The translations under genes were made by a program, and so were the position numbers. Below are positions 1 through 64,000 of a stretch of DNA of 64,000 bases, in pieces (the first letter of the stretch is position 1; each line of letters opens with the position of its first letter). Below the pieces are notes generated by a model. That model worked only from the letters and a program-made list of their open reading frames with translations. It had not been told where the DNA came from and did no database searches. Origin of the DNA: Nitratifractor salsuginis DSM 16511 (lineage in GTDB: Bacteria > Campylobacterota > Campylobacteria > Campylobacterales > Sulfurovaceae). The stretch spans positions 930,001 through 994,000 of the forward strand of contig NC_014935.1 in NCBI RefSeq assembly GCF_000186245.1, written 5' to 3'.

Positions 1-38
1 GAAAATGATGTAAGAAAGTGGTTGGAAGAGTAAATAAG

Positions 39-115
39 TGGTGGGTCCTCCGGGACTCGAACCCGGGACCGCCCGGTTATGAGCCGGGAGCTCTAACCAA
101 CTGAGCTAAAGACCC
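39..115 (-). tRNA. tRNA with CAU anticodon (Ile2 or elongator Met)
   Basis: Read on the minus strand this folds as a complete 77-nt cloverleaf with an encoded CCA end. The acceptor stem pairs GGGTCTT with AGGACCC and includes one G-T pair. The anticodon stem is CCCGG/CCGGG around loop CTCATAA, giving anticodon CAU, and the T arm carries GGTTCGAGTCC. CAU tRNAs are initiator Met, elongator Met or lysidine-modified Ile2. The opening GGGTCTTTAGCTCAGTTGG resembles the Ile2 type more than the Met types I know, so I favour tRNA-Ile(CAU), but the sequence alone does not settle it. The 5' end overlaps the stop codon of rodA. Confidence 0.93.
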
Positions 116-1335
116 TCGGAAGGGGAGGTGCCCTCTTTGCGCCGTCGGCGCTCACGGATGGGACGGGGGAGGTTGGGGGAGGGCTGCTGGAGCTCTCCCT
201 TGCCCATCATCGTGATTTTCGCGTCGGCATTATACTGGAAATAGCGCCGGAAGGCAATGAGATTGATCAGGATCCCGAAGAGCACCGCGAAGATGATGAA
301 AGAGGTTCCCCCGTGGCTGAACATAGGCAGGGGGACCCCCACCACGGGTGCCATACCGATGATCATAGCGATGTTGACCCCCATATAGATGAAGATGAGA
401 AAAGCGATCCCTCCCGCGACGGTCTTGATGAGATAGTTCTGCTCGTAGATCCTGGAGAGATAGAGCAGGTGGACGATCAGCAGGATATAGAGGGTGATGA
501 CCGTGAGCATCCCTTTGAAGCCGAAGCGTTCCCCCAGATAGGCGAAGATGAAGTCACTGGAGGAGATGGGGAGGAATTTGAGCTGGGTCTGGGTCGCCTC
601 CTCCTTGGGTTTGCCCTCCAGGCCTCCGGAACCGATGGCGATGAGGGCCTGGCGGACGTGGTAGCTGGGTTTGCCGAGGAAGTCACTGATCCGCTTTTTC
701 TGATAGTCGTGGAGGTGGTTGTAGAGCACCGGAGCGGCAAGAGCCGTCAAGAGCAAAACAGTAAACCAGACCCGCCAGCGTACCCCCACGAGAAAGAGCA
801 CCCCGTAGCCCGTCAGCAGCAGGACCATCGCGGTACCGAGATCGGGCTCTTTGGCGATGAGGAGGAAGGGGATAATGATGATGACCGAGAGCTTGAGAAA
901 GTCTTTGAAGCCGTAGCCCTCTTTGGGCGGGGGATTACGGTAGATCAGATAAGCCAGCATCAGCAGGACGCTGATCTTGATGAATTCTGAGGGTTGCACC
1001 GTCATCCCGGTGCCCGGGATGGGGAGCCAGCGCCGGGCCCCCAGGATCGATTTGCCTGCCACATCGACGGCGAGGAGGAGTAGCAGGTTGAGCAGATAGC
1101 TCAGGGGGGCGAACCACCAGAGGATCCGCTCCCAGGGGATGAAGACGGCGATGAGGAAAGCCATAGCCCCCACGGTATAGTAGATCATCTGTTTGGTAAA
1201 GAGAGCCGGGTTGATCTCTTTGATGAGGATCGAAGAGATGATCAGGAGGGGAATGATCTGGAGAATGAGGAGGTAGTCGAAGTTTTTCGGAAGTATTTTA
1301 AGGTAGTTGGATACCTCTTTCCAGTCCAGGTGCAT
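106..1335 (-). CDS. rodA: Rod shape-determining SEDS glycosyltransferase RodA
   Basis: A 409-residue polytopic membrane protein of the SEDS family, the lipid II polymerase that works with PBP2 in side-wall peptidoglycan synthesis. Visible family motifs include GARRWLPIPG, QPSEFIKI, KEPDLGTA, GSGGLEGK, a QTQLKFLP...SDFIFAYLGER stretch and GVPLPMFSHGGTS near the C-terminus. The EPDLGTA motif and Lys-Phe-Leu-Pro segment favour RodA over FtsW. Start ATG at 1335 is preceded by GAGAGG. The last codon and TAG stop fall inside the 5' end of the neighbouring tRNA gene. Its partner mrdA (PBP2) is also in this window, about 16 kb away. The C-terminal tail is basic and proline-rich. Confidence 0.93.
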   Translation of the reverse strand: MHLDWKEVSNYLKILPKNFDYLLILQIIPLLIISSILIKEINPALFTKQMIYYTVGAMAFLIAVFIPWERILWWFAPLSYLLNLLLLLAVDVAGKSILGARRWLPIPGTGMTVQPSEFIKISVLLMLAYLIYRNPPPKEGYGFKDFLKLSVIIIIPFLLIAKEPDLGTAMVLLLTGYGVLFLVGVRWRVWFTVLLLTALAAPVLYNHLHDYQKKRISDFLGKPSYHVRQALIAIGSGGLEGKPKEEATQTQLKFLPISSSDFIFAYLGERFGFKGMLTVITLYILLIVHLLYLSRIYEQNYLIKTVAGGIAFLIFIYMGVNIAMIIGMAPVVGVPLPMFSHGGTSFIIFAVLFGILINLIAFRRYFQYNADAKITMMGKGELQQPSPNLPRPIRERRRRKEGTSPSEGL

Positions 1336-1361
1336 GGGCCTCTCTTCGCTAAAAGTTGCGC

Positions 1362-1369
1362 TATTATAT
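1362..1369. promoter_or_regulatory. Overlapping divergent -10 elements between rodA and pgeF
   Basis: The minus strand reads TATAAT at 1369-1364, about 28 bases before the rodA ATG. The plus strand reads TATTAT at 1362-1367, ahead of pgeF. Campylobacterota sigma-70 promoters often have a good -10 and no clear -35, as here. Confidence 0.5.
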
Positions 1370-1398
1370 CAGAACGTATGCCGGGGAGAGTGAGCAAA

Positions 1399-2160
1399 GT
1401 GTTGGAGTTGACATATTCGCAAATATTAAAAAGCCAAAAAGGACTGAGGCACTGTATCACCCAAAAGAAGAGCGGGGAAAAGCTCTCTTTTTCTCTGGCG
1501 CTGCATACGGGAGAAAGCTCGGAAGCCGTGTTGGAAAATCGGCGGGAACTTCAGCGTTTTTTTGGGAAAGAGGCCCGTTTCGTTTCGGCGCTCCAGGTCC
1601 ACAGTGACAGGATCTATGCCGTGGAGTCGGTTGAAAACCGCGGCTGGGAGAGCCTGGATGAGACTCTGCGGGCCGATGCCCTCATCACCGATCTGCCGCA
1701 GGTGGTACTGACGATTTTGACGGCTGATTGTGTACCGATCCTGCTCTATGAACCCGAGCGCAGGGTAATCGGGGCGGTCCATGCAGGGTGGCAGGGGAGC
1801 CGTCTGGCGATCGTTATCAAGTGTGTCGGAGCGATGAAGCGACGCTACGGTGCCGATCCCGGGAAGATGCTTGCCTACATCGGCCCCTCCATCGGAGGGT
1901 GCTGCTATGAAGTGGGTGAAGAGGTGGCTGGCCATTTTCAAATGATTGAAGGGGCGGTCCAGCCTGGGCCTCGGGGGAAACCGATGCTCGATCTCAAACG
2001 GGTCAACGCCGCGCAGCTATACGAAGCGGGGCTCGAGGAAGCAAATATTGAACTCTCCGACGTTTGCACCGCCTGTGAACGGGAGTTTTTCTTCTCCTAT
2101 CGGGCAGAGGGAGGATGCGGCGGTCGCTTTATGAGTGCAATTATGTTGGAAAGTTTATAA
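1399..2160 (+). CDS. pgeF: Peptidoglycan editing factor PgeF / YfiH (DUF152, LACC1 family)
   Basis: A copper/zinc-containing DUF152 (YfiH/LACC1) protein. Members act as purine nucleoside phosphorylase/adenosine deaminase-like enzymes in vitro, and the E. coli protein removes wrongly incorporated L-Ser from peptidoglycan precursors. The three metal-binding motifs are present: His in LQVHSDRI, Cys in TADCVPILL and His in GAVHAGWQG. The end has SCGGxF-like ...GGCGGRFMSAI. Start: GTG 1399 has GGGGAG at 1383-1388 in front; an ATG at 1378 in the same frame is possible but would lie only about ten bases from the -10. Divergent from rodA, which suits a peptidoglycan role. Confidence 0.88.
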   Translation: MLELTYSQILKSQKGLRHCITQKKSGEKLSFSLALHTGESSEAVLENRRELQRFFGKEARFVSALQVHSDRIYAVESVENRGWESLDETLRADALITDLPQVVLTILTADCVPILLYEPERRVIGAVHAGWQGSRLAIVIKCVGAMKRRYGADPGKMLAYIGPSIGGCCYEVGEEVAGHFQMIEGAVQPGPRGKPMLDLKRVNAAQLYEAGLEEANIELSDVCTACEREFFFSYRAEGGCGGRFMSAIMLESL

Positions 2161-2177
2161 AAAAATAAGGGAAAGCA

Positions 2178-2600
2178 ATGAAGTATGCGAAAAACTTGGC
2201 TATCGGTATTGTCGCTTTGTTAATGATCGGCTGCGGATCAACGACTCCATCCTTCTCCTCTCCGGGGAAGATCGAAGGAATCAGGTGGTCGCTGTAAAGT
2301 TTTGGTTTTTCGAAAATGGCAGTGCCCGTGGGGGCTGATTTGTGGCTGGACAAAGGAAGATATGGTGCTTTCCTGGGGTGTAACAGAATGGGAGGAATTT
2401 ATGAGAAACAAGGCAAAAACCTGCGTTTGCGTCCCGGGATCAAAACGATGATGGCCTGCCCCGCACTCTCCCTGGAGAACCGTTATCAAACCATGCTCAA
2501 AAAAGTTCGGAGCTACAGGCTTGAGGCGGGAGGTCGGCGGCTGTTGCTGTTGGGCGGCGGAGGGTCTGTCTTGTTGATCTTTGCGCGGGGGAGACGCTAG
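2178..2600 (+). pseudogene. META-domain (HslJ-like) lipoprotein gene interrupted by an in-frame TAA
   Basis: From ATG 2178 (RBS AAGGGAAAG) the frame opens with a lipoprotein signal peptide ending LLMIGC (Cys19), then about 20 residues to GIRWSL, and meets TAA at 2295-2297. The same frame continues without another stop to 2600 and encodes a typical META/DUF306 domain: GADLWLDKGRYGAFLGCNRM, GIYEKQGKNLRLRPG, TMMACP, and a C-terminal LLLLGGGGSVLLIF. META proteins normally begin with GxxWxL just where the stop falls. Read through, the product would be about 140 residues, the normal size. Either a nonsense mutation (for example CAA to TAA) or a sequencing error. Ends 4 bases from the convergent nspC. 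Confidence 0.72.
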
Positions 2601-2604
2601 AGCC

Positions 2605-3774
2605 TCACCCCAACCGGCTTTTGAAGTCGTTGTAGCCGAAGCGTCGATCGATGCTGAGAGAGCCGTCGCGGTGGAGGGTGGCGATGGAGGGAAGGGGGAT
2701 GCCGTTGAAGGTAGTCGCTTTGACCATCGTATAGTGCATCTGATCTTCAAAGAGGATGCGGTCTCCGATCTTCAGCGGCCGGTCGAAACTGTAGTCTCCC
2801 ATAATGTCCCCTGCTAGACAGGTGTTGCCCCCCAGCCGGTAAGTGTAGGACTTCTCTCCGGCTTTCCCGGCTCCCCGCACTTGGGCACGGTAGGGCATAA
2901 TGATGGTATCGGGCATATGGGCCTCGGCGGAAGTATCGAGAATGGCGATGTCGATACCGTTGTGGACGATATCGAGGACGGTAGCGACCAGAGGCCCTGT
3001 CTCCCAGCCCACCGCTTCGCCGGGTTCCAGGTAGAGCTCGAGATGGGGATGGCGGCGTCGGAAATCCTTGAGTAGGGCAATGAGTTTCTCCCGGTCATAG
3101 TCGCTTCGGGTGATGTGGTGGCCGCCGCCGAAATTGACCCATTTGAGCTGTGGGAGCCATCGGCCGAACTTCTCTTCAAAAACCCCCAGCACTCCCTCCA
3201 GGGCTGAAGCGTCCTGTTCGCAAAGGGCGTGGAAATGGAGCCCTTCGATCTGATCAACACTTGCTTCATCCAGATCCCCGGCAAGGGTGCCGAGACGGGA
3301 GTAGGCGCCGCAGGGGTTGTAGAGCTCGACAGGGGCTTCGGAGTATTCGGGATTGACCCGCAGGCCGAGGGAGAGGGCGGGGTTGGCCGCTTTGGCGGCG
3401 GCACCGAAACGCTGCAACTGGGCCGGGGAGTTGAAGACCAGATGGTGGCTGAGCCGGGCGATTTCGTCGATCTCCTCTTCTTTGAAAGCGGGGGAGTAGG
3501 TGTGGACTTCTTTGCCGAACTCTTCGGCGGCAAGTCGCGCTTCACAAAGCCCGCTGGCGCAGCAGCCGTCGAGATATTCTCTGACGAGGGGAAAGCTGTG
3601 CCACAGCGCGTAGCCTTTGAGCGCCAGGAGGATTTTGACTCCGGTGGCCTCTTTGATGGCGGAGAGGATTTGGAGGTTATATTCGAGTAGATGCTCCTCC
3701 AGGACCCAGCAGGGGCTGGGAAGCTTGCTGAGGATTTCGGAAGTGATATGGCTGGAGGGTTTGGGACTTTTCAT
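2605..3774 (-). CDS. nspC: Carboxynorspermidine/carboxyspermidine decarboxylase
   Basis: A PLP-dependent fold-type III decarboxylase of 389 residues that makes spermidine or norspermidine from the carboxy-precursor, the aspartate-semialdehyde-dependent polyamine route used by Campylobacterota and vibrios. The PLP lysine is Lys53 in LLALKGYALW. Further family features are GCCASGLCEARLA, FNSPAQLQRF, GLRVNPEYSE, the substrate-contacting GLHFHALCEQ, the VNFGGGHHIT phosphate-binding segment, YLEPGEAVGW and GDIMGDYSF. Full length with no breaks. The partner carboxynorspermidine dehydrogenase is not in the window. Stands convergent to the broken META gene and about 45 bases downstream of the small iron-sulfur gene on the same strand. 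Confidence 0.93.
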   Translation of the reverse strand: MKSPKPSSHITSEILSKLPSPCWVLEEHLLEYNLQILSAIKEATGVKILLALKGYALWHSFPLVREYLDGCCASGLCEARLAAEEFGKEVHTYSPAFKEEEIDEIARLSHHLVFNSPAQLQRFGAAAKAANPALSLGLRVNPEYSEAPVELYNPCGAYSRLGTLAGDLDEASVDQIEGLHFHALCEQDASALEGVLGVFEEKFGRWLPQLKWVNFGGGHHITRSDYDREKLIALLKDFRRRHPHLELYLEPGEAVGWETGPLVATVLDIVHNGIDIAILDTSAEAHMPDTIIMPYRAQVRGAGKAGEKSYTYRLGGNTCLAGDIMGDYSFDRPLKIGDRILFEDQMHYTMVKATTFNGIPLPSIATLHRDGSLSIDRRFGYNDFKSRLG

Positions 3775-3819
3775 AGGGGGATTATCCCCAATTTCCCATT
3801 AGAGATGGGGAAGGGGTGC

Positions 3820-4068
3820 CTATTTTTCCGGGCAGAGGCCGTCGGCTTTGGCCCGAGCGAGGATCTCATCGAGATGGATCGCCCGCTCTTCCTCGGGGTC
3901 ATCCTCTTTGCTCCGGCATTTGCCGCAGGCCGTTCCGGCACCGGTGGCGTCCATCAGGGAATCGAGATCGCAGTTGCCCGCTTTGATCGCTTCGAGGATC
4001 TCCCCATATTTAACATCCATACATTCGCAGACCACATAGATATCTTCCACTTCTTCCAATACACCCAT
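3820..4068 (-). CDS. BFD-like [2Fe-2S]-binding small protein
   Basis: An 82-residue protein with four cysteines in the bacterioferritin-associated ferredoxin arrangement: Cys14 and Cys16 in VCECMDV, then Cys48 and Cys51 in TACGKC, with the 31-residue spacing seen in Bfd. The MDVKYGEILEAIKAGNCD helix after the first pair also fits the family. A C-terminal acidic/basic extension of about 30 residues is not part of the core fold. BFD-like domains accept or donate electrons, for example in iron release from bacterioferritin or as parts of NifU and nitrite reductase. No bacterioferritin is nearby, so its partner is unknown. Confidence 0.8.
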   Translation of the reverse strand: MGVLEEVEDIYVVCECMDVKYGEILEAIKAGNCDLDSLMDATGAGTACGKCRSKEDDPEEERAIHLDEILARAKADGLCPEK

Positions 4069-4156
4069 AATGACTCCTTTAGACTTGTTTTAACGGTATC
4101 TTATCGGAAAGTCATTCTCTTCTAAAGCAACCTGGGTAGCCTGATAGAAGATATTT

Positions 4157-4669
4157 TCACTCCGCCAGTTTCATTCGGGCCATAAGCCCCGCCGTAGTGG
4201 TATAGCCGGTCTCGACAAATTTGAGCTCTCCTTTGCTGTCGTAGATCAGTGAGGTGGGAAAGGTCGTGATGTGGAAGCGCTGGGCGAGGGTGCCGTAGGG
4301 ATCGTTGAGCACGGGATAGTGGAGGTTCCGTTTCTCGAGCCATTGGCGGACTTCTTCATCGAGGCCACTGTTGACGGCGATGGTGAGGACAGGGTAATTT
4401 TGGGCGACGACGTCGATGTTGGAGGCTTCACGGCGGCAGATGGGGCACCAGCTTCCCCAGAAATGGATCAGGACCGGTTGGCCCTTTTTGAGCAGTGTGC
4501 TGACATTTTGCCCCTCCAGGGTCTTGCCGCTTAGATGCGGGAGTCGGGTATCGTCGAGTTTGGGGGCCCGCCAGTGGTTGAGTATCACCGAAAAGAGCAT
4601 TAGAAAGAGCAAGAAGATCACAGCCTCTTTCAAGAGGCGTTTCCAAAAGGCTTTTGACTTGATCTTCAT
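4157..4669 (-). CDS. Membrane-anchored thioredoxin-fold protein (TlpA/ScsD-like)
   Basis: A 170-residue protein with a basic N-terminus, one membrane anchor at about residues 15-31, then a periplasmic thioredoxin fold. The redox motif is FWGSWCPICRRE (Cys75, Cys78) and the cis-proline lies in TTFPTSLIYD. CPIC/CPxC enzymes of the TlpA/ResA/ScsD group reduce disulfides in the periplasm, for example in cytochrome c maturation or copper tolerance. It most resembles ScsD because of the short anchor plus GKTLEGQNVS start. Divergently transcribed from the receiver-domain gene across a perfect palindrome. Confidence 0.85.
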   Translation of the reverse strand: MKIKSKAFWKRLLKEAVIFLLFLMLFSVILNHWRAPKLDDTRLPHLSGKTLEGQNVSTLLKKGQPVLIHFWGSWCPICRREASNIDVVAQNYPVLTIAVNSGLDEEVRQWLEKRNLHYPVLNDPYGTLAQRFHITTFPTSLIYDSKGELKFVETGYTTTAGLMARMKLAE

Positions 4670-4711
4670 CTGTGTGGCTCCTTCCTTGCCGGCATCAAAA
4701 TAGAATTTGAG

Positions 4712-4729
4712 AAATTATAGCTATAATTT
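4712..4729. promoter_or_regulatory. 18-bp perfect palindrome with TATAAT on both strands
   Basis: AAATTATAG followed by its exact reverse complement. It places a TATAAT hexamer on the plus strand (4722-4727), 51 bases before the receiver gene ATG, and another on the minus strand (4719-4714), 44 bases before the ScsD-like ATG. It can be a pair of face-to-face -10 elements, an operator, or both. Confidence 0.55.
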
Positions 4730-4778
4730 TCCCGTAAGCTTTTGCGTATGGAGACAGGAGACCCAAGGAGGATTATTT

Positions 4779-5891
4779 ATGGAACAAACAAGCAGTACAT
4801 TTGCAGTTTCACTACCGCTATTGATCGGAGGGGGGATCATCCTGGCCCTCATTCTGCTTTATCTGGTCATCAGAGAACGGAGGAAAACACCCTCCAAAAG
4901 GGTTTCCGCAACAGAAGCAGGGAAGGCCGAGGAGGCTCGTTCTACTACCTCTAATAATAAATCCGATTTGCAGGAGCCCCAACCGGCCACTCCCGAAAAG
5001 AGGGAGGAGAAACCGCTGCGCTCCAGCTCCTCCTCCGAAGGAGGTTTGCCGGTACATAAGGAGCCGATCCCCGAAACCGCTGATGTGATCCGTGAAAGTT
5101 TTGAAGAATTTACCGGACGGCGGCTGCTGATTGTGGAGGACAACCCTGTGAATATGAAATTGATCCTGAAGCTGTTGGAAGGATCGGGGTTGGAGATCGA
5201 AACGGCAGAGAATGGGCAGAAGGCTCTGGAGAAGCTGCGGGCTCCCGATGCCCGATATGAGATGGTGCTGATGGATGTCCATATGCCGGTGATGGACGGG
5301 CTGGAATGTACCCGGCAGATTCGGCAGGATCCGCAGCTCAAAGATATTCCAGTCATCGCTCTGACCGCTTCGACGCAAAAAGATGAAGTGGAGCGGATCC
5401 TGGAGAGCGGGATGAACGGCTATCTGGACAAACCGCTGGTTCTGGGAAAACTCTACAGTGCGTTCAAAATCTTCCTTACCCAGAAGCCCAAGCAAAAATC
5501 GGATCGGGTGATGATCGCGGGAGAGGGTGAAAAGCAGGGGTTGGTCACTAATGCCAACATCCTGGATATTCGCTCGGCGATGGCTCACACCAATAACAAC
5601 GATTCACTCTACCGCTCCCTTTTGGACGAGTTTCTCAAAGAGTATGCTGATTGTGATCAAAGATTCAAACAACTGGTGGAGGCCAAAGAGTATGAAGAGC
5701 TCCATCGGCTCCTCATCGATCTTAATGGCTTGACCGGGATGCTGGGGGCGATGGAACTCTACGCATTGGTCGATCGTCTCAAACAGATTGTGGAAAAAGG
5801 GACCCACACTCTCCTGGAGGATTATCCCTCCGAATGTCACAAAGCCTACCAACGCTTCCGTCGGGAGGCCCGCCGCTACCTGGTCCACTGA
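4779..5891 (+). CDS. Membrane-anchored response-regulator receiver with degenerate HPt domain
   Basis: 370 residues from ATG 4779, which has AAGGAGG at 4765-4771. Order: membrane segment at about 10-32, a low-complexity Ser/Glu/Pro linker to about 112, a CheY-like receiver at about 114-235, and a helical C-terminal domain at about 260-365. The receiver is complete: acidic pocket Glu120/Asp121, phospho-acceptor Asp166 in LMDVHMPVMDG, Thr196 and Lys218 in DKP. The C-terminal domain aligns with HPt proteins around NGLTGMLGA, but the position of the phospho-histidine is Ile313. No histidine kinase or output domain is present. It is probably a phosphate-dependent scaffold or sink at the membrane; partners are unknown. 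Confidence 0.8.
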   Translation: MEQTSSTFAVSLPLLIGGGIILALILLYLVIRERRKTPSKRVSATEAGKAEEARSTTSNNKSDLQEPQPATPEKREEKPLRSSSSSEGGLPVHKEPIPETADVIRESFEEFTGRRLLIVEDNPVNMKLILKLLEGSGLEIETAENGQKALEKLRAPDARYEMVLMDVHMPVMDGLECTRQIRQDPQLKDIPVIALTASTQKDEVERILESGMNGYLDKPLVLGKLYSAFKIFLTQKPKQKSDRVMIAGEGEKQGLVTNANILDIRSAMAHTNNNDSLYRSLLDEFLKEYADCDQRFKQLVEAKEYEELHRLLIDLNGLTGMLGAMELYALVDRLKQIVEKGTHTLLEDYPSECHKAYQRFRREARRYLVH

Positions 5892-5931
5892 CCTCGCGGG
5901 CTCCCGTGGCTTCTCCTCTTGACAGCTTCTG

Positions 5932-5937
5932 TATAAT
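5932..5937 (+). promoter_or_regulatory. Candidate -10 (TATAAT) for the ABC-F gene
   Basis: TATAAT 38 bases before the ABC-F ATG, in the short gap after the receiver gene. A TTGACA at 5919-5924 is only 7 bases away and cannot act as its -35. Confidence 0.45.
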
Positions 5938-5975
5938 ACGCGTAAATTTAAGAGTATTCTCAAGGAAATTCAACC

Positions 5976-7571
5976 ATGCTTTCTACGGTCAACCTAACCC
6001 AACGCTACGGCAAACGCGTGCTTTTCGAAAAGATCAACCTCACTCTGGATCCGGGCAAACGCTACGGACTCATCGGGGCCAACGGGGCCGGCAAATCGAC
6101 CTTTATGAAGATCCTGGCCGGCGAGATCGAGCCCAGCGAGGGGGAAGTGCAGATCCAGCCCGGCGCCAAGCTGGGGATGCTGGGGCAGAACCAATACGCC
6201 TTCGAAGAGTTCAGCCTCAAGGATGCGGTGCTCTACGGCAACAAGCGCCTCTATGAAGCCGTCAAAGAGAAAGAGCGCCTCTATATGGAGGGGAACTTCG
6301 ACGACGACAAGGTCAACGAGCGTCTGGGGGAGCTGGAGATGATCTGTGTCGAAGAGGATCCGATGTACGAAGCGGAAGTGCGGATCGAGAAACTCCTGAC
6401 GGCTCTGGGCTTTCCCGTGGAGATGCACGACGCGCCGATGAGTTCCCTGACCGGCGGGGACAAGTTCAAGATCCTGCTGGCCCAGGTGCTCTTCCTCAAG
6501 CCTGATATTCTGCTCCTCGACGAGCCCACCAACAACCTCGATATGGAGACCATCGCCTGGCTCGAAGAGGAGCTCAAACGCCACGAAGGGGTGCTGGTGG
6601 TCATCTCCCACGACCGCCACTTCCTCAACAGCGTAGTGACCAATATCCTGGACCTCGATTTCCAGACGATCCGGGAGTTCACCGGAACCTACGACGACTG
6701 GTACATTGCCGCCAACCTCAAAGCCAAACAGGCGGAGATGGAGCGCAGCAAGAAGCTCAAGGAGAAGGAGGAGCTGGAGAAGTTCATCGCCCGCTTCAGC
6801 GCCAATGCTTCCAAGGCCAAGCAGGCGACCAGCCGCCAAAAACAGTTGGAGAAGCTCGATATCGAAGAGATCAAAATCTCCAGCCGCCGGGACCCCTCGA
6901 TCCTCTTCAAACCCAACCGCGAAATCGGCAACGAAGTTCTCGAAGCCGAAGATCTTGCCAAAAGCTACGGGGATCACAAAGTCTTCGAGCATTTGAGCTT
7001 CAAGGTCGAAAAGGGGGACAAGATCGCCCTGATCGGCAGCAACGGAGTGGGCAAGACCACCCTGCTGGAGATCCTGATGGGGCGCCTCGAACCCGACGCA
7101 GGCCGGGTCAAGTGGGGACAGACGGTCCATCCCACCTATTTCCCCCAAAACACCACCGAAGTGGTCAAGGGGGAAGAGAAGCTCTATGAGTGGATCCAGA
7201 ACCACAACCAGAAGTGGCACATCGATGAGATCCGCAAATGCCTGGGGCGGATGCTCTTCAGCGGTGAGGAGCAGGAGAAACAGGTGGACGCCTGCTCCGG
7301 AGGGGAGAAGCATCGGGTGATGATGTCGAAGATGATGATGGACGATGCCAACTTCCTCGTGATGGATGAGCCCGACAACCACCTCGACCTTGAGGCGATC
7401 GTCGCCCTGGGAGAGGCGCTCCATCAGTATGAGGGGGGTGTGATCTGCGTCACCCACGACCGGGAACTCATCGATGCCTTTGCCAACCGCATCCTCAAGC
7501 TCAATGATGACGGAACCCTCACCGACTTTAGGGGCAGCTACGAAGAGTTCATCGGAGCCGATGCCGCCTGA
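5976..7571 (+). CDS. ybiT: ABC-F ATPase, YbiT-like
   Basis: 531 residues, soluble, with two tandem ABC ATPase domains and no membrane segment: the ABC-F translation-factor layout. First domain: Walker A GANGAGKST, signature LTGGDKFKI, Walker B LLLDEPTNNLD, switch His in ISHDRHFLN. The inter-domain linker is charged and helical (P-site tRNA-interaction motif region). Second domain: GSNGVGKTT, signature CSGGEKHRV, Walker B VMDEPDNHLD, switch THDREL. The second Walker B has Asp where Thr is usual. Length and the RYGLIGANG start match E. coli YbiT closely. ABC-F proteins bind the ribosomal E site and modulate stalled translation. Its TGA overlaps the nth start codon by one base. Confidence 0.92.
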   Translation: MLSTVNLTQRYGKRVLFEKINLTLDPGKRYGLIGANGAGKSTFMKILAGEIEPSEGEVQIQPGAKLGMLGQNQYAFEEFSLKDAVLYGNKRLYEAVKEKERLYMEGNFDDDKVNERLGELEMICVEEDPMYEAEVRIEKLLTALGFPVEMHDAPMSSLTGGDKFKILLAQVLFLKPDILLLDEPTNNLDMETIAWLEEELKRHEGVLVVISHDRHFLNSVVTNILDLDFQTIREFTGTYDDWYIAANLKAKQAEMERSKKLKEKEELEKFIARFSANASKAKQATSRQKQLEKLDIEEIKISSRRDPSILFKPNREIGNEVLEAEDLAKSYGDHKVFEHLSFKVEKGDKIALIGSNGVGKTTLLEILMGRLEPDAGRVKWGQTVHPTYFPQNTTEVVKGEEKLYEWIQNHNQKWHIDEIRKCLGRMLFSGEEQEKQVDACSGGEKHRVMMSKMMMDDANFLVMDEPDNHLDLEAIVALGEALHQYEGGVICVTHDRELIDAFANRILKLNDDGTLTDFRGSYEEFIGADAA

Positions 7572-8227
7572 TGAGCCCGGAGCGATTCCGCGAGTGCCTG
7601 CGGCTTTTGGAAGCGGATTACCCGAACTGGGACGCCCCCGCCAAACGCTTCGAAAAGGCTTACCGTCGCACCCCCTATACCATCCTGATCTCCACACTTC
7701 TTAGCTTTCAAACCCGTGATGAAGTGACCCTGGAAGCGGGCAAAAGGCTCTTCGCCCTGGCAGACACACCGGAGGCGATGCTGGGTCTGAGCGAAGAGGA
7801 GATCGCCCGGACGATCTATCCGGTGGGCTTTTGGCGCAAAAAAGCGGCGGGCATCCTGGAAGTGACCCGCACCCTCTTGGAGCGTCACGGCGGCGAAGTC
7901 CCCTCGACCCTTTCGGAGCTTACCGCCATCAAAGGGATCGGCCCCAAGACCGCCAAGATCGTCCTGGAAAACGCCTACGGGCAGTCGGTGGCGGCGGTGG
8001 ATACCCACGTCCATCGGATCCTCAACCTCCTGGGAGTGGTGGAGACGGCGAGCCCCGAAGCGACTGACAAGGCGCTGGAAGGTCTGCTCGAACCCGGGGA
8101 GCTCAAAGGGCTCAACAAGCTTTTGGTAAGCTTCGGCCAGGCGATCTGCCGTCCCAGAAATCCCCTCTGCTCCCGCTGCCCGATCCGCTCCTGTTGTCCC
8201 AAAGCTCCCGGGAAATCTTGGATTTAA
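7571..8227 (+). CDS. nth: Endonuclease III (DNA glycosylase/AP lyase)
   Basis: A 218-residue base-excision repair enzyme that removes oxidised pyrimidines. It has the helix-hairpin-helix LTAIKGIGPKTAKIV containing the catalytic lysine, the catalytic aspartate in VDTHVHR, and a C-terminal [4Fe-4S] cluster motif C-X6-C-X2-C-X5-C (CRPRNPLC, SRC, PIRSCC). Start ATG overlaps the ABC-F stop (TGATG), indicating translational coupling. Full length for the family. Confidence 0.95.
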   Translation: MSPERFRECLRLLEADYPNWDAPAKRFEKAYRRTPYTILISTLLSFQTRDEVTLEAGKRLFALADTPEAMLGLSEEEIARTIYPVGFWRKKAAGILEVTRTLLERHGGEVPSTLSELTAIKGIGPKTAKIVLENAYGQSVAAVDTHVHRILNLLGVVETASPEATDKALEGLLEPGELKGLNKLLVSFGQAICRPRNPLCSRCPIRSCCPKAPGKSWI

Positions 8228-8232
8228 AAATC

Positions 8233-8276
8233 AATAACTATTATCATTAGAGCTTTTTCTATCTTTAGGGTATAAT
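8233..8276 (+). promoter_or_regulatory. Promoter with possible Fur-like box for the haem protein gene
   Basis: A TATAAT at 8271-8276 lies 35 bases before the ATG at 8311. At 8233-8251 an AT-rich stretch matches the classical 19-bp Fur consensus at 13 positions by eye and sits over the expected -35. The -10 is convincing; the Fur box is tentative. Confidence 0.4.
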
Positions 8277-8310
8277 CCCGACAAAATTTCTCTGAAATAA
8301 GGAGTCACCA

Positions 8311-8892
8311 ATGAAAAAGAGTCTGATCCTGATCTCTCTGGCTGCGGCCCTGAGTCTCAGCGCCGCGGAGCAGCCCGCTTCGCAGCAAAAGGCGGTCGCC
8401 GCCGAGGGAGTCAAATACATCAAGATCTTGGGCAAAGAGCTCAAAGGCAAACTGGTTAAATACCTCAAGCAGGATCCGAGCGGTCTTCAGGGGGCCTATT
8501 TCTGCTCCAAGAGCGCCCAGCGGATCACCAAAGAGGTCAACGCGAAATTCCCCGACAATATCAAAGTCCGCCGGACGGCGCTCAAATATCGCAATCCTGA
8601 CAACAAGCCCGATGCGACCGATGTGAAGGTGATGGAGCAGATGGAAGCGGCGGCCAAGGCCGGGAAGCTCGAAAAGAAGCCGGTCGTGGTCAAAGTAGGG
8701 GAAACGGAGCGTGTCTATGTTCCTCTGATCGCCCAGAAAGCTTGCCTCAAGTGTCACGGCCCGGTAGAAAAGATCGATCCCAAGGTCAAAGAGACGATTG
8801 CCAAGCACTATCCCGACGACAAAGCGGTCGGCTTCCACGAGGGAGACCTGCGTGGGGTCGTCGTCGCCGAGATCGCTCCCGAAGCGAAGTAA
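8311..8892 (+). CDS. Periplasmic mono-haem c-type protein, DUF3365 (Tll0287-like)
   Basis: 193 residues with a Sec signal peptide (MKKSLILISLAAALSLSAA) and one CXXCH haem motif, CLKCHGP. The body has the Tll0287-like/DUF3365 fold: FCSKSAQRITKE, VRRTALKYRNP, PLIAQKACLKCHG and the end GFHEGDLRGVVVAEI. Such proteins bind one c-type haem and occur alone or as sensor domains of kinases and chemoreceptors. This one is free-standing and probably a small electron carrier or haem-based sensor component. RBS AAGGAG precedes ATG 8311. Followed by a hairpin terminator. Confidence 0.85.
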   Translation: MKKSLILISLAAALSLSAAEQPASQQKAVAAEGVKYIKILGKELKGKLVKYLKQDPSGLQGAYFCSKSAQRITKEVNAKFPDNIKVRRTALKYRNPDNKPDATDVKVMEQMEAAAKAGKLEKKPVVVKVGETERVYVPLIAQKACLKCHGPVEKIDPKVKETIAKHYPDDKAVGFHEGDLRGVVVAEIAPEAK

Positions 8893-8904
8893 CTTTTTTC
8901 TCTC

Positions 8905-8936
8905 CCTTCCCTCGGGAAGGACTCTCCTTTTTCCCT
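8905..8936 (+). terminator. Rho-independent terminator after the DUF3365 gene
   Basis: CCTTCC (8905-8910), loop CTCG, GGAAGG (8915-8920), then a T-rich stretch to 8936. Lies 12 bases past the stop codon. Confidence 0.6.
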
Positions 8937-9024
8937 TTCAATATATTTCAAAACGAAATATAAATAGCTATAAAAATCCCAATATGAAATAATCGTCTCC
9001 AAAAAGCAGATCCGGAGGCGTAGT

Positions 9025-9330
9025 ATGGGAGTGGAACCGATCCAAAAGCTCGACCGTCTCGATGAGGAGTTGCACAACCGTCTGACCCACTACCGCTACA
9101 ACCGGAACCTTCGCCTGGATGAGCGCTACCGCAAGGGGCGGATCGCCGCGCTGAAGTGGCTGACGGCGCTTTGCCGGCACTACCGCCAAAAAGCGGAGGG
9201 GATCCTACCGGCCGTGGAGCAGAGCCTGGATGCGGAGCTGGCCAAGATCCGCTGGCTCGACCCCTCTCCCTACCGTCAGGGGATCGAGGATGCTGTCGAA
9301 GAGTTTCGCCGGCTTCTCGGGGAGGATTGA
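9025..9330 (+). CDS. Conserved-looking 101-residue helical protein coupled to DNA polymerase IV
   Basis: I do not recognise the family. The product is highly charged and predicted all-helical, with HYRYNRNLRLDERYRKGR and a KWLTALCRHYRQKAEG segment, and ends in an amphipathic helix EEFRRLLGED. No signal or membrane segment. Its TGA stop overlaps the ATG of the Y-family polymerase (TGATG), and GGAGG for the polymerase lies within its last codons, so the two are translationally coupled. That suggests a role with translesion synthesis, for example as a polymerase partner, but the link is only positional. Confidence 0.65.
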   Translation: MGVEPIQKLDRLDEELHNRLTHYRYNRNLRLDERYRKGRIAALKWLTALCRHYRQKAEGILPAVEQSLDAELAKIRWLDPSPYRQGIEDAVEEFRRLLGED

Positions 9331-10613
9331 TGTTCCTCCATATCGATATCGACAGCTTCTTCGTCTCGGCGGAGCGGAGCCGGGACCCGGGTTTGCGGGG
9401 AGTGCCCGTGGCGGTGGGAGGACGGAGCAATCTGGAGATCTTCTCCACCCGCCGTACCCATATCCGGTTGATGGATGAGAACCGGGGTGCTTTCGTGGCC
9501 CCGGTCTTCTACAGCGACCGTCGCAAAAGCTTCGAGGAGCATTTCATCGACCGGATCGACGGGCGCAGGAAGATCCGGGGGATCGTCACCACCTCCAGCT
9601 ACGAGGCTAGGGAACGGGGGGTGCGCACCGGGATGCCCCTGGCCCAGGCCCTGCGCCTGGTTCCCGAGCTGATCGTAGTGCCCAACGATATGCTCTTCTA
9701 CCACCGCCTTTCTCACGCTCTGGCCCTTTTCCTGGCTCGGGAGATCCCGGCACTGGAGCAGTTCAGCATCGACGAATTTTTCGGGGATCTTCGGGGATGG
9801 ATTTCGGACGGGGAGAGCGAAGCTTTTGCCATAAGGCTCCAGGAGCGGATCTTTCACCGATTCCATCTTCCCGTCTCCATCGGGATCGCCCGGAGCAAAT
9901 GGACCGCCAAGCTGGCGACGGAGTACGCCAAGCCCTACGGTGTGCTTCGGGTCGATGACGTCAAGGAGTTTATCCGGGAGATCCCCATCGAAAAGTTCCC
10001 CGGAATCGGGCGGGGATACCGCTGCCGCTTGGAAGCGCGGGGGATCCGGACCCTTGGAGAGCTGATCCCTCTGCAAAAGCTCTTCGAGAGCTGGGGCGAG
10101 CCGGGACGGCAACTCTACCGGCGCATCCTGGGGATCGACGACGAAGGAATCGCCCGGCACCCCTCCCGTCAATCGGTGGGGATCAGCCGCACCTTCGATC
10201 CCGTCACCGACCCCGGGGAGGTCCGACGGCGGATTATGGTGATGGCGCGGCATGTGGCCTACATCACCCTCAAGCTTGGGGCCAACCCGACCCGCTATTT
10301 CCTCAAGATCAACTATGCATCGGGGCTGAGGGCTAAGGAAGGGGTGCGGGTGGAGCGGATCTTCAGCGAAGCCCTCCTCAAAGCGGAGCTCTCCAAACTC
10401 TTCGATCGCCTTCATCGTCCGGGAGAGGGGGCGGTCAAGCTGAGCCTTTCGGTCTCGGACTTTACCCACCTGCATCCCAGGACGCTTTCGCTTCTGGAGT
10501 TTGAAGCGGACCGAAAAGCGAGGGCGATCACGGAAAAGATGCAGCAGATCAGGGAGCGCTTCGGCCTGGACGCGATCCGGACGGGCAATGAACTGCTCCA
10601 TAGCCACACCTGA
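9330..10613 (+). CDS. dinB: Y-family DNA polymerase (Pol IV/DinB-like) with finger insertion
   Basis: 427 residues. The catalytic carboxylates are present: Asp6 (and Asp8) in HIDIDSFF, Asp148-Glu149 in FSIDEFF. SYEARERGVRTGMPLAQA, SIGIARSKWTAKLATEYAKP and the HhH region PGIGRGYRCRLEARGI follow the DinB order, with a little-finger domain to the end. Between VAVGG (about 31) and the IVTTSSYEAR strand (about 84) there are roughly 50 extra residues compared with E. coli DinB. SIDEFF differs from the usual SIDEAY. Start ATG 9330 chosen because the motif-bearing N-terminus begins there and GGAGG stands in front. Likely a translesion polymerase. Confidence 0.88.
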   Translation: MFLHIDIDSFFVSAERSRDPGLRGVPVAVGGRSNLEIFSTRRTHIRLMDENRGAFVAPVFYSDRRKSFEEHFIDRIDGRRKIRGIVTTSSYEARERGVRTGMPLAQALRLVPELIVVPNDMLFYHRLSHALALFLAREIPALEQFSIDEFFGDLRGWISDGESEAFAIRLQERIFHRFHLPVSIGIARSKWTAKLATEYAKPYGVLRVDDVKEFIREIPIEKFPGIGRGYRCRLEARGIRTLGELIPLQKLFESWGEPGRQLYRRILGIDDEGIARHPSRQSVGISRTFDPVTDPGEVRRRIMVMARHVAYITLKLGANPTRYFLKINYASGLRAKEGVRVERIFSEALLKAELSKLFDRLHRPGEGAVKLSLSVSDFTHLHPRTLSLLEFEADRKARAITEKMQQIRERFGLDAIRTGNELLHSHT

Positions 10614-10619
10614 TATAAT
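10614..10619 (+). promoter_or_regulatory. Candidate -10 (TATAAT) for tatD and the envelope operon
   Basis: TATAAT begins directly after the dinB TGA and lies 27 bases before the tatD ATG at 10646; RBS AGAGGG follows. Confidence 0.5.
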
Positions 10620-10645
10620 ATCTTCCAAAAAAAGAGGGCTTAGTG

Positions 10646-11416
10646 ATGATCGTCGATACCCATGTCCATCTCGATGACCCGAAGTATGCGGAAGATCTGG
10701 AGGGGGTGCTGGAGCGTTCCCGAGAGGCGGGGGTGGCGCGCTGGATCATTCCCGCCGCCGATCCGGATACTCTGCCCAGGGCGATCGAGCTTGCGGAGCG
10801 ATACGAGGATATCTTCTTCGCCGTGGGGGTGCACCCCTACGATGCCCGCCGTTATGAGCGCAAAGAGCTGGAGCGGCATATCGGCCACGAGAAATGTGTG
10901 GCGGTCGGAGAGTGCGGCCTGGATTACTATCGGCTCCCGGAGGGGGAAGAGGCGATTGCCGAAGAGAAACGGATCCAAAAAGAGGTCTTCGTCGATCAGA
11001 TCGCCCTGGCCAAAGAGTATGCCAAGCCCCTCATCGTCCATATCCGGGAAGCGAGCCTCGATTCGATGAAGCTCCTGAAAGAAAACGCGGGAGAGCGGGG
11101 CGGGGTGCTGCACTGCTACAATGCCGACCATCAGCTGCTGAAATTGGCCGAGCGTAATTTCTACTACGGCATCGGGGGAGTGCTCACCTTCAAAAATGCC
11201 CGCAAACTGGTCGAAGTCTATCCCAAGATCCCCCGGGAGCGGCTACTGATCGAGACCGACGGCCCCTATTTGACCCCTCACCCCTATCGGGGCAAGCGCA
11301 ACGAGCCCGCCTATTGCCGGATCATCGCCGAAAAGATGGCGGAACTCTCCGGCGTCTCTTTCGAGGAGATCACGGCGATTTGCCGGGAAAATACGAAGAG
11401 ACTCTTCGGCATCTGA
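10646..11416 (+). CDS. tatD: TatD-family metal-dependent DNase
   Basis: A 256-residue amidohydrolase-fold TIM barrel. Metal-ligand motifs are complete: THVHLDDPKY at the N-terminus, VGECGLDYYR, PLIVHIREAS, VLHCYNAD and the terminal LIETDGPYLTP. TatD enzymes are Mg-dependent 3'-5' exonucleases acting on single-stranded DNA/RNA or as DNA-repair and quality-control hydrolases; a D-aminoacyl-tRNA deacylase role is known for relatives. A GTG three bases upstream is in frame; ATG 10646 is the likely start. Heads the tatD-mltD-rlpA order seen in Campylobacter. Confidence 0.93.
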   Translation: MIVDTHVHLDDPKYAEDLEGVLERSREAGVARWIIPAADPDTLPRAIELAERYEDIFFAVGVHPYDARRYERKELERHIGHEKCVAVGECGLDYYRLPEGEEAIAEEKRIQKEVFVDQIALAKEYAKPLIVHIREASLDSMKLLKENAGERGGVLHCYNADHQLLKLAERNFYYGIGGVLTFKNARKLVEVYPKIPRERLLIETDGPYLTPHPYRGKRNEPAYCRIIAEKMAELSGVSFEEITAICRENTKRLFGI

Positions 11417-11422
11417 ATAATT

Positions 11423-11582
11423 AGTAACCGAGTAACCGAGTAATGAGTAACCGAAAAATGAGAAGTTCGATGAACCTTCGATACTCATTGCCCGATGCCG
11501 GATCGATTGAGAGTTGAAAATGGATGATGAGGAATTTGACTTGCGACGTGAGGGGCGAAGCCCCGTGCCTGCGACTTGCGAC
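11423..11582. repeat. Intergenic micro-repeats and hairpin between tatD and mltD
   Basis: AGTAACCG occurs at 11423, 11431 and 11446, with a related AGTAATG at 11439. Further on ACTTGCGAC is repeated at 11539-11547 and 11574-11582, and between these copies GGGGC-GAA-GCCCC (11552-11564) can form a tight hairpin. The stretch looks non-coding even though an open frame of the next gene runs through its second half. Confidence 0.6.
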
Positions 11583-12719
11583 TCTTTTCGGGCACGCCGC
11601 TTTTTTTTGAAAATCGGGTTTTTGCTTCCCGTGGGGCTTTCGGCTCTCTCTTTGGCGGATTTGACCCTGGAGGGGCGTTATCCCAGTTACCGGCATGTGA
11701 TGCGGGAGTTCGATATCGATCCCGGCTATATCGACGATCCCGCCTTTATGGATTTCGTGACGCGCAACGAAAAAAAATACCGGCGCTTCTACGAAAACTC
11801 CACCAAGCGGGGCAAAGCCTACATCCCTCTTTTCAAAGATCTTCTGGCCCAGGGGGGATTGAGTCCACTCTTTCTCTATATGTCTATGACCGAGTCGGGT
11901 TTCAAGCGAAGCGCGGTCTCTTCTGCCAAGGCGGCGGGGCTTTGGCAATTTATGGCGGCGACGGCCCGGCGCTTCCATTTGAAGGTGGACAAGCATCGGG
12001 ACGAGCGTTACGATCCTATCGCATCGACCCGGGCGGCGACGGAGTACCTCCAGACCCTCTACCGGATGTTCGGCAAGTGGTATCTGGTGATGATGGCTTA
12101 CAACTGCGGGGAGGGGAGGCTCCAGCGGGCGATCCGGTGCGCCGGTACGGACGATTTTGCCACCCTGATGGATGAAAAGAGAGCCTACCTCCCCAAAGAG
12201 ACCCGCAACTATCTGCGCAAGATCCTGCTTCTTTCCATGATGGGAGAGAAGATCCAGCGCTCTCCCAGGAAAGAGGATCGCAAGATCCGCAAAGCGATCC
12301 TGCCCGAAGGGGAAGTGCTCGTGACGATCTACGGGGGGACGACCCTGGAGGAGATCGCCCGGCTCCTGCGGATGAATGTGGGGCGTCTTGCTCGGCTCAA
12401 TCCCCATCTGGCCGGGGGAGATATCAGCGAGGATCTGGGGATGACCCAGATCTTCATTCCTCCGGATCGGCTCCCTTATTACCGGGCCTACTACATTCCC
12501 CCGACTCTGGAGCAGATCTACCGACGCAAACATTATGCCCGGCTCATCGCCCATATCGTCCGGCCGGGCGATACCCTGCGCAGCATCGCCCGGCGCTACC
12601 ACGCCACGCCCTTGGATCTGATCATCGCCAATCAGCTCGAAGAGACTACATTGAAGCCCGGGGAAGTGGTTATGGTGCCGGTGACCCGGGAGTATTTCGA
12701 ACGCCACCGGAAAATCTGA
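11520..12719 (+). CDS. mltD: Membrane-bound lytic transglycosylase D-like, LysM domain
   Basis: A family-1 (SLT) lytic transglycosylase that cleaves glycan strands in the periplasm. Catalytic Glu lies in YMSMTESGFKRSAVSSAKA, followed by AAGLWQFMAATARR, DERYDPIASTRAATEYL and MMAYNCGEGRL, all SLT motifs. A C-terminal LysM peptidoglycan-binding repeat spans HIVRPGDTLRSIARRYHATP to the end; the middle (GGTTLEEIARLLRMNVGRL) resembles another degenerate LysM. A hydrophobic signal segment KIGFLLPVGLSALSLA lies about 35 residues in. The first 29 codons run through repeats, so the true start may be TTG 11607; ATG 11520 has only a weak GAGAG. Followed by rlpA. Confidence 0.88.
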   Translation: MDDEEFDLRREGRSPVPATCDSFRARRFFLKIGFLLPVGLSALSLADLTLEGRYPSYRHVMREFDIDPGYIDDPAFMDFVTRNEKKYRRFYENSTKRGKAYIPLFKDLLAQGGLSPLFLYMSMTESGFKRSAVSSAKAAGLWQFMAATARRFHLKVDKHRDERYDPIASTRAATEYLQTLYRMFGKWYLVMMAYNCGEGRLQRAIRCAGTDDFATLMDEKRAYLPKETRNYLRKILLLSMMGEKIQRSPRKEDRKIRKAILPEGEVLVTIYGGTTLEEIARLLRMNVGRLARLNPHLAGGDISEDLGMTQIFIPPDRLPYYRAYYIPPTLEQIYRRKHYARLIAHIVRPGDTLRSIARRYHATPLDLIIANQLEETTLKPGEVVMVPVTREYFERHRKI

Positions 12720-12783
12720 CCCTTTCCAGAACTTTCAAAGGGGAATGGGGTTACAATTGATATTAAAAAATGAGAAAGAAGCT

Positions 12784-13554
12784 ATGGGACGAATCTTTTC
12801 GGGAATCCTCACCCTTGCATTGATTGGAACGGGGATCAGCCTCTTCACCGGTTGCTCCAGCCGCTCCTACACCAAGCCGGGCCATACTTCGGCGGCCCGG
12901 CGACGAGCGACGATGCGCACCTACACTGTCCGGGGGCGCACCTACCATCCTACCTATGTCAGAGTGGGGGACACGATGAGCGGGATCGCCAGCTGGTACG
13001 GCCCCAATTTCCACGGCAAGCAGACGAGCAATGGAGAACGGTATAATATGAATGCTATGACCGCCGCCCACAAAACGTGGCCGATGGATACGATGGTGCG
13101 GGTCGAGAACCGGGCCAACGGCCGCAGCTGCGTCGTGAGGATCAACGACCGGGGGCCTTTCGTCAAAGGGCGGGTGATCGACTGCTCCTACGCCGCCGGG
13201 AAAAGACTGGGGCTCGACCGGACCGGGACCGCCCCGGTCAAACTGACCGTCGTGGGTTTTGCGGGTAAGGTCTATCACCCCTCGGCTACGGGGAAAAGCA
13301 CCCCGCCGCCCGCTATAGAACTGAGCAACTTCGGTGTGCAGGTCGGGGCGTTCCGCCGGCTTGAAGGGGCTCGGATCTATCAGCGCCGCTATGCGGCTAC
13401 GGTTGAGCGCCCGGAGCGGGTTGTGATCAAAAAATTCATCGTCGACGGGGCGCCGCTCTACCGGGTCTGGGTCATGGGATTCGGTTCGGAAGAGGAGGCC
13501 AGAGATTATATCCGCGACCACGGAATCAGCGGCGGCTTCCTGGTCCGCAACTGA
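12784..13554 (+). CDS. rlpA: Septal ring lytic transglycosylase RlpA, lipoprotein with SPOR domain
   Basis: 256 residues from ATG 12784. N-terminal lipoprotein signal ends at the lipobox LFTGC. The double-psi beta-barrel carries the catalytic region ASWYGPNFHGKQTSNGE, MNAMTAAHKTWP and VRINDRGPF, the last with the active Asp. The C-terminal SPOR domain (about 180-255) begins FGVQVGAFRR and binds denuded glycans at the septum. Works on naked glycan strands after amidases. In the same run as mltD, as in Campylobacter. Confidence 0.93.
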   Translation: MGRIFSGILTLALIGTGISLFTGCSSRSYTKPGHTSAARRRATMRTYTVRGRTYHPTYVRVGDTMSGIASWYGPNFHGKQTSNGERYNMNAMTAAHKTWPMDTMVRVENRANGRSCVVRINDRGPFVKGRVIDCSYAAGKRLGLDRTGTAPVKLTVVGFAGKVYHPSATGKSTPPPAIELSNFGVQVGAFRRLEGARIYQRRYAATVERPERVVIKKFIVDGAPLYRVWVMGFGSEEEARDYIRDHGISGGFLVRN

Positions 13555-13581
13555 GTCAAAACAGCAATCGAGGAAGACTTT

Positions 13582-14154
13582 ATGTATGAAAAAAGACGGG
13601 TAACCAAAGAGACCGATATCACCATCAAACTGAACCTCTACGGCACGGGAGAGGCGGCCATCGATACCGGCGTGGGCTTTTTCGACCATATGCTGGAGTC
13701 CTTTGCCCGGCATGCCCTCCTGGATCTGGAGGTGACGTGCCAGGGGGATCTGCACATCGACGCGCACCACAGCGTCGAGGATGTGGGCATCGTCCTGGGG
13801 CAGCTTCTGGGCGAAGCGATCTATCCGGTGAAGGGGATGGAGCGTTTCGGCAATGCCGTCGTGGTGATGGATGAAGCGGCGGTGGAGTGCGATATCGATC
13901 TGAGCGGCCGGGCCTACCTGGTCTTTGAATTGCCGGTGGAAGGCAAAGTCGGAGAGTTTGACACGGAGCTGGTAGAGGAGTTTTTTCGGGCGTTGGTCTT
14001 CAACCTCCCGATCACTTGCCACCTAACCGCCAGGCGGGGCCGCAACCGGCACCACCTGATCGAAGCGGCCTTCAAGGCTCTGGCCGTGGCCCTGCGCCGG
14101 GCCGTGACCCCCAACGAACGGATCGGAGTGCCCAGCACCAAGGGAGTGCTCTGA
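13582..14154 (+). CDS. hisB: Imidazoleglycerol-phosphate dehydratase (monofunctional)
   Basis: 190 residues, the dehydratase only, without the N-terminal phosphatase half of the E. coli bifunctional enzyme. It converts imidazoleglycerol phosphate to imidazoleacetol phosphate in histidine synthesis. The two Mn-binding repeats are visible: DAHHSVEDVGI (after GVGFFDHML) and RHHLIEAAFKA. Placed between rlpA and kdsC, with its TGA one base from the kdsC ATG. No other his genes are in the window, so it looks inserted into an otherwise envelope-related operon. Confidence 0.96.
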   Translation: MYEKRRVTKETDITIKLNLYGTGEAAIDTGVGFFDHMLESFARHALLDLEVTCQGDLHIDAHHSVEDVGIVLGQLLGEAIYPVKGMERFGNAVVVMDEAAVECDIDLSGRAYLVFELPVEGKVGEFDTELVEEFFRALVFNLPITCHLTARRGRNRHHLIEAAFKALAVALRRAVTPNERIGVPSTKGVL

Positions 14155-14155
14155 G

Positions 14156-14659
14156 ATGGCGATCCGTCTGATCGTGCTGGATGTGGACGGCTGCCTCACC
14201 GACGGGCGGATCGTCTATTCCGCCGAAGGGGATGAGCTCAAAGCCTTCGATGTCAAAGACGGCCTGGCGATCGCCAGCTGGATCCGGCTGGGCCGGCAGG
14301 CGGCCATCATTACCGGCCGCCACTCCAAGATCGTGGAGCGCCGGGCGGCGGAGCTGGGTATCAGCCACTACTATCAGGGGGTCAAGAACAAAAAGGAGCG
14401 TCTGGAAAAGCTGCTCGATTCCCTGGGGCTGAAACCCGAAGAGGTCGCGGCAATCGGGGATGATCTCAACGACTGGGGGATGCTGGAAGCGGCCGAGCGC
14501 TCCTACGCCCCCGCCGATGCCGTACCGATGATCCGTGAGACGGTGGATCGGGTCCTCACCCATCCCGGCGGCCGGGGAGCCGTGCGGGAGATGATTGAGG
14601 ATCTGCTGGAGTATGAGGGGTTGTGGCAGGAGTTTCTGAATCTATGGTCAGTCGCGTAG
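14156..14659 (+). CDS. kdsC: 3-deoxy-D-manno-octulosonate 8-phosphate phosphatase
   Basis: A 167-residue HAD phosphatase of the KdsC type, without a cap domain. It produces free KDO for LPS inner-core synthesis. HAD motif I is LDVDGCLTDG (Asp9, Asp11), motif II is in AAIITGRHS, Lys in GVKNKKERL, and motif III is AIGDDLNDWGML. Directly followed, with a 16-base overlap, by lptC, a common arrangement. Confidence 0.93.
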   Translation: MAIRLIVLDVDGCLTDGRIVYSAEGDELKAFDVKDGLAIASWIRLGRQAAIITGRHSKIVERRAAELGISHYYQGVKNKKERLEKLLDSLGLKPEEVAAIGDDLNDWGMLEAAERSYAPADAVPMIRETVDRVLTHPGGRGAVREMIEDLLEYEGLWQEFLNLWSVA

Positions 14660-15174
14660 AAATCGTTCTGATTCTGTTCCTCCTGGGGGCTTTGGCACTG
14701 GGTCTTTCCAACCGGACCCGGATCGTCCAAGCCCGTCAGGATCGGCACAAGGTCCATAAAAGCGCCGAACTGTATGATGCGAAGAACCTGGAGGTCAACG
14801 CTAGCGGAGTGATGAATACCTACTCCGCCCGGCATGCTTATCTGATCGGGCAGACATGGCATATGGAGGATTTTCGCACCCGCAATCCCGACATTCGGCT
14901 TTTGAGCGCCCGCAAGGCTCTGCGGACCAAGCGCTTGACACGTTTGGATGGGAATGTAACGTTGATCCGGACGGACGGTTCGGTCTATCGGGCACAGACG
15001 GTGATCTATGACCGGGTCCGAAAGACGCTCAACTCCGTAGGCCCCTTCGATGCAAGACGGGGTAAGGATTACCTGAAGGGGGTTGATTTCTACTATGAGA
15101 TTGTCCCGAAGATTACGCGGGCCGAAACGGTCTTCGCCCACTACCGTCTGAAAGATGCCAAACACTTACGCTAG
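14644..15174 (+). CDS. lptC: LPS export system periplasmic anchor LptC
   Basis: 176 residues with one N-terminal membrane helix (about 5-22) and a periplasmic beta-jellyroll region. Low-similarity family, but the pattern ARHAYLIGQTWHMEDF, LDGNVTLIRTDGSVYRAQTV and the position between kdsC and lptA identify it. LptC passes LPS from LptB2FG to LptA. Start ATG 14644 puts the membrane helix at the very N-terminus. Confidence 0.85.
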   Translation: MVSRVEIVLILFLLGALALGLSNRTRIVQARQDRHKVHKSAELYDAKNLEVNASGVMNTYSARHAYLIGQTWHMEDFRTRNPDIRLLSARKALRTKRLTRLDGNVTLIRTDGSVYRAQTVIYDRVRKTLNSVGPFDARRGKDYLKGVDFYYEIVPKITRAETVFAHYRLKDAKHLR

Positions 15175-15217
15175 TTGGCTACAATGAGATTCAGTAAAGG
15201 GTTTGAGGAGTGAAAAG

Positions 15218-15721
15218 ATGAGAGGGATGCGAGCAGTCGGGATTTTCCTGTCGCTGATGGCAATAGTATGGGGCGCGGAGAATCTCGAGGTGACGGCGGA
15301 CAAGTTCACCCATCTGGAGAAGGAACAGAAGGCGATCTTCCAGGGGCATGCCCATGCCACCCAGGGGGCAAGCTGGATCAAGGCGAAGAAGTTTGTCGTC
15401 TATTTCGACAAAGAGAACAACGCCAAAGAGTATCAGGCGATGGGAAATGTCAATTTCGAAATCGTCAAAAAGCCGGATCGGGATGTGAAGGGGCAGTGTG
15501 ACAAACTGCTCTACAAAGTGGCGGAGGATAGCTATCGGCTCATCGGCCATGCGGTGGTCGACGACCGGGTCAATCATCGCCTGATGAAAGGTGATGAGAT
15601 CTTTCTGGACAACAAACGGGGCCTCGCCCGCGCCACCAGCGGCAAAAAGGGCCCGGTCAAATTCGTCTTCCCGATGAAAGACGCCCAGGGAGCCAAGAAG
15701 AAAAAAAGAGGAAAGTATTAA
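15218..15721 (+). CDS. lptA: Periplasmic LPS-bridge protein LptA (OstA-like)
   Basis: 167 residues with a Sec signal (MRGMRAVGIFLSLMAIVWGA) followed by the OstA/LptA repeats: LEVTADKFTHLEKEQKAIF, then GHAHATQGASWIKAKKFVV, and NVNFEIVKKPDRDVKG. The C-terminus is lysine-rich. LptA forms the beta-jellyroll bridge carrying LPS across the periplasm. ATG 15218 has TGAGGAG seven bases upstream; an in-frame TTG at 15203 overlaps that RBS and is less likely. Its TAA is one base before the engB GTG. Confidence 0.9.
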   Translation: MRGMRAVGIFLSLMAIVWGAENLEVTADKFTHLEKEQKAIFQGHAHATQGASWIKAKKFVVYFDKENNAKEYQAMGNVNFEIVKKPDRDVKGQCDKLLYKVAEDSYRLIGHAVVDDRVNHRLMKGDEIFLDNKRGLARATSGKKGPVKFVFPMKDAQGAKKKKRGKY

Positions 15722-15722
15722 A

Positions 15723-16343
15723 GTGAAAGCGTCACGTGTACCCAGGCCGGTCAGGGCCGAATTCGTCAAATCGGCCCAATCGATCAACGACAGTGTGGAC
15801 GAGAGCCTCAGCGAAGTGGTCTTTCTGGGCCGATCGAATGTAGGCAAAAGCTCCACCATCAACCTCCTGGCGGGCAGAAAGAACCTGGCCAAGAGCTCGG
15901 CTACGCCGGGCAAGACGCGGCTGATCAACTTTTTCGACGTGGGCTACAAACTCGATGACAAGGATTACACGGTTCGTTTCGTCGATCTGCCGGGCTTCGG
16001 CTATGCCAAGGTTTCCAAGTCCATGAAGGATATTTGGCAAAAGAACCTGGTGGAGTTCATCAAGAACCGCGTCGCCATCCGCCTCTTCATCCACCTGCGC
16101 GACGCCCGCCATCCCCACGCGAAGATCGACGAAGACGTAGCGCGCTACATCGGGGAGTTCCTGCGGCCCGATCAGCGCTATCTGACCGTCTTTACCAAAG
16201 CGGACAAACTCAACCAGAAAGAGCGTGCCGCCCTCCTGCGGGACTATCCCGGCGCAATCCTCATCTCCAATCTCAAAAAGACGGGCCAGGAGCGAATCCA
16301 GCAGGCGATCTTCGAGACGATCTTCGGAGAGAAATTCCAATGA
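15723..16343 (+). CDS. engB: Ribosome-biogenesis GTPase EngB/YsxC
   Basis: 206 residues, TRAFAC-class GTPase needed for large-subunit assembly. G1 GRSNVGKSS, G2 around SSATPGKTRLINFF, G3 VDLPGFGYAK, G4 TKADKL and a G5-like ILISNLKKTG are all present. GTG start immediately after the lptA stop. The last four bases overlap the next gene as ATGA. Confidence 0.95.
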   Translation: MKASRVPRPVRAEFVKSAQSINDSVDESLSEVVFLGRSNVGKSSTINLLAGRKNLAKSSATPGKTRLINFFDVGYKLDDKDYTVRFVDLPGFGYAKVSKSMKDIWQKNLVEFIKNRVAIRLFIHLRDARHPHAKIDEDVARYIGEFLRPDQRYLTVFTKADKLNQKERAALLRDYPGAILISNLKKTGQERIQQAIFETIFGEKFQ

Positions 16344-16813
16344 TCCGTTACCGCAAAGCGACCCTTGCCGATATCCCGGAGATGCAGGCCATGGTGGCCG
16401 AGCAGGTTAAAGAGGGGGTGATTCTCCCCCGCAGCGACGACGAAGTGGCGACCAACATCCGCAGCTACATTCTGGCGGAGGCGGAGGGGATGATCGTGGG
16501 CTACGGAGCGCTCCATATCCATTCTCCCCGCCTGGCGGAGATCCGCAGCCTTATCGTCTCCCCGACCTGGCGGTGCAGGGGCGTCGGAGCGGGGATCGTC
16601 CGGGAAGCGCTGCGTGAAGCGGAGGAGTTGGGCGTTGAAGAGGTGCTGGTGCTGACCTATGTGTCTGACTTTTTCCGTCAACTCGGCTTTCACGAGATCG
16701 CCAAAGAGAGCATCCCCGAGCAAAAGATTTGGACCGACTGCATCAAATGCATCCATTTCCCGAACTGCAACGAGTCTTCCCTGGTCTACACCGTCAACCC
16801 GCGGAGGGGCTAA
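16340..16813 (+). CDS. GNAT N-acetyltransferase, short ArgA-like (N-acetylglutamate synthase)
   Basis: 157 residues with a GNAT fold. Acetyl-CoA binding motif A is LIVSPTWRCRGVGAGIVREA; motif B is YVSDFFRQLGFHEI. The C-terminal block with Cys-X2-Cys...FPNCNESSLVY matches the short, kinase-less N-acetylglutamate synthase group that makes the first arginine precursor in bacteria lacking full-length ArgA. Annotation by similarity of this tail; substrate not proven. Start ATG overlaps the engB stop; a GTG-started membrane gene follows after 2 bases. Confidence 0.8.
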   Translation: MIRYRKATLADIPEMQAMVAEQVKEGVILPRSDDEVATNIRSYILAEAEGMIVGYGALHIHSPRLAEIRSLIVSPTWRCRGVGAGIVREALREAEELGVEEVLVLTYVSDFFRQLGFHEIAKESIPEQKIWTDCIKCIHFPNCNESSLVYTVNPRRG

Positions 16814-16815
16814 GC

Positions 16816-17259
16816 GTGAAACGTGTGTGGCAGGTGCTGGTTTGGCTGACGATCCTGGCCTTTGTCCTCTTCTATCCGATGCTGATCTCGGTCTATGTGA
16901 CCCTGCCGCTCTTCATCGGTTTTGCCGGCTATCTGCTGCTGCGGGGGCTCGAGGGGCAGGGGTGGCGCTACATCTTCCTGCCGCTGCTCTATCTCTTCAA
17001 CCTGGAGCTCAACCTCTCTCTGCCCATCTTTTTGAGCCTGGTCGCCGTGCTGATCTACTATCTGGCCTTTTACCCCTCGGTGCTTTTCCTCAAACGCTGC
17101 TCGGTGTGTGTCGCGATCCTCTCGGTGCTGCTTATCGATCTGATCTACGGAGGGTTGATCATCGTCTATGACTTCATCTTCGCCACCTCCAGTGTCACAA
17201 TCAATACGCAGCTGCTCTATTCGCTGATCATGGATGTCGTCGCGGCGGTGCTCCTGTGA
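16816..17259 (+). CDS. Small polytopic membrane protein upstream of PBP2 (MreD-like position)
   Basis: 147 residues, almost entirely hydrophobic, about five membrane segments. GTG start at 16816, two bases after the previous stop; stop overlaps the mrdA GTG as GTGA. In Campylobacter a membrane protein occupies the same slot between engB and the PBP2 gene. Size and position suggest the MreD elongasome component, but I see no diagnostic motif. Confidence 0.7.
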   Translation: MKRVWQVLVWLTILAFVLFYPMLISVYVTLPLFIGFAGYLLLRGLEGQGWRYIFLPLLYLFNLELNLSLPIFLSLVAVLIYYLAFYPSVLFLKRCSVCVAILSVLLIDLIYGGLIIVYDFIFATSSVTINTQLLYSLIMDVVAAVLL

Positions 17260-19169
17260 GATTCAAGATCGTTCTGCTCATCTTCGCCGTTGTCTGGGCT
17301 ATCCTGATCGTGCGCCTCTACCACATCAGCATCAAATCCAACTTCTACTACGAGAAGCTGGCCAAAGAGAATATCGAGCGCAAAAACTACATCAAACCGG
17401 TCCGGGGGGAGATCTTCGATACCCACGGCAATTTCCTGGCGGTGAACAAGATCGGATTCTCCCTTTCTCTGGCTCCCCATCTAAGTAGCAAAAAAGGAGA
17501 GCTCCAATCCCTCATCGCTACCCTAAAAGGCTATTTCCCCGATATCAACGCCACCGTGATGGAACGGGTCTACCGTAAGCAGAATTCCCCCTACAATTAC
17601 CGCTACATCAAGGTGATCGACTTCATCCCCTACGCCGAGATGATGCGCTTCTATCCCCGGCTCAGCGCCATTCCCCAGATCAAGATCGATACCGAAACCA
17701 AACGCTACTACCCCTACGGACGCTTCGCTGCCCATATCGTCGGCTATGTGGGTCGGGCCAACCGCAAAGAGATCGCCAAGGACAAGGTCGCTTCCATCGT
17801 CGGCTACACGGGCAAGAGCGGGCTGGAACGCTACTACAACCGGCTTCTGGAAGGGGAACCGGGCTACATCATCAGCAAAGTCAACGCCCGCAACAAGGCT
17901 TTGGAGGTCCTCGAACGCAAAGAACCGGTCAACAACCGCTCCCTCAAAGTCAATCTCGATATGGATCTGCAAAAATTCATCTACGATCTGCTCGAAAAGC
18001 GCCCCGCGGTCGTGGTGGTTATGCGAACCACCGGGGAGGTCCTGGCGGCGGTGAGCAATCCGAGCTTCGACCCCAACCTCTTCGTCGGCGGCATCAGCGT
18101 CAAGGATTGGAAAGCACTGCAAAACAACCTGGGCCACCCCTTTACCAACAAGTTCATCCACGCAGTCTATCCCCCCGGATCGGTGATCAAGATGGGCGTG
18201 GCCCTGGCCGCCTCCAAAGCGGGTAAAGGGATCCTGGACGAGCACGAATACTGCAAAGGCTACATCACCATCGACAAGAGCAAGCACAAGTTCCGCTGCT
18301 GGAAAAAGTGGGGGCACGGCGATGTGGATCTGCGCAAATCGATCCGCGAGAGCTGCGACGTTTACTACTATGAAAAGAGCCTGAAGATCGGCATCGACAA
18401 AATCGCCAAGACCCTCAAACGGATCGGCCTGGGGGTCCGTACCGGCATCGATCTGCCCCGGGAGTACAGAGGGATCATCCCCGACAAAGCCTGGAAACGC
18501 AAACGCTATCACCTTCCCTGGTACAAAGGAGAGACGGTCATCGCCGCCATTGGGCAGGGCTACGACAACATCACGCCGATGCAGGTGGCCCGCTATACGG
18601 CTTTCCTGGCGACGGGATGGCTGCCCACTCCCACGCTGGCCCAGGAGATCGACGGCAAGAAGGTCACGCCCAAGCGGGAGAAGATCGCTTTCAACCCCAT
18701 CCATATGTCGATCATCCGCCAGGGAATGATCGATGTCTGCAACGACCGCAGAGGAACCGCCTACAAAGCGCTGCACAAGCTCCCCATCAAAGTGGCGGCC
18801 AAGACCGGGACCGCCCAGGTGGTCTCCATTCCCCAGGAGGTCAAAAAACGGGTCAATGAAAAAGACCTGGCCTATTTCAAAAAATCCCACGCCTGGATCA
18901 CCACCTACGCCCCGGCGAAAAATCCGGAGTATGTGGTGACGGTCCTGGTGGAGCACGGCGGGCACGGAGGAAGCGCCGCGGGTCCCATCGCCGCCAAGAT
19001 CTACCAGTGGCTCTACTACCACGGCTATTTCAAACACCATCCGCTTGAAGAGGTTGAGAAAGAGTTGGCAAAGAGGAGAGGGGACCTCAATACTACACAA
19101 GCCTCGAAGTTGCGGGCTCCGAAACTCCGTATGGATCAGACACGGTTAAAAGTTTCCCCGAAAAACTGA
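17256..19169 (+). CDS. mrdA: Penicillin-binding protein 2 (elongasome transpeptidase)
   Basis: 637 residues. One N-terminal membrane helix (about 4-20), then the class B PBP pedestal with PVRGEIFDTHGNFLA and the SGLERYYNRLLEGEPG motif, then the transpeptidase domain: SXXK at Ser309-Lys312 (PPGSVIKMG), SXN-equivalent Ser367-Cys-Asp369, and KTGTAQ at Lys516. AIGQGYDNITPMQVA is also typical of PBP2. It crosslinks side-wall peptidoglycan as partner of RodA. The C-terminus has a charged tail of about 35 residues. Last gene of the plus-strand run; convergent with hisS. A weak hairpin CGGGA/TCCCG at 19203-19217 lies in the gap. Confidence 0.95.
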   Translation: MRFKIVLLIFAVVWAILIVRLYHISIKSNFYYEKLAKENIERKNYIKPVRGEIFDTHGNFLAVNKIGFSLSLAPHLSSKKGELQSLIATLKGYFPDINATVMERVYRKQNSPYNYRYIKVIDFIPYAEMMRFYPRLSAIPQIKIDTETKRYYPYGRFAAHIVGYVGRANRKEIAKDKVASIVGYTGKSGLERYYNRLLEGEPGYIISKVNARNKALEVLERKEPVNNRSLKVNLDMDLQKFIYDLLEKRPAVVVVMRTTGEVLAAVSNPSFDPNLFVGGISVKDWKALQNNLGHPFTNKFIHAVYPPGSVIKMGVALAASKAGKGILDEHEYCKGYITIDKSKHKFRCWKKWGHGDVDLRKSIRESCDVYYYEKSLKIGIDKIAKTLKRIGLGVRTGIDLPREYRGIIPDKAWKRKRYHLPWYKGETVIAAIGQGYDNITPMQVARYTAFLATGWLPTPTLAQEIDGKKVTPKREKIAFNPIHMSIIRQGMIDVCNDRRGTAYKALHKLPIKVAAKTGTAQVVSIPQEVKKRVNEKDLAYFKKSHAWITTYAPAKNPEYVVTVLVEHGGHGGSAAGPIAAKIYQWLYYHGYFKHHPLEEVEKELAKRRGDLNTTQASKLRAPKLRMDQTRLKVSPKN

Positions 19170-19228
19170 AAGAGAATTTGAAGCAAAGTAAGTGTGGAAT
19201 GGCGGGAGAATATCCCGGATAAGGAAGA

Positions 19229-20446
19229 CTAGAGAGATTCCAGCAAAACGGTCTTCTCCTCTTTGGAAGCGAGGTCTTTGACCCAGACCGTGCCGTCTTT
19301 TCGCTCATTCTCTCCGATGACGGCGCAATACTTCGCCCCGGCGCGGTCTGCGCCTTTGAGATGGGCTTTGAGCCCCTTGGGGGCATACTCGACCACCGCT
19401 TTTTCTCCCTTTCGGCGGAGCTTTTGCCCCAGGGAGAGGATCGCATCGAGAGATTCGGCGTCCATCGCGCCGAGGTACCAGCCCGAGCGTTCCTCTTCGG
19501 GCATCTTTACCAACTCCATAATCCGCTCGATCCCGATGGCGAAGCCGATACCGGGAGTGGGCTTGCCCTCCAGGAATTCCACCAGCCGGTCATAGCGTCC
19601 GCCTCCGGCGATAGCGCTCTGAGCCCCGATCTCGTCACTGACGAATTCAAAGGCGGTACCGGAGTAGTAGTCGAGACCTCTCACCAGGTGGGTATCCACT
19701 TCGTAGTCGATTCCCGAAGTGTCGAGGAGCTTCTGGAGCCGTTTGAAATCACGGTCGCACTTTTCGCAGAGGGATTCCGAGAGCTTGGGAGCGCTTTCCA
19801 GGAGGTTTTGGCAATTTTCGTTTTTGCAGTCGAGGACCCGGATGGGGTTGGTGGTGATGCGGCGCTGGCAATCGGGGCAGAGCTCTTCGGCGATCCCTTC
19901 GAGGAAGCCCACCAGAGTGTTGCGGTAGGGGGGCATACAGGCGCTGCAGCCCAGGGAGTTGATCTTGACCTTGTAGCCAATCCCCAGCGCATCGAAGATC
20001 TCCGAGAGCATCATAATGAGGGTAAAGTCCTCTTCGACCTCCGCCGTGCCGAAGCTCTCCACCCCGAATTGGTGGAATTGGCGCAGGCGGCCTTTTTGGG
20101 GGCGCTCGTAGCGGAACATCGGCCCGTAGTAGAAGAAGCGGTCTTTGCGCCCCTGCTGGCGGTCGAGCTTGGCCTGGATGTAGGCACGGACCACTCCGGC
20201 GGTTCCTTCGGGGCGGAGGCAGACGTCGTTACCTCCCTTGTCGGTGAATTGATACATCTCCTTGCCCACAATGTCGGAGCTTTCACCGACAGAGCGCTTG
20301 AAGAGCCGGGTCTCTTCGAGAATGGGGGTTTCGATGAAGTCGAAGCCGTAGTTGCGGGCGATCCGCGATGCGGTCTCGACGATATAGGTGTAGCGTTCGG
20401 CATCGTCGAACATCAAATCTTTCATACCACGCAATGCATTGATCAT
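19229..20446 (-). CDS. hisS: Histidyl-tRNA synthetase
   Basis: 405 residues from ATG 20446. Class II synthetase: motif 1 region FIETPILEETRLFKRSVGE, motif 2 CLRPEGTAGVVRAY with FRYERPQKGRLRQFHQ, HisA motif LVRGLDYYSGTAFEF and motif 3 GIGFAIGIERI. A zinc-like insertion with CPDCQRR and CEKCDRDF occurs in the middle, as in Campylobacterota and other short HisRS. C-terminal anticodon-binding domain ends ASKEEKTVLLESL. It lies downstream of tmk on the same strand. Confidence 0.96.
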   Translation of the reverse strand: MINALRGMKDLMFDDAERYTYIVETASRIARNYGFDFIETPILEETRLFKRSVGESSDIVGKEMYQFTDKGGNDVCLRPEGTAGVVRAYIQAKLDRQQGRKDRFFYYGPMFRYERPQKGRLRQFHQFGVESFGTAEVEEDFTLIMMLSEIFDALGIGYKVKINSLGCSACMPPYRNTLVGFLEGIAEELCPDCQRRITTNPIRVLDCKNENCQNLLESAPKLSESLCEKCDRDFKRLQKLLDTSGIDYEVDTHLVRGLDYYSGTAFEFVSDEIGAQSAIAGGGRYDRLVEFLEGKPTPGIGFAIGIERIMELVKMPEEERSGWYLGAMDAESLDAILSLGQKLRRKGEKAVVEYAPKGLKAHLKGADRAGAKYCAVIGENERKDGTVWVKDLASKEEKTVLLESL

Positions 20447-20465
20447 AAGGGGCCTTTGCTGTTTT

Positions 20466-20492
20466 CTCAACGCTCAGCACTCAACGCTCAGC
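20466..20492. repeat. 13-bp direct repeat in the tmk-hisS gap
   Basis: CTCAACGCTCAGC occurs at 20466-20478 and again at 20480-20492. Part of a class of short intergenic repeats in this window. Confidence 0.6.
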
Positions 20493-20507
20493 GCTTTTTG
20501 AGGAGGA

Positions 20508-21083
20508 TTATATCCCGAGATAGGTTACGATCTTTTGATGGATCGTCTCCACGCTCTCCCTGGCGTCGAGAATGAGGGTGGGAATGGCGAGTTTGGGGAG
20601 GGCTTCTTTCATCTTTTCCTGGACGGTGAGCAGATAGTCGATGCCCCGCTCTTCGATCCCGTCGGCGCTCTTTTCCCCAAGACGTCGGCGCAGGGTCGCT
20701 TCGTCGGTTTCGAAAAAGATGATGTGGTCGGGCCAGTCTCCTTGGAGGGCGAAGTGGTTGAGGGCGATGAGCTCTTCGAGGCTCACGCCGCCGTTGGCCA
20801 GGGCGTAGCCGATGCCTGAGAGGAAGCCCCGGTCGGAGATGAGGAGTTTGTCGCGGTTGGGGCGGACGATCTCTTCGTAGTGCTCGGCCCGGTCGGCCAA
20901 AAAGAGCAGGAGCTCGGCCCGCTTGCTTTGGAGCTTGGCTTCCAGGAGGATTTCGCGGGCCTTTTCGCCGAATCGGGTGCCTCCGGGCTCCCGGGTGATG
21001 ATCGCTTCGGGATGCTCGGCGGCGATGAGGCGGATCTGGGTGCTCTTGCCGCAGGTATCGATCCCCTCGAAAAGCACATACAT
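20508..21083 (-). CDS. tmk: Thymidylate kinase
   Basis: 191 residues, P-loop kinase making dTDP from dTMP. P-loop FEGIDTCGKSTQ, the DR(X) motif ISDRGFLSGIGYA, and a lid with RRRLGEKSADGIEERG. Start codon overlaps the coaD stop by one base (TGATG). Confidence 0.94.
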   Translation of the reverse strand: MYVLFEGIDTCGKSTQIRLIAAEHPEAIITREPGGTRFGEKAREILLEAKLQSKRAELLLFLADRAEHYEEIVRPNRDKLLISDRGFLSGIGYALANGGVSLEELIALNHFALQGDWPDHIIFFETDEATLRRRLGEKSADGIEERGIDYLLTVQEKMKEALPKLAIPTLILDARESVETIHQKIVTYLGI

Positions 21084-21562
21084 CAGCGCTTTTCCCCTTC
21101 GAGGATCATCCGGTGGACCTGGGGCGGGAGGAGATGATCGACCTTGCCCCCGAAATGAAGGATCGTACGCACCACCGAAGAGCTGACGAAGGCGTGCTCC
21201 AGGCTGGGCATAAGGTAGATGGTCTCCAGATCCTTTTTGAGTGAAGCGTTGGCATAGCCCATCTGGAGTTCGTACTCGAAATCGCTCACGGCCCGGAGGC
21301 CTCGGATGATAATGTTGGAGTCAAGCTCTTCAGCCAGCGTGACCAGCAGGCTCTCGAAGCCGACCACCCGGACCTTGGGAAGATCCTTCGTGGCGGCCCG
21401 GGCGAAGGCGATACGCTCGGCCTGGGAAAACATCGGCTTTTTTGCCCGGGATTCGGCGACGGCGATGACGATCTCGTCGAAAATGGTGCAGGCACGGCGG
21501 ACAATGTCCATATGGCCTACGGTAATGGGATCGAAAGTTCCGGGATAGATGGCACGTTTCAT
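21083..21562 (-). CDS. coaD: Phosphopantetheine adenylyltransferase
   Basis: 159 residues, penultimate step of coenzyme A synthesis. Nucleotidyltransferase motif YPGTFDPITVGHMDI (T/HXGH), RGLRAVSDFEYELQM and the FVSSSVVRTI signature are clear. First gene of a coaD-tmk(-hisS) minus-strand group. ATTTTAGC occurs twice in the 166-base divergent gap upstream (21601-21608 and 21677-21684), the second inside an inverted repeat GCTAA/TTAGC at 21670-21684. Confidence 0.96.
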   Translation of the reverse strand: MKRAIYPGTFDPITVGHMDIVRRACTIFDEIVIAVAESRAKKPMFSQAERIAFARAATKDLPKVRVVGFESLLVTLAEELDSNIIIRGLRAVSDFEYELQMGYANASLKKDLETIYLMPSLEHAFVSSSVVRTILHFGGKVDHLLPPQVHRMILEGEKR

Positions 21563-21728
21563 CAGCTTCTTTCAGGCTTTGATGGGACAAATATTAGGAT
21601 ATTTTAGCTTAGGGGTTTCTCGGAATGTCAGATGGGAAGAGAATCGGGATGTTCATTACCTAAAAATTAGCTAAGTATTTTAGCGTTAGAATCAAAATAA
21701 AGATGAAGAAAGCAAAGGAGGAGGCAAA

Positions 21729-22400
21729 ATGAGACGCCTGTTTTGGTTCGCGATTTTTGGGATCGGGCTGATATGGGAGATGGCCGCCGCCTGCCGACCC
21801 TATACGGTGACGGGGCTCAATCCCTACGGAGACAACTATTTGGCGGTCCGCAGCGGGCCCGGTTCGCGCTACTATATGCAGGATACCCTGCACAACGGGG
21901 ACAGGGTCCTGGTCTGTGGATATGCCGGTGCATGGAGAAGGATCTTCTACGGACAGGGGTGCTCTCTCAACGGGGCCGGGGAGCCTAGCGGTTACTGCCG
22001 GAATGGCTGGGCCTACGGACGCTATCTGGTTCCCGCCTATTCTCCTCCAGCCCCCGGCTATTCCGGTGGGAACTACGGTTCCTCAGCCGGTGCCGGGGTA
22101 CAGGAGGTCTATTATGCGAGGCTGAGTGGCTGGGATCATTACAACTCCCGCGGTGTCCGTCTCGACAGTGTCGCGGCGATCCTCCGTCAGGATCGGGCCA
22201 ATTTCCACAAGTATTACCGCAGGGATCCCGAGGATACCGGGGATTCCTATTTTGCCAACAAATACAACCGCTCGATTCTGGAGCGGATCGTCCGCAGGAG
22301 CTATATCCCGCCCCAGGTTCGCAATGCGATCCTTTATGGAACCCCTTATGTGAAGGTGACGCTCTATACCGACGGGCATATCCGGGTGGATCTGCTCTGA
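21729..22400 (+). CDS. Secreted protein with bacterial SH3 domain and unknown C-terminal domain
   Basis: 223 residues with a signal peptide ending near AAACRPY. Residues about 23-100 form an SH3b-type domain (LAVRSGPGSRYYMQDTLHNG...), with four cysteines there that may pair. A Gly/Ser/Pro/Tyr linker (about 104-127) leads to a second domain (about 128-223) with SGWDHYNSRGVRLDSVAAIL, DSYFANKYNRSILERIV and a final beta-rich KVTLYTDGHIRVDLL. I do not recognise that domain. AAGGAGGAGG precedes the ATG and TAGAAT at 21687-21692 is a possible -10. It lies between ubiX and coaD and on the opposite strand. Confidence 0.8.
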   Translation: MRRLFWFAIFGIGLIWEMAAACRPYTVTGLNPYGDNYLAVRSGPGSRYYMQDTLHNGDRVLVCGYAGAWRRIFYGQGCSLNGAGEPSGYCRNGWAYGRYLVPAYSPPAPGYSGGNYGSSAGAGVQEVYYARLSGWDHYNSRGVRLDSVAAILRQDRANFHKYYRRDPEDTGDSYFANKYNRSILERIVRRSYIPPQVRNAILYGTPYVKVTLYTDGHIRVDLL

Positions 22401-22403
22401 GGT

Positions 22404-22928
22404 TCAGCTCCCCCAGCGGCGGTAAAGCTCGTTCTCTATCCCCAGGATATCGTACCACTTCCCCACGAGAAAACGCTCCATCTCTTCGAGGGTGCGGCTG
22501 TCACTGTAGTAGCCCAGCACCGGCGGAGCGATGATAACGCCGAGGCGGGAGAGTTTGAGCATATTCTCCAGAGCGATGGGGGAAAAAGGAAGTTCACGGG
22601 GAGCCAGGAGCAGGGGTTTGCGCTCCTTGATGGCGACGGCGGCGGCCCGGGAAGCGAGGGTGTCGGCGATCCCGCAGGCGATCTTGGCGAGGGTGTTCAT
22701 AGAGCAGGGGATGACCGCGGTGGCATCGACCCCGAAGGATCCGCTGGCGATGGCGGCGGCGATGTCGTTGTCGGCGTGGAGAGTGATGCCGGTTTTTTCG
22801 TGCAGGGCGACGGTCCGGGCATTGTCGGAGAGGACGACGTGGGTTTCGATCCCGTCGGGCAGATAGCGCAAAAAGGCGTCCGCCAATTCTACGCCGCTGG
22901 CTCCGGAGACGATGAGGGCGATTTTCAT
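22404..22928 (-). CDS. ubiX: Flavin prenyltransferase UbiX
   Basis: 174 residues; makes prenylated FMN for UbiD-type decarboxylases (menaquinone/ubiquinone routes). Motifs: N-terminal VSGASGVELADAF, VIPCSMNTLAKIACGIADTL, the KPLLLAPRELPFSPIALEN block and IIAPPVLGYY. In Helicobacter ubiX neighbours coaD and tmk; here a plus-strand SH3 gene separates them. Ends convergent with that gene, 3 bases apart. Confidence 0.93.
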   Translation of the reverse strand: MKIALIVSGASGVELADAFLRYLPDGIETHVVLSDNARTVALHEKTGITLHADNDIAAAIASGSFGVDATAVIPCSMNTLAKIACGIADTLASRAAAVAIKERKPLLLAPRELPFSPIALENMLKLSRLGVIIAPPVLGYYSDSRTLEEMERFLVGKWYDILGIENELYRRWGS

Positions 22929-22943
22929 AGGGTCAAAAGAGCC

Positions 22944-23465
22944 TTAGTTCTCTTTGTTGATTTCGACGCGTCGGTTCTTGGCGTGGCAGGGAGCGCTGTG
23001 GCCGGTGCAGATGGGATTGCTTTCTCCGTAGCTGACGACATCGATGCGGGAAGAGGGGATGCCGTTGCTTACGAGGATCGACTGGACCGCCTTGGCCCGT
23101 TTGAGACCCAGGGCGTGGTTGTATTCGTCGGTCCCCATTTCGTCACAGTTCCCTTCGATGCGGATCTTTCCTGAGGAGGCGAGTTTTTGGATTTTGGGCA
23201 TATCGCTCATAATGCGCTGGAGCTGGTCGGGTTCGACATCGTAGCGGTCGGTGGAGAAGTAGACCATCTTGATGCCGCTGGCGCTCACGCCGTCCTGTCC
23301 GGTATATTTGCCGGTGCTGCTGATGCCGCCGGGCACTTCGGTGCCGTATTGGCTCCCGCCGTTGCCGGGGTTGGTACCGGGAGCGGGGGTTTTGGGGGCA
23401 CAGCCGCTCAGGAGCAGGGCGGCAGCCGCACCGAGGGCGAAGATCCAGCGGGTCGATCGATTCAT
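22944..23465 (-). CDS. pal: Peptidoglycan-associated lipoprotein Pal
   Basis: 173 residues from ATG 23465, with AAAGGAG in front. Lipobox LLSGC at about residue 23, a Gly/Pro/Thr-rich linker, then the OmpA-like peptidoglycan-binding domain: MVYFSTDRYDVEP, IEGNCDEMGTDEYNHALG, KRAKAVQSIL, VVSYGESNP and the final NRRVEINKEN. Outer-membrane part of the Tol-Pal system. tolB and other tol genes are not adjacent, which is unusual. Two cysteines in the ICTGHSAPCH loop are typical of Campylobacterota Pal. Confidence 0.93.
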   Translation of the reverse strand: MNRSTRWIFALGAAAALLLSGCAPKTPAPGTNPGNGGSQYGTEVPGGISSTGKYTGQDGVSASGIKMVYFSTDRYDVEPDQLQRIMSDMPKIQKLASSGKIRIEGNCDEMGTDEYNHALGLKRAKAVQSILVSNGIPSSRIDVVSYGESNPICTGHSAPCHAKNRRVEINKEN

Positions 23466-23590
23466 AGAGACTCCTTTGTCCGAATAATTTGCCATTATCC
23501 TACCATATTCCATAGGGGAACCGGTTAATTCTTTCTGGTGTCATATTAAATCATATTATTAATCGGCAAACAGCATTCTTATTCCAGGCC

Positions 23591-23680
23591 AAGCTTTCAC
23601 TCGATAGCTCTGGCAGTCGCAAACACCTGCGGTGCCCCTTCGGGGTTGGGTGCTCCTTTGTCGCCATCGAGTGAAAGCTT
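23591..23680. repeat. 90-bp palindromic element with 15-bp perfect arms
   Basis: AAGCTTTCACTCGAT at 23591-23605 is exactly mirrored at 23666-23680, enclosing a 60-base core with a CCCCTTCGGGG hairpin. It starts 2 bases after the stop of the upstream esterase gene (minus strand) and lies about 125 bases ahead of pal. It could be a dispersed palindromic element, a structured RNA, or the esterase terminator; no T-run follows. Confidence 0.65.
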
Positions 23681-23682
23681 TA

Positions 23683-24261
23683 TCATAAAACATTACATTG
23701 GTGATCGGAAGAGAAGAAGCCTGCGATCTTAGGGAGGTGCCTCTCGAACCCTTCGAAGCTGTGGCTTCCTCCCTCTTCGAGGATCCGGGGGGAATCAGGG
23801 AGGAGTTCCAGGGCCTGGCGGTAATCGAGCACTTCGTCACCGGTCTGGAGCATCAGCAGGATCCGTTCGGGATGGCTGGGGGTGTCGATGCGATACTTTT
23901 TGAGGCTCTCCACATGACGGGGAGTCCATTCGAAGCGGGCGCCGTCGTAGTAGTTGGTCCCGGTGCCGGTATGGGCCGCCAGGGTGGTCCAGGGGCGCAG
24001 GGAGGGGTTGATCAGTACCGCTTTGCACCCGTAACGCTCGGCGAGGTAGAGGGCATAGAAGCCTCCCAGTGAGGAGCCGATGAGATGCAGAGGCTCTTCC
24101 CTCCGCCGGCAGTGCCGGGCCAACTGCTCCAGAGTATCCACCGCCAGGTCGGGAACATAGGAGAGGGAAGGGGCGTAGGCTTCCTCCTTGAAATAATCCC
24201 GTACCGCCTTTGCCTTGGCCCCTAGGCCGCTGCTGGCGAAACCGTGGATGTAGAGGATCAC
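23683..24261 (-). CDS. YqiA-like alpha/beta-hydrolase (esterase)
   Basis: 192 residues from GTG 24261, overlapping the polX stop as GTGA. Alpha/beta hydrolase of the UPF0227/YqiA group: N-terminal ILYIHGFASSGLGAKA, nucleophile elbow IGSSLGGFYALYLAE, AVLINPSLRPW, and late Asp (QTGDEVLDY) and His (GGSHSFEGFERH) completing a Ser-Asp-His triad. YqiA has carboxylesterase activity on short acyl esters; physiological substrate unknown. The last ~8 residues abut the palindromic element. Confidence 0.87.
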   Translation of the reverse strand: MILYIHGFASSGLGAKAKAVRDYFKEEAYAPSLSYVPDLAVDTLEQLARHCRRREEPLHLIGSSLGGFYALYLAERYGCKAVLINPSLRPWTTLAAHTGTGTNYYDGARFEWTPRHVESLKKYRIDTPSHPERILLMLQTGDEVLDYRQALELLPDSPRILEEGGSHSFEGFERHLPKIAGFFSSDHQCNVL

Positions 24262-25994
24262 TTCTTGGCCTTCAAGAATTTGTCGATCTCCGAAACTTCG
24301 AGGGTATTGACCAGGTGCTTCGCCTCCAGCCATCCCCGGCGGGCCTGGTTGAGACCGTAACGGATATTCTCCATCTCTTCGGGCTTGGCGGCGACGGAGC
24401 CGAGGACAAAGTGCGCTCCAGAATCCCGGGCGGCCTTGAGGTGCACGTCGCTGAGGTCCAGGCGGTCGGGGCGGGCGTCGATCTCGAGCCAGACCCCCTC
24501 TTTGGCTGCGGTATCGATCACTTTTTCGATATCGAGGCTGCATCCGTTGCGCTGTGCGATGATGCGGCAGGTGGGATGGGCCAGGATCCTGACCTGCGGA
24601 TGAGATATGGCTTTGAGGAGGCGCTCGGTCTGTTTCTCTTTGCTGAGCTCATACTCCTCCTCCACGGCAGCAATGACGAGATCGAAGGGCTCCAGCTCCT
24701 TCGTATCGTAAGCGAGGCTGCCATCCTCCTCGATCTCCACTTCGATCCCTTTGATGATCCGTAGTTTGGGATATTTTTTCTGCAGGGCATCGAGCCGCTC
24801 CAGATATTCGCTCACCGGCGGGCACTCTCGTCCGTGCTCGCAGAAGAGGTAAGAGGCCTTGTCGGCGAAGCAGAGGTGGGTATAGCCGAGTTCGAGCGCC
24901 TTTTCGGCCAGCTCCTCGGGCTCGGCTTCCCCATCGCCGTAATGGGTGCGCAGATGCCAGTCGCCCCGCAGCTCTTTCGCCGTCACCAGTTTGGGAAGTT
25001 TCCCCTCCATCGCCGCTTCGAGCTCCCCCCGGTCTTCCCGCAGCTCCGGTTCGATGTAGTCCATACCGAAGAGGCGGTAGATCTCCTCCTCGGTCTTGCC
25101 TGCGATGCGCTCCATCTTCTCGTTGAAGACGCCGTATTCGTTGACCTTCCATCCCTTCTCCACTGCCATTTTGCGCACGGCGATATTGTGGGCTTTGGAG
25201 CCGGTGAAGTAGTGCAGCGCCGCTCCGTAGCTTAGGTCGCTCACGCAGCGAAAATCGACCTGTAGATTGTTCTCTAGGATGATCGTGGAGCGGGTGTCCC
25301 CTTTGGAGACGATCTCTTTGATCTTGCCGTAGGAGGCGAAATGATCCATCGCCCCCAGGGGGTCGTCGGAGGTAGAGACGATATCCAGATCGCCCACGGT
25401 CTCTTTGCGGCGGCGGAAACTGCCGGCGATGGTGAGTTGGTGGATCGCTTTGAAGCCTTTGAGGTATTCGTAGAGTTCCGATGCGTAGGGCTCCGCTTCG
25501 GCGAAGAGGAAGCGCTTGCCCTCTTTTTTGTAAAGGACGACCCCTTTGAGGATCTTCTCTTCGGTCTTTTCGCCGAAACCGGGGAGTTCACGGATCTTAT
25601 GCTCCTCGGCCGCCTTTTTCAACTCTTCCAGCGAGCCGATCCCGAGCTTCTCATAGAGGGTCTTGACCTTTTTGGGGCCCAGGCCTTCAATCTTGAGCAG
25701 GTCGAGGATGTGGGGTGGAAACTCTTTTTTGACCTCTTCGAGCTTGCTCAGCTTGCCTGTAGTGACGATCTCGACGATCTTTTTGGCGATCCGCTCGCCG
25801 ATGTCGGGGAGCTGGGAGAGGTCGTACCCCTCTTCGACCAGTTTGGCGAAATCGTATCCGCTGGTTTCGATGGTCCGCGCCGCGTTGCGATAGGCTCGGA
25901 TGCGGAAGGGGTTGTCCCCTTTGATCTCGAGATAATCCGCCAACTCTTTGAAAAATTGCGCGATTTCACTGTTGCTCATCTGTCTGACACCCAT
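24258..25994 (-). CDS. polX: DNA polymerase X with degenerate PHP domain
   Basis: 578 residues, the length of bacterial PolX. Order: 8-kDa/HhH region (about 6-150, with LPDIGERIAKKI and LPGFGEKTEEKI), palm with GSFRRRKETVGDLDIV (Asp202, Asp204) and Asp247 in LQVDFRC, and a C-terminal PHP domain (344-560). The palm is intact. In the PHP domain several metal ligands expected from B. subtilis PolX are replaced: GDWHLRTHYGDG has Arg349 for His, ADKASYL has Lys379 for His, Glu445 stands for His, and the DAH motif is Val-Ala-Ala at 534-536. The 3'-5' exonuclease is therefore probably dead. AAGGAG precedes ATG 25994. Confidence 0.9.
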   Translation of the reverse strand: MGVRQMSNSEIAQFFKELADYLEIKGDNPFRIRAYRNAARTIETSGYDFAKLVEEGYDLSQLPDIGERIAKKIVEIVTTGKLSKLEEVKKEFPPHILDLLKIEGLGPKKVKTLYEKLGIGSLEELKKAAEEHKIRELPGFGEKTEEKILKGVVLYKKEGKRFLFAEAEPYASELYEYLKGFKAIHQLTIAGSFRRRKETVGDLDIVSTSDDPLGAMDHFASYGKIKEIVSKGDTRSTIILENNLQVDFRCVSDLSYGAALHYFTGSKAHNIAVRKMAVEKGWKVNEYGVFNEKMERIAGKTEEEIYRLFGMDYIEPELREDRGELEAAMEGKLPKLVTAKELRGDWHLRTHYGDGEAEPEELAEKALELGYTHLCFADKASYLFCEHGRECPPVSEYLERLDALQKKYPKLRIIKGIEVEIEEDGSLAYDTKELEPFDLVIAAVEEEYELSKEKQTERLLKAISHPQVRILAHPTCRIIAQRNGCSLDIEKVIDTAAKEGVWLEIDARPDRLDLSDVHLKAARDSGAHFVLGSVAAKPEEMENIRYGLNQARRGWLEAKHLVNTLEVSEIDKFLKAKK

Positions 25995-26012
25995 CTCGAC
26001 TCCTTTGATTGG

Positions 26013-26048
26013 CTCCTGTCATATTTTACAATATATTTAAAACAGGAG
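26013..26048. other. Inverted repeat in the polX / L,D-transpeptidase gap
   Basis: CTCCTGT (26013-26019) and ACAGGAG (26042-26048) flank 22 AT-rich bases, just upstream of polX. The 197-base gap is otherwise AT-rich with ATTATACTC and AATATTTAAAAATATT stretches that may hold promoters for both genes. No gene seen. Confidence 0.35.
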
Positions 26049-26191
26049 AACATCCGGCTCAATAAAAGCGGTAAAATGGCACCGAATAGCTCAATATTTA
26101 AAAATATTATTATACTCTTTAATATAGCTTTTTGTATGATATTAACTCTGGAAATGGATCGACTATTTATTTAACAGGACGGACAAAAAAT

Positions 26192-26857
26192 ATGAAAAAT
26201 ATGAAAAAGATCGTAGTGTCAGTGGCCTTTGCCCTCATCGGTGTACAGGGGGCCCAGGCGGGGAAAAGGATCGTCGTCGATTTGACCCATCAGCAAGCCT
26301 GTGCCTACCAGGACGGCGACAGGCTCTTTTGCGGTGATATCTCCACCGGCAAACCGGGCCACCGCACGCCCTCCGGTCACTTTCGCGTGCTGGAAAAGGA
26401 GCTTCGGCACGTCTCCAGCCGCTACCCGGAGCCCCACGGAGGTGCCCGGATGGATTATATGCTCCGTCTGACCAACTACGGGGTGGCGATGCATCTGGGC
26501 TATGTCCCCAACTATCCGGCCTCCCACGGCTGTATCCGTATGGAGAACGGCTTCGCCCAGCGGATGTTCGCGTGGGCCAATGTGGGGACCCCGGTGGTCG
26601 TTCGCGGAACGCCACCGCGCTATGTGGATCGCCCCGGCCCCAGACGTGTGGCCCGAAGAGCTGTTTCCCGCAAGAGTAGAACGGTGGGCAACTTTGAAGG
26701 GAATAGACCTCTGAAGTTTCTGAGCTCCGTTCCCGGAAAGCGTGAGTCGCTTGTCAGCAAGCGGGATAAAAAAGAGTTGCGCCACTCCAAAAAGAAAAAA
26801 GAAGTCATCACGGAAAACCGGAAACCGATGACACCTCTGGGGATGCTCAAAAGCTGA
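26192..26857 (+). CDS. Periplasmic L,D-transpeptidase (YkuD) with basic tail
   Basis: 221 residues from ATG 26192; signal peptide MKNMKKIVVSVAFALIGVQGAQA. The YkuD domain has STGKPGHRTPSGHFRV, MHLGYVPNYPASHGCIRM with catalytic Cys114 and His112, and ends near VGTPVVVRG. The remaining 70 residues are rich in Lys/Arg and look disordered, possibly binding anionic wall polymers. L,D-transpeptidases make 3-3 crosslinks or attach lipoproteins; in Helicobacter and Campylobacter related enzymes (Csd6/Pgp2) act as carboxypeptidases that shape the cell, so that role is possible. The domain is compact and lacks a LysM. Confidence 0.85.
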   Translation: MKNMKKIVVSVAFALIGVQGAQAGKRIVVDLTHQQACAYQDGDRLFCGDISTGKPGHRTPSGHFRVLEKELRHVSSRYPEPHGGARMDYMLRLTNYGVAMHLGYVPNYPASHGCIRMENGFAQRMFAWANVGTPVVVRGTPPRYVDRPGPRRVARRAVSRKSRTVGNFEGNRPLKFLSSVPGKRESLVSKRDKKELRHSKKKKEVITENRKPMTPLGMLKS

Positions 26858-26956
26858 GCGCCCTGTTTTTTTCTACATTTTCCTTTCAATCCCCTTTATT
26901 CGCTACTCTAAATAAATTCCTTGACTTGAATCGAATTAACGTTTCATTTTTTGAAG

Positions 26957-26962
26957 TATAAT
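26957..26962 (+). promoter_or_regulatory. Candidate -10 (TATAAT) for the beta-CASP nuclease gene
   Basis: TATAAT 29 bases before ATG 26992; the region in front is strongly AT-rich but has no clear -35. Confidence 0.45.
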
Positions 26963-26991
26963 CGAGAAAATATGGAATGAAAGGGGAAAAA

Positions 26992-28392
26992 ATGGCAATT
27001 CTCGAATCTCATGGGGCGGATGAGGTCGTTACCGGCTCCTGTCATCTGCTCAAACTCGAAAACGGTATGAGGATTCTCGTCGATTGCGGGATGTATCAGG
27101 GGAGGGAAGAGCCCCGTAATTGGGAACCCTTCGGTTTCAACCCCAAAAAGGTGGATGCACTACTGGTAACCCATGCCCATCTGGACCATGTGGGGCGCAT
27201 CCCCAAACTGGTAAAAGAGGGGTTCCGAGGCCCCATCTATGCGACTGAAGCCACTTTCGAGCTGGCCAACATCGTCCTGCTCGACAGCGCCAAGCTGATG
27301 GAGGAGGATTACCGCACCCGGTACAAGAAGGCCCAGCGCCGGGGGGAAGAGAAAGATGTCCGACCGCCCCTCTATACCGTGGAAGATGTGGAGAATGTCT
27401 GGCTGAGACCCACGATCCACGTGAAATACGGCAAATGGTTCCGTGTGGGCAAAGGAGTCCGCGCCCGCTACCGCAATGCGGGGCATATTCTCGGCTCGGC
27501 TTTCATCGAAATCGAATATACCGAAGGGGAGGGCAAAAAGCGTATCGTTTTCAGCGGGGACCTGGGCAACAAGGTCGAAGTGGTCATGCCCCGTATCGAG
27601 CACGCCAAGATCGCCGACAATCTGGTGATCGAATCGACCTACGGTGACCGGGACCACCGTCCCCTCAAAGAGAGTATCAAAGAGTTCAAGAAGGTCGTTC
27701 GCGATACGCTGCTCAATCGGGGCAACGTCATCATCCCCAGCTTCGCCATCGAACGTACCCAGGATCTGCTTTGCGTGCTCAAGCAGATGTACAAGGACAA
27801 GGAGCTTCCCTACTGTAAAGTCTTCCTCGATACCCCGATGGGGATCCGCACCACCAATGTCTTCAACAAATATGTCGACCAGCTCAGCCCCCGCTGTCAA
27901 AAGTTTTACAAAGAGGACGGTGAAGTCTTCCAATTCCCCGGCTTGATCTTCACCCCGGAAGTGGAAGATTCCAAGCGGATCAACGATGTCGCCCGGGGCG
28001 CCATCATCATCGCCGGGAGCGGTATGTGTACCGGCGGGCGGATCCTGCACCATTTCAAGCACCAGATCTGGAACCGCCGCAACGCCGTGATCTTCGTCGG
28101 CTATCAGGCCGAAGGGACCATCGGACGGGAGATCGTCGAGGGAGCGAAATGGATCAAGATCTATCACGAGGATATCCGGGTACGCGCTTCCATCCACACC
28201 ATCAACGGCTTCTCCGCCCATGCCGATCAGGATGAGCTCATTGACTGGATGAAAGCCTTCAAACGTCTGGGAAATGTTTTTCTGGTCCACGGAGAGCTCG
28301 AAAAGCAGCTGGTTTTGAAAAAGGTAATGAAGAAGCGAATGAAAAAGGAGCCGATCATCGTCGAAGAGGGCAAAGACTATTTTCTCGACTAG
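26992..28392 (+). CDS. Metallo-beta-lactamase/beta-CASP RNA nuclease (YSH1/RNase J-like KH-less type)
   Basis: 466 residues from ATG 26992, chosen because AAAGGGG precedes it (an in-frame ATG at 26977 has no RBS). MBL motifs: THAHLDHVG (His61-His66), YRNAGHILGSAFIE, VFSGDLG, then the beta-CASP domain with ESTYGDRDH, PSFAIERTQDLL and SGSGMCTGG-type AGSGMCTGGRILHH, and the terminal RMMBL segment NGFSAHADQDELI. This is the bacterial CPSF73-like group related to YSH1 of archaea; members are endo/exoribonucleases. Most Campylobacterota also have RNase J, from which this differs by length and N-terminus. Single-gene unit. Confidence 0.88.
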   Translation: MAILESHGADEVVTGSCHLLKLENGMRILVDCGMYQGREEPRNWEPFGFNPKKVDALLVTHAHLDHVGRIPKLVKEGFRGPIYATEATFELANIVLLDSAKLMEEDYRTRYKKAQRRGEEKDVRPPLYTVEDVENVWLRPTIHVKYGKWFRVGKGVRARYRNAGHILGSAFIEIEYTEGEGKKRIVFSGDLGNKVEVVMPRIEHAKIADNLVIESTYGDRDHRPLKESIKEFKKVVRDTLLNRGNVIIPSFAIERTQDLLCVLKQMYKDKELPYCKVFLDTPMGIRTTNVFNKYVDQLSPRCQKFYKEDGEVFQFPGLIFTPEVEDSKRINDVARGAIIIAGSGMCTGGRILHHFKHQIWNRRNAVIFVGYQAEGTIGREIVEGAKWIKIYHEDIRVRASIHTINGFSAHADQDELIDWMKAFKRLGNVFLVHGELEKQLVLKKVMKKRMKKEPIIVEEGKDYFLD

Positions 28393-28395
28393 TAG

Positions 28396-28419
28396 TGCAA
28401 TCCCGGTTGCATTGATTTT
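28396..28419 (+). terminator. Possible terminator after the beta-CASP gene
   Basis: TGCAA (28396-28400), loop TCCCGG, TTGCA (28407-28411), followed by TTGATTTTT. Short 5-bp stem, so only tentative. Confidence 0.4.
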
Positions 28420-28473
28420 TACCAAATTTTTTTATGATGAATAGACGATCCCGAGTTTGTCAAAGGAGCAATT

Positions 28474-31194
28474 ATGCCAAACGATAAGAAGAAGGAAGAA
28501 GTGGAAGTCTCCACTAAGAGTGAAAAGTCTCAGAAAGGAGAGGCTTTGGATACTTCTCAAAAGGAGAATGCCAATGCCGCCACTTCTGCGGAAGAAGCGA
28601 GGGAGCAAAAGGGCGATTCCGGTGCCGCCGCTACCAAAGAGAATTACAAGGGCCTCAGCACGCAAGAGGCTCAGGAGCACTTGAAAAAATACGGCTATAA
28701 CGAAATTCAGGAAAAGGAAGAGCCCTGGTGGCATCGGCTCTTCCGGCGTTTCTGGGGGCCTATTCCCTGGATGATCGAGATCGCGGCCATTCTGGCGGCC
28801 CTGGTGCGCCACTGGGAAGAGTTTTGGATCATCATCGTTTTGTTGCTGGTCAATGCCATCGTCGATTTCTATCAGGAGTCGAAGGCGCTGAGCGCCATCG
28901 CCGTGCTCAAAAAGAAACTGGCGCGGCAAGCTCTCGTGCTTCGCGACGGCAAATGGCAAGTGATCCCCGCCAGAGAGATTGTCCCCGGGGATGTGATCAA
29001 GATCAAGATCGGTGATATTATTCCGGCGGACGGTAAACTCCTCGGCGGCGGAGATTTCCTGCTGGTCGACCAGTCGGCGCTGACGGGGGAATCCCTGCCG
29101 GTGACCAAAAAGCCCGGCGATGAGATCTACGCCAACGGGATTGTCAAACAGGGAGAGATGATTGCCCTGGTGACCGCGACGGGACTCAATACCTATTTCG
29201 GCAAAACCGTCGGTCTGGTCGCCAAAGCGGAGCGGGAGGAGCGCAGTCACTTCCAAAAGATGGTCATTCAGGTGGGGGATTTCCTCATCGCGATCACTTT
29301 GGTGATGATCGGCATCATCGTATTGGTAGGCTTCAAACGGCACGAATCTCCCATCGAACTCCTCATCTTCGCTCTGGTCTTGACCATCTCTGCGATTCCC
29401 GTGGCAATGCCGGCGGTCCTGACCGTCACGATGGCGGTGGGGGCGCGGATCCTGGCAGCCAAGCAGGCGATCGTCACCCGGCTGGCGGCGATCGAAGAGA
29501 TGGCGGGGATGGACATCCTCTGCTCTGACAAGACCGGAACCCTCACACAGAACCGGATGAGTTTGGCGGATCCCTATGTGGTGAAGGGCTATACGCCCGA
29601 AGAGTTGATGCTTTATGCCGCCTTGGCGAGCAAGGAAGAGAACCACGATCCCATCGAAAAGCCCATCTTCGAGTATATCGATGCCCACAAACTTCGCGAC
29701 AAACTCAAAGAACACCATCTCTACAAATTCCTCCCCTTCGATCCGGTACACAAGCGGACCGAGGGGATCTATAAAGATGAAAAAGAGTGTGTTGTCTATA
29801 CCAAGGGGGCTCCCCAGGTCATCATCGAACAGTGTAAAGAGGATGAGTTCGACAAAAAGGCGGCTTACTCCCAGGTGGAAGCCTTCGCCGAGAAAGGGTT
29901 CAGGACCCTGGGTGTCGCTTATCGAAACTGTGAAGAGGACCTCTACCATTTCGTCGGGCTCATTCCCCTCTTCGATCCTCCGCGGGAAGACTCCAAGGAT
30001 GCGATCGCCGAGGCGAAAGCCAAAGGGGTCGAGGTCAAGATGGTTACCGGCGACAATATCGCTGTGGCCAAATACATCGCCTCGATCCTGGGAATCGGTG
30101 ATAATATCAAGGATATCCGAGAGCTCAAAGGGGAATCGGTCGAAGAGTATATCTATCTCTCCAAAGTCCTTACCGAAGCCCTGACTCGAAAACTGCGCCC
30201 CGATCTGAGCGATGAAGAACGGGAACAGACCGTCGAGGATATCCTCAAATGGGTCAAGCGGGAACTCTACAATATGCCGCTGCCCAAGGGAACGGTCAAG
30301 AAACACGAATCGGAAATCATCAAGGCGATCGAAGAGGCCAACGGCTTTGCCCAGGTCTTTCCCGAAGACAAATATTTCATCGTCGACGAGCTGCAAAAAG
30401 CGGATCATATCGTCGGGATGACCGGCGACGGGGTCAACGACGCTCCCGCGCTCAAGAAGGCCGACTGCGGGATCGCCGTCAGCGGTGCGACTGACGCGGC
30501 GCGGGCAGCAGCGGATATCGTGCTGATGGCCCCGGGCCTGCGGGTGATCGTGGACGCCATCAAAGAGGCGCGCATCACCTTCGAGCGGATGAAGAGCTAT
30601 ACAATATACCGGATCGCCGAGACGATCCGAATCATCATCTTCATGACCCTGGCCATCGTGATTTTCAACTTTTATCCCGTCACGGCCATCATGATTATTC
30701 TGTTGGCGCTGCTCAACGATTTGCCGATTCTGATGATCGCCACCGACAATACCAAGGTGCGGGAGCAGCCGGTGCGTTGGGATATGCGGGAGATGCTGGT
30801 CCTCTCCAGCTGGCTGGGGGTTGCCGGGGTGCTCTCATCCTTTACCCTGTTCTATATCGCGATGGCGGTGATGCACCTGCCTCTCGATTATGTACAGTCT
30901 CTCTTCTTCGTCAAACTGATCGTCGCCGGGCACAACACCATCTTCAATACCCGGATTGACGATTGGTTCTGGCGCAAACCCTGGCCCTCGGGTAAACTCT
31001 TCTGGACTTCCCAGGCGACAGCGGTCATTGGAACGATCGTGGGGGTCTATGGGTTCGATCTCATGACCCCGATCGGCTGGGGTATGGCGATCTTTGTCTG
31101 GATCTACGCTCTGGTGTGGTTCGTCTTCAACGATGCCGTCAAAATGCTTGTCATCAAATATTATCGAAGGAGATATCATGAAGATATCATCTAA
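28474..31194 (+). CDS. P3A-type proton-exporting ATPase (copy 1)
   Basis: 906 residues. A charged, disordered N-terminal tail of about 60 residues precedes the ATPase core: actuator TGES, phosphorylation motif with Asp352 in SDKTGTLTQNRM, nucleotide-binding region with KGAPQVIIEQC, hinge MTGDGVNDAPALKKADCG, and ten likely membrane helices. The conserved M6 Asp lies in ALLNDLPILMI, matching the proton-binding Asp of plant/fungal plasma-membrane H+-ATPases. The C-terminal autoinhibitory tail of eukaryotic pumps is absent. It should export H+ at the cost of ATP. Near-identical to the second copy at 32611; the flavoprotein gene starts inside its last 17 bases. Confidence 0.92.
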   Translation: MPNDKKKEEVEVSTKSEKSQKGEALDTSQKENANAATSAEEAREQKGDSGAAATKENYKGLSTQEAQEHLKKYGYNEIQEKEEPWWHRLFRRFWGPIPWMIEIAAILAALVRHWEEFWIIIVLLLVNAIVDFYQESKALSAIAVLKKKLARQALVLRDGKWQVIPAREIVPGDVIKIKIGDIIPADGKLLGGGDFLLVDQSALTGESLPVTKKPGDEIYANGIVKQGEMIALVTATGLNTYFGKTVGLVAKAEREERSHFQKMVIQVGDFLIAITLVMIGIIVLVGFKRHESPIELLIFALVLTISAIPVAMPAVLTVTMAVGARILAAKQAIVTRLAAIEEMAGMDILCSDKTGTLTQNRMSLADPYVVKGYTPEELMLYAALASKEENHDPIEKPIFEYIDAHKLRDKLKEHHLYKFLPFDPVHKRTEGIYKDEKECVVYTKGAPQVIIEQCKEDEFDKKAAYSQVEAFAEKGFRTLGVAYRNCEEDLYHFVGLIPLFDPPREDSKDAIAEAKAKGVEVKMVTGDNIAVAKYIASILGIGDNIKDIRELKGESVEEYIYLSKVLTEALTRKLRPDLSDEEREQTVEDILKWVKRELYNMPLPKGTVKKHESEIIKAIEEANGFAQVFPEDKYFIVDELQKADHIVGMTGDGVNDAPALKKADCGIAVSGATDAARAAADIVLMAPGLRVIVDAIKEARITFERMKSYTIYRIAETIRIIIFMTLAIVIFNFYPVTAIMIILLALLNDLPILMIATDNTKVREQPVRWDMREMLVLSSWLGVAGVLSSFTLFYIAMAVMHLPLDYVQSLFFVKLIVAGHNTIFNTRIDDWFWRKPWPSGKLFWTSQATAVIGTIVGVYGFDLMTPIGWGMAIFVWIYALVWFVFNDAVKMLVIKYYRRRYHEDII

Positions 31195-32581
31195 AAACTT
31201 TTTGAAGAAGAAGGTTCTTGTGGACCTTTCCCGCCGCGACTTCCTCAAAGGGGGAGCCGCCTTGCCCCTTTTGGCGTTGGGAGCCAGTCAAAGCGCTTCG
31301 GCGGCCGAGAGTAAATTGACGGCCGGCATCAGCAAAAAACACGCCCAGATCGTCATCGTCGGCGCCGGAAGCGGTGGAATCGATGCGGCCGCGAGGCTTC
31401 GCCGTGCCGCCCCCAATGCCGAGATCACCGTGATCGCCCCCAACACGATTCACCTCTATCAAAGCGGACAGATCTTTGTGGCCGCAGGGCTCTATACCCA
31501 GACGGATAACCGCAAAAACAGTTCCGACCTGATTCCCGACAAGGTTAAATGGATTCAGGATCTCGTAACGCAGATCGATCCCAAAAATCATCAAGTCCAG
31601 ACCGAAAAGAACGGGGCCGTGAAATACGATGTGCTGGTCGTCGCGACCGGTGCCGTGCATGACTTTTCCGCCATCGAGGGCTTGAAGACAGAGGCGTTTG
31701 GGCAGAGTGGCTTGGCGAGCGTCTATCTCAACGATACCCTCAAAGGGGAAGCCGTCGGAGGTGAGCAGACCCGCCAATGGCTCTCACAGATCGCCGAAGC
31801 GGCTCGGACAAGCAGGCAGCAGGTGCTCTTCAGCATTCCCGAGGGAGATGTGAAGGCTCAGAATGCCAGCCTGGACGTTCTGCTTTTGGGCCTGGATATC
31901 TTCCGGGGTAAGGGGCCCGGCGGCGGTGCCGATGTCTACGACAATGTGGCAATCACTGTCGCGGTGGGGAACGAATATCTCATCGACTCCAAGCCCTTCG
32001 ATCGAGTATTGCGCAAACTCCTGGCCAAAGAGAAAAACCTCACCCTCCGGTTCGGTACCCGGCTGAGCGCTGTCGATACCCAGGCCCAAAAGGCGACGCT
32101 CACCGGCGCGAAGGAAACGGAGGAACTGAAGTATGATTTTCTCCACGTCGCTCCATCTCTAAAAGCTCCTGAAGCGGTCGCCCAATCCGAACTGGCGCTG
32201 AAAGAGGGAGCCCGCAAAGGCTTCGTCGAAGTGGATCCGGTGACGCTGCAACACAAACGCTATCCCAACGTCTTCGCCCTCGGAGACGTGGCGGCACTCC
32301 CGGCCAAGAGCGGTGCCGCCACCCGGGATATGGCCATTGTCATCCAGGACAATGTGGCCAACTATCTGGAAGGCCGAAGGTTGGGAACCCGCTACACCGG
32401 ATACACCGCCGTTCCGGTCAAGACACGCTATGGACGGGAAATGCTGATCGAATACGATCGAAAGGGCCCCAACCCCACCTTCCCGCTGGATCCGAACGTC
32501 CCTCGATGGATATGGTGGGAGATGGATCTGCACCTGATCCGCTGGGCATACTTCGAATTGATGATGCGCGGATTGCTTTAA
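31178..32581 (+). CDS. Tat-exported SQR-like FAD/NAD(P)-disulfide-fold oxidoreductase without cysteines
   Basis: 467 residues from ATG 31178 (RBS GAAGGAG). Twin-arginine signal SRRDFLKGGAALPLLALG, then a Rossmann FAD site IVIVGAGSGGIDAAARL, a second dinucleotide region near VLVVATGAVHDF, and the FAD-closing VFALGDVAALP. The C-terminal end has a Trp-rich amphipathic segment (WIWWEMDLHLIRWAYFEL) suited to membrane/quinone contact. Overall order matches sulfide:quinone oxidoreductase and flavocytochrome c sulfide dehydrogenase flavoproteins, but I find no cysteine anywhere in the protein, so SQR redox-Cys chemistry is excluded. Overlaps copy 1 of the ATPase and is followed by copy 2; probably co-transcribed. 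Function unknown. Confidence 0.85.
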   Translation: MKISSKNFLKKKVLVDLSRRDFLKGGAALPLLALGASQSASAAESKLTAGISKKHAQIVIVGAGSGGIDAAARLRRAAPNAEITVIAPNTIHLYQSGQIFVAAGLYTQTDNRKNSSDLIPDKVKWIQDLVTQIDPKNHQVQTEKNGAVKYDVLVVATGAVHDFSAIEGLKTEAFGQSGLASVYLNDTLKGEAVGGEQTRQWLSQIAEAARTSRQQVLFSIPEGDVKAQNASLDVLLLGLDIFRGKGPGGGADVYDNVAITVAVGNEYLIDSKPFDRVLRKLLAKEKNLTLRFGTRLSAVDTQAQKATLTGAKETEELKYDFLHVAPSLKAPEAVAQSELALKEGARKGFVEVDPVTLQHKRYPNVFALGDVAALPAKSGAATRDMAIVIQDNVANYLEGRRLGTRYTGYTAVPVKTRYGREMLIEYDRKGPNPTFPLDPNVPRWIWWEMDLHLIRWAYFELMMRGLL

Positions 32582-32610
32582 TAAATATATAGAACCCAGC
32601 AGGAGGGCCT

Positions 32611-35364
32611 ATGAGTCGACGACATCGCAGCGGCAAAAGTCAAAAAACTTCCGCCGTTCTTCAGAAAGAGAATTCAAATAAGACAACGGCACCCCAAAAG
32701 AGCGGTGGAAATGATCCGGCCGCTGACGTGAATCAATCGGTGTCGACCCAAACGAGTGGGTCCTCTGCCGATTCCGTTGCCGAGCAGAATGCCGTTCACG
32801 GCACCGGCAAAATAGCGGTGCGGGGCCTCAGCAGCGAAGAGGCGAAAAAGCGCCTGGCCCGGTACGGCCCCAACGCGATCGAAGAGAAAGAGGAGAGCTG
32901 GTGGCACCGGCTCTTCCGGCGTTTCTGGGGGCCCATCCCCTGGATGATCGAAACGGCCGCCATCCTTTCGGCCCTGGCCCGGCGTTGGGAAGACTTCACC
33001 ATCATTATGGTGCTGCTGCTGGTGAATGCCATCGTGGATTTCTATCAAGAGTCCAAAGCTCTCAGCGCCATCGCCGTGCTCAAAAAGAAGCTGGCGCGCA
33101 AAGCCCTGGTGCTCCGTGACGGCAAGTGGCAGGAGATCGATGCCAAAGAGGTCGTGCCCGGGGATATCATCAAAGTCAAGATCGGCGATATCGTCCCTGC
33201 CGACGCCAAGCTGCTGGGGGGTGGGGATTTCCTGCTGGTGGACCAGTCGGCTTTGACGGGCGAATCGCTGCCGGTTGATAAAAAACCGGGTGACGAGCTC
33301 TATGCCAACGCGATCATCAAGCAGGGTGAGATGCTGGCTCAGGTTACGGCGACGGGGCGCAATACCTACTTCGGAAAGACCGTCGGCCTGGTGGCCAAGG
33401 CGGAGCGGGAAGAGCGCAGCCACTTCCAGCAGATGGTCATCAAGGTGGGCAATTTCCTCATCTACATTACCCTCGTGATGATCGCCATCATCGTTTGGCA
33501 TGGCCTGAAAACCCATCAGCCCACCGTCGATCTGCTCATTTTCGCTCTGGTGCTGACCATTTCTGCGATTCCGGTAGCGATGCCCGCCGTCCTGACGGTC
33601 ACGATGGCGATCGGGGCGCGGGTGCTGGCGGCCAAGCAGGCGATCGTCAGCAAACTGGCTTCCATCGAGGAAATGGCGGGAATGGATGTGCTCTGTTCCG
33701 ACAAGACAGGGACACTGACCCAGAATAGAATGAGCCTGGCCGAGCCCTATGTGATCGATAAATATGATGCGGATACTCTGATGCTCTACGCCGCGCTGGC
33801 CAGCAAAGAAGAGAACAACGACCCCATCGAGAAACCGATCTTCGAATACATCGATTCCCATCATCTCCACGACAAACTCGCCCAGCATAAATTGGCCAAG
33901 TTTCTCCCCTTCGATCCGGTCCACAAACGCACCGAAGGGCTCTACAAAACCGGGGAGTGCACAGTCTATACCAAAGGTGCCCCTCAGGTGATCATCGAGC
34001 AGTGTGACGAGAAGGAGTTCGACAAGAAGGCGGCCTACGCCCAGGTGGAAGCCTTCGCCGAAAAGGGTTTCAGGACTCTGGGGGTCGCCTACCGGAAGTG
34101 TGAAGAGGATCTCTACCATTTCGTGGGCCTGATCCCGCTTTTTGACCCGCCGCGCCCTGACTCCAAGCAGGCGATCGCCGAGGCGAAGGCCAAAGGGGTC
34201 GAAGTCAAAATGGTCACCGGCGACAATATCGCCGTGGCCAAATACATCGCCAAGATCCTGGGGATCGGCGACAACATCAAAGATGTCCGGGAACTCAAGG
34301 GCGAATCGATCACCGAATATCTCTACCTCTCCCAAGTCCTGGCCAAGGCGATCGCCGAGCAGATGCATCCCGACGCCAGCGACGAAGAGATCGCCAAACA
34401 GGTCGATGCGATCATGAAGAAGGTCAAGCGGGAACTCTACAATATGCCGATCCCCAAAGGGACGGTCAAGAAGCACGAATCGGAGATCATCGCCGCCATC
34501 GAAGAGGCCAACGGCTTCGCCCAGGTCTTTCCCGAAGACAAATATTTCATCGTCGACGAGCTGCAAAAGGCCGATCATATCGTCGGTATGACCGGCGACG
34601 GGGTCAACGACGCTCCCGCGCTCAAGAAGGCCGATTGCGGAATCGCCGTCAGCGGAGCGACCGACGCGGCGAGAGCGGCGGCGGATATCGTCCTGATGGC
34701 CCCGGGTCTTCGGGTGATCGTGGACGCCATCAAAGAGGCGCGCAAGATCTTCGAGCGGATGAAGAGTTACACCATCTTCCGGATCGCCGAGACGATCCGG
34801 ATCATCATCTTTATGACCCTGGCGATCGTCATCTACGATTTCTACCCCATCACCGCGATTATGATCATCGTCCTGGCGCTGCTCAACGACATCCCCATCA
34901 TGACCATCGCTTACGATAACACCAAGATCCGGGAAAAACCTGTGCGCTGGGATATGAAAGAGATCTTTGTCCTTTCCAGCTGGCTGGGGCTGGCGGGAGT
35001 GCTCTCATCCTTTTTGCTTTTCTGGCTCCTCATCTCGGTGATGCATCTACCGCTGGAGTTCGTCCAATCGGCTTTCTTCGCCAAACTGGTCATTGCCGGG
35101 CACGGCACCATCTATAACACCCGGATCGATGATTGGTTCTGGAAACGTCCCTGGCCCTCCTGGACTCTTTTCGGTGCGACCTTCTCCAGCCGGGTCGCGG
35201 GGACGATCATCGCTGTCTATGGCTTTGGATTGATGGAGCCGATCGGCTGGGCCTGGGCCTTGTGGATGTGGGCCTACGCTTTGACCTGGTTCGTTTTCAA
35301 TGACGTGGTCAAGATGGCGGTCCTGCGCTATTATCGAAAAAAATATCATGAAGATGTGATCTAA
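32611..35364 (+). CDS. P3A-type proton-exporting ATPase (copy 2)
   Basis: 917 residues with the same layout as the first copy: disordered Ser/Gln/Thr-rich N-terminal tail (about 70, unrelated in sequence to copy 1), TGES, Asp364 in DKTGTLTQNRM, MTGDGVNDAPALKKADCG, M6 Asp in LALLNDIPIMTIAYDN. Copies are highly alike from about residue 75 on, at DNA level too (for example in the first membrane segments and the hinge). Small differences cluster in the nucleotide-binding domain and in the C-terminal helices. RBS AGGAGGG. Followed by ppk2 after 14 bases. Confidence 0.92.
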   Translation: MSRRHRSGKSQKTSAVLQKENSNKTTAPQKSGGNDPAADVNQSVSTQTSGSSADSVAEQNAVHGTGKIAVRGLSSEEAKKRLARYGPNAIEEKEESWWHRLFRRFWGPIPWMIETAAILSALARRWEDFTIIMVLLLVNAIVDFYQESKALSAIAVLKKKLARKALVLRDGKWQEIDAKEVVPGDIIKVKIGDIVPADAKLLGGGDFLLVDQSALTGESLPVDKKPGDELYANAIIKQGEMLAQVTATGRNTYFGKTVGLVAKAEREERSHFQQMVIKVGNFLIYITLVMIAIIVWHGLKTHQPTVDLLIFALVLTISAIPVAMPAVLTVTMAIGARVLAAKQAIVSKLASIEEMAGMDVLCSDKTGTLTQNRMSLAEPYVIDKYDADTLMLYAALASKEENNDPIEKPIFEYIDSHHLHDKLAQHKLAKFLPFDPVHKRTEGLYKTGECTVYTKGAPQVIIEQCDEKEFDKKAAYAQVEAFAEKGFRTLGVAYRKCEEDLYHFVGLIPLFDPPRPDSKQAIAEAKAKGVEVKMVTGDNIAVAKYIAKILGIGDNIKDVRELKGESITEYLYLSQVLAKAIAEQMHPDASDEEIAKQVDAIMKKVKRELYNMPIPKGTVKKHESEIIAAIEEANGFAQVFPEDKYFIVDELQKADHIVGMTGDGVNDAPALKKADCGIAVSGATDAARAAADIVLMAPGLRVIVDAIKEARKIFERMKSYTIFRIAETIRIIIFMTLAIVIYDFYPITAIMIIVLALLNDIPIMTIAYDNTKIREKPVRWDMKEIFVLSSWLGLAGVLSSFLLFWLLISVMHLPLEFVQSAFFAKLVIAGHGTIYNTRIDDWFWKRPWPSWTLFGATFSSRVAGTIIAVYGFGLMEPIGWAWALWMWAYALTWFVFNDVVKMAVLRYYRKKYHEDVI

Positions 35365-35378
35365 AAGAGGAGTAGACA

Positions 35379-36137
35379 ATGAAGAAAAAAGAGTACAAAA
35401 AGCAGCTCTATGAGCTTCAGGTACAGTTGGTCAAATTCCAGCGCCATGTCATCGAGAACGATATCAAAGTCTGTGTCGTCTTCGAGGGGCGAGATGCCGC
35501 CGGCAAGGATGGGACCATCAAGCGCTTTCTGGAACATCTGAGCCCAAGGGAAGCCCGCGCCGTGGCTCTGGGCAAGCCCAGCGACCGGGACAAGAAGTCC
35601 TGGTACTTCCAGCGCTATGTCCCCCATCTCCCCGCCGGGGGAGAGATGGTCTTCTTCAACCGCAGCTGGTACAACCGCGCCGGAGTGGAACCGGTGATGG
35701 GCTTTTGCACCAAAGAAGAATACGAAGCCTTTATGCAGGAGGTGGGAAGCTTCGAGCAGATGCTGGTCCACTCGGGGATGATCTTCATCAAATACTACCT
35801 CGATATCTCCAAAGAAGAGCAGAAACGGCGCCTGGAGGCGCGCAAAAAAGACCCCCTCAAGCAGTGGAAGCTCAGCCCCATCGATATGCAGGCGCAGAAA
35901 CTCTGGAAAAAGTATTCCAAATACCGCGACCGGATGTTCGAGCGGACCTCTTTTGTCTTCGCTCCGTGGTATGTGGTCCACAGCGACGACAAAAAGACGG
36001 CGCGGATCAATGTGATGAAGCATTTCCTCTCCCAGGTGGATTACCCGGAGAAGGACGAAAAGCTCCTCATCTACGACAACGACGTTGTCTGTGAATTCGA
36101 CCCCGTCTGTTACGAGAAAGGGCTCATCGCACCATGA
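35379..36137 (+). CDS. ppk2: Polyphosphate kinase 2
   Basis: 252 residues. PPK2 family: Walker A FEGRDAAGKDGTIKR, PSDRDKKSWYFQRY, Walker B/DR region EMVFFNRSWYNRAGVEPVMG, lid KQWKLSPIDMQAQ, then HSDDKKTARINV. Single-domain PPK2 uses polyphosphate to phosphorylate nucleoside mono- or diphosphates (GDP/ADP class I typical of this length). Stop overlaps the next ATG (ATGA). Placed behind two ATP-driven proton pumps, it could regenerate their ATP from polyphosphate; that is inference. Confidence 0.94.
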   Translation: MKKKEYKKQLYELQVQLVKFQRHVIENDIKVCVVFEGRDAAGKDGTIKRFLEHLSPREARAVALGKPSDRDKKSWYFQRYVPHLPAGGEMVFFNRSWYNRAGVEPVMGFCTKEEYEAFMQEVGSFEQMLVHSGMIFIKYYLDISKEEQKRRLEARKKDPLKQWKLSPIDMQAQKLWKKYSKYRDRMFERTSFVFAPWYVVHSDDKKTARINVMKHFLSQVDYPEKDEKLLIYDNDVVCEFDPVCYEKGLIAP

Positions 36138-37390
36138 CGCATTTTCTGGCCCCCGATCTGATCCATTTCATCCTGACCGTCACCTTCGGTTTTCTGATCG
36201 GATTGGAGATTCGCAGCTATCGGGAACATTTCCATCCCGACAAGCCTCAGGATTTTTTCGGCACGGCCCGTACCTATACCTTCGTGGCTATCCTGGGTTA
36301 TCTTTTCTATCGTCTCGACCCCGATCGGCTGATCCTCTATACGACGGTATTGATCGGCTTGACGATGCTTTATGCCATCTTCTATGCCTCCAAGGTCAGG
36401 GAGGGGCGGCACAGCATCCTGCTCTATCTGGTCCTTCTTTCGGTCTACGCTTTCGGTCCGCTGACCCAGCGTTTTCCGCTTTGGATGCCGGCGCTGCTTT
36501 TCGTGCTGATCGTCTTTTTGCTCAATGCCAAGAGCGCGATCAGCCGCTTCGCTCTGCATGTCAATACCTATGAGTTCGAGACGCTGGGCAAGATGGTGCT
36601 CCTCTCGGCGGTGATCCTGCCGATCCTGCCCGATACGAGGGTGCTGCCCTATATCCCCCTTTCTCCCTTCAAGATCTGGCTGGCGGTGGTCGTCATCTCC
36701 GCCATCAGCTACGGCGGTTATCTGGCTCAGAAGTATTTCTTCCCCAATCGGGGTTATTTCCTTACCGGGATCATCGGCGGGACCTACTCTTCGACGGCCA
36801 CGACGGTGGTTTTGGCCCGCAAGGCCCGGCAGATGGGGGGCAACCCGCTCATCGACGCCGGGATCATAGCCGCCACGGCGGTAATGTACCTACGGCTGAT
36901 CGTCGTCGCCTTTGTTTTCAACGTAACGGTGGGGATGAAACTTCTGGTCCCTTTTCTGATCCTCTCTGTTCTGGGAATACTCTTTTCCCTGCTCTATATC
37001 CGCCAGGGAAAAGCTGCGGAGGGAACCCCTGATTTCGTCGACAACAACCCTCTGGAGCTCAAGACCGCCTTCGCTTTCGCCTTTCTCTTCGTCCTGATGA
37101 TGATGGTCACCACTTACGTGACCCATCATTACGGTATCGAAGGGTTGAAGGTGCTCTCCTTTGCCGCGGGTTTGACGGACATCGATCCCTTCGTCCTCTC
37201 GCTGCTGACGGGAAAATATACGGTCGGGATGGAGCAGATCGTCTCCGCTATCGTCATCGCTGCGGGGAGCAATAACCTGCTCAAAGCCCTCTATGCCCTC
37301 TGGTTCGGCGGCCCGAAGGTCACGTGGCGGTCGGCACTCTGGATCATGGTTCTGGGGATCCTCACTATTGCCTATGGGCTTTACATCTAG
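36134..37390 (+). CDS. MgtC/SapB-DUF4010 family membrane protein
   Basis: 418 residues with about eleven membrane segments. N-terminal part resembles MgtC/SapB (TFGFLIGLEIRSYREH, FFGTARTYTFVAILGY), C-terminal part DUF4010 (LTGIIGGTYSSTATTVVLARKAR and AGLTDIDPFVLSLL). Transport or regulatory role is unknown; MgtC-type proteins regulate ATP synthase and membrane potential in pathogens. Overlaps ppk2 by 4 bases. Confidence 0.83.
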   Translation: MTHFLAPDLIHFILTVTFGFLIGLEIRSYREHFHPDKPQDFFGTARTYTFVAILGYLFYRLDPDRLILYTTVLIGLTMLYAIFYASKVREGRHSILLYLVLLSVYAFGPLTQRFPLWMPALLFVLIVFLLNAKSAISRFALHVNTYEFETLGKMVLLSAVILPILPDTRVLPYIPLSPFKIWLAVVVISAISYGGYLAQKYFFPNRGYFLTGIIGGTYSSTATTVVLARKARQMGGNPLIDAGIIAATAVMYLRLIVVAFVFNVTVGMKLLVPFLILSVLGILFSLLYIRQGKAAEGTPDFVDNNPLELKTAFAFAFLFVLMMMVTTYVTHHYGIEGLKVLSFAAGLTDIDPFVLSLLTGKYTVGMEQIVSAIVIAAGSNNLLKALYALWFGGPKVTWRSALWIMVLGILTIAYGLYI

Positions 37391-37410
37391 ATCAATTGGA
37401 AAGGAAAGAT

Positions 37411-38367
37411 ATGAAAAAGAAAAAACTACCGGTAGAAAATACGAAACTTCCCTGGGAACACCCCAAACCCAAAACGGAAGATCCCCAGGCATTGAAACTG
37501 GTCGAGAAGATCATGCAGAGCCCGACCTACCGCCTGGCGGAGGAGGATACCGATTTCCTCAAATCCTACGAGACCCGGGGGAACCGGCTGGAGCTCGACT
37601 ACCTCAAGCCCGAACTTCACATGGCCCGCGCCGGGATCGAGCATACCATCGTGGTCTTTGGTAGTGCACGGATCCGGGAGCGCAAGACGGCCATGGCCAA
37701 CCTGGAAGCGGTGCAGAAAAAGCTCAAAGCCGATCCCGATAATGAAAAACTGATGCAGGAGCTCTATGTGGCGGAGCGGATGCTGGAGAAGAGTATCTAC
37801 TATGACGACGCTCGGATGTTCGGCCGCTATGTCAGCCGCAGCGGGAAGGGCCCCGGCGACAGCCGAGTGGTGATCATGACCGGCGGGGGCCCGGGGATCA
37901 TGGAAGCGGCCAACCGTGGGGCTCACGACGTAGGGGCCAAGAGTGTGGGGCTCAATATCCATTTGCCCCATGAACAGTTCCCCAATCCCTACATCACGCC
38001 GGAACTCTGTTTTCAGTTCCACTACTTCGCCATCCGTAAACTCCACTTCTTCCTGCGGGCCAAGGCTCTGGTGGTCTATCCCGGCGGTTTCGGGACCCTC
38101 GACGAGCTCTTCGAGATCCTCACCCTGGTACAGACCCACAAAACTCCGCCCATTCCGGTGGTCATTGTGGGCAAGAGCTATTGGAACAAACTGATCAATT
38201 TCGACTTTCTGGTGGAAGAGGGGACCATCGCCCCTGAAGATCTGGAGATTTTCCACTTTGCGGACAATGCTGCTGAAGCATGGAAACACATTCTCGATTG
38301 GCATGAGACTTACAACACTCCTCTGGTAGCCAAGGGGGAGAAAACAGGTATGGAAAGAGAAAAGTGA
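37411..38367 (+). CDS. LOG-family protein (nucleotide phosphoribohydrolase-like)
   Basis: 318 residues from ATG 37411 (AAGGAAAG in front). LOG/TIGR00730 motifs: GGGPGIMEAANRGA, LNIHLPHEQFPNPY, and PGGFGTLDELFEILTLVQT. The N-terminal 110 residues form an extra helical region (EDTDFLKSYETRGNRLELDY) found in the long LOG variants. LOG enzymes cleave nucleoside 5'-monophosphates to base and ribose 5-phosphate; the earlier label lysine decarboxylase is wrong for this family. In the same run as ppk2 and DUF4010. Confidence 0.87.
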   Translation: MKKKKLPVENTKLPWEHPKPKTEDPQALKLVEKIMQSPTYRLAEEDTDFLKSYETRGNRLELDYLKPELHMARAGIEHTIVVFGSARIRERKTAMANLEAVQKKLKADPDNEKLMQELYVAERMLEKSIYYDDARMFGRYVSRSGKGPGDSRVVIMTGGGPGIMEAANRGAHDVGAKSVGLNIHLPHEQFPNPYITPELCFQFHYFAIRKLHFFLRAKALVVYPGGFGTLDELFEILTLVQTHKTPPIPVVIVGKSYWNKLINFDFLVEEGTIAPEDLEIFHFADNAAEAWKHILDWHETYNTPLVAKGEKTGMEREK

Positions 38368-38415
38368 TATCCGGAAATTCATTAAAATATATTGGGTTTA
38401 TGTGTTCGATAGGTA

Positions 38416-38447
38416 TTTAACTTTAGTTAAAGAATATGACGCATAAT
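38416..38447 (+). promoter_or_regulatory. 16-base palindrome and -10 upstream of yfdX
   Basis: TTTAACT-TT-AGTTAAA at 38416-38431 lies directly ahead of CATAAT (38442-38447), where -35 would be, so it may be an operator. Farther out TGGGTTT (38393-38399) and AAACCCA (38457-38463) are inversely repeated. Confidence 0.5.
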
Positions 38448-38477
38448 ATTTGCACAAAACCCACTAAAGGATAAAAA

Positions 38478-39584
38478 ATGAAAAAGTTGATGATTTCAGC
38501 AGTCGCAGCAGCGGTTTTGAGCGGAGGAGTCGCCTCGGCGGCCACACAGCAGAAGCGTGCCGTACTTCATAACGAAGTAGCCGGGGCCAATTATTACAGT
38601 ATGCAGAAAAAAGCCGCCCGTGCTTTTATCCCCGAAGCGATCAAAGCCCATCACGCCGCTACGCCCAAGCCTCCCAAAGAGATTCTGCAAGCCTTTGGCG
38701 ATACCGTGCATGCCGTGCAGGCGATCCAGCACAAAGATACCAAAGCGGCCCAAAAATATTTGACCGAAGCGGATAAACTCTTCAGCGAAATGCTGAAAAA
38801 GCATCCCGAGCTCAAATTCGTTCCCATCAACGAAGTAATCATGGTCAACGATGTGATCATCACGCCCGAGGGGGCCAAGAAGATCGTCGACACGTCCAGG
38901 GAACTGCTCAAGTATTACCGGACTCAGGCGGCCAGGGATCTGCTTGTGCCTATGAAGGATGAGATGGACGTAATGACTTCCTATTTGCCGATGGCACTCT
39001 ATCCGGTAGCGACCAAAAAGGCCCTGGCGGCGGTCAAAAAGGGGGATGTCAAAAGCGCAATAGCGATCTTGGCGGATGCTTTCAATACCATCATGACGGT
39101 CAAGACCGTGATTCCCATTCCCCTCCTGGCGGCCCAGGATTTCGTACGCCAGGCCGCGGCCCTGGATAAGAGTAAGAAAGAGGAAGCCCTTAAGTTCCTC
39201 GAAGCGGCCAAGGCTGAATTGCAAAAAGCTTACTACTTCGGCTATACCGATACGCGGAGCAAAGCCTATAAGGATCTCTACGACCAAATCAACGCCATCG
39301 AAAAAGAGATCAAGGGCAAGAATATGGTCGAAAAGATGTACGAACATCTCAAGAGCTCTTTCAAGAATCTCATCGGCAAGATCTATTCCGACATGCGCGA
39401 TACGGTCGCAGCCGAAGAGGCGAAAGTTATGAAAAACCCCAAAATGATCAATGGAGCCCCTTCGGCGAAGGCAAAAGAGGAGGAGCTGCAGGAGAAGCAG
39501 AATTTCGAAGCCAAAATGAAGATCTCCGAATTCGGCAAAGAGGTCGAGGCAGATCTCAAAAAAGCGCCGGTCAACGCGAAGTAA
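38478..39584 (+). CDS. YfdX-family periplasmic stress protein
   Basis: 368 residues with a Sec signal (MKKLMISAVAAAVLSGGVASAA). The YfdX domain is alpha-helical: AKKAARAFIPEAIKAHH-like start, AVQAIQHKDTKAAQKYLTEA, PINEVIMVNDVIITPEGAKK, and KKGDVKSAIAILADAFNT. A long charged C-terminal extension (from about 260) has coiled-coil character. E. coli YfdX is induced by EvgA and linked to acid resistance; function in detail unknown. Has its own promoter with a palindrome. Confidence 0.83.
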   Translation: MKKLMISAVAAAVLSGGVASAATQQKRAVLHNEVAGANYYSMQKKAARAFIPEAIKAHHAATPKPPKEILQAFGDTVHAVQAIQHKDTKAAQKYLTEADKLFSEMLKKHPELKFVPINEVIMVNDVIITPEGAKKIVDTSRELLKYYRTQAARDLLVPMKDEMDVMTSYLPMALYPVATKKALAAVKKGDVKSAIAILADAFNTIMTVKTVIPIPLLAAQDFVRQAAALDKSKKEEALKFLEAAKAELQKAYYFGYTDTRSKAYKDLYDQINAIEKEIKGKNMVEKMYEHLKSSFKNLIGKIYSDMRDTVAAEEAKVMKNPKMINGAPSAKAKEEELQEKQNFEAKMKISEFGKEVEADLKKAPVNAK

Positions 39585-39605
39585 GCGTTGCTCCCCTTTG
39601 GGGGA

Positions 39606-39759
39606 AAGGCTTTTTCAAGCTTTTAGAGAAGGTTTGAAAAAGCCTTAGAGAGATCGTCTAATTCAGTGCAAAGACAAGCAGATACAGGGGCGGCGGCTTC
39701 AGCCCCCGAAATCAGCTTTTTAATCTTCATACTTTTAGCTAATGCGACTAAAGTCGCAT
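39606..39759. terminator. Cluster of hairpins downstream of yfdX
   Basis: Three inverted repeats lie in the 216-base gap between convergent yfdX and dedA. AAGGCTTTTTCAA (39606-39618) pairs perfectly with TTGAAAAAGCCTT (39634-39646). A GGGG...CCCC stem with GGCTTCAGCC lies near 39687-39708. ATGCGACT-AA-AGTCGCAT is at 39742-39759. They probably serve as bidirectional terminators or are repeats. Confidence 0.5.
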
Positions 39760-39800
39760 CTCCCAGTCTTTTTGCGTTTTCTTAGCTATTAAAAAGAACT

Positions 39801-40436
39801 TCATTCAGAAAGATTTGCAGAGCCTAAACCCTCTTCGATCTCTTCCAGCTCCGAATCGTTCAAACGGGCTTTTTTCAACTCTCTCCATACATAAACCGTG
39901 ACGCTGAGGATCACGAATCCCAGAAGAATCAGGGAGAACCAGGCCGCCTGTTTCTGCGCCGCGGCTCCGTCGCCGAAGATATAGCCGATGAGGAGCATAA
40001 AGCCGACCCAGATCAGGTTGGCGGCGAAGGTGAGGGGGATGAAATGCTTCAGCGGCATATGGGCCAGGCCCGCCGGGATGGAGATATACTGGCCCAGTCC
40101 CGGAGTCAGCGGAGCCAGGAAGACCGAGATCTTTCCGTGACGTCTGAAGAAGTAGGCGGTCTTTCTGATGACCGGTTTGTGGCCCAGGAAGCGGTGGACC
40201 AGGGTGCGTGCCAGGGCGTAGTTGATCAGGGCTCCGCTGAGGCTGCCCAGAGCTCCGGCCAGCAGGAGCAGGGTGAAGCTCTTCTGCCCCGTGGATGCCA
40301 GATAGCCCGAGGGAATGAGGAGAATTTCGCTGGGGACGGGGATGAAGGTCCCTACCAGCAGCATATAGAAATAGACGCCGATATAGCCGAGGGTATCGGC
40401 GAAGTGGAGCAGAATTTGGGTGAGGGTGTGGAGCAT
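39801..40436 (-). CDS. DedA/VTT-family membrane protein (copy 1)
   Basis: 211 residues, about five to six membrane segments. DedA signature region FIPVPSEILLIPSGYLASTG and FFRRHGKISVFLAPLTPGLGQYISIPAGLAHM with its conserved Arg/Pro-Gly spacing. Family members are flippases for undecaprenyl phosphate or phosphatidylethanolamine. Acidic C-terminal tail (SELEEIEEGLGS). Two bases downstream of the diiron gene, so co-transcribed. Confidence 0.87.
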   Translation of the reverse strand: MLHTLTQILLHFADTLGYIGVYFYMLLVGTFIPVPSEILLIPSGYLASTGQKSFTLLLLAGALGSLSGALINYALARTLVHRFLGHKPVIRKTAYFFRRHGKISVFLAPLTPGLGQYISIPAGLAHMPLKHFIPLTFAANLIWVGFMLLIGYIFGDGAAAQKQAAWFSLILLGFVILSVTVYVWRELKKARLNDSELEEIEEGLGSANLSE

Positions 40437-40438
40437 CC

Positions 40439-41224
40439 CTAAATCCCGAGGACCTTGAGGGCCCCCTGGATCGTGGAAGCGGTGGCATTTTCGATATGTT
40501 TATGCAGATGCAGAGGATGCATCAGCATCTTGACCGCCATTTTGTAGGGGTAGAACTGCTTGGCGAACTCTTTGGTCCGGGCTTTGAAGGCGTCGAAATC
40601 CTCTCCGGGGGCGATATATTTGTGGGCGATGAAGACATCTTCGTCGCTGGCCATCTTGAGTCGGGCGTAGATCACCTTGGTGATATCGGTGCGGCCCAGG
40701 TGCTCTTCTTTATTGTATTTCTCGAAGCCTTTGTCAAACTCTTCGTAATGGTAGACTTCGTCTTTGTGGATGTTGTGGGCGATCTCGGCGAGGATCGGCT
40801 CGTCGATCGATTTGGCGTAGTCGGTCATCGCCCGATAGAGGGTCGAAGTGCCGGTCTCGACGACCATACGCGCCAGCATCTCCCGGGCTCTGCTGGGCTG
40901 AAACTCATCCAGGGTGCAGTAGGCGCTGTATTCGTTGCGGAATCCTTCGTAGGCTTTGTCCCAGTCGAATTCGGGCCAGACGGTCTGTACATATTTGCGC
41001 AGAGCTTTGCCGTGCTGGAGCTCTTCGGGCTCCCAGGTGCTCTCCAGCCAGCCGACGATCTCCTCGTCCCCGGCGTAGAATTTCGCCAGATTCATCTCAT
41101 AGAGATCGGAAGTGATCTCGATAAAAGAGGCGATCGCCACGACTTTGAAGAGAAAATCGTTGTCGTGAAGCCGCTCTTTGTTGATGCTGTCGTAGTCGAT
41201 ATCCTGATAATTCCAACGTGCCAT
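40439..41224 (-). CDS. Ferritin-like diiron protein (acyl-ACP desaturase-like)
   Basis: 261 residues, helical. Diiron ligand pattern: Glu in FIEITSDLYEMNL, EEXXH in PEELQHGKAL, Glu in VETGTSTLYR, and EXXH in KDEVYHYEEF, i.e. two E-X2-H pairs as in the ferritin/ribonucleotide-reductase-like superfamily. The order is closest to plant-type acyl-ACP desaturases, but substrate is unknown and desaturation is not established. AAAAGGATCGGCACA precedes the ATG. Followed by dedA on the same strand. Confidence 0.8.
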   Translation of the reverse strand: MARWNYQDIDYDSINKERLHDNDFLFKVVAIASFIEITSDLYEMNLAKFYAGDEEIVGWLESTWEPEELQHGKALRKYVQTVWPEFDWDKAYEGFRNEYSAYCTLDEFQPSRAREMLARMVVETGTSTLYRAMTDYAKSIDEPILAEIAHNIHKDEVYHYEEFDKGFEKYNKEEHLGRTDITKVIYARLKMASDEDVFIAHKYIAPGEDFDAFKARTKEFAKQFYPYKMAVKMLMHPLHLHKHIENATASTIQGALKVLGI

Positions 41225-41353
41225 TGTGCCGATCCTTTTAAGCGGTTTTTTTATGCACGGCGATCAATTTCGTCGGCCAAATGGTTTTAATTATAACCGA
41301 AATATTTTTCATTTTTTGTGACTGGAGTTACTTTTCGATTTGTCCAACCCTGC

Positions 41354-41359
41354 TATGAT
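41354..41359 (+). promoter_or_regulatory. Candidate -10 (TATGAT) for ppsA
   Basis: TATGAT 34 bases before ATG 41393. Divergent gap with the diiron gene is 168 bases and AT-rich. Confidence 0.35.
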
Positions 41360-41392
41360 TGAACCATATGCCAATGTATGAAAGGATCAGCA

Positions 41393-43810
41393 ATGAGTCA
41401 ATTTGTCAAATGGTTCGAAGAGATCGGCATCGAGGATGTCCCTGAGGTGGGAGGGAAAAACGCTTCACTGGGAGAGATGTATCGCAATCTCACCGGTGAA
41501 GGGGTGCGGGTGCCACACGGCTTTGCGGTGACGGCGACGGCCTATCGGCATGTCTTGGAGTATAACGGGCTCGAGCCCAAGCTCCATGCCATCCTGGACG
41601 GCCTGGATTATGACGATGTCAAAGCCCTCCAGGAAGCGGGGGCCAAGTGCCGCGAACTGATCCATAACGCCAAGCTCCCCGAGGATCTCAAAGAGGAGAT
41701 CCTGAGCAACTACGGAAAGCTCAAAGAGGAGTATGGGGAAAATGTCTCACTGGCGGTGCGCTCTTCGGCGACGGCGGAGGATTCCCCCGAAGCCTCCTTC
41801 GCCGGGCAGAACGATACCTATCTGAACATCAAAGGCGACGAGGCGCTGCTGGACGCTTACAAACGCTGCCTCGCTTCCAACTTCACCGACCGGAGCCTCC
41901 ACTACAAGCACGACAACGATTTCGATTGGGCCAAAGTCTATCTGAGCGTTGTCGTGATGAAAATGGTGCGCTCCGATCTCGGCGCCAGCGGAGTGATGTT
42001 CAGCCTCGATACGGAGACAGGATTCAGAGATGTGGTCTTCATCAACGCCGCTTACGGGCTGGGGGAAAATGTGGTGCAGGGGACCATCGACCCCGACAGT
42101 TTCTATGTCCACAAGCCGACCTATGAAAAGGGGTACCGGGCCGTGCTCAAGCGCCGTCTGGGCAAAAAAGAGCTCAAGATGGTCTTCACCGATACCCTCA
42201 ATACCGACAATATCGCCGTGGAGTACACCAAAAACGTGCCGACCAGCGAAGAGGAGCGCAGCCACTACTGCATCAGCGACGACGATGTGATGGTGCTGGC
42301 CGACTACGCCATCAAGGTCGAGCGTCACTATTCCGAAAAGGCAGGCTACCAGAAGCCGATGGATATGGAGTGGGCCAAGGATGGTGAAGACGGCCATCTC
42401 TATATGGTCCAGGCCCGCCCCGAAACGGTCCAGAGTCAGAAAAAAGGGACGATCCTGGAGATCTATCATCTCAAAGAGCGGGGCAAGGTGCTGGTGAGCG
42501 GCCGGGCGGTCGGGACCAAGATTGGCCAGGGCAGGGTCCACTATATTCCCGATGTCAAGCATCTGAGCGAATTCAAACCCGGTGAAGTGCTCGTCGCCGA
42601 TACCACGACACCCGATTGGGAACCAGTGATGAAAACCGCCGCCGCCATTGTCACCAACAAAGGGGGCCGTACCTGCCATGCCGCCATCGTCAGCCGTGAG
42701 CTGGGCATTCCCGCCGTCGTCGGCGCCGAGGGAGCGACGGAGATCCTCAAAGACGGCCAGGAAGTGACCGTCAGCTGCGCCGAGGGGGAGACCGGCTATG
42801 TCTACGAAGGGCTCCTTCTTTTCGAGATCGAGAAGGTGGACTTGAGCGATTTGCCCAAACCCAAGACCGAGATCATGATGAACCTGGGCAACCCAGACCA
42901 GGCCTTCAGCCTTGCCTCTCTGCCCGTGGACGGGATCGGCCTGGCGCGGATGGAATTTATCATCAACGAATACATCAAAGCCCATCCGATGGCCTTGAAA
43001 CATCCTGAAAAAGTGGACGAAGAGACGCGCAGGAAACTCGAAGAGCTGAGCCGTGCCTATGAGGATATGGTGGACTTCTTCGTCAAAACCCTCTCCGAAG
43101 GGGTCGCGACCATCGCAGCCGCGGTCTATCCCAAACCCTGCGTCGTGCGGATGAGCGACTTCAAGACCAATGAATACGCCACGCTCCTGGGCGGAAAATT
43201 CTTCGAGCCCGAAGAGGACAACCCGATGATCGGCTTCCGCGGCGCCGCCCGCTACACCCATCCCGCCTACGAAGAGGGCTTCGCCCTGGAGTGCGCGGCG
43301 ATGAAGCGGGCCAGAGAGGTGATCGGTATGGAGAACATCATCCTGATGATCCCCTTCTGCCGCCGGGTCCCCGAAGGGGAGAAGGTGGTCGAGACCATGG
43401 CCAAATACGGCCTCAAGAAAGGGGAAAAAGACCTCAAGATCTATGTGATGTGCGAGATCCCCAACAACGTCATCCAGATCGACGAATTCAGCAAGACCTT
43501 CGACGGCTTCAGCATCGGTTCCAACGACCTGACCCAGCTCACCCTGGGGGTCGACCGGGACAGCGAGATCGTCGCCTTCGACTACGACGAGCGGGATCCC
43601 GGCGTGCTGAAGATGATCGAAATGGCCGTCAAGGGATGCCAACGCAATCACCGCCACAGCGGCATCTGCGGCCAGGCACCCAGCGATTATCCCGAGGTGG
43701 CGGAGTTCCTGGTCAAGCTGGGCATCGACTCCATGAGCCTCAACCCCGACAGCGTGCTGCGGACCATTCAGGATGTGGTGAAGCTGGAAGAGAAGCTGGG
43801 AAGGAAGTAA
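41393..43810 (+). CDS. ppsA: Phosphoenolpyruvate synthase
   Basis: 805 residues from ATG 41393 (GAAAGGATC as RBS). Pyruvate + ATP to PEP + AMP + Pi. Order: ATP-grasp PEP/pyruvate-binding domain (LAVRSSATAEDSPEASFAGQ), the swivelling phosphohistidine domain (NKGGRTCHAAIVSRELGIP, active His), and the TIM-barrel PEP-utilising domain with FSIGSNDLTQL and catalytic Cys in HSGICGQAPS. Full length. It is the first step of gluconeogenesis from pyruvate in chemolithoautotrophs; an aldolase and enolase are nearby. Confidence 0.96.
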   Translation: MSQFVKWFEEIGIEDVPEVGGKNASLGEMYRNLTGEGVRVPHGFAVTATAYRHVLEYNGLEPKLHAILDGLDYDDVKALQEAGAKCRELIHNAKLPEDLKEEILSNYGKLKEEYGENVSLAVRSSATAEDSPEASFAGQNDTYLNIKGDEALLDAYKRCLASNFTDRSLHYKHDNDFDWAKVYLSVVVMKMVRSDLGASGVMFSLDTETGFRDVVFINAAYGLGENVVQGTIDPDSFYVHKPTYEKGYRAVLKRRLGKKELKMVFTDTLNTDNIAVEYTKNVPTSEEERSHYCISDDDVMVLADYAIKVERHYSEKAGYQKPMDMEWAKDGEDGHLYMVQARPETVQSQKKGTILEIYHLKERGKVLVSGRAVGTKIGQGRVHYIPDVKHLSEFKPGEVLVADTTTPDWEPVMKTAAAIVTNKGGRTCHAAIVSRELGIPAVVGAEGATEILKDGQEVTVSCAEGETGYVYEGLLLFEIEKVDLSDLPKPKTEIMMNLGNPDQAFSLASLPVDGIGLARMEFIINEYIKAHPMALKHPEKVDEETRRKLEELSRAYEDMVDFFVKTLSEGVATIAAAVYPKPCVVRMSDFKTNEYATLLGGKFFEPEEDNPMIGFRGAARYTHPAYEEGFALECAAMKRAREVIGMENIILMIPFCRRVPEGEKVVETMAKYGLKKGEKDLKIYVMCEIPNNVIQIDEFSKTFDGFSIGSNDLTQLTLGVDRDSEIVAFDYDERDPGVLKMIEMAVKGCQRNHRHSGICGQAPSDYPEVAEFLVKLGIDSMSLNPDSVLRTIQDVVKLEEKLGRK

Positions 43811-43839
43811 ATTAGTAGTGAGTAGTGAGGAGTGAGGAA
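43811..43839. repeat. Short purine-rich tandem repeat after ppsA
   Basis: A series of TAGTGAG/AGTGAGG units follows the ppsA stop. Same class as the repeats at 11423 and 20466. Confidence 0.5.
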
Positions 43840-43864
43840 CTAAAGGGATGACAAAGGATAGATC

Positions 43865-44095
43865 ATGGCAGAGGTCAAGAAAATAATCTCTATGAATGAG
43901 GAGATTGCTCGTGAGCTAGAGAATCTTTCCAGAATCTTGGGCATAACGCAAGAAGAGATAATCGAAAGAGCTCTGGGTTTCTATTTTGACCACACTGACG
44001 CAATGATTGCCGAGAAGATTTCCCGCGAAATTCGTGAAGGAAAAATGATAGTGCGTGATGCTGATGATGTTTTTCCGATCTCTCGGCTTATGTGA
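43865..44095 (+). CDS. Ribbon-helix-helix (antitoxin-like) small protein
   Basis: 76 residues; the segment EIARELENLSRILGITQEEIIERALGFYF has the RHH (CopG/Arc) strand-helix-helix pattern and the tail FPISRLM is unlike a toxin. The DNA is AT-richer than neighbouring genes and the codon use differs. AAAGGA precedes the ATG. Such proteins are often antitoxins, but no toxin gene is visible on either side (ppsA upstream, aldolase downstream). It is either an orphan antitoxin or a stand-alone regulator. Confidence 0.65.
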   Translation: MAEVKKIISMNEEIARELENLSRILGITQEEIIERALGFYFDHTDAMIAEKISREIREGKMIVRDADDVFPISRLM

Positions 44096-44140
44096 AGATA
44101 TCGATCAACAATCCAATAACAATACAAAAAAGGAGACAAC

Positions 44141-45058
44141 ATGATCAGAGAAGACTTTCGTGACTTCCTCCCCGCCGATGTCCCGGCGGACAAGGAGAAG
44201 GAGTTTCTGGAGAATTTCGAGAAGAGCACGGGCGGAAGTGGACGGTTGATGCTCTTTGCCGGGGACCAGAAGGTAGAGCACCTCAACAACGACTTTCATG
44301 GCGAGGGGATCCCCGAGGAGGACAACGACCCCGAGCATCTCTTCCGCATCGCCAAGATGGCGAAGATCGGGGTCTTCGCGACCCAGTTTGGGCTCATCTC
44401 CCGCTATGGACGCGATTACAAGGATGTTCCCTACCTGGTGAAGCTCAACTCCAAGACCAATCTCGTCCCCTACGACGCTAAGGACCCCTATAGCCAGCAG
44501 TGGCTGGAGGTGGAGGATGTGGTCCGTTTCCGCGACAGCAGCGGCCTGGATATCCGCGGCGTGGGCTACACCGTCTATCTGGGGGGCGAGCACGAGCACT
44601 CCATGCTGCGTGAAGCGGCCCGAATCGTTCACGAGGCGCATAGCCACGGAATGCTGGCGGTGCTCTGGATGTATCCCAAAGGCCCCTTCGTCAAAAACGA
44701 GCATGATCCTCATCTCATCGCCGGGGCTGCCGGGGTCGCCGCCTGTCTGGGGGCCGACTTCGCCAAGGTGAAGGTCCCCTACGACAAAGAGGGGCAGCCG
44801 CTGCCCGAGCTCCTGCAGGAGGCTACCACCGCCGCCGGGCGCACCGGGGTACTCTGCGAAGGGGGCTCCAGGATCGACGAAGAGACCTTCCTGCGCCAGC
44901 TCCACGAGCAGATCCATATCGGCCACAGCCGGGGTAACGGCACCGGACGCAATATCCATCAGCGCCCCCTGCAGGAGGCGGTGAAGATGGCCGATGCCAT
45001 CTATGCCGTTACCTGCGAGAATAAGAGTGTGAAAGAGGCCTTGGAGATCCTGGCGTAA
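44141..45058 (+). CDS. Class I fructose-bisphosphate aldolase (FbaB/DhnA-like)
   Basis: 305 residues of the DeoC/LacD-like archaeal-type class I aldolase family. Schiff-base lysine in ADFAKVKVPYD; MLFAGDQKVEHLNNDFHG, YPKGPFVKNEHDPHLI and CEGGSRIDEETF (phosphate/loop) fit the family. Cleaves or makes fructose 1,6-bisphosphate. AAAAAGGAGACAAC precedes ATG. With ppsA and eno it supports a gluconeogenic cluster. Aldolase versus transaldolase-like activity cannot be told from sequence alone. Confidence 0.9.
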   Translation: MIREDFRDFLPADVPADKEKEFLENFEKSTGGSGRLMLFAGDQKVEHLNNDFHGEGIPEEDNDPEHLFRIAKMAKIGVFATQFGLISRYGRDYKDVPYLVKLNSKTNLVPYDAKDPYSQQWLEVEDVVRFRDSSGLDIRGVGYTVYLGGEHEHSMLREAARIVHEAHSHGMLAVLWMYPKGPFVKNEHDPHLIAGAAGVAACLGADFAKVKVPYDKEGQPLPELLQEATTAAGRTGVLCEGGSRIDEETFLRQLHEQIHIGHSRGNGTGRNIHQRPLQEAVKMADAIYAVTCENKSVKEALEILA

Positions 45059-45191
45059 GCAAGGATCCGGTCGTTAGTCGTTGGTTGTTGGAAAAGGTTG
45101 GAGGGGGCTGTATGGCCCTGGCGCAATCTGATAGTTTGCATAACAGCGGAGGCGAGCCCTGGCTAATATGAATAAATATAAAGGAAACTGA

Positions 45192-46586
45192 ATGAAACAA
45201 TATGATCTGGTCGTCATCGGGGCCGGTCCCGGGGGCACGCCCGCAGCTATGATGGCGGCACGCTTCGGGAAGAAGGTCCTGCTGATCGACAAACGGGGAG
45301 AGCCGGGTGGCGAATGCCTCTTCGAAGGGTGCATCCCCTCCAAGATCCTCGAGAACGCCGCCAACCGATACGCCTTGCTCAAAGAGGCGAGATCGTTCCA
45401 TATCGATCTGGATGGAGCGGCGCAGATCCACTGGGAAGAGGTGATCGCCGACAAAGATGTGCTCCTTGAGCAGCGTGCCCAGGCGGCGCTGGCCTCGTTC
45501 AAAGTGCTGCCGAGCCTCGACTTCCTGGCCGGGGAAACGGCCTTTGTCGATGCCCATACCATCGAGGTGAACGGGGAACGCTACGGCTTCGAGCATGCCA
45601 TTGTGGCTACGGGGGCTTCGGCCCATATCCCCCCGCTGAAAGGGGAGGGGGTCTCCAGAGCCTGGACCAACGCCGATATCTTCAAAGCGAAAGAGCTCCC
45701 CGAAGAGATCGCCTTTATCGGGGCGGGGGCCATCAGCTGTGAATTGGTGCAAATGTTCGCCAAGCTCGGGGTGAAATGCCACATCCTCGAGCGCGGGCCC
45801 CGCATTCTCAAGCGGATCGACGAAGAGGCGGCCCTGATCGTGCAAAAGCGGATGCAGGAGCAGGGGATCGAGGTCCTCCTCAATGTCGGCTTCGATTCCA
45901 TCGATGGAGATGAAGGAGATTTCACGATTCGCTATACCCAGGAGGGCGCAGCCAAGACCCTCAGGGTCCCGCACCTGCTCATCGCCACGGGGCGCGCCGC
46001 CAATGTGGAGGGGATCGGCCTTGAAAAGGCCGGAGTCGAGTTCGACCGCCATGGCATCAAGGTTGACGGCGGAATGCAGAGCACCGTCCCCCATATCTAT
46101 GCGGTAGGCGATTGCGCCGTCGGGCCCAAGTTCGCCCACTGGGCCACCTACACCGCCGGTGTCGCCATCCACAACATCTATGCTCCTACGCGCCACGAAG
46201 CCCAGGAAGAGAAGCTCAGCTGGGTGCTCTTCAGCGATCCCCAGATCGCCTCGGCGGGCCTTTCCGAGGCCGAAGCGGCCCAAAAGGGCTTGGAAGTGAG
46301 CGTGGAGAAATACGATTACGCCGCCGATGCCCGGGCCCAGATCGACAAGGATGCGGAAGGCTTCATCAAATTCGTGGTGGAGACGAAAAGTGGAGTGATC
46401 AAGGGGGTCCAGGTCGTTAGCTACGACGCTTCGAGCCTGGCGGGGGAAGCTTCGCTCATTGTCGCCAATGCCATGACGGTGCTGCAGGTTATGGGGGCCA
46501 TCCATCCCCATCCCACGCTCACCGAGGGATTCGGCAAACTGGCTCAGAGCCTCTTTTTTAAATCTATGATGAACCGGAGACGTTAA
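45192..46586 (+). CDS. Dihydrolipoamide dehydrogenase-like FAD disulfide oxidoreductase
   Basis: 464 residues, class I pyridine nucleotide-disulfide oxidoreductase. FAD site VVIGAGPGGTPAAMMAA; redox disulfide Cys42/Cys47 in GGECLFEGCIPSK; FAD/NAD motif IAFIGAGAISCELV; AVGDCAVGP; C-terminal active-site His-Glu in IHPHPTLTEGF. No lipoyl E2 or PDH genes are nearby, and Campylobacterota often use pyruvate:ferredoxin oxidoreductase, so its partner is unclear (glycine cleavage, 2-oxoacid complex or another disulfide substrate). The 133-base gap upstream has a GTTGGTTGTTGG-type micro-repeat at 45070-45091. Its stop abuts the next ATG. Confidence 0.86.
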   Translation: MKQYDLVVIGAGPGGTPAAMMAARFGKKVLLIDKRGEPGGECLFEGCIPSKILENAANRYALLKEARSFHIDLDGAAQIHWEEVIADKDVLLEQRAQAALASFKVLPSLDFLAGETAFVDAHTIEVNGERYGFEHAIVATGASAHIPPLKGEGVSRAWTNADIFKAKELPEEIAFIGAGAISCELVQMFAKLGVKCHILERGPRILKRIDEEAALIVQKRMQEQGIEVLLNVGFDSIDGDEGDFTIRYTQEGAAKTLRVPHLLIATGRAANVEGIGLEKAGVEFDRHGIKVDGGMQSTVPHIYAVGDCAVGPKFAHWATYTAGVAIHNIYAPTRHEAQEEKLSWVLFSDPQIASAGLSEAEAAQKGLEVSVEKYDYAADARAQIDKDAEGFIKFVVETKSGVIKGVQVVSYDASSLAGEASLIVANAMTVLQVMGAIHPHPTLTEGFGKLAQSLFFKSMMNRRR

Positions 46587-46823
46587 ATGCACAAAGAGAA
46601 AAAGAGACGCAAATTCAATTGGGGGCGCTATCTCAAAGTCTCCTTTGTTTACTTCATCGTATTCATCATGGTTTCACTGCTGATCGATTACTATGCGATG
46701 ATGGCTTTCAATTTCCTCTGGTTCGTTTTCGGCTCCGCAGTCGCTGCATTGATCGTCAGCTACATCCACGTCAAAAGTGGTAAAAAGGATCATGTGGACG
46801 AAGTGGCCGAAGAGTTGCTCTGA
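46587..46823 (+). CDS. Small membrane protein of unknown function
   Basis: 78 residues. Very basic N-terminus (MHKEKKRRKFNWGR), then two membrane segments (about 16-34 and 38-58) and a short cytosolic tail ending EVAEELL. ATG follows the previous TAA directly, so it is co-translated with the disulfide oxidoreductase. Family not recognised. Confidence 0.65.
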   Translation: MHKEKKRRKFNWGRYLKVSFVYFIVFIMVSLLIDYYAMMAFNFLWFVFGSAVAALIVSYIHVKSGKKDHVDEVAEELL

Positions 46824-46841
46824 ATCTCCCACTTTCCGCTC

Positions 46842-46873
46842 AGGATTTTTCTGAGTGCAACGCAGGTTGCCTC
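46842..46873 (+). terminator. Double hairpin downstream of the small membrane gene
   Basis: CTCAG (46842-46846)/CTGAG (46854-46858) with a T-rich loop, then GCAAC (46860-46864)/GTTGC (46869-46873). No trailing T-run; weak. Confidence 0.35.
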
Positions 46874-46934
46874 ATCTATCCATCATATACCGCTATCATA
46901 TTCGAGTAATATAAATTTAATAAGGAGGTTCACA

Positions 46935-47501
46935 ATGTGGAACTATCAAATGTGGCCGACTGACTCGGATATGCTGAGCAAGTTTGCCAAACACTCGACC
47001 ATCGTCGGGATCATTATGGCTATTTTGGGGATCCTGGCGATCGTCTACCCCTTCGTCGGATCCCTCTTTACCCTGGCCTTCGTCGCCTGGCTGATGATCT
47101 TCGGCGGTTTCGTCGCCGCCTTCAGTACCGCCAAGACCAATCCCCAGGATTGGCTGGGATGGTTCAAAGCCTTTATCCTGGTCCTGACCGGCGGATTGAT
47201 GATCTTCAAACCCGCTGTGGGGATCCAGGCCCTGGGCCTCGTTTTGGCGATCTACTTTTTGCTGGACGCATTCGGAGGCTTTGCGATGGGTGCGCTGATG
47301 CGCCCCGCCAAGGGATGGTGGCTCTGGACACTTAACGGTCTCTTTTCGCTGATCCTGGCTGTGATTTTCCTCGCATCCTGGATCAATGTGGTCGAAACCG
47401 CCTGGCTGATCGGCATCTTCGTCGGGATCAGCCTGCTCTTCGACGGGATCGTCCTGCTCTTTATGGGCAGCCAGCTCAAAAAAGCCGCCACAGAAGCGTA
47501 A
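46935..47501 (+). CDS. HdeD-family (DUF308) acid-resistance membrane protein
   Basis: 188 residues, six membrane segments in three repeats of a DUF308 unit, with GIIMAILGILAIVYPFVG, MIFGGFVAAFSTAKT and LLDAFGGFAMGALMRPAKGW. HdeD is needed for high-density acid resistance in E. coli; mechanism unknown. AAGGAGG ahead of ATG 46935. Lies near yfdX and the P3A ATPases, which supports an acid-stress reading of the region. Confidence 0.85.
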   Translation: MWNYQMWPTDSDMLSKFAKHSTIVGIIMAILGILAIVYPFVGSLFTLAFVAWLMIFGGFVAAFSTAKTNPQDWLGWFKAFILVLTGGLMIFKPAVGIQALGLVLAIYFLLDAFGGFAMGALMRPAKGWWLWTLNGLFSLILAVIFLASWINVVETAWLIGIFVGISLLFDGIVLLFMGSQLKKAATEA

Positions 47502-47613
47502 GCTTCCGGCGACTCGTATACCTGGTTCAATAGTGTGGAGCGAGCGAAAAGAGAGTCGTTAGACTGTTTTTTTGATCGCTCCCGTTTCGTGATAATGATG
47601 AAAGGGAAAGATC

Positions 47614-48891
47614 ATGGCAGCGACAAGCATCAAAGACCTTCAAGCGATCGAAGTCCTCGATTCGCGTGGAAACCCTACCGTTCGCGTTTTCGCCACATTG
47701 GAGAACGGCGTGCGGGTCAGTGCGTCGGTCCCCTCCGGTGCCAGCACCGGAGAGTATGAGGCAGTGGAGCTTCGCGACGGCGACCCCACCCGCTACGGCG
47801 GCAAGGGGGTTCTCAAAGCCTGCGCCAACGTTATGGAGGTCATCGCTCCGGCATTGCGGGGGATGGATGCAAGGGAGCAGCTGGCCATCGACCGGACGAT
47901 GATCGAGCTCGACGGCACGGAGAACAAAGCGCGCCTGGGGGCCAATGCGATCCTGGGTGTTTCGATGGCGGTCGCCAAAGCGGCAGCGGTTAGCGAAGGC
48001 GAAGAGCTCTACCGCTACCTGGGCGGCAGTGAAGCGCGGCGGCTGCCCGTTCCCTGCATGAACATCCTCAACGGCGGGGAACACGCCGACAACAGCGTCG
48101 ATTTCCAAGAGTTCATGGCGGTGCCCCACGGCGCTCCGAGCTTCAGCGAAGGGCTGCGCTATGTGGCCGAGACTTTTCACACGCTCAAGAAGATCCTCGA
48201 AGCCAAAGGCTACTCCACCGCCGTCGGGGACGAGGGAGGCTTCGCCCCCAATCTCGGCAGCAACGAAGAGGCGATCGAACTCATCGTCGAAGCGATCGAA
48301 AAGAGCGGCTACAAACCCGGCATCGATATCTCCATCGCCATCGACAGTGCCGCAACCTCCTTCTCCACGGACAAAAAGGGGCACTACAATCTCAAATGGT
48401 CCGGAGCCGGGGAGATGACCAGCGACGACCTGATCGCCCTGGCCAAAGAGTGGGTGGCCAAGTATCCCATCATTCTCTGGGAAGATCCCCTCGCCGAGGA
48501 GGATTGGGAAGGCTTCGCCAAGTTCACGAAGGAGCTCGGGGACAAGATCGAAGTGGTGGGGGATGATATTTTCGTCACCAATACCAAATTCATCCGCCGG
48601 GGCATCGAAGAGCATACCGCCAACGCTTCCCTGATCAAACTCAACCAGATCGGCAGCGTCACCGAAACGGTGGATGCGGTTCGACTCTGCATCGAGCACG
48701 GATGGCGGGCGTTTCTCTCCCATCGCTCCGGAGAGACGTGCGACAGCTTCCTGGCCGATTTCGCCGTGGCGATGGGGACGGGCCATCTCAAGAGCGGCTC
48801 CGCTTCCCGCAGCGAGCGCCTGGCCAAATACAACCGCTTGCTGGAGATTGAAGCGCAGCTCGGTCCCGATGCGCTCTATTATTGGAAATAA
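47614..48891 (+). CDS. eno: Enolase
   Basis: 425 residues. 2-Phosphoglycerate to PEP. Substrate loops [12 protein letters not shown] and [14 protein letters not shown]; metal/acid residues in [36 protein letters not shown] (base Lys), and [16 protein letters not shown]. Full length. AAAGGGAAAG precedes ATG. Stands alone between hdeD and the carriers. Confidence 0.96.
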
Positions 48892-48916
48892 GGACAGATA
48901 ATCAGGGGAGGCTTCG

Positions 48917-50260
48917 ATGGGCGGATCGGGCAAAGAGAAAAAGGCCTTCGGACTTTGGAGTGCCATCTTCATCGGCATCGGTTCGATGGTGGGGGCCGGG
49001 ATCTTCATCGTCATCGGCGAAGCGGGGGCCATCGCCGGGAATATCGTCTGGCTCTCCTTCATCTTCGGCGGGATCGCCGCGCTGCTGAGCGGCTACTCCC
49101 TGGCCAAACTGGCTCTTCGTTATCCCTCCAGGGGCGGGATCGTCGAGTATTTGGTGCAGGGCTACGGCGAAGGGGTCTTCTCCGGTTCGGCAAGTGTGCT
49201 TTTTTACTTCGCCGGCCTGGTTGCCATCGCTGCCGTGGCCAAGAGCTTCGGCACCTACGCCGCTACCTTCCTCCACGCGCAGAACACCCCCTCCATCGTC
49301 AATGCCTTTGCCCTGGGGATCGTGGGCTTCTTCCTGCTCATCAACCTTATCGGGGCCACCTTCGTCGCCAAGTCGGAGAACCTCCTGGTCATCATCAAGG
49401 TGACCATCCTCACCGTCTTTGCTGTGGCGGCGGCCTGGCATATTGACCCGGCACTGCTCAGTGCAAAAAAGATGCCGCCGATTATGAATATGCTCTATGC
49501 CATTGGCTTGACCTTCTTCGCCTATCAGGGTTTCAGCGTCATTACCAATACGGTCGAAGATATGGAGAACCCGGCCCGTAATATGATGCGGGCGATGATC
49601 GGGGCGATCCTGATCGTGATGGCGCTCTATGTCCTGACCGCCGTGGCGGTCCTGGGGAACCTTCCTCTTCCCGAAGTGATCAAGGCAAAAGATTACACCC
49701 TGGCGGAAGCGGCCAAACCGGTCTTTGGCGTGCTGGGCTTCAAAGTGATGGCGGCGACGGCGCTGCTTTCGACCGCTTCGGCCATCAACGCTTCCCTCTA
49801 TGCCACGGCGGAGATCAGCTATACCATGGCCAAAGAAGGAAACCTCCCCAAGGTCTACAGCTACAACGTCTTTCAATCCAACGAAGGGCTCATCATCAGT
49901 TCGCTGCTTATTGTGCCGATGATTCTTTTCTTTGACCTTTCGGAAGTGACGACGGTCGCGGCCCTGTCGGTGCTGATCGTGCAGGGGCTGACTCATATCG
50001 GGCATCTGATGCGGCTCAAAGAGACCGGAGCCAACGGTGTGCTGGTCTTTTTGGCGGCGGCGGCGATGTTCACGATCACTGCGCTGACCCTCCACTACAC
50101 CCGGCTTCATGATCCGGCTATCGGCTACTATCTGCTGGGGGCCTTCGTCCTCTGCTTTTTGGTCGAGGTGAGCCTGCGGATCTTTACAAAGCGTATCGTC
50201 ACCCGCCAGGTGGTGGACCTCTTCAATTTCAAACGCTGGGAGGATGAGAAAAAGATATGA
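48917..50260 (+). CDS. APC-superfamily amino-acid/polyamine transporter
   Basis: 447 residues, about twelve membrane segments. N-terminal FGLWSAIFIGIGSMVGAGIF with the Gly-Ser-Met-Val-Gly-Ala-Gly unwound helix is the APC substrate motif. MENPARNMMRAMIGA and MAATALLSTASAINASLYA fit the APC fold. Substrate cannot be told; cationic amino acids or amines are typical. Translationally coupled to the next gene (stop overlaps start ATGA). GGGGAGGC precedes ATG. Confidence 0.85.
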   Translation: MGGSGKEKKAFGLWSAIFIGIGSMVGAGIFIVIGEAGAIAGNIVWLSFIFGGIAALLSGYSLAKLALRYPSRGGIVEYLVQGYGEGVFSGSASVLFYFAGLVAIAAVAKSFGTYAATFLHAQNTPSIVNAFALGIVGFFLLINLIGATFVAKSENLLVIIKVTILTVFAVAAAWHIDPALLSAKKMPPIMNMLYAIGLTFFAYQGFSVITNTVEDMENPARNMMRAMIGAILIVMALYVLTAVAVLGNLPLPEVIKAKDYTLAEAAKPVFGVLGFKVMAATALLSTASAINASLYATAEISYTMAKEGNLPKVYSYNVFQSNEGLIISSLLIVPMILFFDLSEVTTVAALSVLIVQGLTHIGHLMRLKETGANGVLVFLAAAAMFTITALTLHYTRLHDPAIGYYLLGAFVLCFLVEVSLRIFTKRIVTRQVVDLFNFKRWEDEKKI

Positions 50261-51513
50261 GCACGTCACAAATGATCCACTACGCGGTGGCGAACCGTGA
50301 GATCCTGATCCCCAACTTCATCGTTATCGCTACGACTTTGGTCCTGACCCTGCTGCTTTTCGCCAAACCGATCGAGAAGAGCTCCTGGTGGGCGGCGACG
50401 GCAATCCCGCTGGCTTCCATCATCGGGAGCGGTTTTCTGGTGGTGGCGCCTATTTTGCAGATGAGTATGGGGGTCTATGCCCCCTTTGCGATGACGGGGC
50501 TCGTTACCGTGGCCTATCTCATCGGCGCGGCGATCCGTTTCAACATCCATCACGTCGAACCCAAACTGGCCGCCGGGACCCTCCATCCCGCTCCTCATAC
50601 CCTGGAGATCCTCTCCCAGTGGGCCCTGGCTTTTGCCTATGTGGTCTCTGTGACCTACTATCTGGCTCTCTTCGGGGATTTTGCCCTGCGGGGGGTCAAT
50701 GTGGTCAATCCCATTCTCTCCCACACCATCACGACCGCCATTTTGATTTTCATTGCCGTCTATGGCCGCTACCGGGGTTTCAATTTTCTCGGCCGCTTCG
50801 AAGCGGTCAAGCTGGGGATCATCGGAGGTTTGCTGGCGGGCCTGGCCTACGGCAACTATCACGCCTGGGCACAGCAGCTCTGGCATCTGCCTCCGGTCAA
50901 GGAACCCACGCTGCACGACTGGCGGATCGTCCTGGGGATGCTCATCGTGGTGCAGGGCTTCGAGACTTCCCGCTATCTGGGCGATAAGTTCCCTCCGATG
51001 CTGCGGATCCGTACGATGCGCTATGCCCAGTGGATCAGCGCGGGGATCTATATCGTCTACATTACCTTGATGCTCTACTATTTCAACTATCCTCTGCCTC
51101 CGGAGGGCCAGGATACCGCTATCATCACCCTTTCACGTCATGTTGCGACGGTCCTGCCCGTGATGCTCCTGGCCCTGGCGCTCATCGCCCAGTTCGATGC
51201 CGCCATCGCCGATGCCCAGGGGGGTGCGGGGCTATTCGAAGAGCTGAGCAAGCGCAAGATCACCGTCAACACCGGCTATATCATCATCGCGGTGGGCGGG
51301 ATCCTCATCGTCTGGAGCTCCAATATCTTCCAGATCATCACCTACGCGTCCCAGGCCTTCGCGGTCTACTATATGCTCCAGAGTATGGTAGCGGCCCTCA
51401 CGGCCGCCAAACACGAGGATATCCCCCATCGCTGGCCCAAATTCTTCGGCTTCGCCCTGGTGGCTTCGCTAGCCGCCACGGTCGTGATCTTCGGAATCCC
51501 CGCGGGCGGTTGA
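50257..51513 (+). CDS. Polytopic membrane protein, distant APC/NSS-like
   Basis: 418 residues, about eleven to twelve membrane segments, no recognised motif. Some features suggest a LeuT-type fold (MTGLVTVAYLIGAAIRFN, DAAIADAQGGAGLFEELSKR), and it contains FQIITYASQAFAVYYMLQS. ATGA overlap with the APC gene upstream implies a pair, either two subunits or a transporter with a partner. I cannot name a function. Confidence 0.72.
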   Translation: MSTSQMIHYAVANREILIPNFIVIATTLVLTLLLFAKPIEKSSWWAATAIPLASIIGSGFLVVAPILQMSMGVYAPFAMTGLVTVAYLIGAAIRFNIHHVEPKLAAGTLHPAPHTLEILSQWALAFAYVVSVTYYLALFGDFALRGVNVVNPILSHTITTAILIFIAVYGRYRGFNFLGRFEAVKLGIIGGLLAGLAYGNYHAWAQQLWHLPPVKEPTLHDWRIVLGMLIVVQGFETSRYLGDKFPPMLRIRTMRYAQWISAGIYIVYITLMLYYFNYPLPPEGQDTAIITLSRHVATVLPVMLLALALIAQFDAAIADAQGGAGLFEELSKRKITVNTGYIIIAVGGILIVWSSNIFQIITYASQAFAVYYMLQSMVAALTAAKHEDIPHRWPKFFGFALVASLAATVVIFGIPAGG

Positions 51514-51548
51514 TCCTGATCAAAGAAAATGAATATAGAGGAGAGGGA

Positions 51549-52106
51549 ATGGTAAATCGTGAGCGGGTCAGGGAGTTGACGGAGAGGTTACGGGAAACGG
51601 AAAAGGAACTCTATCGTGAACTCAAGAACGAAGAGGATAAGGTCAGCTGCGATTTTGCCACGGAACGGATCGGACTTTGGGACTACATCCGGCGCGGGAA
51701 GATCAGTTATTGGCTAAGCGCCCCCGTGATCTACGGGATGATCGTCCCGGCAGTGATCCTCGATTGTTGCGTGACGATCTATCAGGCGGTCTGTTTTCCT
51801 ATCTATGGCATCCCCAAGGTGCGGCGCAGTGATTACATCGTGATCGACCGTCACCGGCTGCCCTATCTCAACGCCCTGCAAAAACTCAACTGCGCCTACT
51901 GCGGCTATTTCAACGGCCTCATCGACTATGTGCGGGAGATCGCTTCCCGGACCGAGGAGTTCTGGTGCCCCATCCGCCATTCACGACGTGTGCGGGGTGT
52001 GCCGACACGTTATTGGCACTTTATGCGCTATGGCGACGGCAAGGATCTGATGAAACGCTGGAAAAAGCTGAGAGAAGAGCTCAAAAAAGAGGGTGAAGAG
52101 CGCTGA
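51549..52106 (+). CDS. Conserved-looking membrane-associated protein with Cys motif
   Basis: 185 residues from ATG 51549. N-terminal helical region LTERLRETEKELYRELKNE, a hydrophobic stretch (about 57-84), then KLNCAYCGYFNGLIDYVREI with Cys-X2-Cys and WCPIRHSRRVRG. The pattern suggests zinc or redox binding. The start is preceded by GAGAGGG. Family not recognised; I recall similar uncharacterised proteins in other proteobacteria. Convergent with clcA. Confidence 0.65.
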   Translation: MVNRERVRELTERLRETEKELYRELKNEEDKVSCDFATERIGLWDYIRRGKISYWLSAPVIYGMIVPAVILDCCVTIYQAVCFPIYGIPKVRRSDYIVIDRHRLPYLNALQKLNCAYCGYFNGLIDYVREIASRTEEFWCPIRHSRRVRGVPTRYWHFMRYGDGKDLMKRWKKLREELKKEGEER

Positions 52107-52125
52107 TCCCGCTAAGGAAGAGGGA

Positions 52126-53400
52126 TCAAACCTCGTTGGCGGCCAATTTCCGGATATGGAAGATCCGGTCCATCAAAAAGCCGGTCAGGACCACGGTGAC
52201 GGCGGTGGGGACGATGATGTTGTAATCGTAGGTGATCTCCAGAGCCAGGACCACGGCGGTTAGAGGCAGGCGCATCACCACACCCATAAAGACCGAAGCG
52301 CCGATGGCGGCGAAGGCATAGGAGTGCACCGGGATCCCGGCATAGAGCTGCAGGGCTTCTCCGTAACCGTATCCGATGAGGGCGCCGATGCTCATCAGCG
52401 GCAAAAAGAGCCCGCCGACGGCGTTGGCGTAGATGGCCAGGGCCGTGCCCAGGATCCGTAGCAGAACGACCAGGAGCAGAAGTTTTAGGGAGATGGGGAT
52501 GGTGCCGTTGATGAGGGCGGCGACCATCTCGTGCCCCGAAAAAGCGGCGATGGGTGCTTGCCAGAGTAGCGTCCCCACCGTCGCGCCCCCCAGCAGGGCG
52601 AAGAAGAGGTCCCGATATCGACCCGCACGTGAAGCGACGAAGCGGTCGAGGAAGAGCAGCAGCCACTTTTTCAGCGCCAGGTAGAGAAAGAGAAAGATCA
52701 GGATCACCGGGATGAAGAGCAGGCTGCCGAGGAGGTAACTGTAATCGAAGTGCCGGCCGATGGAGTAGTGGAAGACCAGGGGCTTGAGGAAGAGGTAGGC
52801 AACGCCGAAGGCAAGAGAGGCGCCGAGGATGATGGGGCCCATCCGGCGGTTGAGGAATTCATAGGCGATGTTCTCCAGGGCGAAGGTGATGCCGGTGACG
52901 GGAGAGACGAAGACGGCGGCGATCCCGCTGCTGGCCCCGAGGCTGATGATGAGGGTTACGAATTTTCCGGGCAGATGAAAGAGCCGGTTGAAACGGTAGG
53001 CGATCATAGCGCCGATGGCGGCGGAGGGCCCCTCGTTTCCCACATTGAAACCGCTGGCTAGGGAGAGCACCGAGGCGATGATTTTGAGCACGAGCCCCTT
53101 GAGGGTGATGGTGTAGCGGTTCTCCTGCACCGCCTGGGCGATCTCGGCCACCCCGTACTCCCGCACGGAGGGGTCCAGGGCGATGAGCCGTTGGACCAGA
53201 AGGATCGCAGCCGTGGGGACGAGGTAGAGATACCACAGAGGCAACTTACGGGTATCGACGAGGGGATCGGGACCGTAGAAGAGATGGGTGACGGCCTCGG
53301 TAAGCAGGACGTAAAAGGAGATGGCCAGACCGCTGGAGAGGCCGACGAGGATGCCGAGCCCCAGAATCCGAAAGGGGAGCGGGCGGTCCGGTATCTGCAT
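52126..53400 (-). CDS. ClC-family chloride channel / H+-Cl- exchanger
   Basis: 424 residues, ten or more membrane segments. ClC motif 2, GFNVGNEGPSAAIGAM, contains the gating Glu; the usual GK/REGP is here GNEGP. NAVGGLFLPLMSIGALIGYG is motif 3. The first ClC motif (GSGIP) is not obvious near DTRKLP. An exchanger, rather than a channel, is suggested only by the family size and acid context. No CBS domains. Its ATG overlaps the marC TGA by one base. Confidence 0.86.
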   Translation of the reverse strand: MQIPDRPLPFRILGLGILVGLSSGLAISFYVLLTEAVTHLFYGPDPLVDTRKLPLWYLYLVPTAAILLVQRLIALDPSVREYGVAEIAQAVQENRYTITLKGLVLKIIASVLSLASGFNVGNEGPSAAIGAMIAYRFNRLFHLPGKFVTLIISLGASSGIAAVFVSPVTGITFALENIAYEFLNRRMGPIILGASLAFGVAYLFLKPLVFHYSIGRHFDYSYLLGSLLFIPVILIFLFLYLALKKWLLLFLDRFVASRAGRYRDLFFALLGGATVGTLLWQAPIAAFSGHEMVAALINGTIPISLKLLLLVVLLRILGTALAIYANAVGGLFLPLMSIGALIGYGYGEALQLYAGIPVHSYAFAAIGASVFMGVVMRLPLTAVVLALEITYDYNIIVPTAVTVVLTGFLMDRIFHIRKLAANEV

Positions 53401-54047
53401 CAGTGCCCCATCCAGAGGCTCTTGACCCCGCCGATGAGGAACTGGGCGGCGATCGCCCCGACGATGAGCCCCATGATCCGGGTCATGATCTTCATCCCGG
53501 TGACTCCCAGCGTCCGGCTGATGACCCCGGCATTACGCAGCACGAGATAGACCGTCAGGGAGGCGAGGAGGATCGCGACGCTGATCAGGGCGTAAGAGAC
53601 CCAGGGGCTGAAAAGCTCCCTGCCGTGGGTGTCGAGCACGACGATGGTGGCGATGACCCCGGGGCCGAAGAGAATGGGGATTCCCAGGGGGATGATGGAG
53701 ATATCCTCTTTTTCCTGGGCTTCGGCCCGCTCTTCGGGGGTGTGTCGGGTTTTGGTCGATTGCCCGGCGGCCATATTCATCGCGATCATCATCAGGATGA
53801 TCCCGCCGATGACCTTGACGGAGTAGACATTGATGCCGAAAAGTTTGAAGATGAACTCTCCGGTGAAAAGGGTCACGAGTGAAGCGATCAACACGGTCAG
53901 CGTGGCCCGTGCGGCGACGGGACGGATATTGGCCGGGGTGGGAGGCGTGATCATCGAGACCATAATCCCCGCCGCGGCGATGGGGTTGAGGATGGTGACG
54001 AGGGCGATGGTGTCATGGATCAGGGGGCTGATGAGCTGCGTGATCAT
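53400..54047 (-). CDS. MarC-family integral membrane protein
   Basis: 215 residues from ATG 54047, six membrane segments. Family start ALVTILNPIAAAGIMVSMI, the central LGIPILFGPGVIATIVVLD and the final IMGLIVGAIAAQFLIGGV match MarC (UPF0056). The earlier link to multiple antibiotic resistance is not supported; function unknown. ATGA overlap with the upstream dedA stop. Confidence 0.85.
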   Translation of the reverse strand: MITQLISPLIHDTIALVTILNPIAAAGIMVSMITPPTPANIRPVAARATLTVLIASLVTLFTGEFIFKLFGINVYSVKVIGGIILMMIAMNMAAGQSTKTRHTPEERAEAQEKEDISIIPLGIPILFGPGVIATIVVLDTHGRELFSPWVSYALISVAILLASLTVYLVLRNAGVISRTLGVTGMKIMTRIMGLIVGAIAAQFLIGGVKSLWMGH

Positions 54048-54634
54048 TGGGAATCTTTTTCTGAATCCTCCTCTTCGTCTTTTTGCGCGATGAAGAGGAC
54101 CAGGAAGATGATGATGACAAAAAGGACCAGCACGATATTCTTCTGGGCGAAAAGGATCAGTTCGATTGCCTGCTGGCCGAAGAAGTAGCCGATGGAGAGG
54201 AACGCGGCGGCCCAGAGCAGAATGCCGATGATGTCGTAGAAGAGGAACTTCATATAAGAGTAGCCCGACATGCTCACGGTGAGCAGAGCGGGGATGTGGG
54301 TGCCGTAGATGAAACGCTCGAAGACGATGAGCCAGGAGCCCCATTTCTGGAACCAGGCGACGACCTGTTCCCGGCGGCCGGGGCGTTTCTCCAGCCAATG
54401 GAGCGCTTTTTTCTCGAAGAGCCTCCCGAAAAGGAAAACGGCATTGTCCCCGATGAAGGCACCGGCGATGGCGACGAGATAGGCTTTGTCGAAGGTGAAC
54501 ACTTCCCCCTGGGAAATGAGCCATCCGGTGAGCATCAGTCCGATCTCCCCTTCCATAATACTCCAGATGAAGAGGGCGACATATCCGTATTTCATCAAGA
54601 CGAACACAGGAAGACTGAAGAGTTGAAGAAGCAC
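54044..54634 (-). CDS. DedA/VTT-family membrane protein (copy 2)
   Basis: 196 residues from GTG 54634, with AAAGG in front. IMEGEIGLMLTGWLISQGEV, AFIGDNAVFLFGRLFEKKA, and VVAWFQKWGSWLIVFERFIYGTHIPALLTVSMSGY carry the DedA Arg and Gly motifs. Differs clearly from copy 1 at 39801. Acidic C-terminus. In a run with marC and clcA. Confidence 0.86.
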   Translation of the reverse strand: MLLQLFSLPVFVLMKYGYVALFIWSIMEGEIGLMLTGWLISQGEVFTFDKAYLVAIAGAFIGDNAVFLFGRLFEKKALHWLEKRPGRREQVVAWFQKWGSWLIVFERFIYGTHIPALLTVSMSGYSYMKFLFYDIIGILLWAAAFLSIGYFFGQQAIELILFAQKNIVLVLFVIIIFLVLFIAQKDEEEDSEKDSQ

Positions 54635-54681
54635 GGGACAAACCTTTGGAAAGAGTTATCGCAATGATAACGTAACGATGC

Positions 54682-55221
54682 TCATTTTACTTTCCAGGGG
54701 GTCGAAGCGGGAAGATGCCTACGGTCCAGGACCCGGCAGCGGACATTATAGGCGCTCATGAGGTGCCGCAGTTTGAGGGTGAGGTCGGCCAGGGTGAGTT
54801 TGTAATGGCGCAGGGCTTTTTCGGAGAGATCCCGTTCGAGAAAGAGGATCACTTCCACTTTCGCCTCTTCCCGAGTGCAGAGCAGCGTGTAAAAGGGGGC
54901 GAACTCTTCGAGGCCCAGCCGTTTGGCCCCGATCATCGCGGCGAAGGTGTCGACGAATTTTTTGGCGACATCGTTGAGGAGCCGTCCGTTTTGCTGCTTG
55001 GCGAGATTCTGTCGGCTGTGGCCCCGGAAATCCTTGATCTCGATGAGTTGGAGCAGATCGTCGTGGGCCGCGAGGATATCCACGGCTTTCATCCCTTCGA
55101 GCCACTGGACCCGGTCGCGGTAGAAAGAGCTGGCGTCGAACTTGCTGACCCGCCAATCCTCGGGAAAGGTAAAGACCAATCGGGTGGGGGGTGTCCCTTC
55201 GGCGATGACCGGCATGCTCAC
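54682..55221 (-). CDS. PD-(D/E)XK-like nuclease paired with AAA ATPase
   Basis: 179 residues, no signal. The strand VDILAAHDDLLQLIEIKDF has Asp48 and, 13 residues on, Glu61-X-Lys63, the spacing of a PD-(D/E)XK active site; a helix with GHSRQNLAKQQNGRLL follows. The rest (VEVILFLERDLSEKALRHY, LTLKLRHLMSAYNVRC) may be an accessory region. Start is either GTG 55221 (GTGA overlap with the ATPase stop) or ATG 55215. No family name recognised; the call rests on motif and pairing. Confidence 0.6.
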   Translation of the reverse strand: MSMPVIAEGTPPTRLVFTFPEDWRVSKFDASSFYRDRVQWLEGMKAVDILAAHDDLLQLIEIKDFRGHSRQNLAKQQNGRLLNDVAKKFVDTFAAMIGAKRLGLEEFAPFYTLLCTREEAKVEVILFLERDLSEKALRHYKLTLADLTLKLRHLMSAYNVRCRVLDRRHLPASTPWKVK

Positions 55222-56240
55222 TCCAGCTCCAGATAGCGGTCGGCCTGGCTGAGCGCTTCGTCCAGGGTCACCAGAGGGGTGACCTTTTCCAAAGAATCGC
55301 TCTCCTGGAGGGTAAGGCGGTGTTTGGCATCGTAGCCAAGGGCGATGTAGTGGCTCGGCAGCTTGGCGAAGCTTTTGCGATGGGAGAGGATCTCGATCTC
55401 CCGCAGCAGAAAGAGGCTGTGGGTGCTGAGCAGCACCTGGACCCCCTGCAGAGCCAGCGACATCAATATATCGGCGACCTGCCGCAGGAGTTTGGGGTTG
55501 AGGTTGGTTTCGGGTTCATCCCAGAAGAGCAGGCTTCCGGGGCGTAAAGTTCCGTTTTGGATGAGCCGGGCGATGGTGGCGAGTTTGGCGACCCCTTCGC
55601 CCGCCAGGGTCATCTCCCGCTTGCCGTATCGTGGGGAGTGGAGGTAGAAACGTTCCTGCTCTCTGTGGACCGTTCCGCCGATCATCCCTTCGATGCGGCG
55701 TTGCAACCCGCTCATTTTTTCATCGACCGCTTCTGTGGGAGGATGGTCGATGGCCGCTGCCAGATCGTAATAGGTGGCATCGAAGGCCCGCTCTTTTCGC
55801 TCCGCCAAGTCCAAAAAGCCTTGATAGCCCGTGAGGACTTCCGCCGTGGGGAGGAAGAGCGGCACCGTTTCGGGGAGTGAGCGGGGGACGCGATCCAGGC
55901 TGAGCCTGTGGCGGCTTTTGGCTGTGAAGCTGAGCGAAAAGCTCTCTTGATCGAAGGATACTGTGATATGGCAGGGGCGTTCACTCTCCCGCCATCCCAC
56001 GAGATGGCCCAGGATATCGGGGCGAAAGACTGCCATCAATCGATCCGCGATCCTCTCGGAAAGATCGGTGTCCGCAAACCGAGAGCGCGTACCGGCGGTC
56101 GCCAGGGTATAGGCAAGCTTGAGAAGGTGGCTCTTGCCCGAGCCGTTCTCCCCGATGACCACATTGAGCCCCGGGACGAAGCCGATACGGTGCCTGCCCC
56201 GAAAAATGGTGAAGTTCTCCAAACCGAGTTCGCAGATCAT
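55218..56240 (-). CDS. AAA15/AAA21-type ATPase (OLD/RecF-like), partner of the nuclease-like gene
   Basis: 340 residues from ATG 56240 (AAGGAGAAGCG in front). ABC-type head: Walker A VVIGENGSGKSHLLK (30-37), signature-like LAGEGVAKLATIA (212-216), Walker B SLLFWDEPETNLNPKLL (Asp241-Glu242), and STHSLFLLREIEIL with switch His274. Between the Walkers lies a helical region about 170 long, too short for coiled-coil SMC arms. This is the COG3950/AAA_15 layout of many defence ATPases (for example in PARIS, Gabija or Septu-like systems), but also of housekeeping OLD proteins. The stop overlaps the downstream nuclease start (GTGA). Confidence 0.8.
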   Translation of the reverse strand: MICELGLENFTIFRGRHRIGFVPGLNVVIGENGSGKSHLLKLAYTLATAGTRSRFADTDLSERIADRLMAVFRPDILGHLVGWRESERPCHITVSFDQESFSLSFTAKSRHRLSLDRVPRSLPETVPLFLPTAEVLTGYQGFLDLAERKERAFDATYYDLAAAIDHPPTEAVDEKMSGLQRRIEGMIGGTVHREQERFYLHSPRYGKREMTLAGEGVAKLATIARLIQNGTLRPGSLLFWDEPETNLNPKLLRQVADILMSLALQGVQVLLSTHSLFLLREIEILSHRKSFAKLPSHYIALGYDAKHRLTLQESDSLEKVTPLVTLDEALSQADRYLELE

Positions 56241-56260
56241 CGCTTCTCCTTCATTATTTT

Positions 56261-57541
56261 TTAGCCGATCCATTGCCACAGCATCACCCCGGTCAGCGCA
56301 AGGGTGACCAGCAGGGCGAAAATGGCGAAGACATTGCTCCATCGACTGGGGAGGTATTCGCCCATGATAGTGCGGTTGTTGGCGATCAGAAGGGCGATGC
56401 CGATGAGCACGGGGATGAGCATCCCGTCGAGGACCTGGGAGTAGTAGAGGGCATCGACGACGGAGAGGGCGTGACTCATATCGATGATGTCGCCCACGAT
56501 CAGGGCGCCGACGAAGACGATGTAGAAGCCCTTGGCGTCACTGACCTTGTTGTCCATCCCCTCTCTCCAGCCGAAAGTATCGGCTACGGCATAGGCGGTG
56601 GAGCCCGCCAGGACCGGGATGGCGAGAAAACCCGAAACGATGACGCCCAAAGCGAAGAGGGCGAAGGCGTAGCGCCCTGCGGCCGGCTCGAGGGCGGCGG
56701 CCAGGGTGCTGACATCCTGGATCTGCGCATGGGTCCCGTAGAGCATGGCGGCTCCGGCGACGATCATACAGTAGGCCAGGAGATTCGACCAGATCATCCC
56801 TACCAGAGTATCGAAGCTCACCTCATCCGCCTGGACGACACTCTTTTTCTCTTCGTGCTCTTCGGAAGCCTGCCAAAAGAGCAGATAGGGGGAGATGGTG
56901 GTCCCCAGCATCCCGAGCGCGGCGATGGTCCAGGTGGAGGAGGGTTCGATATGGGGGATAAACGTGTTTTCGAGGACTTCGAGCAGCGGCGGCCTGGCCA
57001 GGATGGCCGAGAGGATATAGACCCCCAGCACCGCCGTGAGGCCGATGAGCACCTTTTTGACCGTAGCGTAGCGCCCGAAGGTCACGAGGTAGGCGATCAG
57101 TGCCGTGATGGGGATGAGGAAAGTGACGGTGGGGTAGCCGCTGATGATATGGAAGATGACGGCGATGGCGTTGAGATCGGCACCGATGGTGAGGATGTTG
57201 GCGATGGCCAGTAAGGTGACCATAAGGACGGTGAGCTTTTTCGAGTAAAAAGCGGTGGTGATCTCCGGCAGGCTCTTGCCCGTCACGATGGCGATGCGGG
57301 CGACCATATCCTGGATGGCGATCATCATCGGGGTCGAGAGCAGGAGCAGCCAGAGCTGGCTGAAGCCGGTTGTGGCGCCCACGACGGTATAGGTGACGAT
57401 CCCCGCCGGGTCGTCTCCCGCGCCGCCGGTGATGATGCCCGGGCCCAGTTCTTCGAGCCTTTGACGGTTCTTCTCAATATCGGCTCGGATACGTGCTTTG
57501 AATGGTGAAGGGGTCGCGGGGAACCGCTGGGCCTCGGACAT
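56261..57541 (-). CDS. NRAMP-related divalent metal/cation transporter (non-canonical)
   Basis: 426 residues, about eleven membrane segments. NRAMP fold recognisable by the TM1 segment GPGIITGGAGDDPAGIVTY, GADLNAIAVIFHI and GMLGTTISPYLLFWQASEE in TM6. The canonical TM1 metal motif DPGN is DPAG here and the TM6 MPH motif is replaced by SPYLLFW, so it belongs to NRAMP-related proteins whose ion may be Mg, Al or other rather than Mn/Fe. AAAGGAG precedes ATG 57541. 20 bases upstream of the ATPase. Confidence 0.82.
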   Translation of the reverse strand: MSEAQRFPATPSPFKARIRADIEKNRQRLEELGPGIITGGAGDDPAGIVTYTVVGATTGFSQLWLLLLSTPMMIAIQDMVARIAIVTGKSLPEITTAFYSKKLTVLMVTLLAIANILTIGADLNAIAVIFHIISGYPTVTFLIPITALIAYLVTFGRYATVKKVLIGLTAVLGVYILSAILARPPLLEVLENTFIPHIEPSSTWTIAALGMLGTTISPYLLFWQASEEHEEKKSVVQADEVSFDTLVGMIWSNLLAYCMIVAGAAMLYGTHAQIQDVSTLAAALEPAAGRYAFALFALGVIVSGFLAIPVLAGSTAYAVADTFGWREGMDNKVSDAKGFYIVFVGALIVGDIIDMSHALSVVDALYYSQVLDGMLIPVLIGIALLIANNRTIMGEYLPSRWSNVFAIFALLVTLALTGVMLWQWIG

Positions 57542-57636
57542 ATTCTCTTCTCCTTTATCCGGGGAACGAAACGAAGGTTTCGCTCCTCTGCCCTGATTTT
57601 ACCCTTTTCACACTCTCCTTCTATCTATCCTGTGCC

Positions 57637-58734
57637 TCATCGGATGAGATGGAGGAGAAAGTAGAGGCCGATCCCGGCAGCGAGAATCAGAAGGTTCCCG
57701 ATGAGAAAGAGGGACCAGAACCTCCCGTCGATCGTTCCGTGATATTGGCGGTAGAGGCGCAGGAGAATGAGATTGGCCAGCGCGGCGATCGGGGTGCCGA
57801 AGCCTCCGACGTTACTGCCCCAGAGCAGGGCTTGCCAATAGGGGGTGATCGGCTGAAGGAGCAGCGTGGTTGGAACGTTGCTGATCAGCTGGCTCATAGC
57901 TGCGGCGAGGAGAAAGATGTGATGGGGCCGATGGACCCAGGGGGCGATCAGCTCGTGCACATTGGCAGAGAGGGCCAGAAAGAGCACGAAAGTCAGGAGC
58001 AGGAAATAATCCACACGGAGACTCTCGAGGTCGAAGAGCCAGGCATAAAGCAGCGGCAGGAGAACGACCCCCCAGGGAAGAAGACCGATCACCGCCAGGA
58101 CCAGCAGAAGGAAAAAGACTAAATAGAGGACGGTGTGGATCGGTTTGAGGGGGCGTTCGGGCTGACGGGAGAGCGTAGAGAGCCGCCGGACACCGGCGAA
58201 AGAGACCGCAGCGAGTAACAGGATCGTCATCCCCAGGACGAAGGGGGCGATGGTTTGGAGGAAAGGAAGAAGTCCCGGCTGGTAATGGGCATAAATGAAG
58301 AGATTCTGCGGCGTGCCGAAGGGGAAGAGCGCCGCACCGATATGGGCGGCGAAGGAGGCGAGAAGGATCATCAGGTTCCGGCGGGAGAGACGCATAGCGA
58401 AAAGAAGGGGCACGAGGGTGACCAGAGCCACATCGATGGTGAGGAACATTCCAAGAAGCAGGGCGATGAGGACCAGGCTGGGCCCCAGGGCCGGAAGCCT
58501 CTCGAGTCGGCAACTGGCATGACAGAGCGCCCGGCTGTTCTCGATGCCTTTCAGGGTGACGAAAAATCCCCAGAGCAGGAGGATCGGTGTGAGATCCCGC
58601 TCCGAGACTTTGGGCAAATGGCCCACGGCGACTGTCGTGGCGATCAGGCCCAGCGCCGCGATGAAAAAGAGCCATTCTTTGGCGAGGAGAGCGAGCAGGG
58701 TCCTTCCGCCTCTTTTCAGGAGATCCGATTTCAC
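57637..58734 (-). CDS. ArsB/NhaD/CitM-superfamily ion transporter
   Basis: 365 residues, ten or so membrane helices. Ion-transporter superfamily: two re-entrant regions, LFPFGTPQNLFIYAH in the first half and MSQLISNVPTTLLLQPI with WGSNVGGFGTPIAALANLI in the second. Such proteins export arsenite or exchange Na+/H+ or take up anions; substrate not resolved. GTG start overlaps the NhaP TAG by one base. Confidence 0.82.
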   Translation of the reverse strand: MKSDLLKRGGRTLLALLAKEWLFFIAALGLIATTVAVGHLPKVSERDLTPILLLWGFFVTLKGIENSRALCHASCRLERLPALGPSLVLIALLLGMFLTIDVALVTLVPLLFAMRLSRRNLMILLASFAAHIGAALFPFGTPQNLFIYAHYQPGLLPFLQTIAPFVLGMTILLLAAVSFAGVRRLSTLSRQPERPLKPIHTVLYLVFFLLLVLAVIGLLPWGVVLLPLLYAWLFDLESLRVDYFLLLTFVLFLALSANVHELIAPWVHRPHHIFLLAAAMSQLISNVPTTLLLQPITPYWQALLWGSNVGGFGTPIAALANLILLRLYRQYHGTIDGRFWSLFLIGNLLILAAGIGLYFLLHLIR

Positions 58735-60290
58735 TAGGCCCCTTCGTTTTCCAGGGCGAAGATTTCGCCGTCGAGCTCGTTTTTGACCGTTTCGTAGGTG
58801 AGGTAGTCGATGGTGCCGTTGCGGTAGAGTTCCAAAAGGTCGTTTTTCTGATCCATCAGCAGGCGGCGTTTGGTGCGCAGGAGCTCCTCTTTGAGCAGCG
58901 CCTCTTTGTCGGGGGTGGCCTTCTGGAGTTTCTGCAGCACCGTATCGATCTGTTTCTGGAAGGCGTCTTCGAGGGCTTGGGCGCTTTGGGCGCTGATCAT
59001 ATGGCGCTTGCGCAGGCGGTCGATACGGTCCATAGTGTTGTGCAACAGGGTGATCTCGGTCTTGAGCTTTTCATATTCACGGATCTCCGAAATCGGGGAG
59101 ACCAATCCCAACCCGCGCAGCACCGGAGCCATACTGAGCCCCTGGATGAAAAGGGCCAGGAGCACCACTCCGAAAACGAGGGTGACGATGAGATTTTTGT
59201 AGATGAAGCTGTCGGGCAGGGAGAGGGCCAGGACCATAGAGAGGGCGCCCCGCAATCCACCCCAGCCCAGGATCAGGGCCCAATTGAAGGGGAAGCGCTC
59301 TTTCGTGGGATAGAAGATTGCCCAGGTGCCCGTGACGATGACGAAGCGGGCCACCATCATGGCGAAATAGGCCAGCAGAACGAAAGGCCAGAGGTCCCAG
59401 AGCATTTTGAGGTCGATGGCCAGGCCCATCAACAGAAAGATCAGGGAGTTCATAGCAAAGGCGATGTATTCCCAGAAGCTTTCGGTGCTGAGACGGATGG
59501 AGGGGAAGAGGGTGTTGGCAAAGCCCCGCTGCCCCACCACCAGGCCGGCGGCGACGGTGCTCATGACCCCTGAGACGTTCAGGTGCTCGGCGATAAGGAA
59601 GGAGCCGTAGGCCGCCACGGTCGTGAGGGTGATGACAATCATGGCGTCGTCGAGGTTCTGCATGGCCACTGCCGTCAGAAAGCCCACGATCGTTCCGACG
59701 ATAAGGCCCAGCCCCACTACACGGAAGAACTCCAGTGCAGCATCGCTCGGAGTGGAGAGGTCCCCGTGCACATAACTCCAGGCGATCATAAAGATGACGA
59801 TGGCGGTACCGTCGTTGAGCAGGCTTTCGCTTTCCACAAGGATGCGCAGGCGCTGGGGGACTCCCAGGCGTTTGAAAAGGGCGACGACGGCCACCGGGTC
59901 GGTTGCCGCCACCGCCGCGCCGAAGAGAATCCCCACCGCCCAGTTGAGCCCGTGAAGATGGGGAATATGCTGGCTGATGGGGATCATCACCGCGGCTGTG
60001 GCGAGGGTGGAGAAGATGACGCCGGGAACGACCAGGGTGGCGATGGGCCAGAAATCACGGCGGAGATCTTCTGCCTTGAGGTGGATGGCCGCTTCGAAGA
60101 TCAGGGGTGGCAGGAAGATGTCGTAAAGGAGCTGTTGGGTCAGGTGGGGAGCGTTGAGCAGATGCAATGCTCCCAGACCGATGCCCACGGCCATAAGGGC
60201 GATGGTATAGGGAAGATTGATGCGGCGTGCGGCGACGGCGACAATAGACGCGACGACGAAGAGAATGAGGATCGCACTCTCGTAGCTCAT
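58734..60290 (-). CDS. CPA1-family Na+(K+)/H+ antiporter (NhaP-like)
   Basis: 518 residues, twelve or so membrane helices plus a helical cytosolic C-tail of about 120 residues. Ion-site motif with two-Asp pattern: FGAAVAATDPVAVVALFKRLG and ESLLNDGTAIVIFM (the N-D of CPA1). GWGGLRGALSMVLALSLPD is the conserved Arg/Gly motif. Likely expels Na+ in exchange for H+. AGAGGAG precedes ATG 60290. Confidence 0.9.
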   Translation of the reverse strand: MSYESAILILFVVASIVAVAARRINLPYTIALMAVGIGLGALHLLNAPHLTQQLLYDIFLPPLIFEAAIHLKAEDLRRDFWPIATLVVPGVIFSTLATAAVMIPISQHIPHLHGLNWAVGILFGAAVAATDPVAVVALFKRLGVPQRLRILVESESLLNDGTAIVIFMIAWSYVHGDLSTPSDAALEFFRVVGLGLIVGTIVGFLTAVAMQNLDDAMIVITLTTVAAYGSFLIAEHLNVSGVMSTVAAGLVVGQRGFANTLFPSIRLSTESFWEYIAFAMNSLIFLLMGLAIDLKMLWDLWPFVLLAYFAMMVARFVIVTGTWAIFYPTKERFPFNWALILGWGGLRGALSMVLALSLPDSFIYKNLIVTLVFGVVLLALFIQGLSMAPVLRGLGLVSPISEIREYEKLKTEITLLHNTMDRIDRLRKRHMISAQSAQALEDAFQKQIDTVLQKLQKATPDKEALLKEELLRTKRRLLMDQKNDLLELYRNGTIDYLTYETVKNELDGEIFALENEGA

Positions 60291-60322
60291 AGGACTCCTC
60301 TAGGCTCGAATTATCTTCAGAC

Positions 60323-62236
60323 TCAACGGTCCTCTCCGGTAGAGGCTCGGCGAAAATAGAGCACTCCCAGCGCCGGCAGATCCAGGCGTAGGGAGTGTTC
60401 CCGCCCGCAGCAGGCTTCGGGGCGGCTCTGCAGCGTCTCGGAGGGCGGGGCTTCCCAGCCCTGCCACTGGGGATCCTGGGTCGAAAAGAGGGGCTCCCAT
60501 TCCGAGGTTTCGGGGAGGGGGAGCAGATACCCTTCGTGGCGGGCGTCGGCGAAATTGCAGACCACCAGGATCTCTTCTCCCGGCCCTCGGCGCAGGTAGC
60601 TCAGCACACTGCGCTCGGCGTCGCGCTCGTTGATCCATTCGAAGCCTTCGCGCTTTTCATCCCAGGCGTAAAGGGCGGGATGCTCCCGATAGAGGCGGTC
60701 GAGGGTGGCAAGCATACTCTGAAGCCCGGCGTGGAGGGGATTCTCCAGCAGATACCACTCCAGCTGATCCTCGTAGTCCCACTCCTTCCACTGCCCGATC
60801 TCCCCGCCCATAAAGAGGAGCTTTTTGCCCGGATGGGAGATCATATAGCCGAAGAGGGCTCTCAGGTTGGCGAACTTCTGATTGGTGTCGCCGGGCATTT
60901 TGTTCAGCAGCGAGCCCTTCATATGCACCACTTCGTCGTGGCTAAGCGGAAGGATGAAATTTTCGTCGTAGGCATACCACATACTGAAAGTGATCCGATT
61001 GTGGTGGTATTTGCGAAAGAGGGGGTCAGTCTTGAAATATTTTAGGGTGTCGTGCATCCAGCCCATATTCCATTTGAAGCCGAAGCCGAGTCCGCCCGCG
61101 TCCACCGGACGGGTGACCCCCGGGAAGGCGGTGGACTCCTCGGCGATCATAGCAATGCCGGGGAAGTCGGCGTAGCAGCTGGCGTTGAGCATGCGCAGGA
61201 ACTCGATCGCCTCAAGGTTCTCGTTGCCGCCGTGGATGTTGGGGACCCACTCTCCCTCTTTGCGGGCGTAGTCGAGGTAGAGCATCGAGGCGACGGCATC
61301 GACCCGGATGCCGTCGATGTGGTAATAGTCGAGCCAGAAATGGGCCGATGAGATGAGAAAGGAGCGCACCTCCCCCTTGCCGTAGTCGAAGACGGCGCTC
61401 TTCCACTCGGGATGGTAGCCCTTGCGGGGGTCTTCGTATTCGTAGAGAGCCGTCCCATCGAAGGCGATGAGCCCGTGGCCGTCGGTGACGAAGTGGGAGG
61501 GGACCCAATCCATGATCACCCCGATCCCCGCGGCGTGGAGGCGGTCGACGAGGGCCATACACTCCTGGGGGGTGCCGAAGCGGGCGGTGGGAGCGAAGTA
61601 GCCGCTGACCTGATAGCCCCAGGAACCTTTGAATGGGTATTCGGTGATGGGCATCAGCTCCACGTGGGTGTAGTTCATCTCGGTCAAATACTCCGCCAGC
61701 GCCTCGGCTGCCTCTTCGTAGCTCAGGTAGCTGCCATCCAAATGGCGGCGCCAGGAGCCCAGGTGGACTTCATAGATGTTCATCGGGGCCTGATGGAGGG
61801 AGCTTTTGGCCCGCTGCTCCATCCACGCCTCATCCTCCCAGAGGTAGCCTTCCAGGCACCAGACCTTCGAAGCGGAGTTGGGCGGGCGCTCGGTGGCAAA
61901 GGCGAAGGGGTCGGCTTTGTAGAGCTCCGTATCGTAGGGAGTACGGATGTGGTATTTGTAGGTGACCCCCTGGGAGATGCTTTCGATGAAACCTTCCCAG
62001 ATCCCGCTGCCGTCTTCCCGTTTTTTCAGGGAATGGGTGCGGGGGTCATAGTGGTTGAAATCCCCGACGACGCTCACACGCTTGGCGTGGGGTGCCCAGA
62101 CGGCGAAATAGACCCCCTCGGTCCCTTCCCGTTCCATAAAGTGGGCGCCGAACTTCTCGTAGAGCTTGGTATGGGTCCCTTCGCGGAAGAGGTAGATATC
62201 GGTCTCGGTGAAACGGGTCACGTCATAATGGATCAT
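60323..62236 (-). CDS. glgB: 1,4-alpha-glucan branching enzyme
   Basis: 637 residues from ATG 62236, overlapping the glgA stop (ATGA). N-terminal CBM48 (EGVYFAVWAPHAKRVSVVGD), then the GH13 barrel: ELMPITEYPFKGSWGYQ, region II DGIRVDAVASMLYLDY with the nucleophile Asp, IAEESTAFPGVT with the acid Glu, and LPLSHDEVVHMKGSLL with the stabilising Asp. It adds alpha-1,6 branches to glycogen. A GTG nine bases upstream is also in frame. Confidence 0.95.
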   Translation of the reverse strand: MIHYDVTRFTETDIYLFREGTHTKLYEKFGAHFMEREGTEGVYFAVWAPHAKRVSVVGDFNHYDPRTHSLKKREDGSGIWEGFIESISQGVTYKYHIRTPYDTELYKADPFAFATERPPNSASKVWCLEGYLWEDEAWMEQRAKSSLHQAPMNIYEVHLGSWRRHLDGSYLSYEEAAEALAEYLTEMNYTHVELMPITEYPFKGSWGYQVSGYFAPTARFGTPQECMALVDRLHAAGIGVIMDWVPSHFVTDGHGLIAFDGTALYEYEDPRKGYHPEWKSAVFDYGKGEVRSFLISSAHFWLDYYHIDGIRVDAVASMLYLDYARKEGEWVPNIHGGNENLEAIEFLRMLNASCYADFPGIAMIAEESTAFPGVTRPVDAGGLGFGFKWNMGWMHDTLKYFKTDPLFRKYHHNRITFSMWYAYDENFILPLSHDEVVHMKGSLLNKMPGDTNQKFANLRALFGYMISHPGKKLLFMGGEIGQWKEWDYEDQLEWYLLENPLHAGLQSMLATLDRLYREHPALYAWDEKREGFEWINERDAERSVLSYLRRGPGEEILVVCNFADARHEGYLLPLPETSEWEPLFSTQDPQWQGWEAPPSETLQSRPEACCGREHSLRLDLPALGVLYFRRASTGEDR

Positions 62237-63684
62237 CGTTTGCACTCCAGGGCCGCCTCGTAGACCTTTTCATACTCTTTGGCGCTTCGCTCCCAGCTGA
62301 AGCGCAGGCTCATCGCATAATCCTGCATCCGGGCGATCGCCTCTTTGTTGTGAAGCCAGGTATCCACCGCCCAGCTTACGGTTCCTTCCAGGGCTTCTTT
62401 GGTCGGGTCGTGGAATTTGAAGCCGTTGCCGCGGCCCGTGGCGGGGTCGTAATTCTCGATGGTGTCATCCAGCCCGCCCACGGCCCGGACGATGGGGAGG
62501 GTGCCGTAGCGCAGGGAGTAGATCTGGTTGAGCCCGCAGGGTTCGAAGAGGCTCGGCATCAAAAAGAGGTCCGCCCCCGCTTCGATGCGGTGGGAGAGGG
62601 GATTGGAATAGCCGATGTAGGCGGCCACCTGGCCGTAGCGCCCCGCCAGATCGGAAAAGAAGCCCTCGGCCCACTTCTCCCCGCTGCCCAGAAAGACCCA
62701 CTGGGCGCTCAAATGGAGCATCCGAGGCATCGCCCCGGCGATCAGTTCGATCCCCTTCTGCTCGGCGAAGCGCCCCACGAAGCCGATGAGGGGCAGGTCG
62801 TCACGCTCTTCAAGTCCCATCTCCCGCTGCAACTCCCGCTTGCAAATCGCCTTGCCCTCCATGGCACCCCGATCATAGTTTGCTGGCAGATAGGGGTCGT
62901 GGGCGGGGTTCCACTCGTCGTAGTCGACACCGTTGAGTATGCCGGTGAGTTTGTAGGCGTGGGCACGGATATGATCCTGCAGTCCGAAGCCGAACTCCGG
63001 CGTCTGGATCTCTTTGGCGTAGGTGGGGCTGACGGTCGTGATCTTGTCGGCGTGATAGACCGCCCCTTTAAGGAGATTAAGCGCTCCCAGGGCTTCCAGC
63101 TCGAAGGGGTTGAAGTGCTCTTCTCCTAGCTCCAGATAGGCTAGTGCACTCTTGTCGAAGATCCCCTGGTGTTGGAGGTTGTGGATGGTGAAGATCGAAG
63201 CGGTGCGCTCGAAGAAGGGGTCGTGGCGCAGCAGGGTATTGAGCCAGATGGGCTGGGGAGCCGTGTGCCAATCGTTGGCATGGACGATATCAGGGCGGAA
63301 ATCCAAAGCCCGCGCCAACTCCAGGGCCGCCCGGGAGAAGAAGATGAAGCGCCGGTCATTATCGGGATAGGCGAAGCCGTTCTCGTCGCTATAGAAGCCG
63401 TTGCGGCCGAAATACTCTTCGTAGTCGATGAAGTAGACATCCACTCCTTCGTGGCGCGTATGGTAGGCCCCGGCCCAGAGGGTCCCCAGCGGTCCCATCG
63501 GCACGCCCAGGTTCCCCAGGGCGAAGTCCAGTTCATTGCGATCGATGGTGTAGTAGCGGGGGATCACCACCATCACTTCGTGGCCGGCCTTGGCCAGATA
63601 TTTGGGCAGGGCGGCAGCCACATCGGCCAAACCGCCGGTCTTGGCGAAGGGGGTCATCTCCGAAGCGCAAAAGAGAATCTTCAT
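62233..63684 (-). CDS. glgA: Glycogen synthase (ADP-glucose type)
   Basis: 483 residues, GT5. N-terminal KTGGLADVAAALPKYLAKAG, ANDWHTAP, then the second lobe with FVGRFAEQKGIEL and the EX7E-like LMPSLFEPCGLNQIYSLRYG. Extends glucan chains from ADP-glucose. Its ATG overlaps the stop of the ROK gene (ATGA), and its stop overlaps glgB, so it is the middle of a ROK-glgA-glgB operon. glgC and glgP are not seen in the window. Confidence 0.96.
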   Translation of the reverse strand: MKILFCASEMTPFAKTGGLADVAAALPKYLAKAGHEVMVVIPRYYTIDRNELDFALGNLGVPMGPLGTLWAGAYHTRHEGVDVYFIDYEEYFGRNGFYSDENGFAYPDNDRRFIFFSRAALELARALDFRPDIVHANDWHTAPQPIWLNTLLRHDPFFERTASIFTIHNLQHQGIFDKSALAYLELGEEHFNPFELEALGALNLLKGAVYHADKITTVSPTYAKEIQTPEFGFGLQDHIRAHAYKLTGILNGVDYDEWNPAHDPYLPANYDRGAMEGKAICKRELQREMGLEERDDLPLIGFVGRFAEQKGIELIAGAMPRMLHLSAQWVFLGSGEKWAEGFFSDLAGRYGQVAAYIGYSNPLSHRIEAGADLFLMPSLFEPCGLNQIYSLRYGTLPIVRAVGGLDDTIENYDPATGRGNGFKFHDPTKEALEGTVSWAVDTWLHNKEAIARMQDYAMSLRFSWERSAKEYEKVYEAALECKR

Positions 63685-64000
63685 ACAAACCTTTCAAGTA
63701 GGATCTTGGCCCCCTCCAGGGAGGCGTTCTCGAGCCGGGTAAGCTCGATGCGGCATCCCTCCAGAGCGAAGGAGGGTGCATAGTCGGGCAAACGTTCTTT
63801 CAGATATTCTACCAAAGCGGGCCGGTGGGTGATCACCCCGCCGCCCAGAACCAGCAGTTCTTGGTTCAAAAGGGTCAGCTCCGTGGCCGAGGCGTGGAGC
63901 AGGGCTTCGCTGTAGAGGGCATGGATCTCGGGATGGTCTAGAGAGGCTTCAATGTGAAGATGTTTCGCCCATTTCTCGATCCCGCTGCCCGAGGCGTAGA
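63681..64000 (-). CDS. ROK-family sugar kinase, C-terminal part (window edge)
   Basis: About 105 residues in frame to the window end with no start. YASGSGIEKWAK and LLVLGGGVITHRPALVEYLKE resemble the ROK signature region and the C-terminal phosphate-binding strand. The tail ends KILLERFV. Likely a glucokinase feeding glycogen synthesis; coupled to glgA by an ATGA overlap. The rest lies beyond position 64000. Confidence 0.72.
   Translation of the reverse strand, partial: YASGSGIEKWAKHLHIEASLDHPEIHALYSEALLHASATELTLLNQELLVLGGGVITHRPALVEYLKERLPDYAPSFALEGCRIELTRLENASLEGAKILLERFV

Follow-up and report, generated by a model that had tools for sequence, protein, structure and literature searches.

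An ABC ATPase and a predicted PD-(D/E)XK nuclease of Nitratifractor salsuginis form a HEC-02-type candidate defense pair among transporter genes

Results

The two overlapping genes described here are real and conserved; as a module they probably serve in defense, are of a type that has been catalogued before, and occur by themselves in a neighborhood of transporter genes. They lie within the window, the whole stretch of DNA that was analyzed, which comprises 64,000 nt of Nitratifractor salsuginis DSM 16511 (NC_014935.1, positions 930,001-994,000) and to which all coordinates below refer. Judged from profile matches, both proteins belong to the catalogued PADLOC candidate defense system HEC-02, and we consider it likely that they constitute a laterally acquired, stand-alone HEC-02 module in which an ABC ATPase would serve as sensor and a PD-(D/E)XK protein as effector in defense against phages or mobile DNA.

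Both proteins match the HEC-02 models

Both window subunits match the models of HEC-02 (Hma-embedded candidate 2; PADLOC-DB 2.0) nearly full length. The ATPase aligns with PDLC04146 over residues 1-339 of 340 (E=2.1e-91) and the partner with PDLC04145 over residues 14-178 (E=2.6e-25), the weaker match of the partner marking the window pair as a divergent member. A previous sequence-only reading of this DNA had not recognized the partner, a view that the HEC-02 match supersedes. The same reading had put forward an ATPase-nuclease pair of the anti-phage type, and this putative identity is supported by the predicted fold, the catalytic residues, the adjacency of the genes in relatives and the HEC-02 match. 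HEC stands for Hma-embedded candidate, and several HECs, HEC-06 among them, have been shown to be active (PMC12988326). A literature search, outside which the original bioRxiv description lay, found no paper or experiment on HEC-02.

Architecture of the locus

The ATPase gene (55218..56240, minus strand, ATG at 56240) encodes the 340-residue HEC-02 ATPase subunit, an ABC-type ATPase (SMC/Rad50/PtuA-like, Pfam AAA_21), and runs directly into the gene for the 179-residue HEC-02 partner, a nuclease of predicted PD-(D/E)XK fold (54682..55221, minus strand), for which the GTG at 55221 and an ATG two codons in (55215) are equally plausible starts. The ATPase stop and the partner start share a GTGA (55218..55221, minus strand), the 4-base overlap that the sequence-only reading had reported. 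This arrangement is consistent with translational coupling, and a spacing of -4 is the commonest value among homologous pairs (30 of 88).

The pair has NRAMP and DedA (VTT) as its neighbors within an array of transporter genes on the minus strand, in agreement with its earlier description as lying among ion carriers and not in a defense island. On the upstream side, the NRAMP stop is separated from the ATPase start by 20 nt (56241..56260, minus strand) that include an AAGGAG resembling a ribosome site. No promoter-like site was found in this gap, so the pair is probably transcribed along with the transporter genes on a shared transcript. On the other side, the 47-nt intergenic region between the partner and DedA (54635..54681, minus strand) forms the downstream edge of the insertion; a perfect 6-bp palindrome with a 5-base loop lies between these genes at 54655-54671. 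Elsewhere in the window, a predicted membrane protein of 418 residues (50257-51513, plus strand) adjoins an amino-acid permease and has no Pfam match at E<=1e-8.

The ATPase is of the ABC type

The ATPase carries Walker A (GENGSGKS) at residues 30-37, Walker B at D241-E242 and the H-loop histidine at H274, each at the position previously read from the sequence, and 66 residues follow the H-loop histidine. Across 37 homologues, G35, K36, E215, G216, D241, E242, N248, P249 and H274 are invariant. The Pfam match of the protein is AAA_21 (E=1e-22), and the "AAA" in that family name is a naming habit. Foldseek searches with the AlphaFold (AF2) model (pLDDT 87.8) ranked Septu PtuA first (8eea, E=1.8e-14) and SMC and Rad50 heads next. 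On the strength of this model the protein is an ABC-type (ABC/SMC-like) ATPase, which corrects its earlier designation as AAA; the AAA+ class was rejected in view of these nearest structural matches.

The partner has the predicted core of a PD-(D/E)XK nuclease

In the partner, the Asp48...Glu61-X-Lys63 spacing had been read as fitting a PD-(D/E)XK nuclease. These residues are present at the reported positions and, across an alignment of 80 homologues drawn from many phyla, conservation reaches 100% for D48 and E61 and 97.5% for K63, with D64 and K88 each at 98.75%; a profile built from six partner sequences already had D48, E61 and K63 invariant. The observation of the pair as a whole is more than chance, since these residues are conserved across the 80 homologues and the partner follows the ATPase in most of the listed loci described below.

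An AlphaFold (AF2) model of the partner from 72 sequences, with a mean pLDDT of 91.5, contains the PD-(D/E)XK core that the sequence-only reading had proposed to look for by structure prediction. The core elements follow the expected alpha-beta-beta-alpha-beta order, with D48 placed just ahead of a strand (49-53) and E61 and K63 within a second strand (56-65), after which come a long helix (80-102) that contains K88, a strand (122-130), a helix and a further strand. Foldseek matches of the model in the PDB were weak, none at E<1e-3, and mostly to PD-(D/E)XK enzymes; the list includes Hjc resolvases, HincII, Nt.BspD6I, Hef, Cdn1, Avs4 and R2, entries that we take to be members of the PD-(D/E)XK superfamily. 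A PD-(D/E)XK fold is thus likely for the partner on the basis of its conserved residues and modeled topology, not of the Foldseek score. PDB searches by sequence, run both with the single partner sequence and with its profile, yielded chance matches only, and a Pfam assignment to DUF6661 (E=1e-5), just below the curated cut-off and with no literature, was rejected. Lys88 (window 54958-54960) lies in the helix that follows the strand bearing E-x-K, and it may be an additional residue for catalysis or nucleic-acid contact that is peculiar to the HEC-02 partner family.

The two genes are neighbors across many phyla

Relatives were collected by scanning approximately 85,000 species genomes with an ATPase profile, which was used after a genome scan with the single sequence and a viral scan with the partner profile had each given no matches. 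The best 80 loci among the matches listed, which are not a random census, span Pseudomonadota, Cyanobacteriota, Planctomycetota, Acidobacteriota, Bacteroidota and other phyla. Several of these loci are on short contigs, gene calls for their neighbors simply took the longest ORF, and two (L065 and L039) are one contig of the same-genus genome G237, sampled twice. In 74 of these best 80 listed loci the ATPase is followed immediately by a partner ORF, and the adjacency in relatives that the earlier reading had named as a check is thereby borne out; among inspected matches from plasmid and phage collections, the partner is adjacent in 8 of 9. Of the remaining listed loci, one is on a contig of insufficient length and in five the ATPase stands without an intact adjacent partner, which suggests that this protein may also act in some other capacity. 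Four of the five (L080, L081, L099 and L143) have no adjacent intact partner and L067 has a partner fragment only; the L080 ATPase lies between HmaB and HmaC despite having no intact partner next to it.

Relatives occur in defense loci and on mobile elements

True to the name of the family, HEC-02 relatives are found between HmaB and HmaC, whereas the window copy is alone in an ion-transporter array. Hma genes (HmaB and/or HmaC) are present in 14 of the best 80 listed loci, in most of which the pair lies between HmaB and HmaC, and a fifteenth locus, that of the same-genus copy, has an HKD+Snf2 helicase in its vicinity. Hma genes were not found within the stretch examined at the other 66 listed loci, nor near the window copy. 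As HEC-02 was originally defined by its embedding in Hma, these contexts confirm the family and add no new link. More distant relatives borne on plasmids lie within a BREX-2 operon in Polaromonas and within BREX-1 operons in Sphingobium and Methylomonas, and other relatives occur on viral contigs. In a comparison that is rough because one gene can match several models, the genes adjoining the pair matched 81 PADLOC families, with one family found in up to 8 genes, and genes lying 7-10 kb distant in similar loci matched 27 families, with at most 1 gene each.

Distant versions of the pair, each an ATPase (E ~2e-45 to the HEC-02 model) with a small E-x-K partner, were also observed in two Campylobacterota of the same order (L152:6079-7606 and L153:7039-8566). 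Both lie inside sugar-nucleotide/O-antigen-type biosynthesis clusters, where a nuclease pair would not be expected.

Comparison with known ATPase-nuclease systems

Across BREX and BREX-related (Hma) loci, OLD-ABC ATPases are paired with PD-(D/E)XK, HNH or PIN nucleases, and such pairs have been proposed to act as sensors and backup effectors (PMC12839542). The two-gene design of an ABC ATPase with a PD-(D/E)xK nuclease is also that of WonAB, which we liken to the window pair by its published description alone. WonAB defends experimentally, and this defense requires both genes as well as the tested ATPase and nuclease residues; toxicity of the overproduced nuclease depends on the presence of the ATPase, and infections end abortively, translation being inhibited while the chromosomal DNA stays whole (PMC12137116). 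In contrast to the window ATPase, which is short at its C-terminus, WonA has C-terminal extensions that form, in its dimer, the surface to which WonB is predicted to bind (PMC12137116).

In PD-T4-4, the ATPases are related to the window ATPase over the C-terminal half of the ABC domain (hhalign 97%) and are larger, at about 450 residues versus 340. The D and E-x-K of the PD-T4-4 nuclease profile align exactly with those of the partner in a match that is itself weak (hhalign probability 6.6%), and the partner had no match to PD-T4-4_B in PADLOC.

The sequence-only reading had likened the pair to PARIS, Septu and Gabija. This likeness holds for the general ATPase-nuclease design and for the PtuA-like ATPase, but not for membership, as the partner is of a different type. 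Septu (PtuAB) has the two-gene ATPase-nuclease design, and PtuA is the nearest solved ATPase structure; its nuclease PtuB, however, is an HNH protein, whereas the window partner is PD-(D/E)XK-like with no match to an HNH family, and membership in Septu was rejected on this difference. PARIS (AriAB) and Gabija (GajAB) share with the window pair the concept of an OLD/ABC ATPase with a nuclease, and AAA_21/AAA_15 domain matches. Their nucleases are TOPRIM proteins, with a helicase in addition in Gabija, and the window partner is neither. Assignment to PARIS was rejected since the partner has no AriB or DUF4435 match in Pfam or PADLOC, and assignment to Gabija since the 340-residue ATPase has no TOPRIM match and there is no helicase partner.

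Proposed mechanism and its alternatives

If the pair works like WonAB, PD-T4-4 and Septu, its ATPase would dimerize with ATP at composite sites and hold or stabilize the nuclease, which would be licensed when the ATPase senses an infection cue. The nuclease would then cut nucleic acid through a metal-bound site formed by D48, E61 and K63, so that either the invading DNA would be destroyed or the cell would be shut down in an abortive infection. We lean somewhat toward abortive shutdown because WonAB, the closest pair of this design to have been studied experimentally, inhibits translation and does not degrade the chromosomal DNA. A more elaborate proposal, which we regard as unlikely, is that HEC-02 is a family separate from WonAB that needs no other system for abortive infection, and that its PD-(D/E)XK effector, with its near-invariant Lys88, would cut host tRNA or rRNA once a short PtuA-like ABC sensor detects infection; transcription from the metal/ion-transporter operon would here tie the dose of the pair to ion stress.

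Many PD-(D/E)XK enzymes are DNases. Together with an ATPase fold near that of SMC and Rad50 heads, this leaves some room for a possible, if doubtful, alternative that agrees with the preferred explanation on a role in defense and differs in mechanism: the ATPase would be an SMC/Rad50-like clamp that binds or scans DNA, and the nuclease would cut invading DNA, in the manner of restriction, with no shutdown of the host. Such a mechanism would fit a pair that is often beside Hma or BREX methyltransferases, which could mark self DNA. However, where no Hma gene was found, as in the 66 of 80 listed loci and near the window copy, discrimination of self from non-self would need another cue, and the analogue WonAB leaves chromosomal DNA intact (PMC12137116).

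The chances are poor that the pair is a toxin-antitoxin module in which the ATPase merely neutralizes a toxic nuclease for the maintenance of a plasmid or prophage. Two overlapping genes with the nuclease second, the mobile contexts of relatives and the presence of toxin-antitoxin genes near some copies are in keeping with that idea, but the invariant catalytic motifs of the ATPase go beyond what sequestration needs, and the WonAB nuclease is non-toxic without its ATPase (PMC12137116).

Local history of the pair

Within the phylum the components of the pair are rare, the partner model matching 4 of 397 genomes and the ATPase model 6 of 397. At the equivalent site in the same-genus genomes G237 and G346, the cassette is missing and the distance from NRAMP to DedA is 134 and 82 bp, respectively; the pair that G237 does possess is at another locus, next to RhuM-like, Fic-like and HKD+Snf2 helicase genes. 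The tree places the window pair with that of G073, a genome from another family, to the exclusion of the same-genus G237 (support 100/99). This grouping indicates that the window pair was acquired laterally. The GC content of the pair is host-like and so gives no compositional sign of recent acquisition. In G073 (L040:1390-11749) the pair lies ~4-6 kb from DedA, Na/H antiporter and NRAMP genes, with an amino-acid permease also there; this ion-carrier neighborhood resembles that of the window, yet the tree of the pair departs from that of the species. The transporter cluster and the pair may once have moved jointly.

The similar surroundings in G073, and the position of the window pair on the same strand between NRAMP and DedA with a 20-nt gap to NRAMP, are what could speak for a housekeeping role in an ion-transporter operon, such as DNA repair or transporter regulation, an option that the sequence-only reading had allowed for; we consider it highly improbable in view of the patchy occurrence, the empty sites in congeners, the lateral transfer and the contexts of relatives in Hma and BREX loci, on plasmids and on viral contigs.

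Discussion

While the window pair is otherwise one more member of a described class, its analysis gives a widespread candidate system, HEC-02, a label and a candidate active site. The locus also indicates that copies of HEC-02 can sit outside recognizable defense loci, where surveys based on gene neighborhood are weakest. With a compact ABC sensor and a single-domain nuclease, the pair would be a simple model for the control of nucleases by ATPases.
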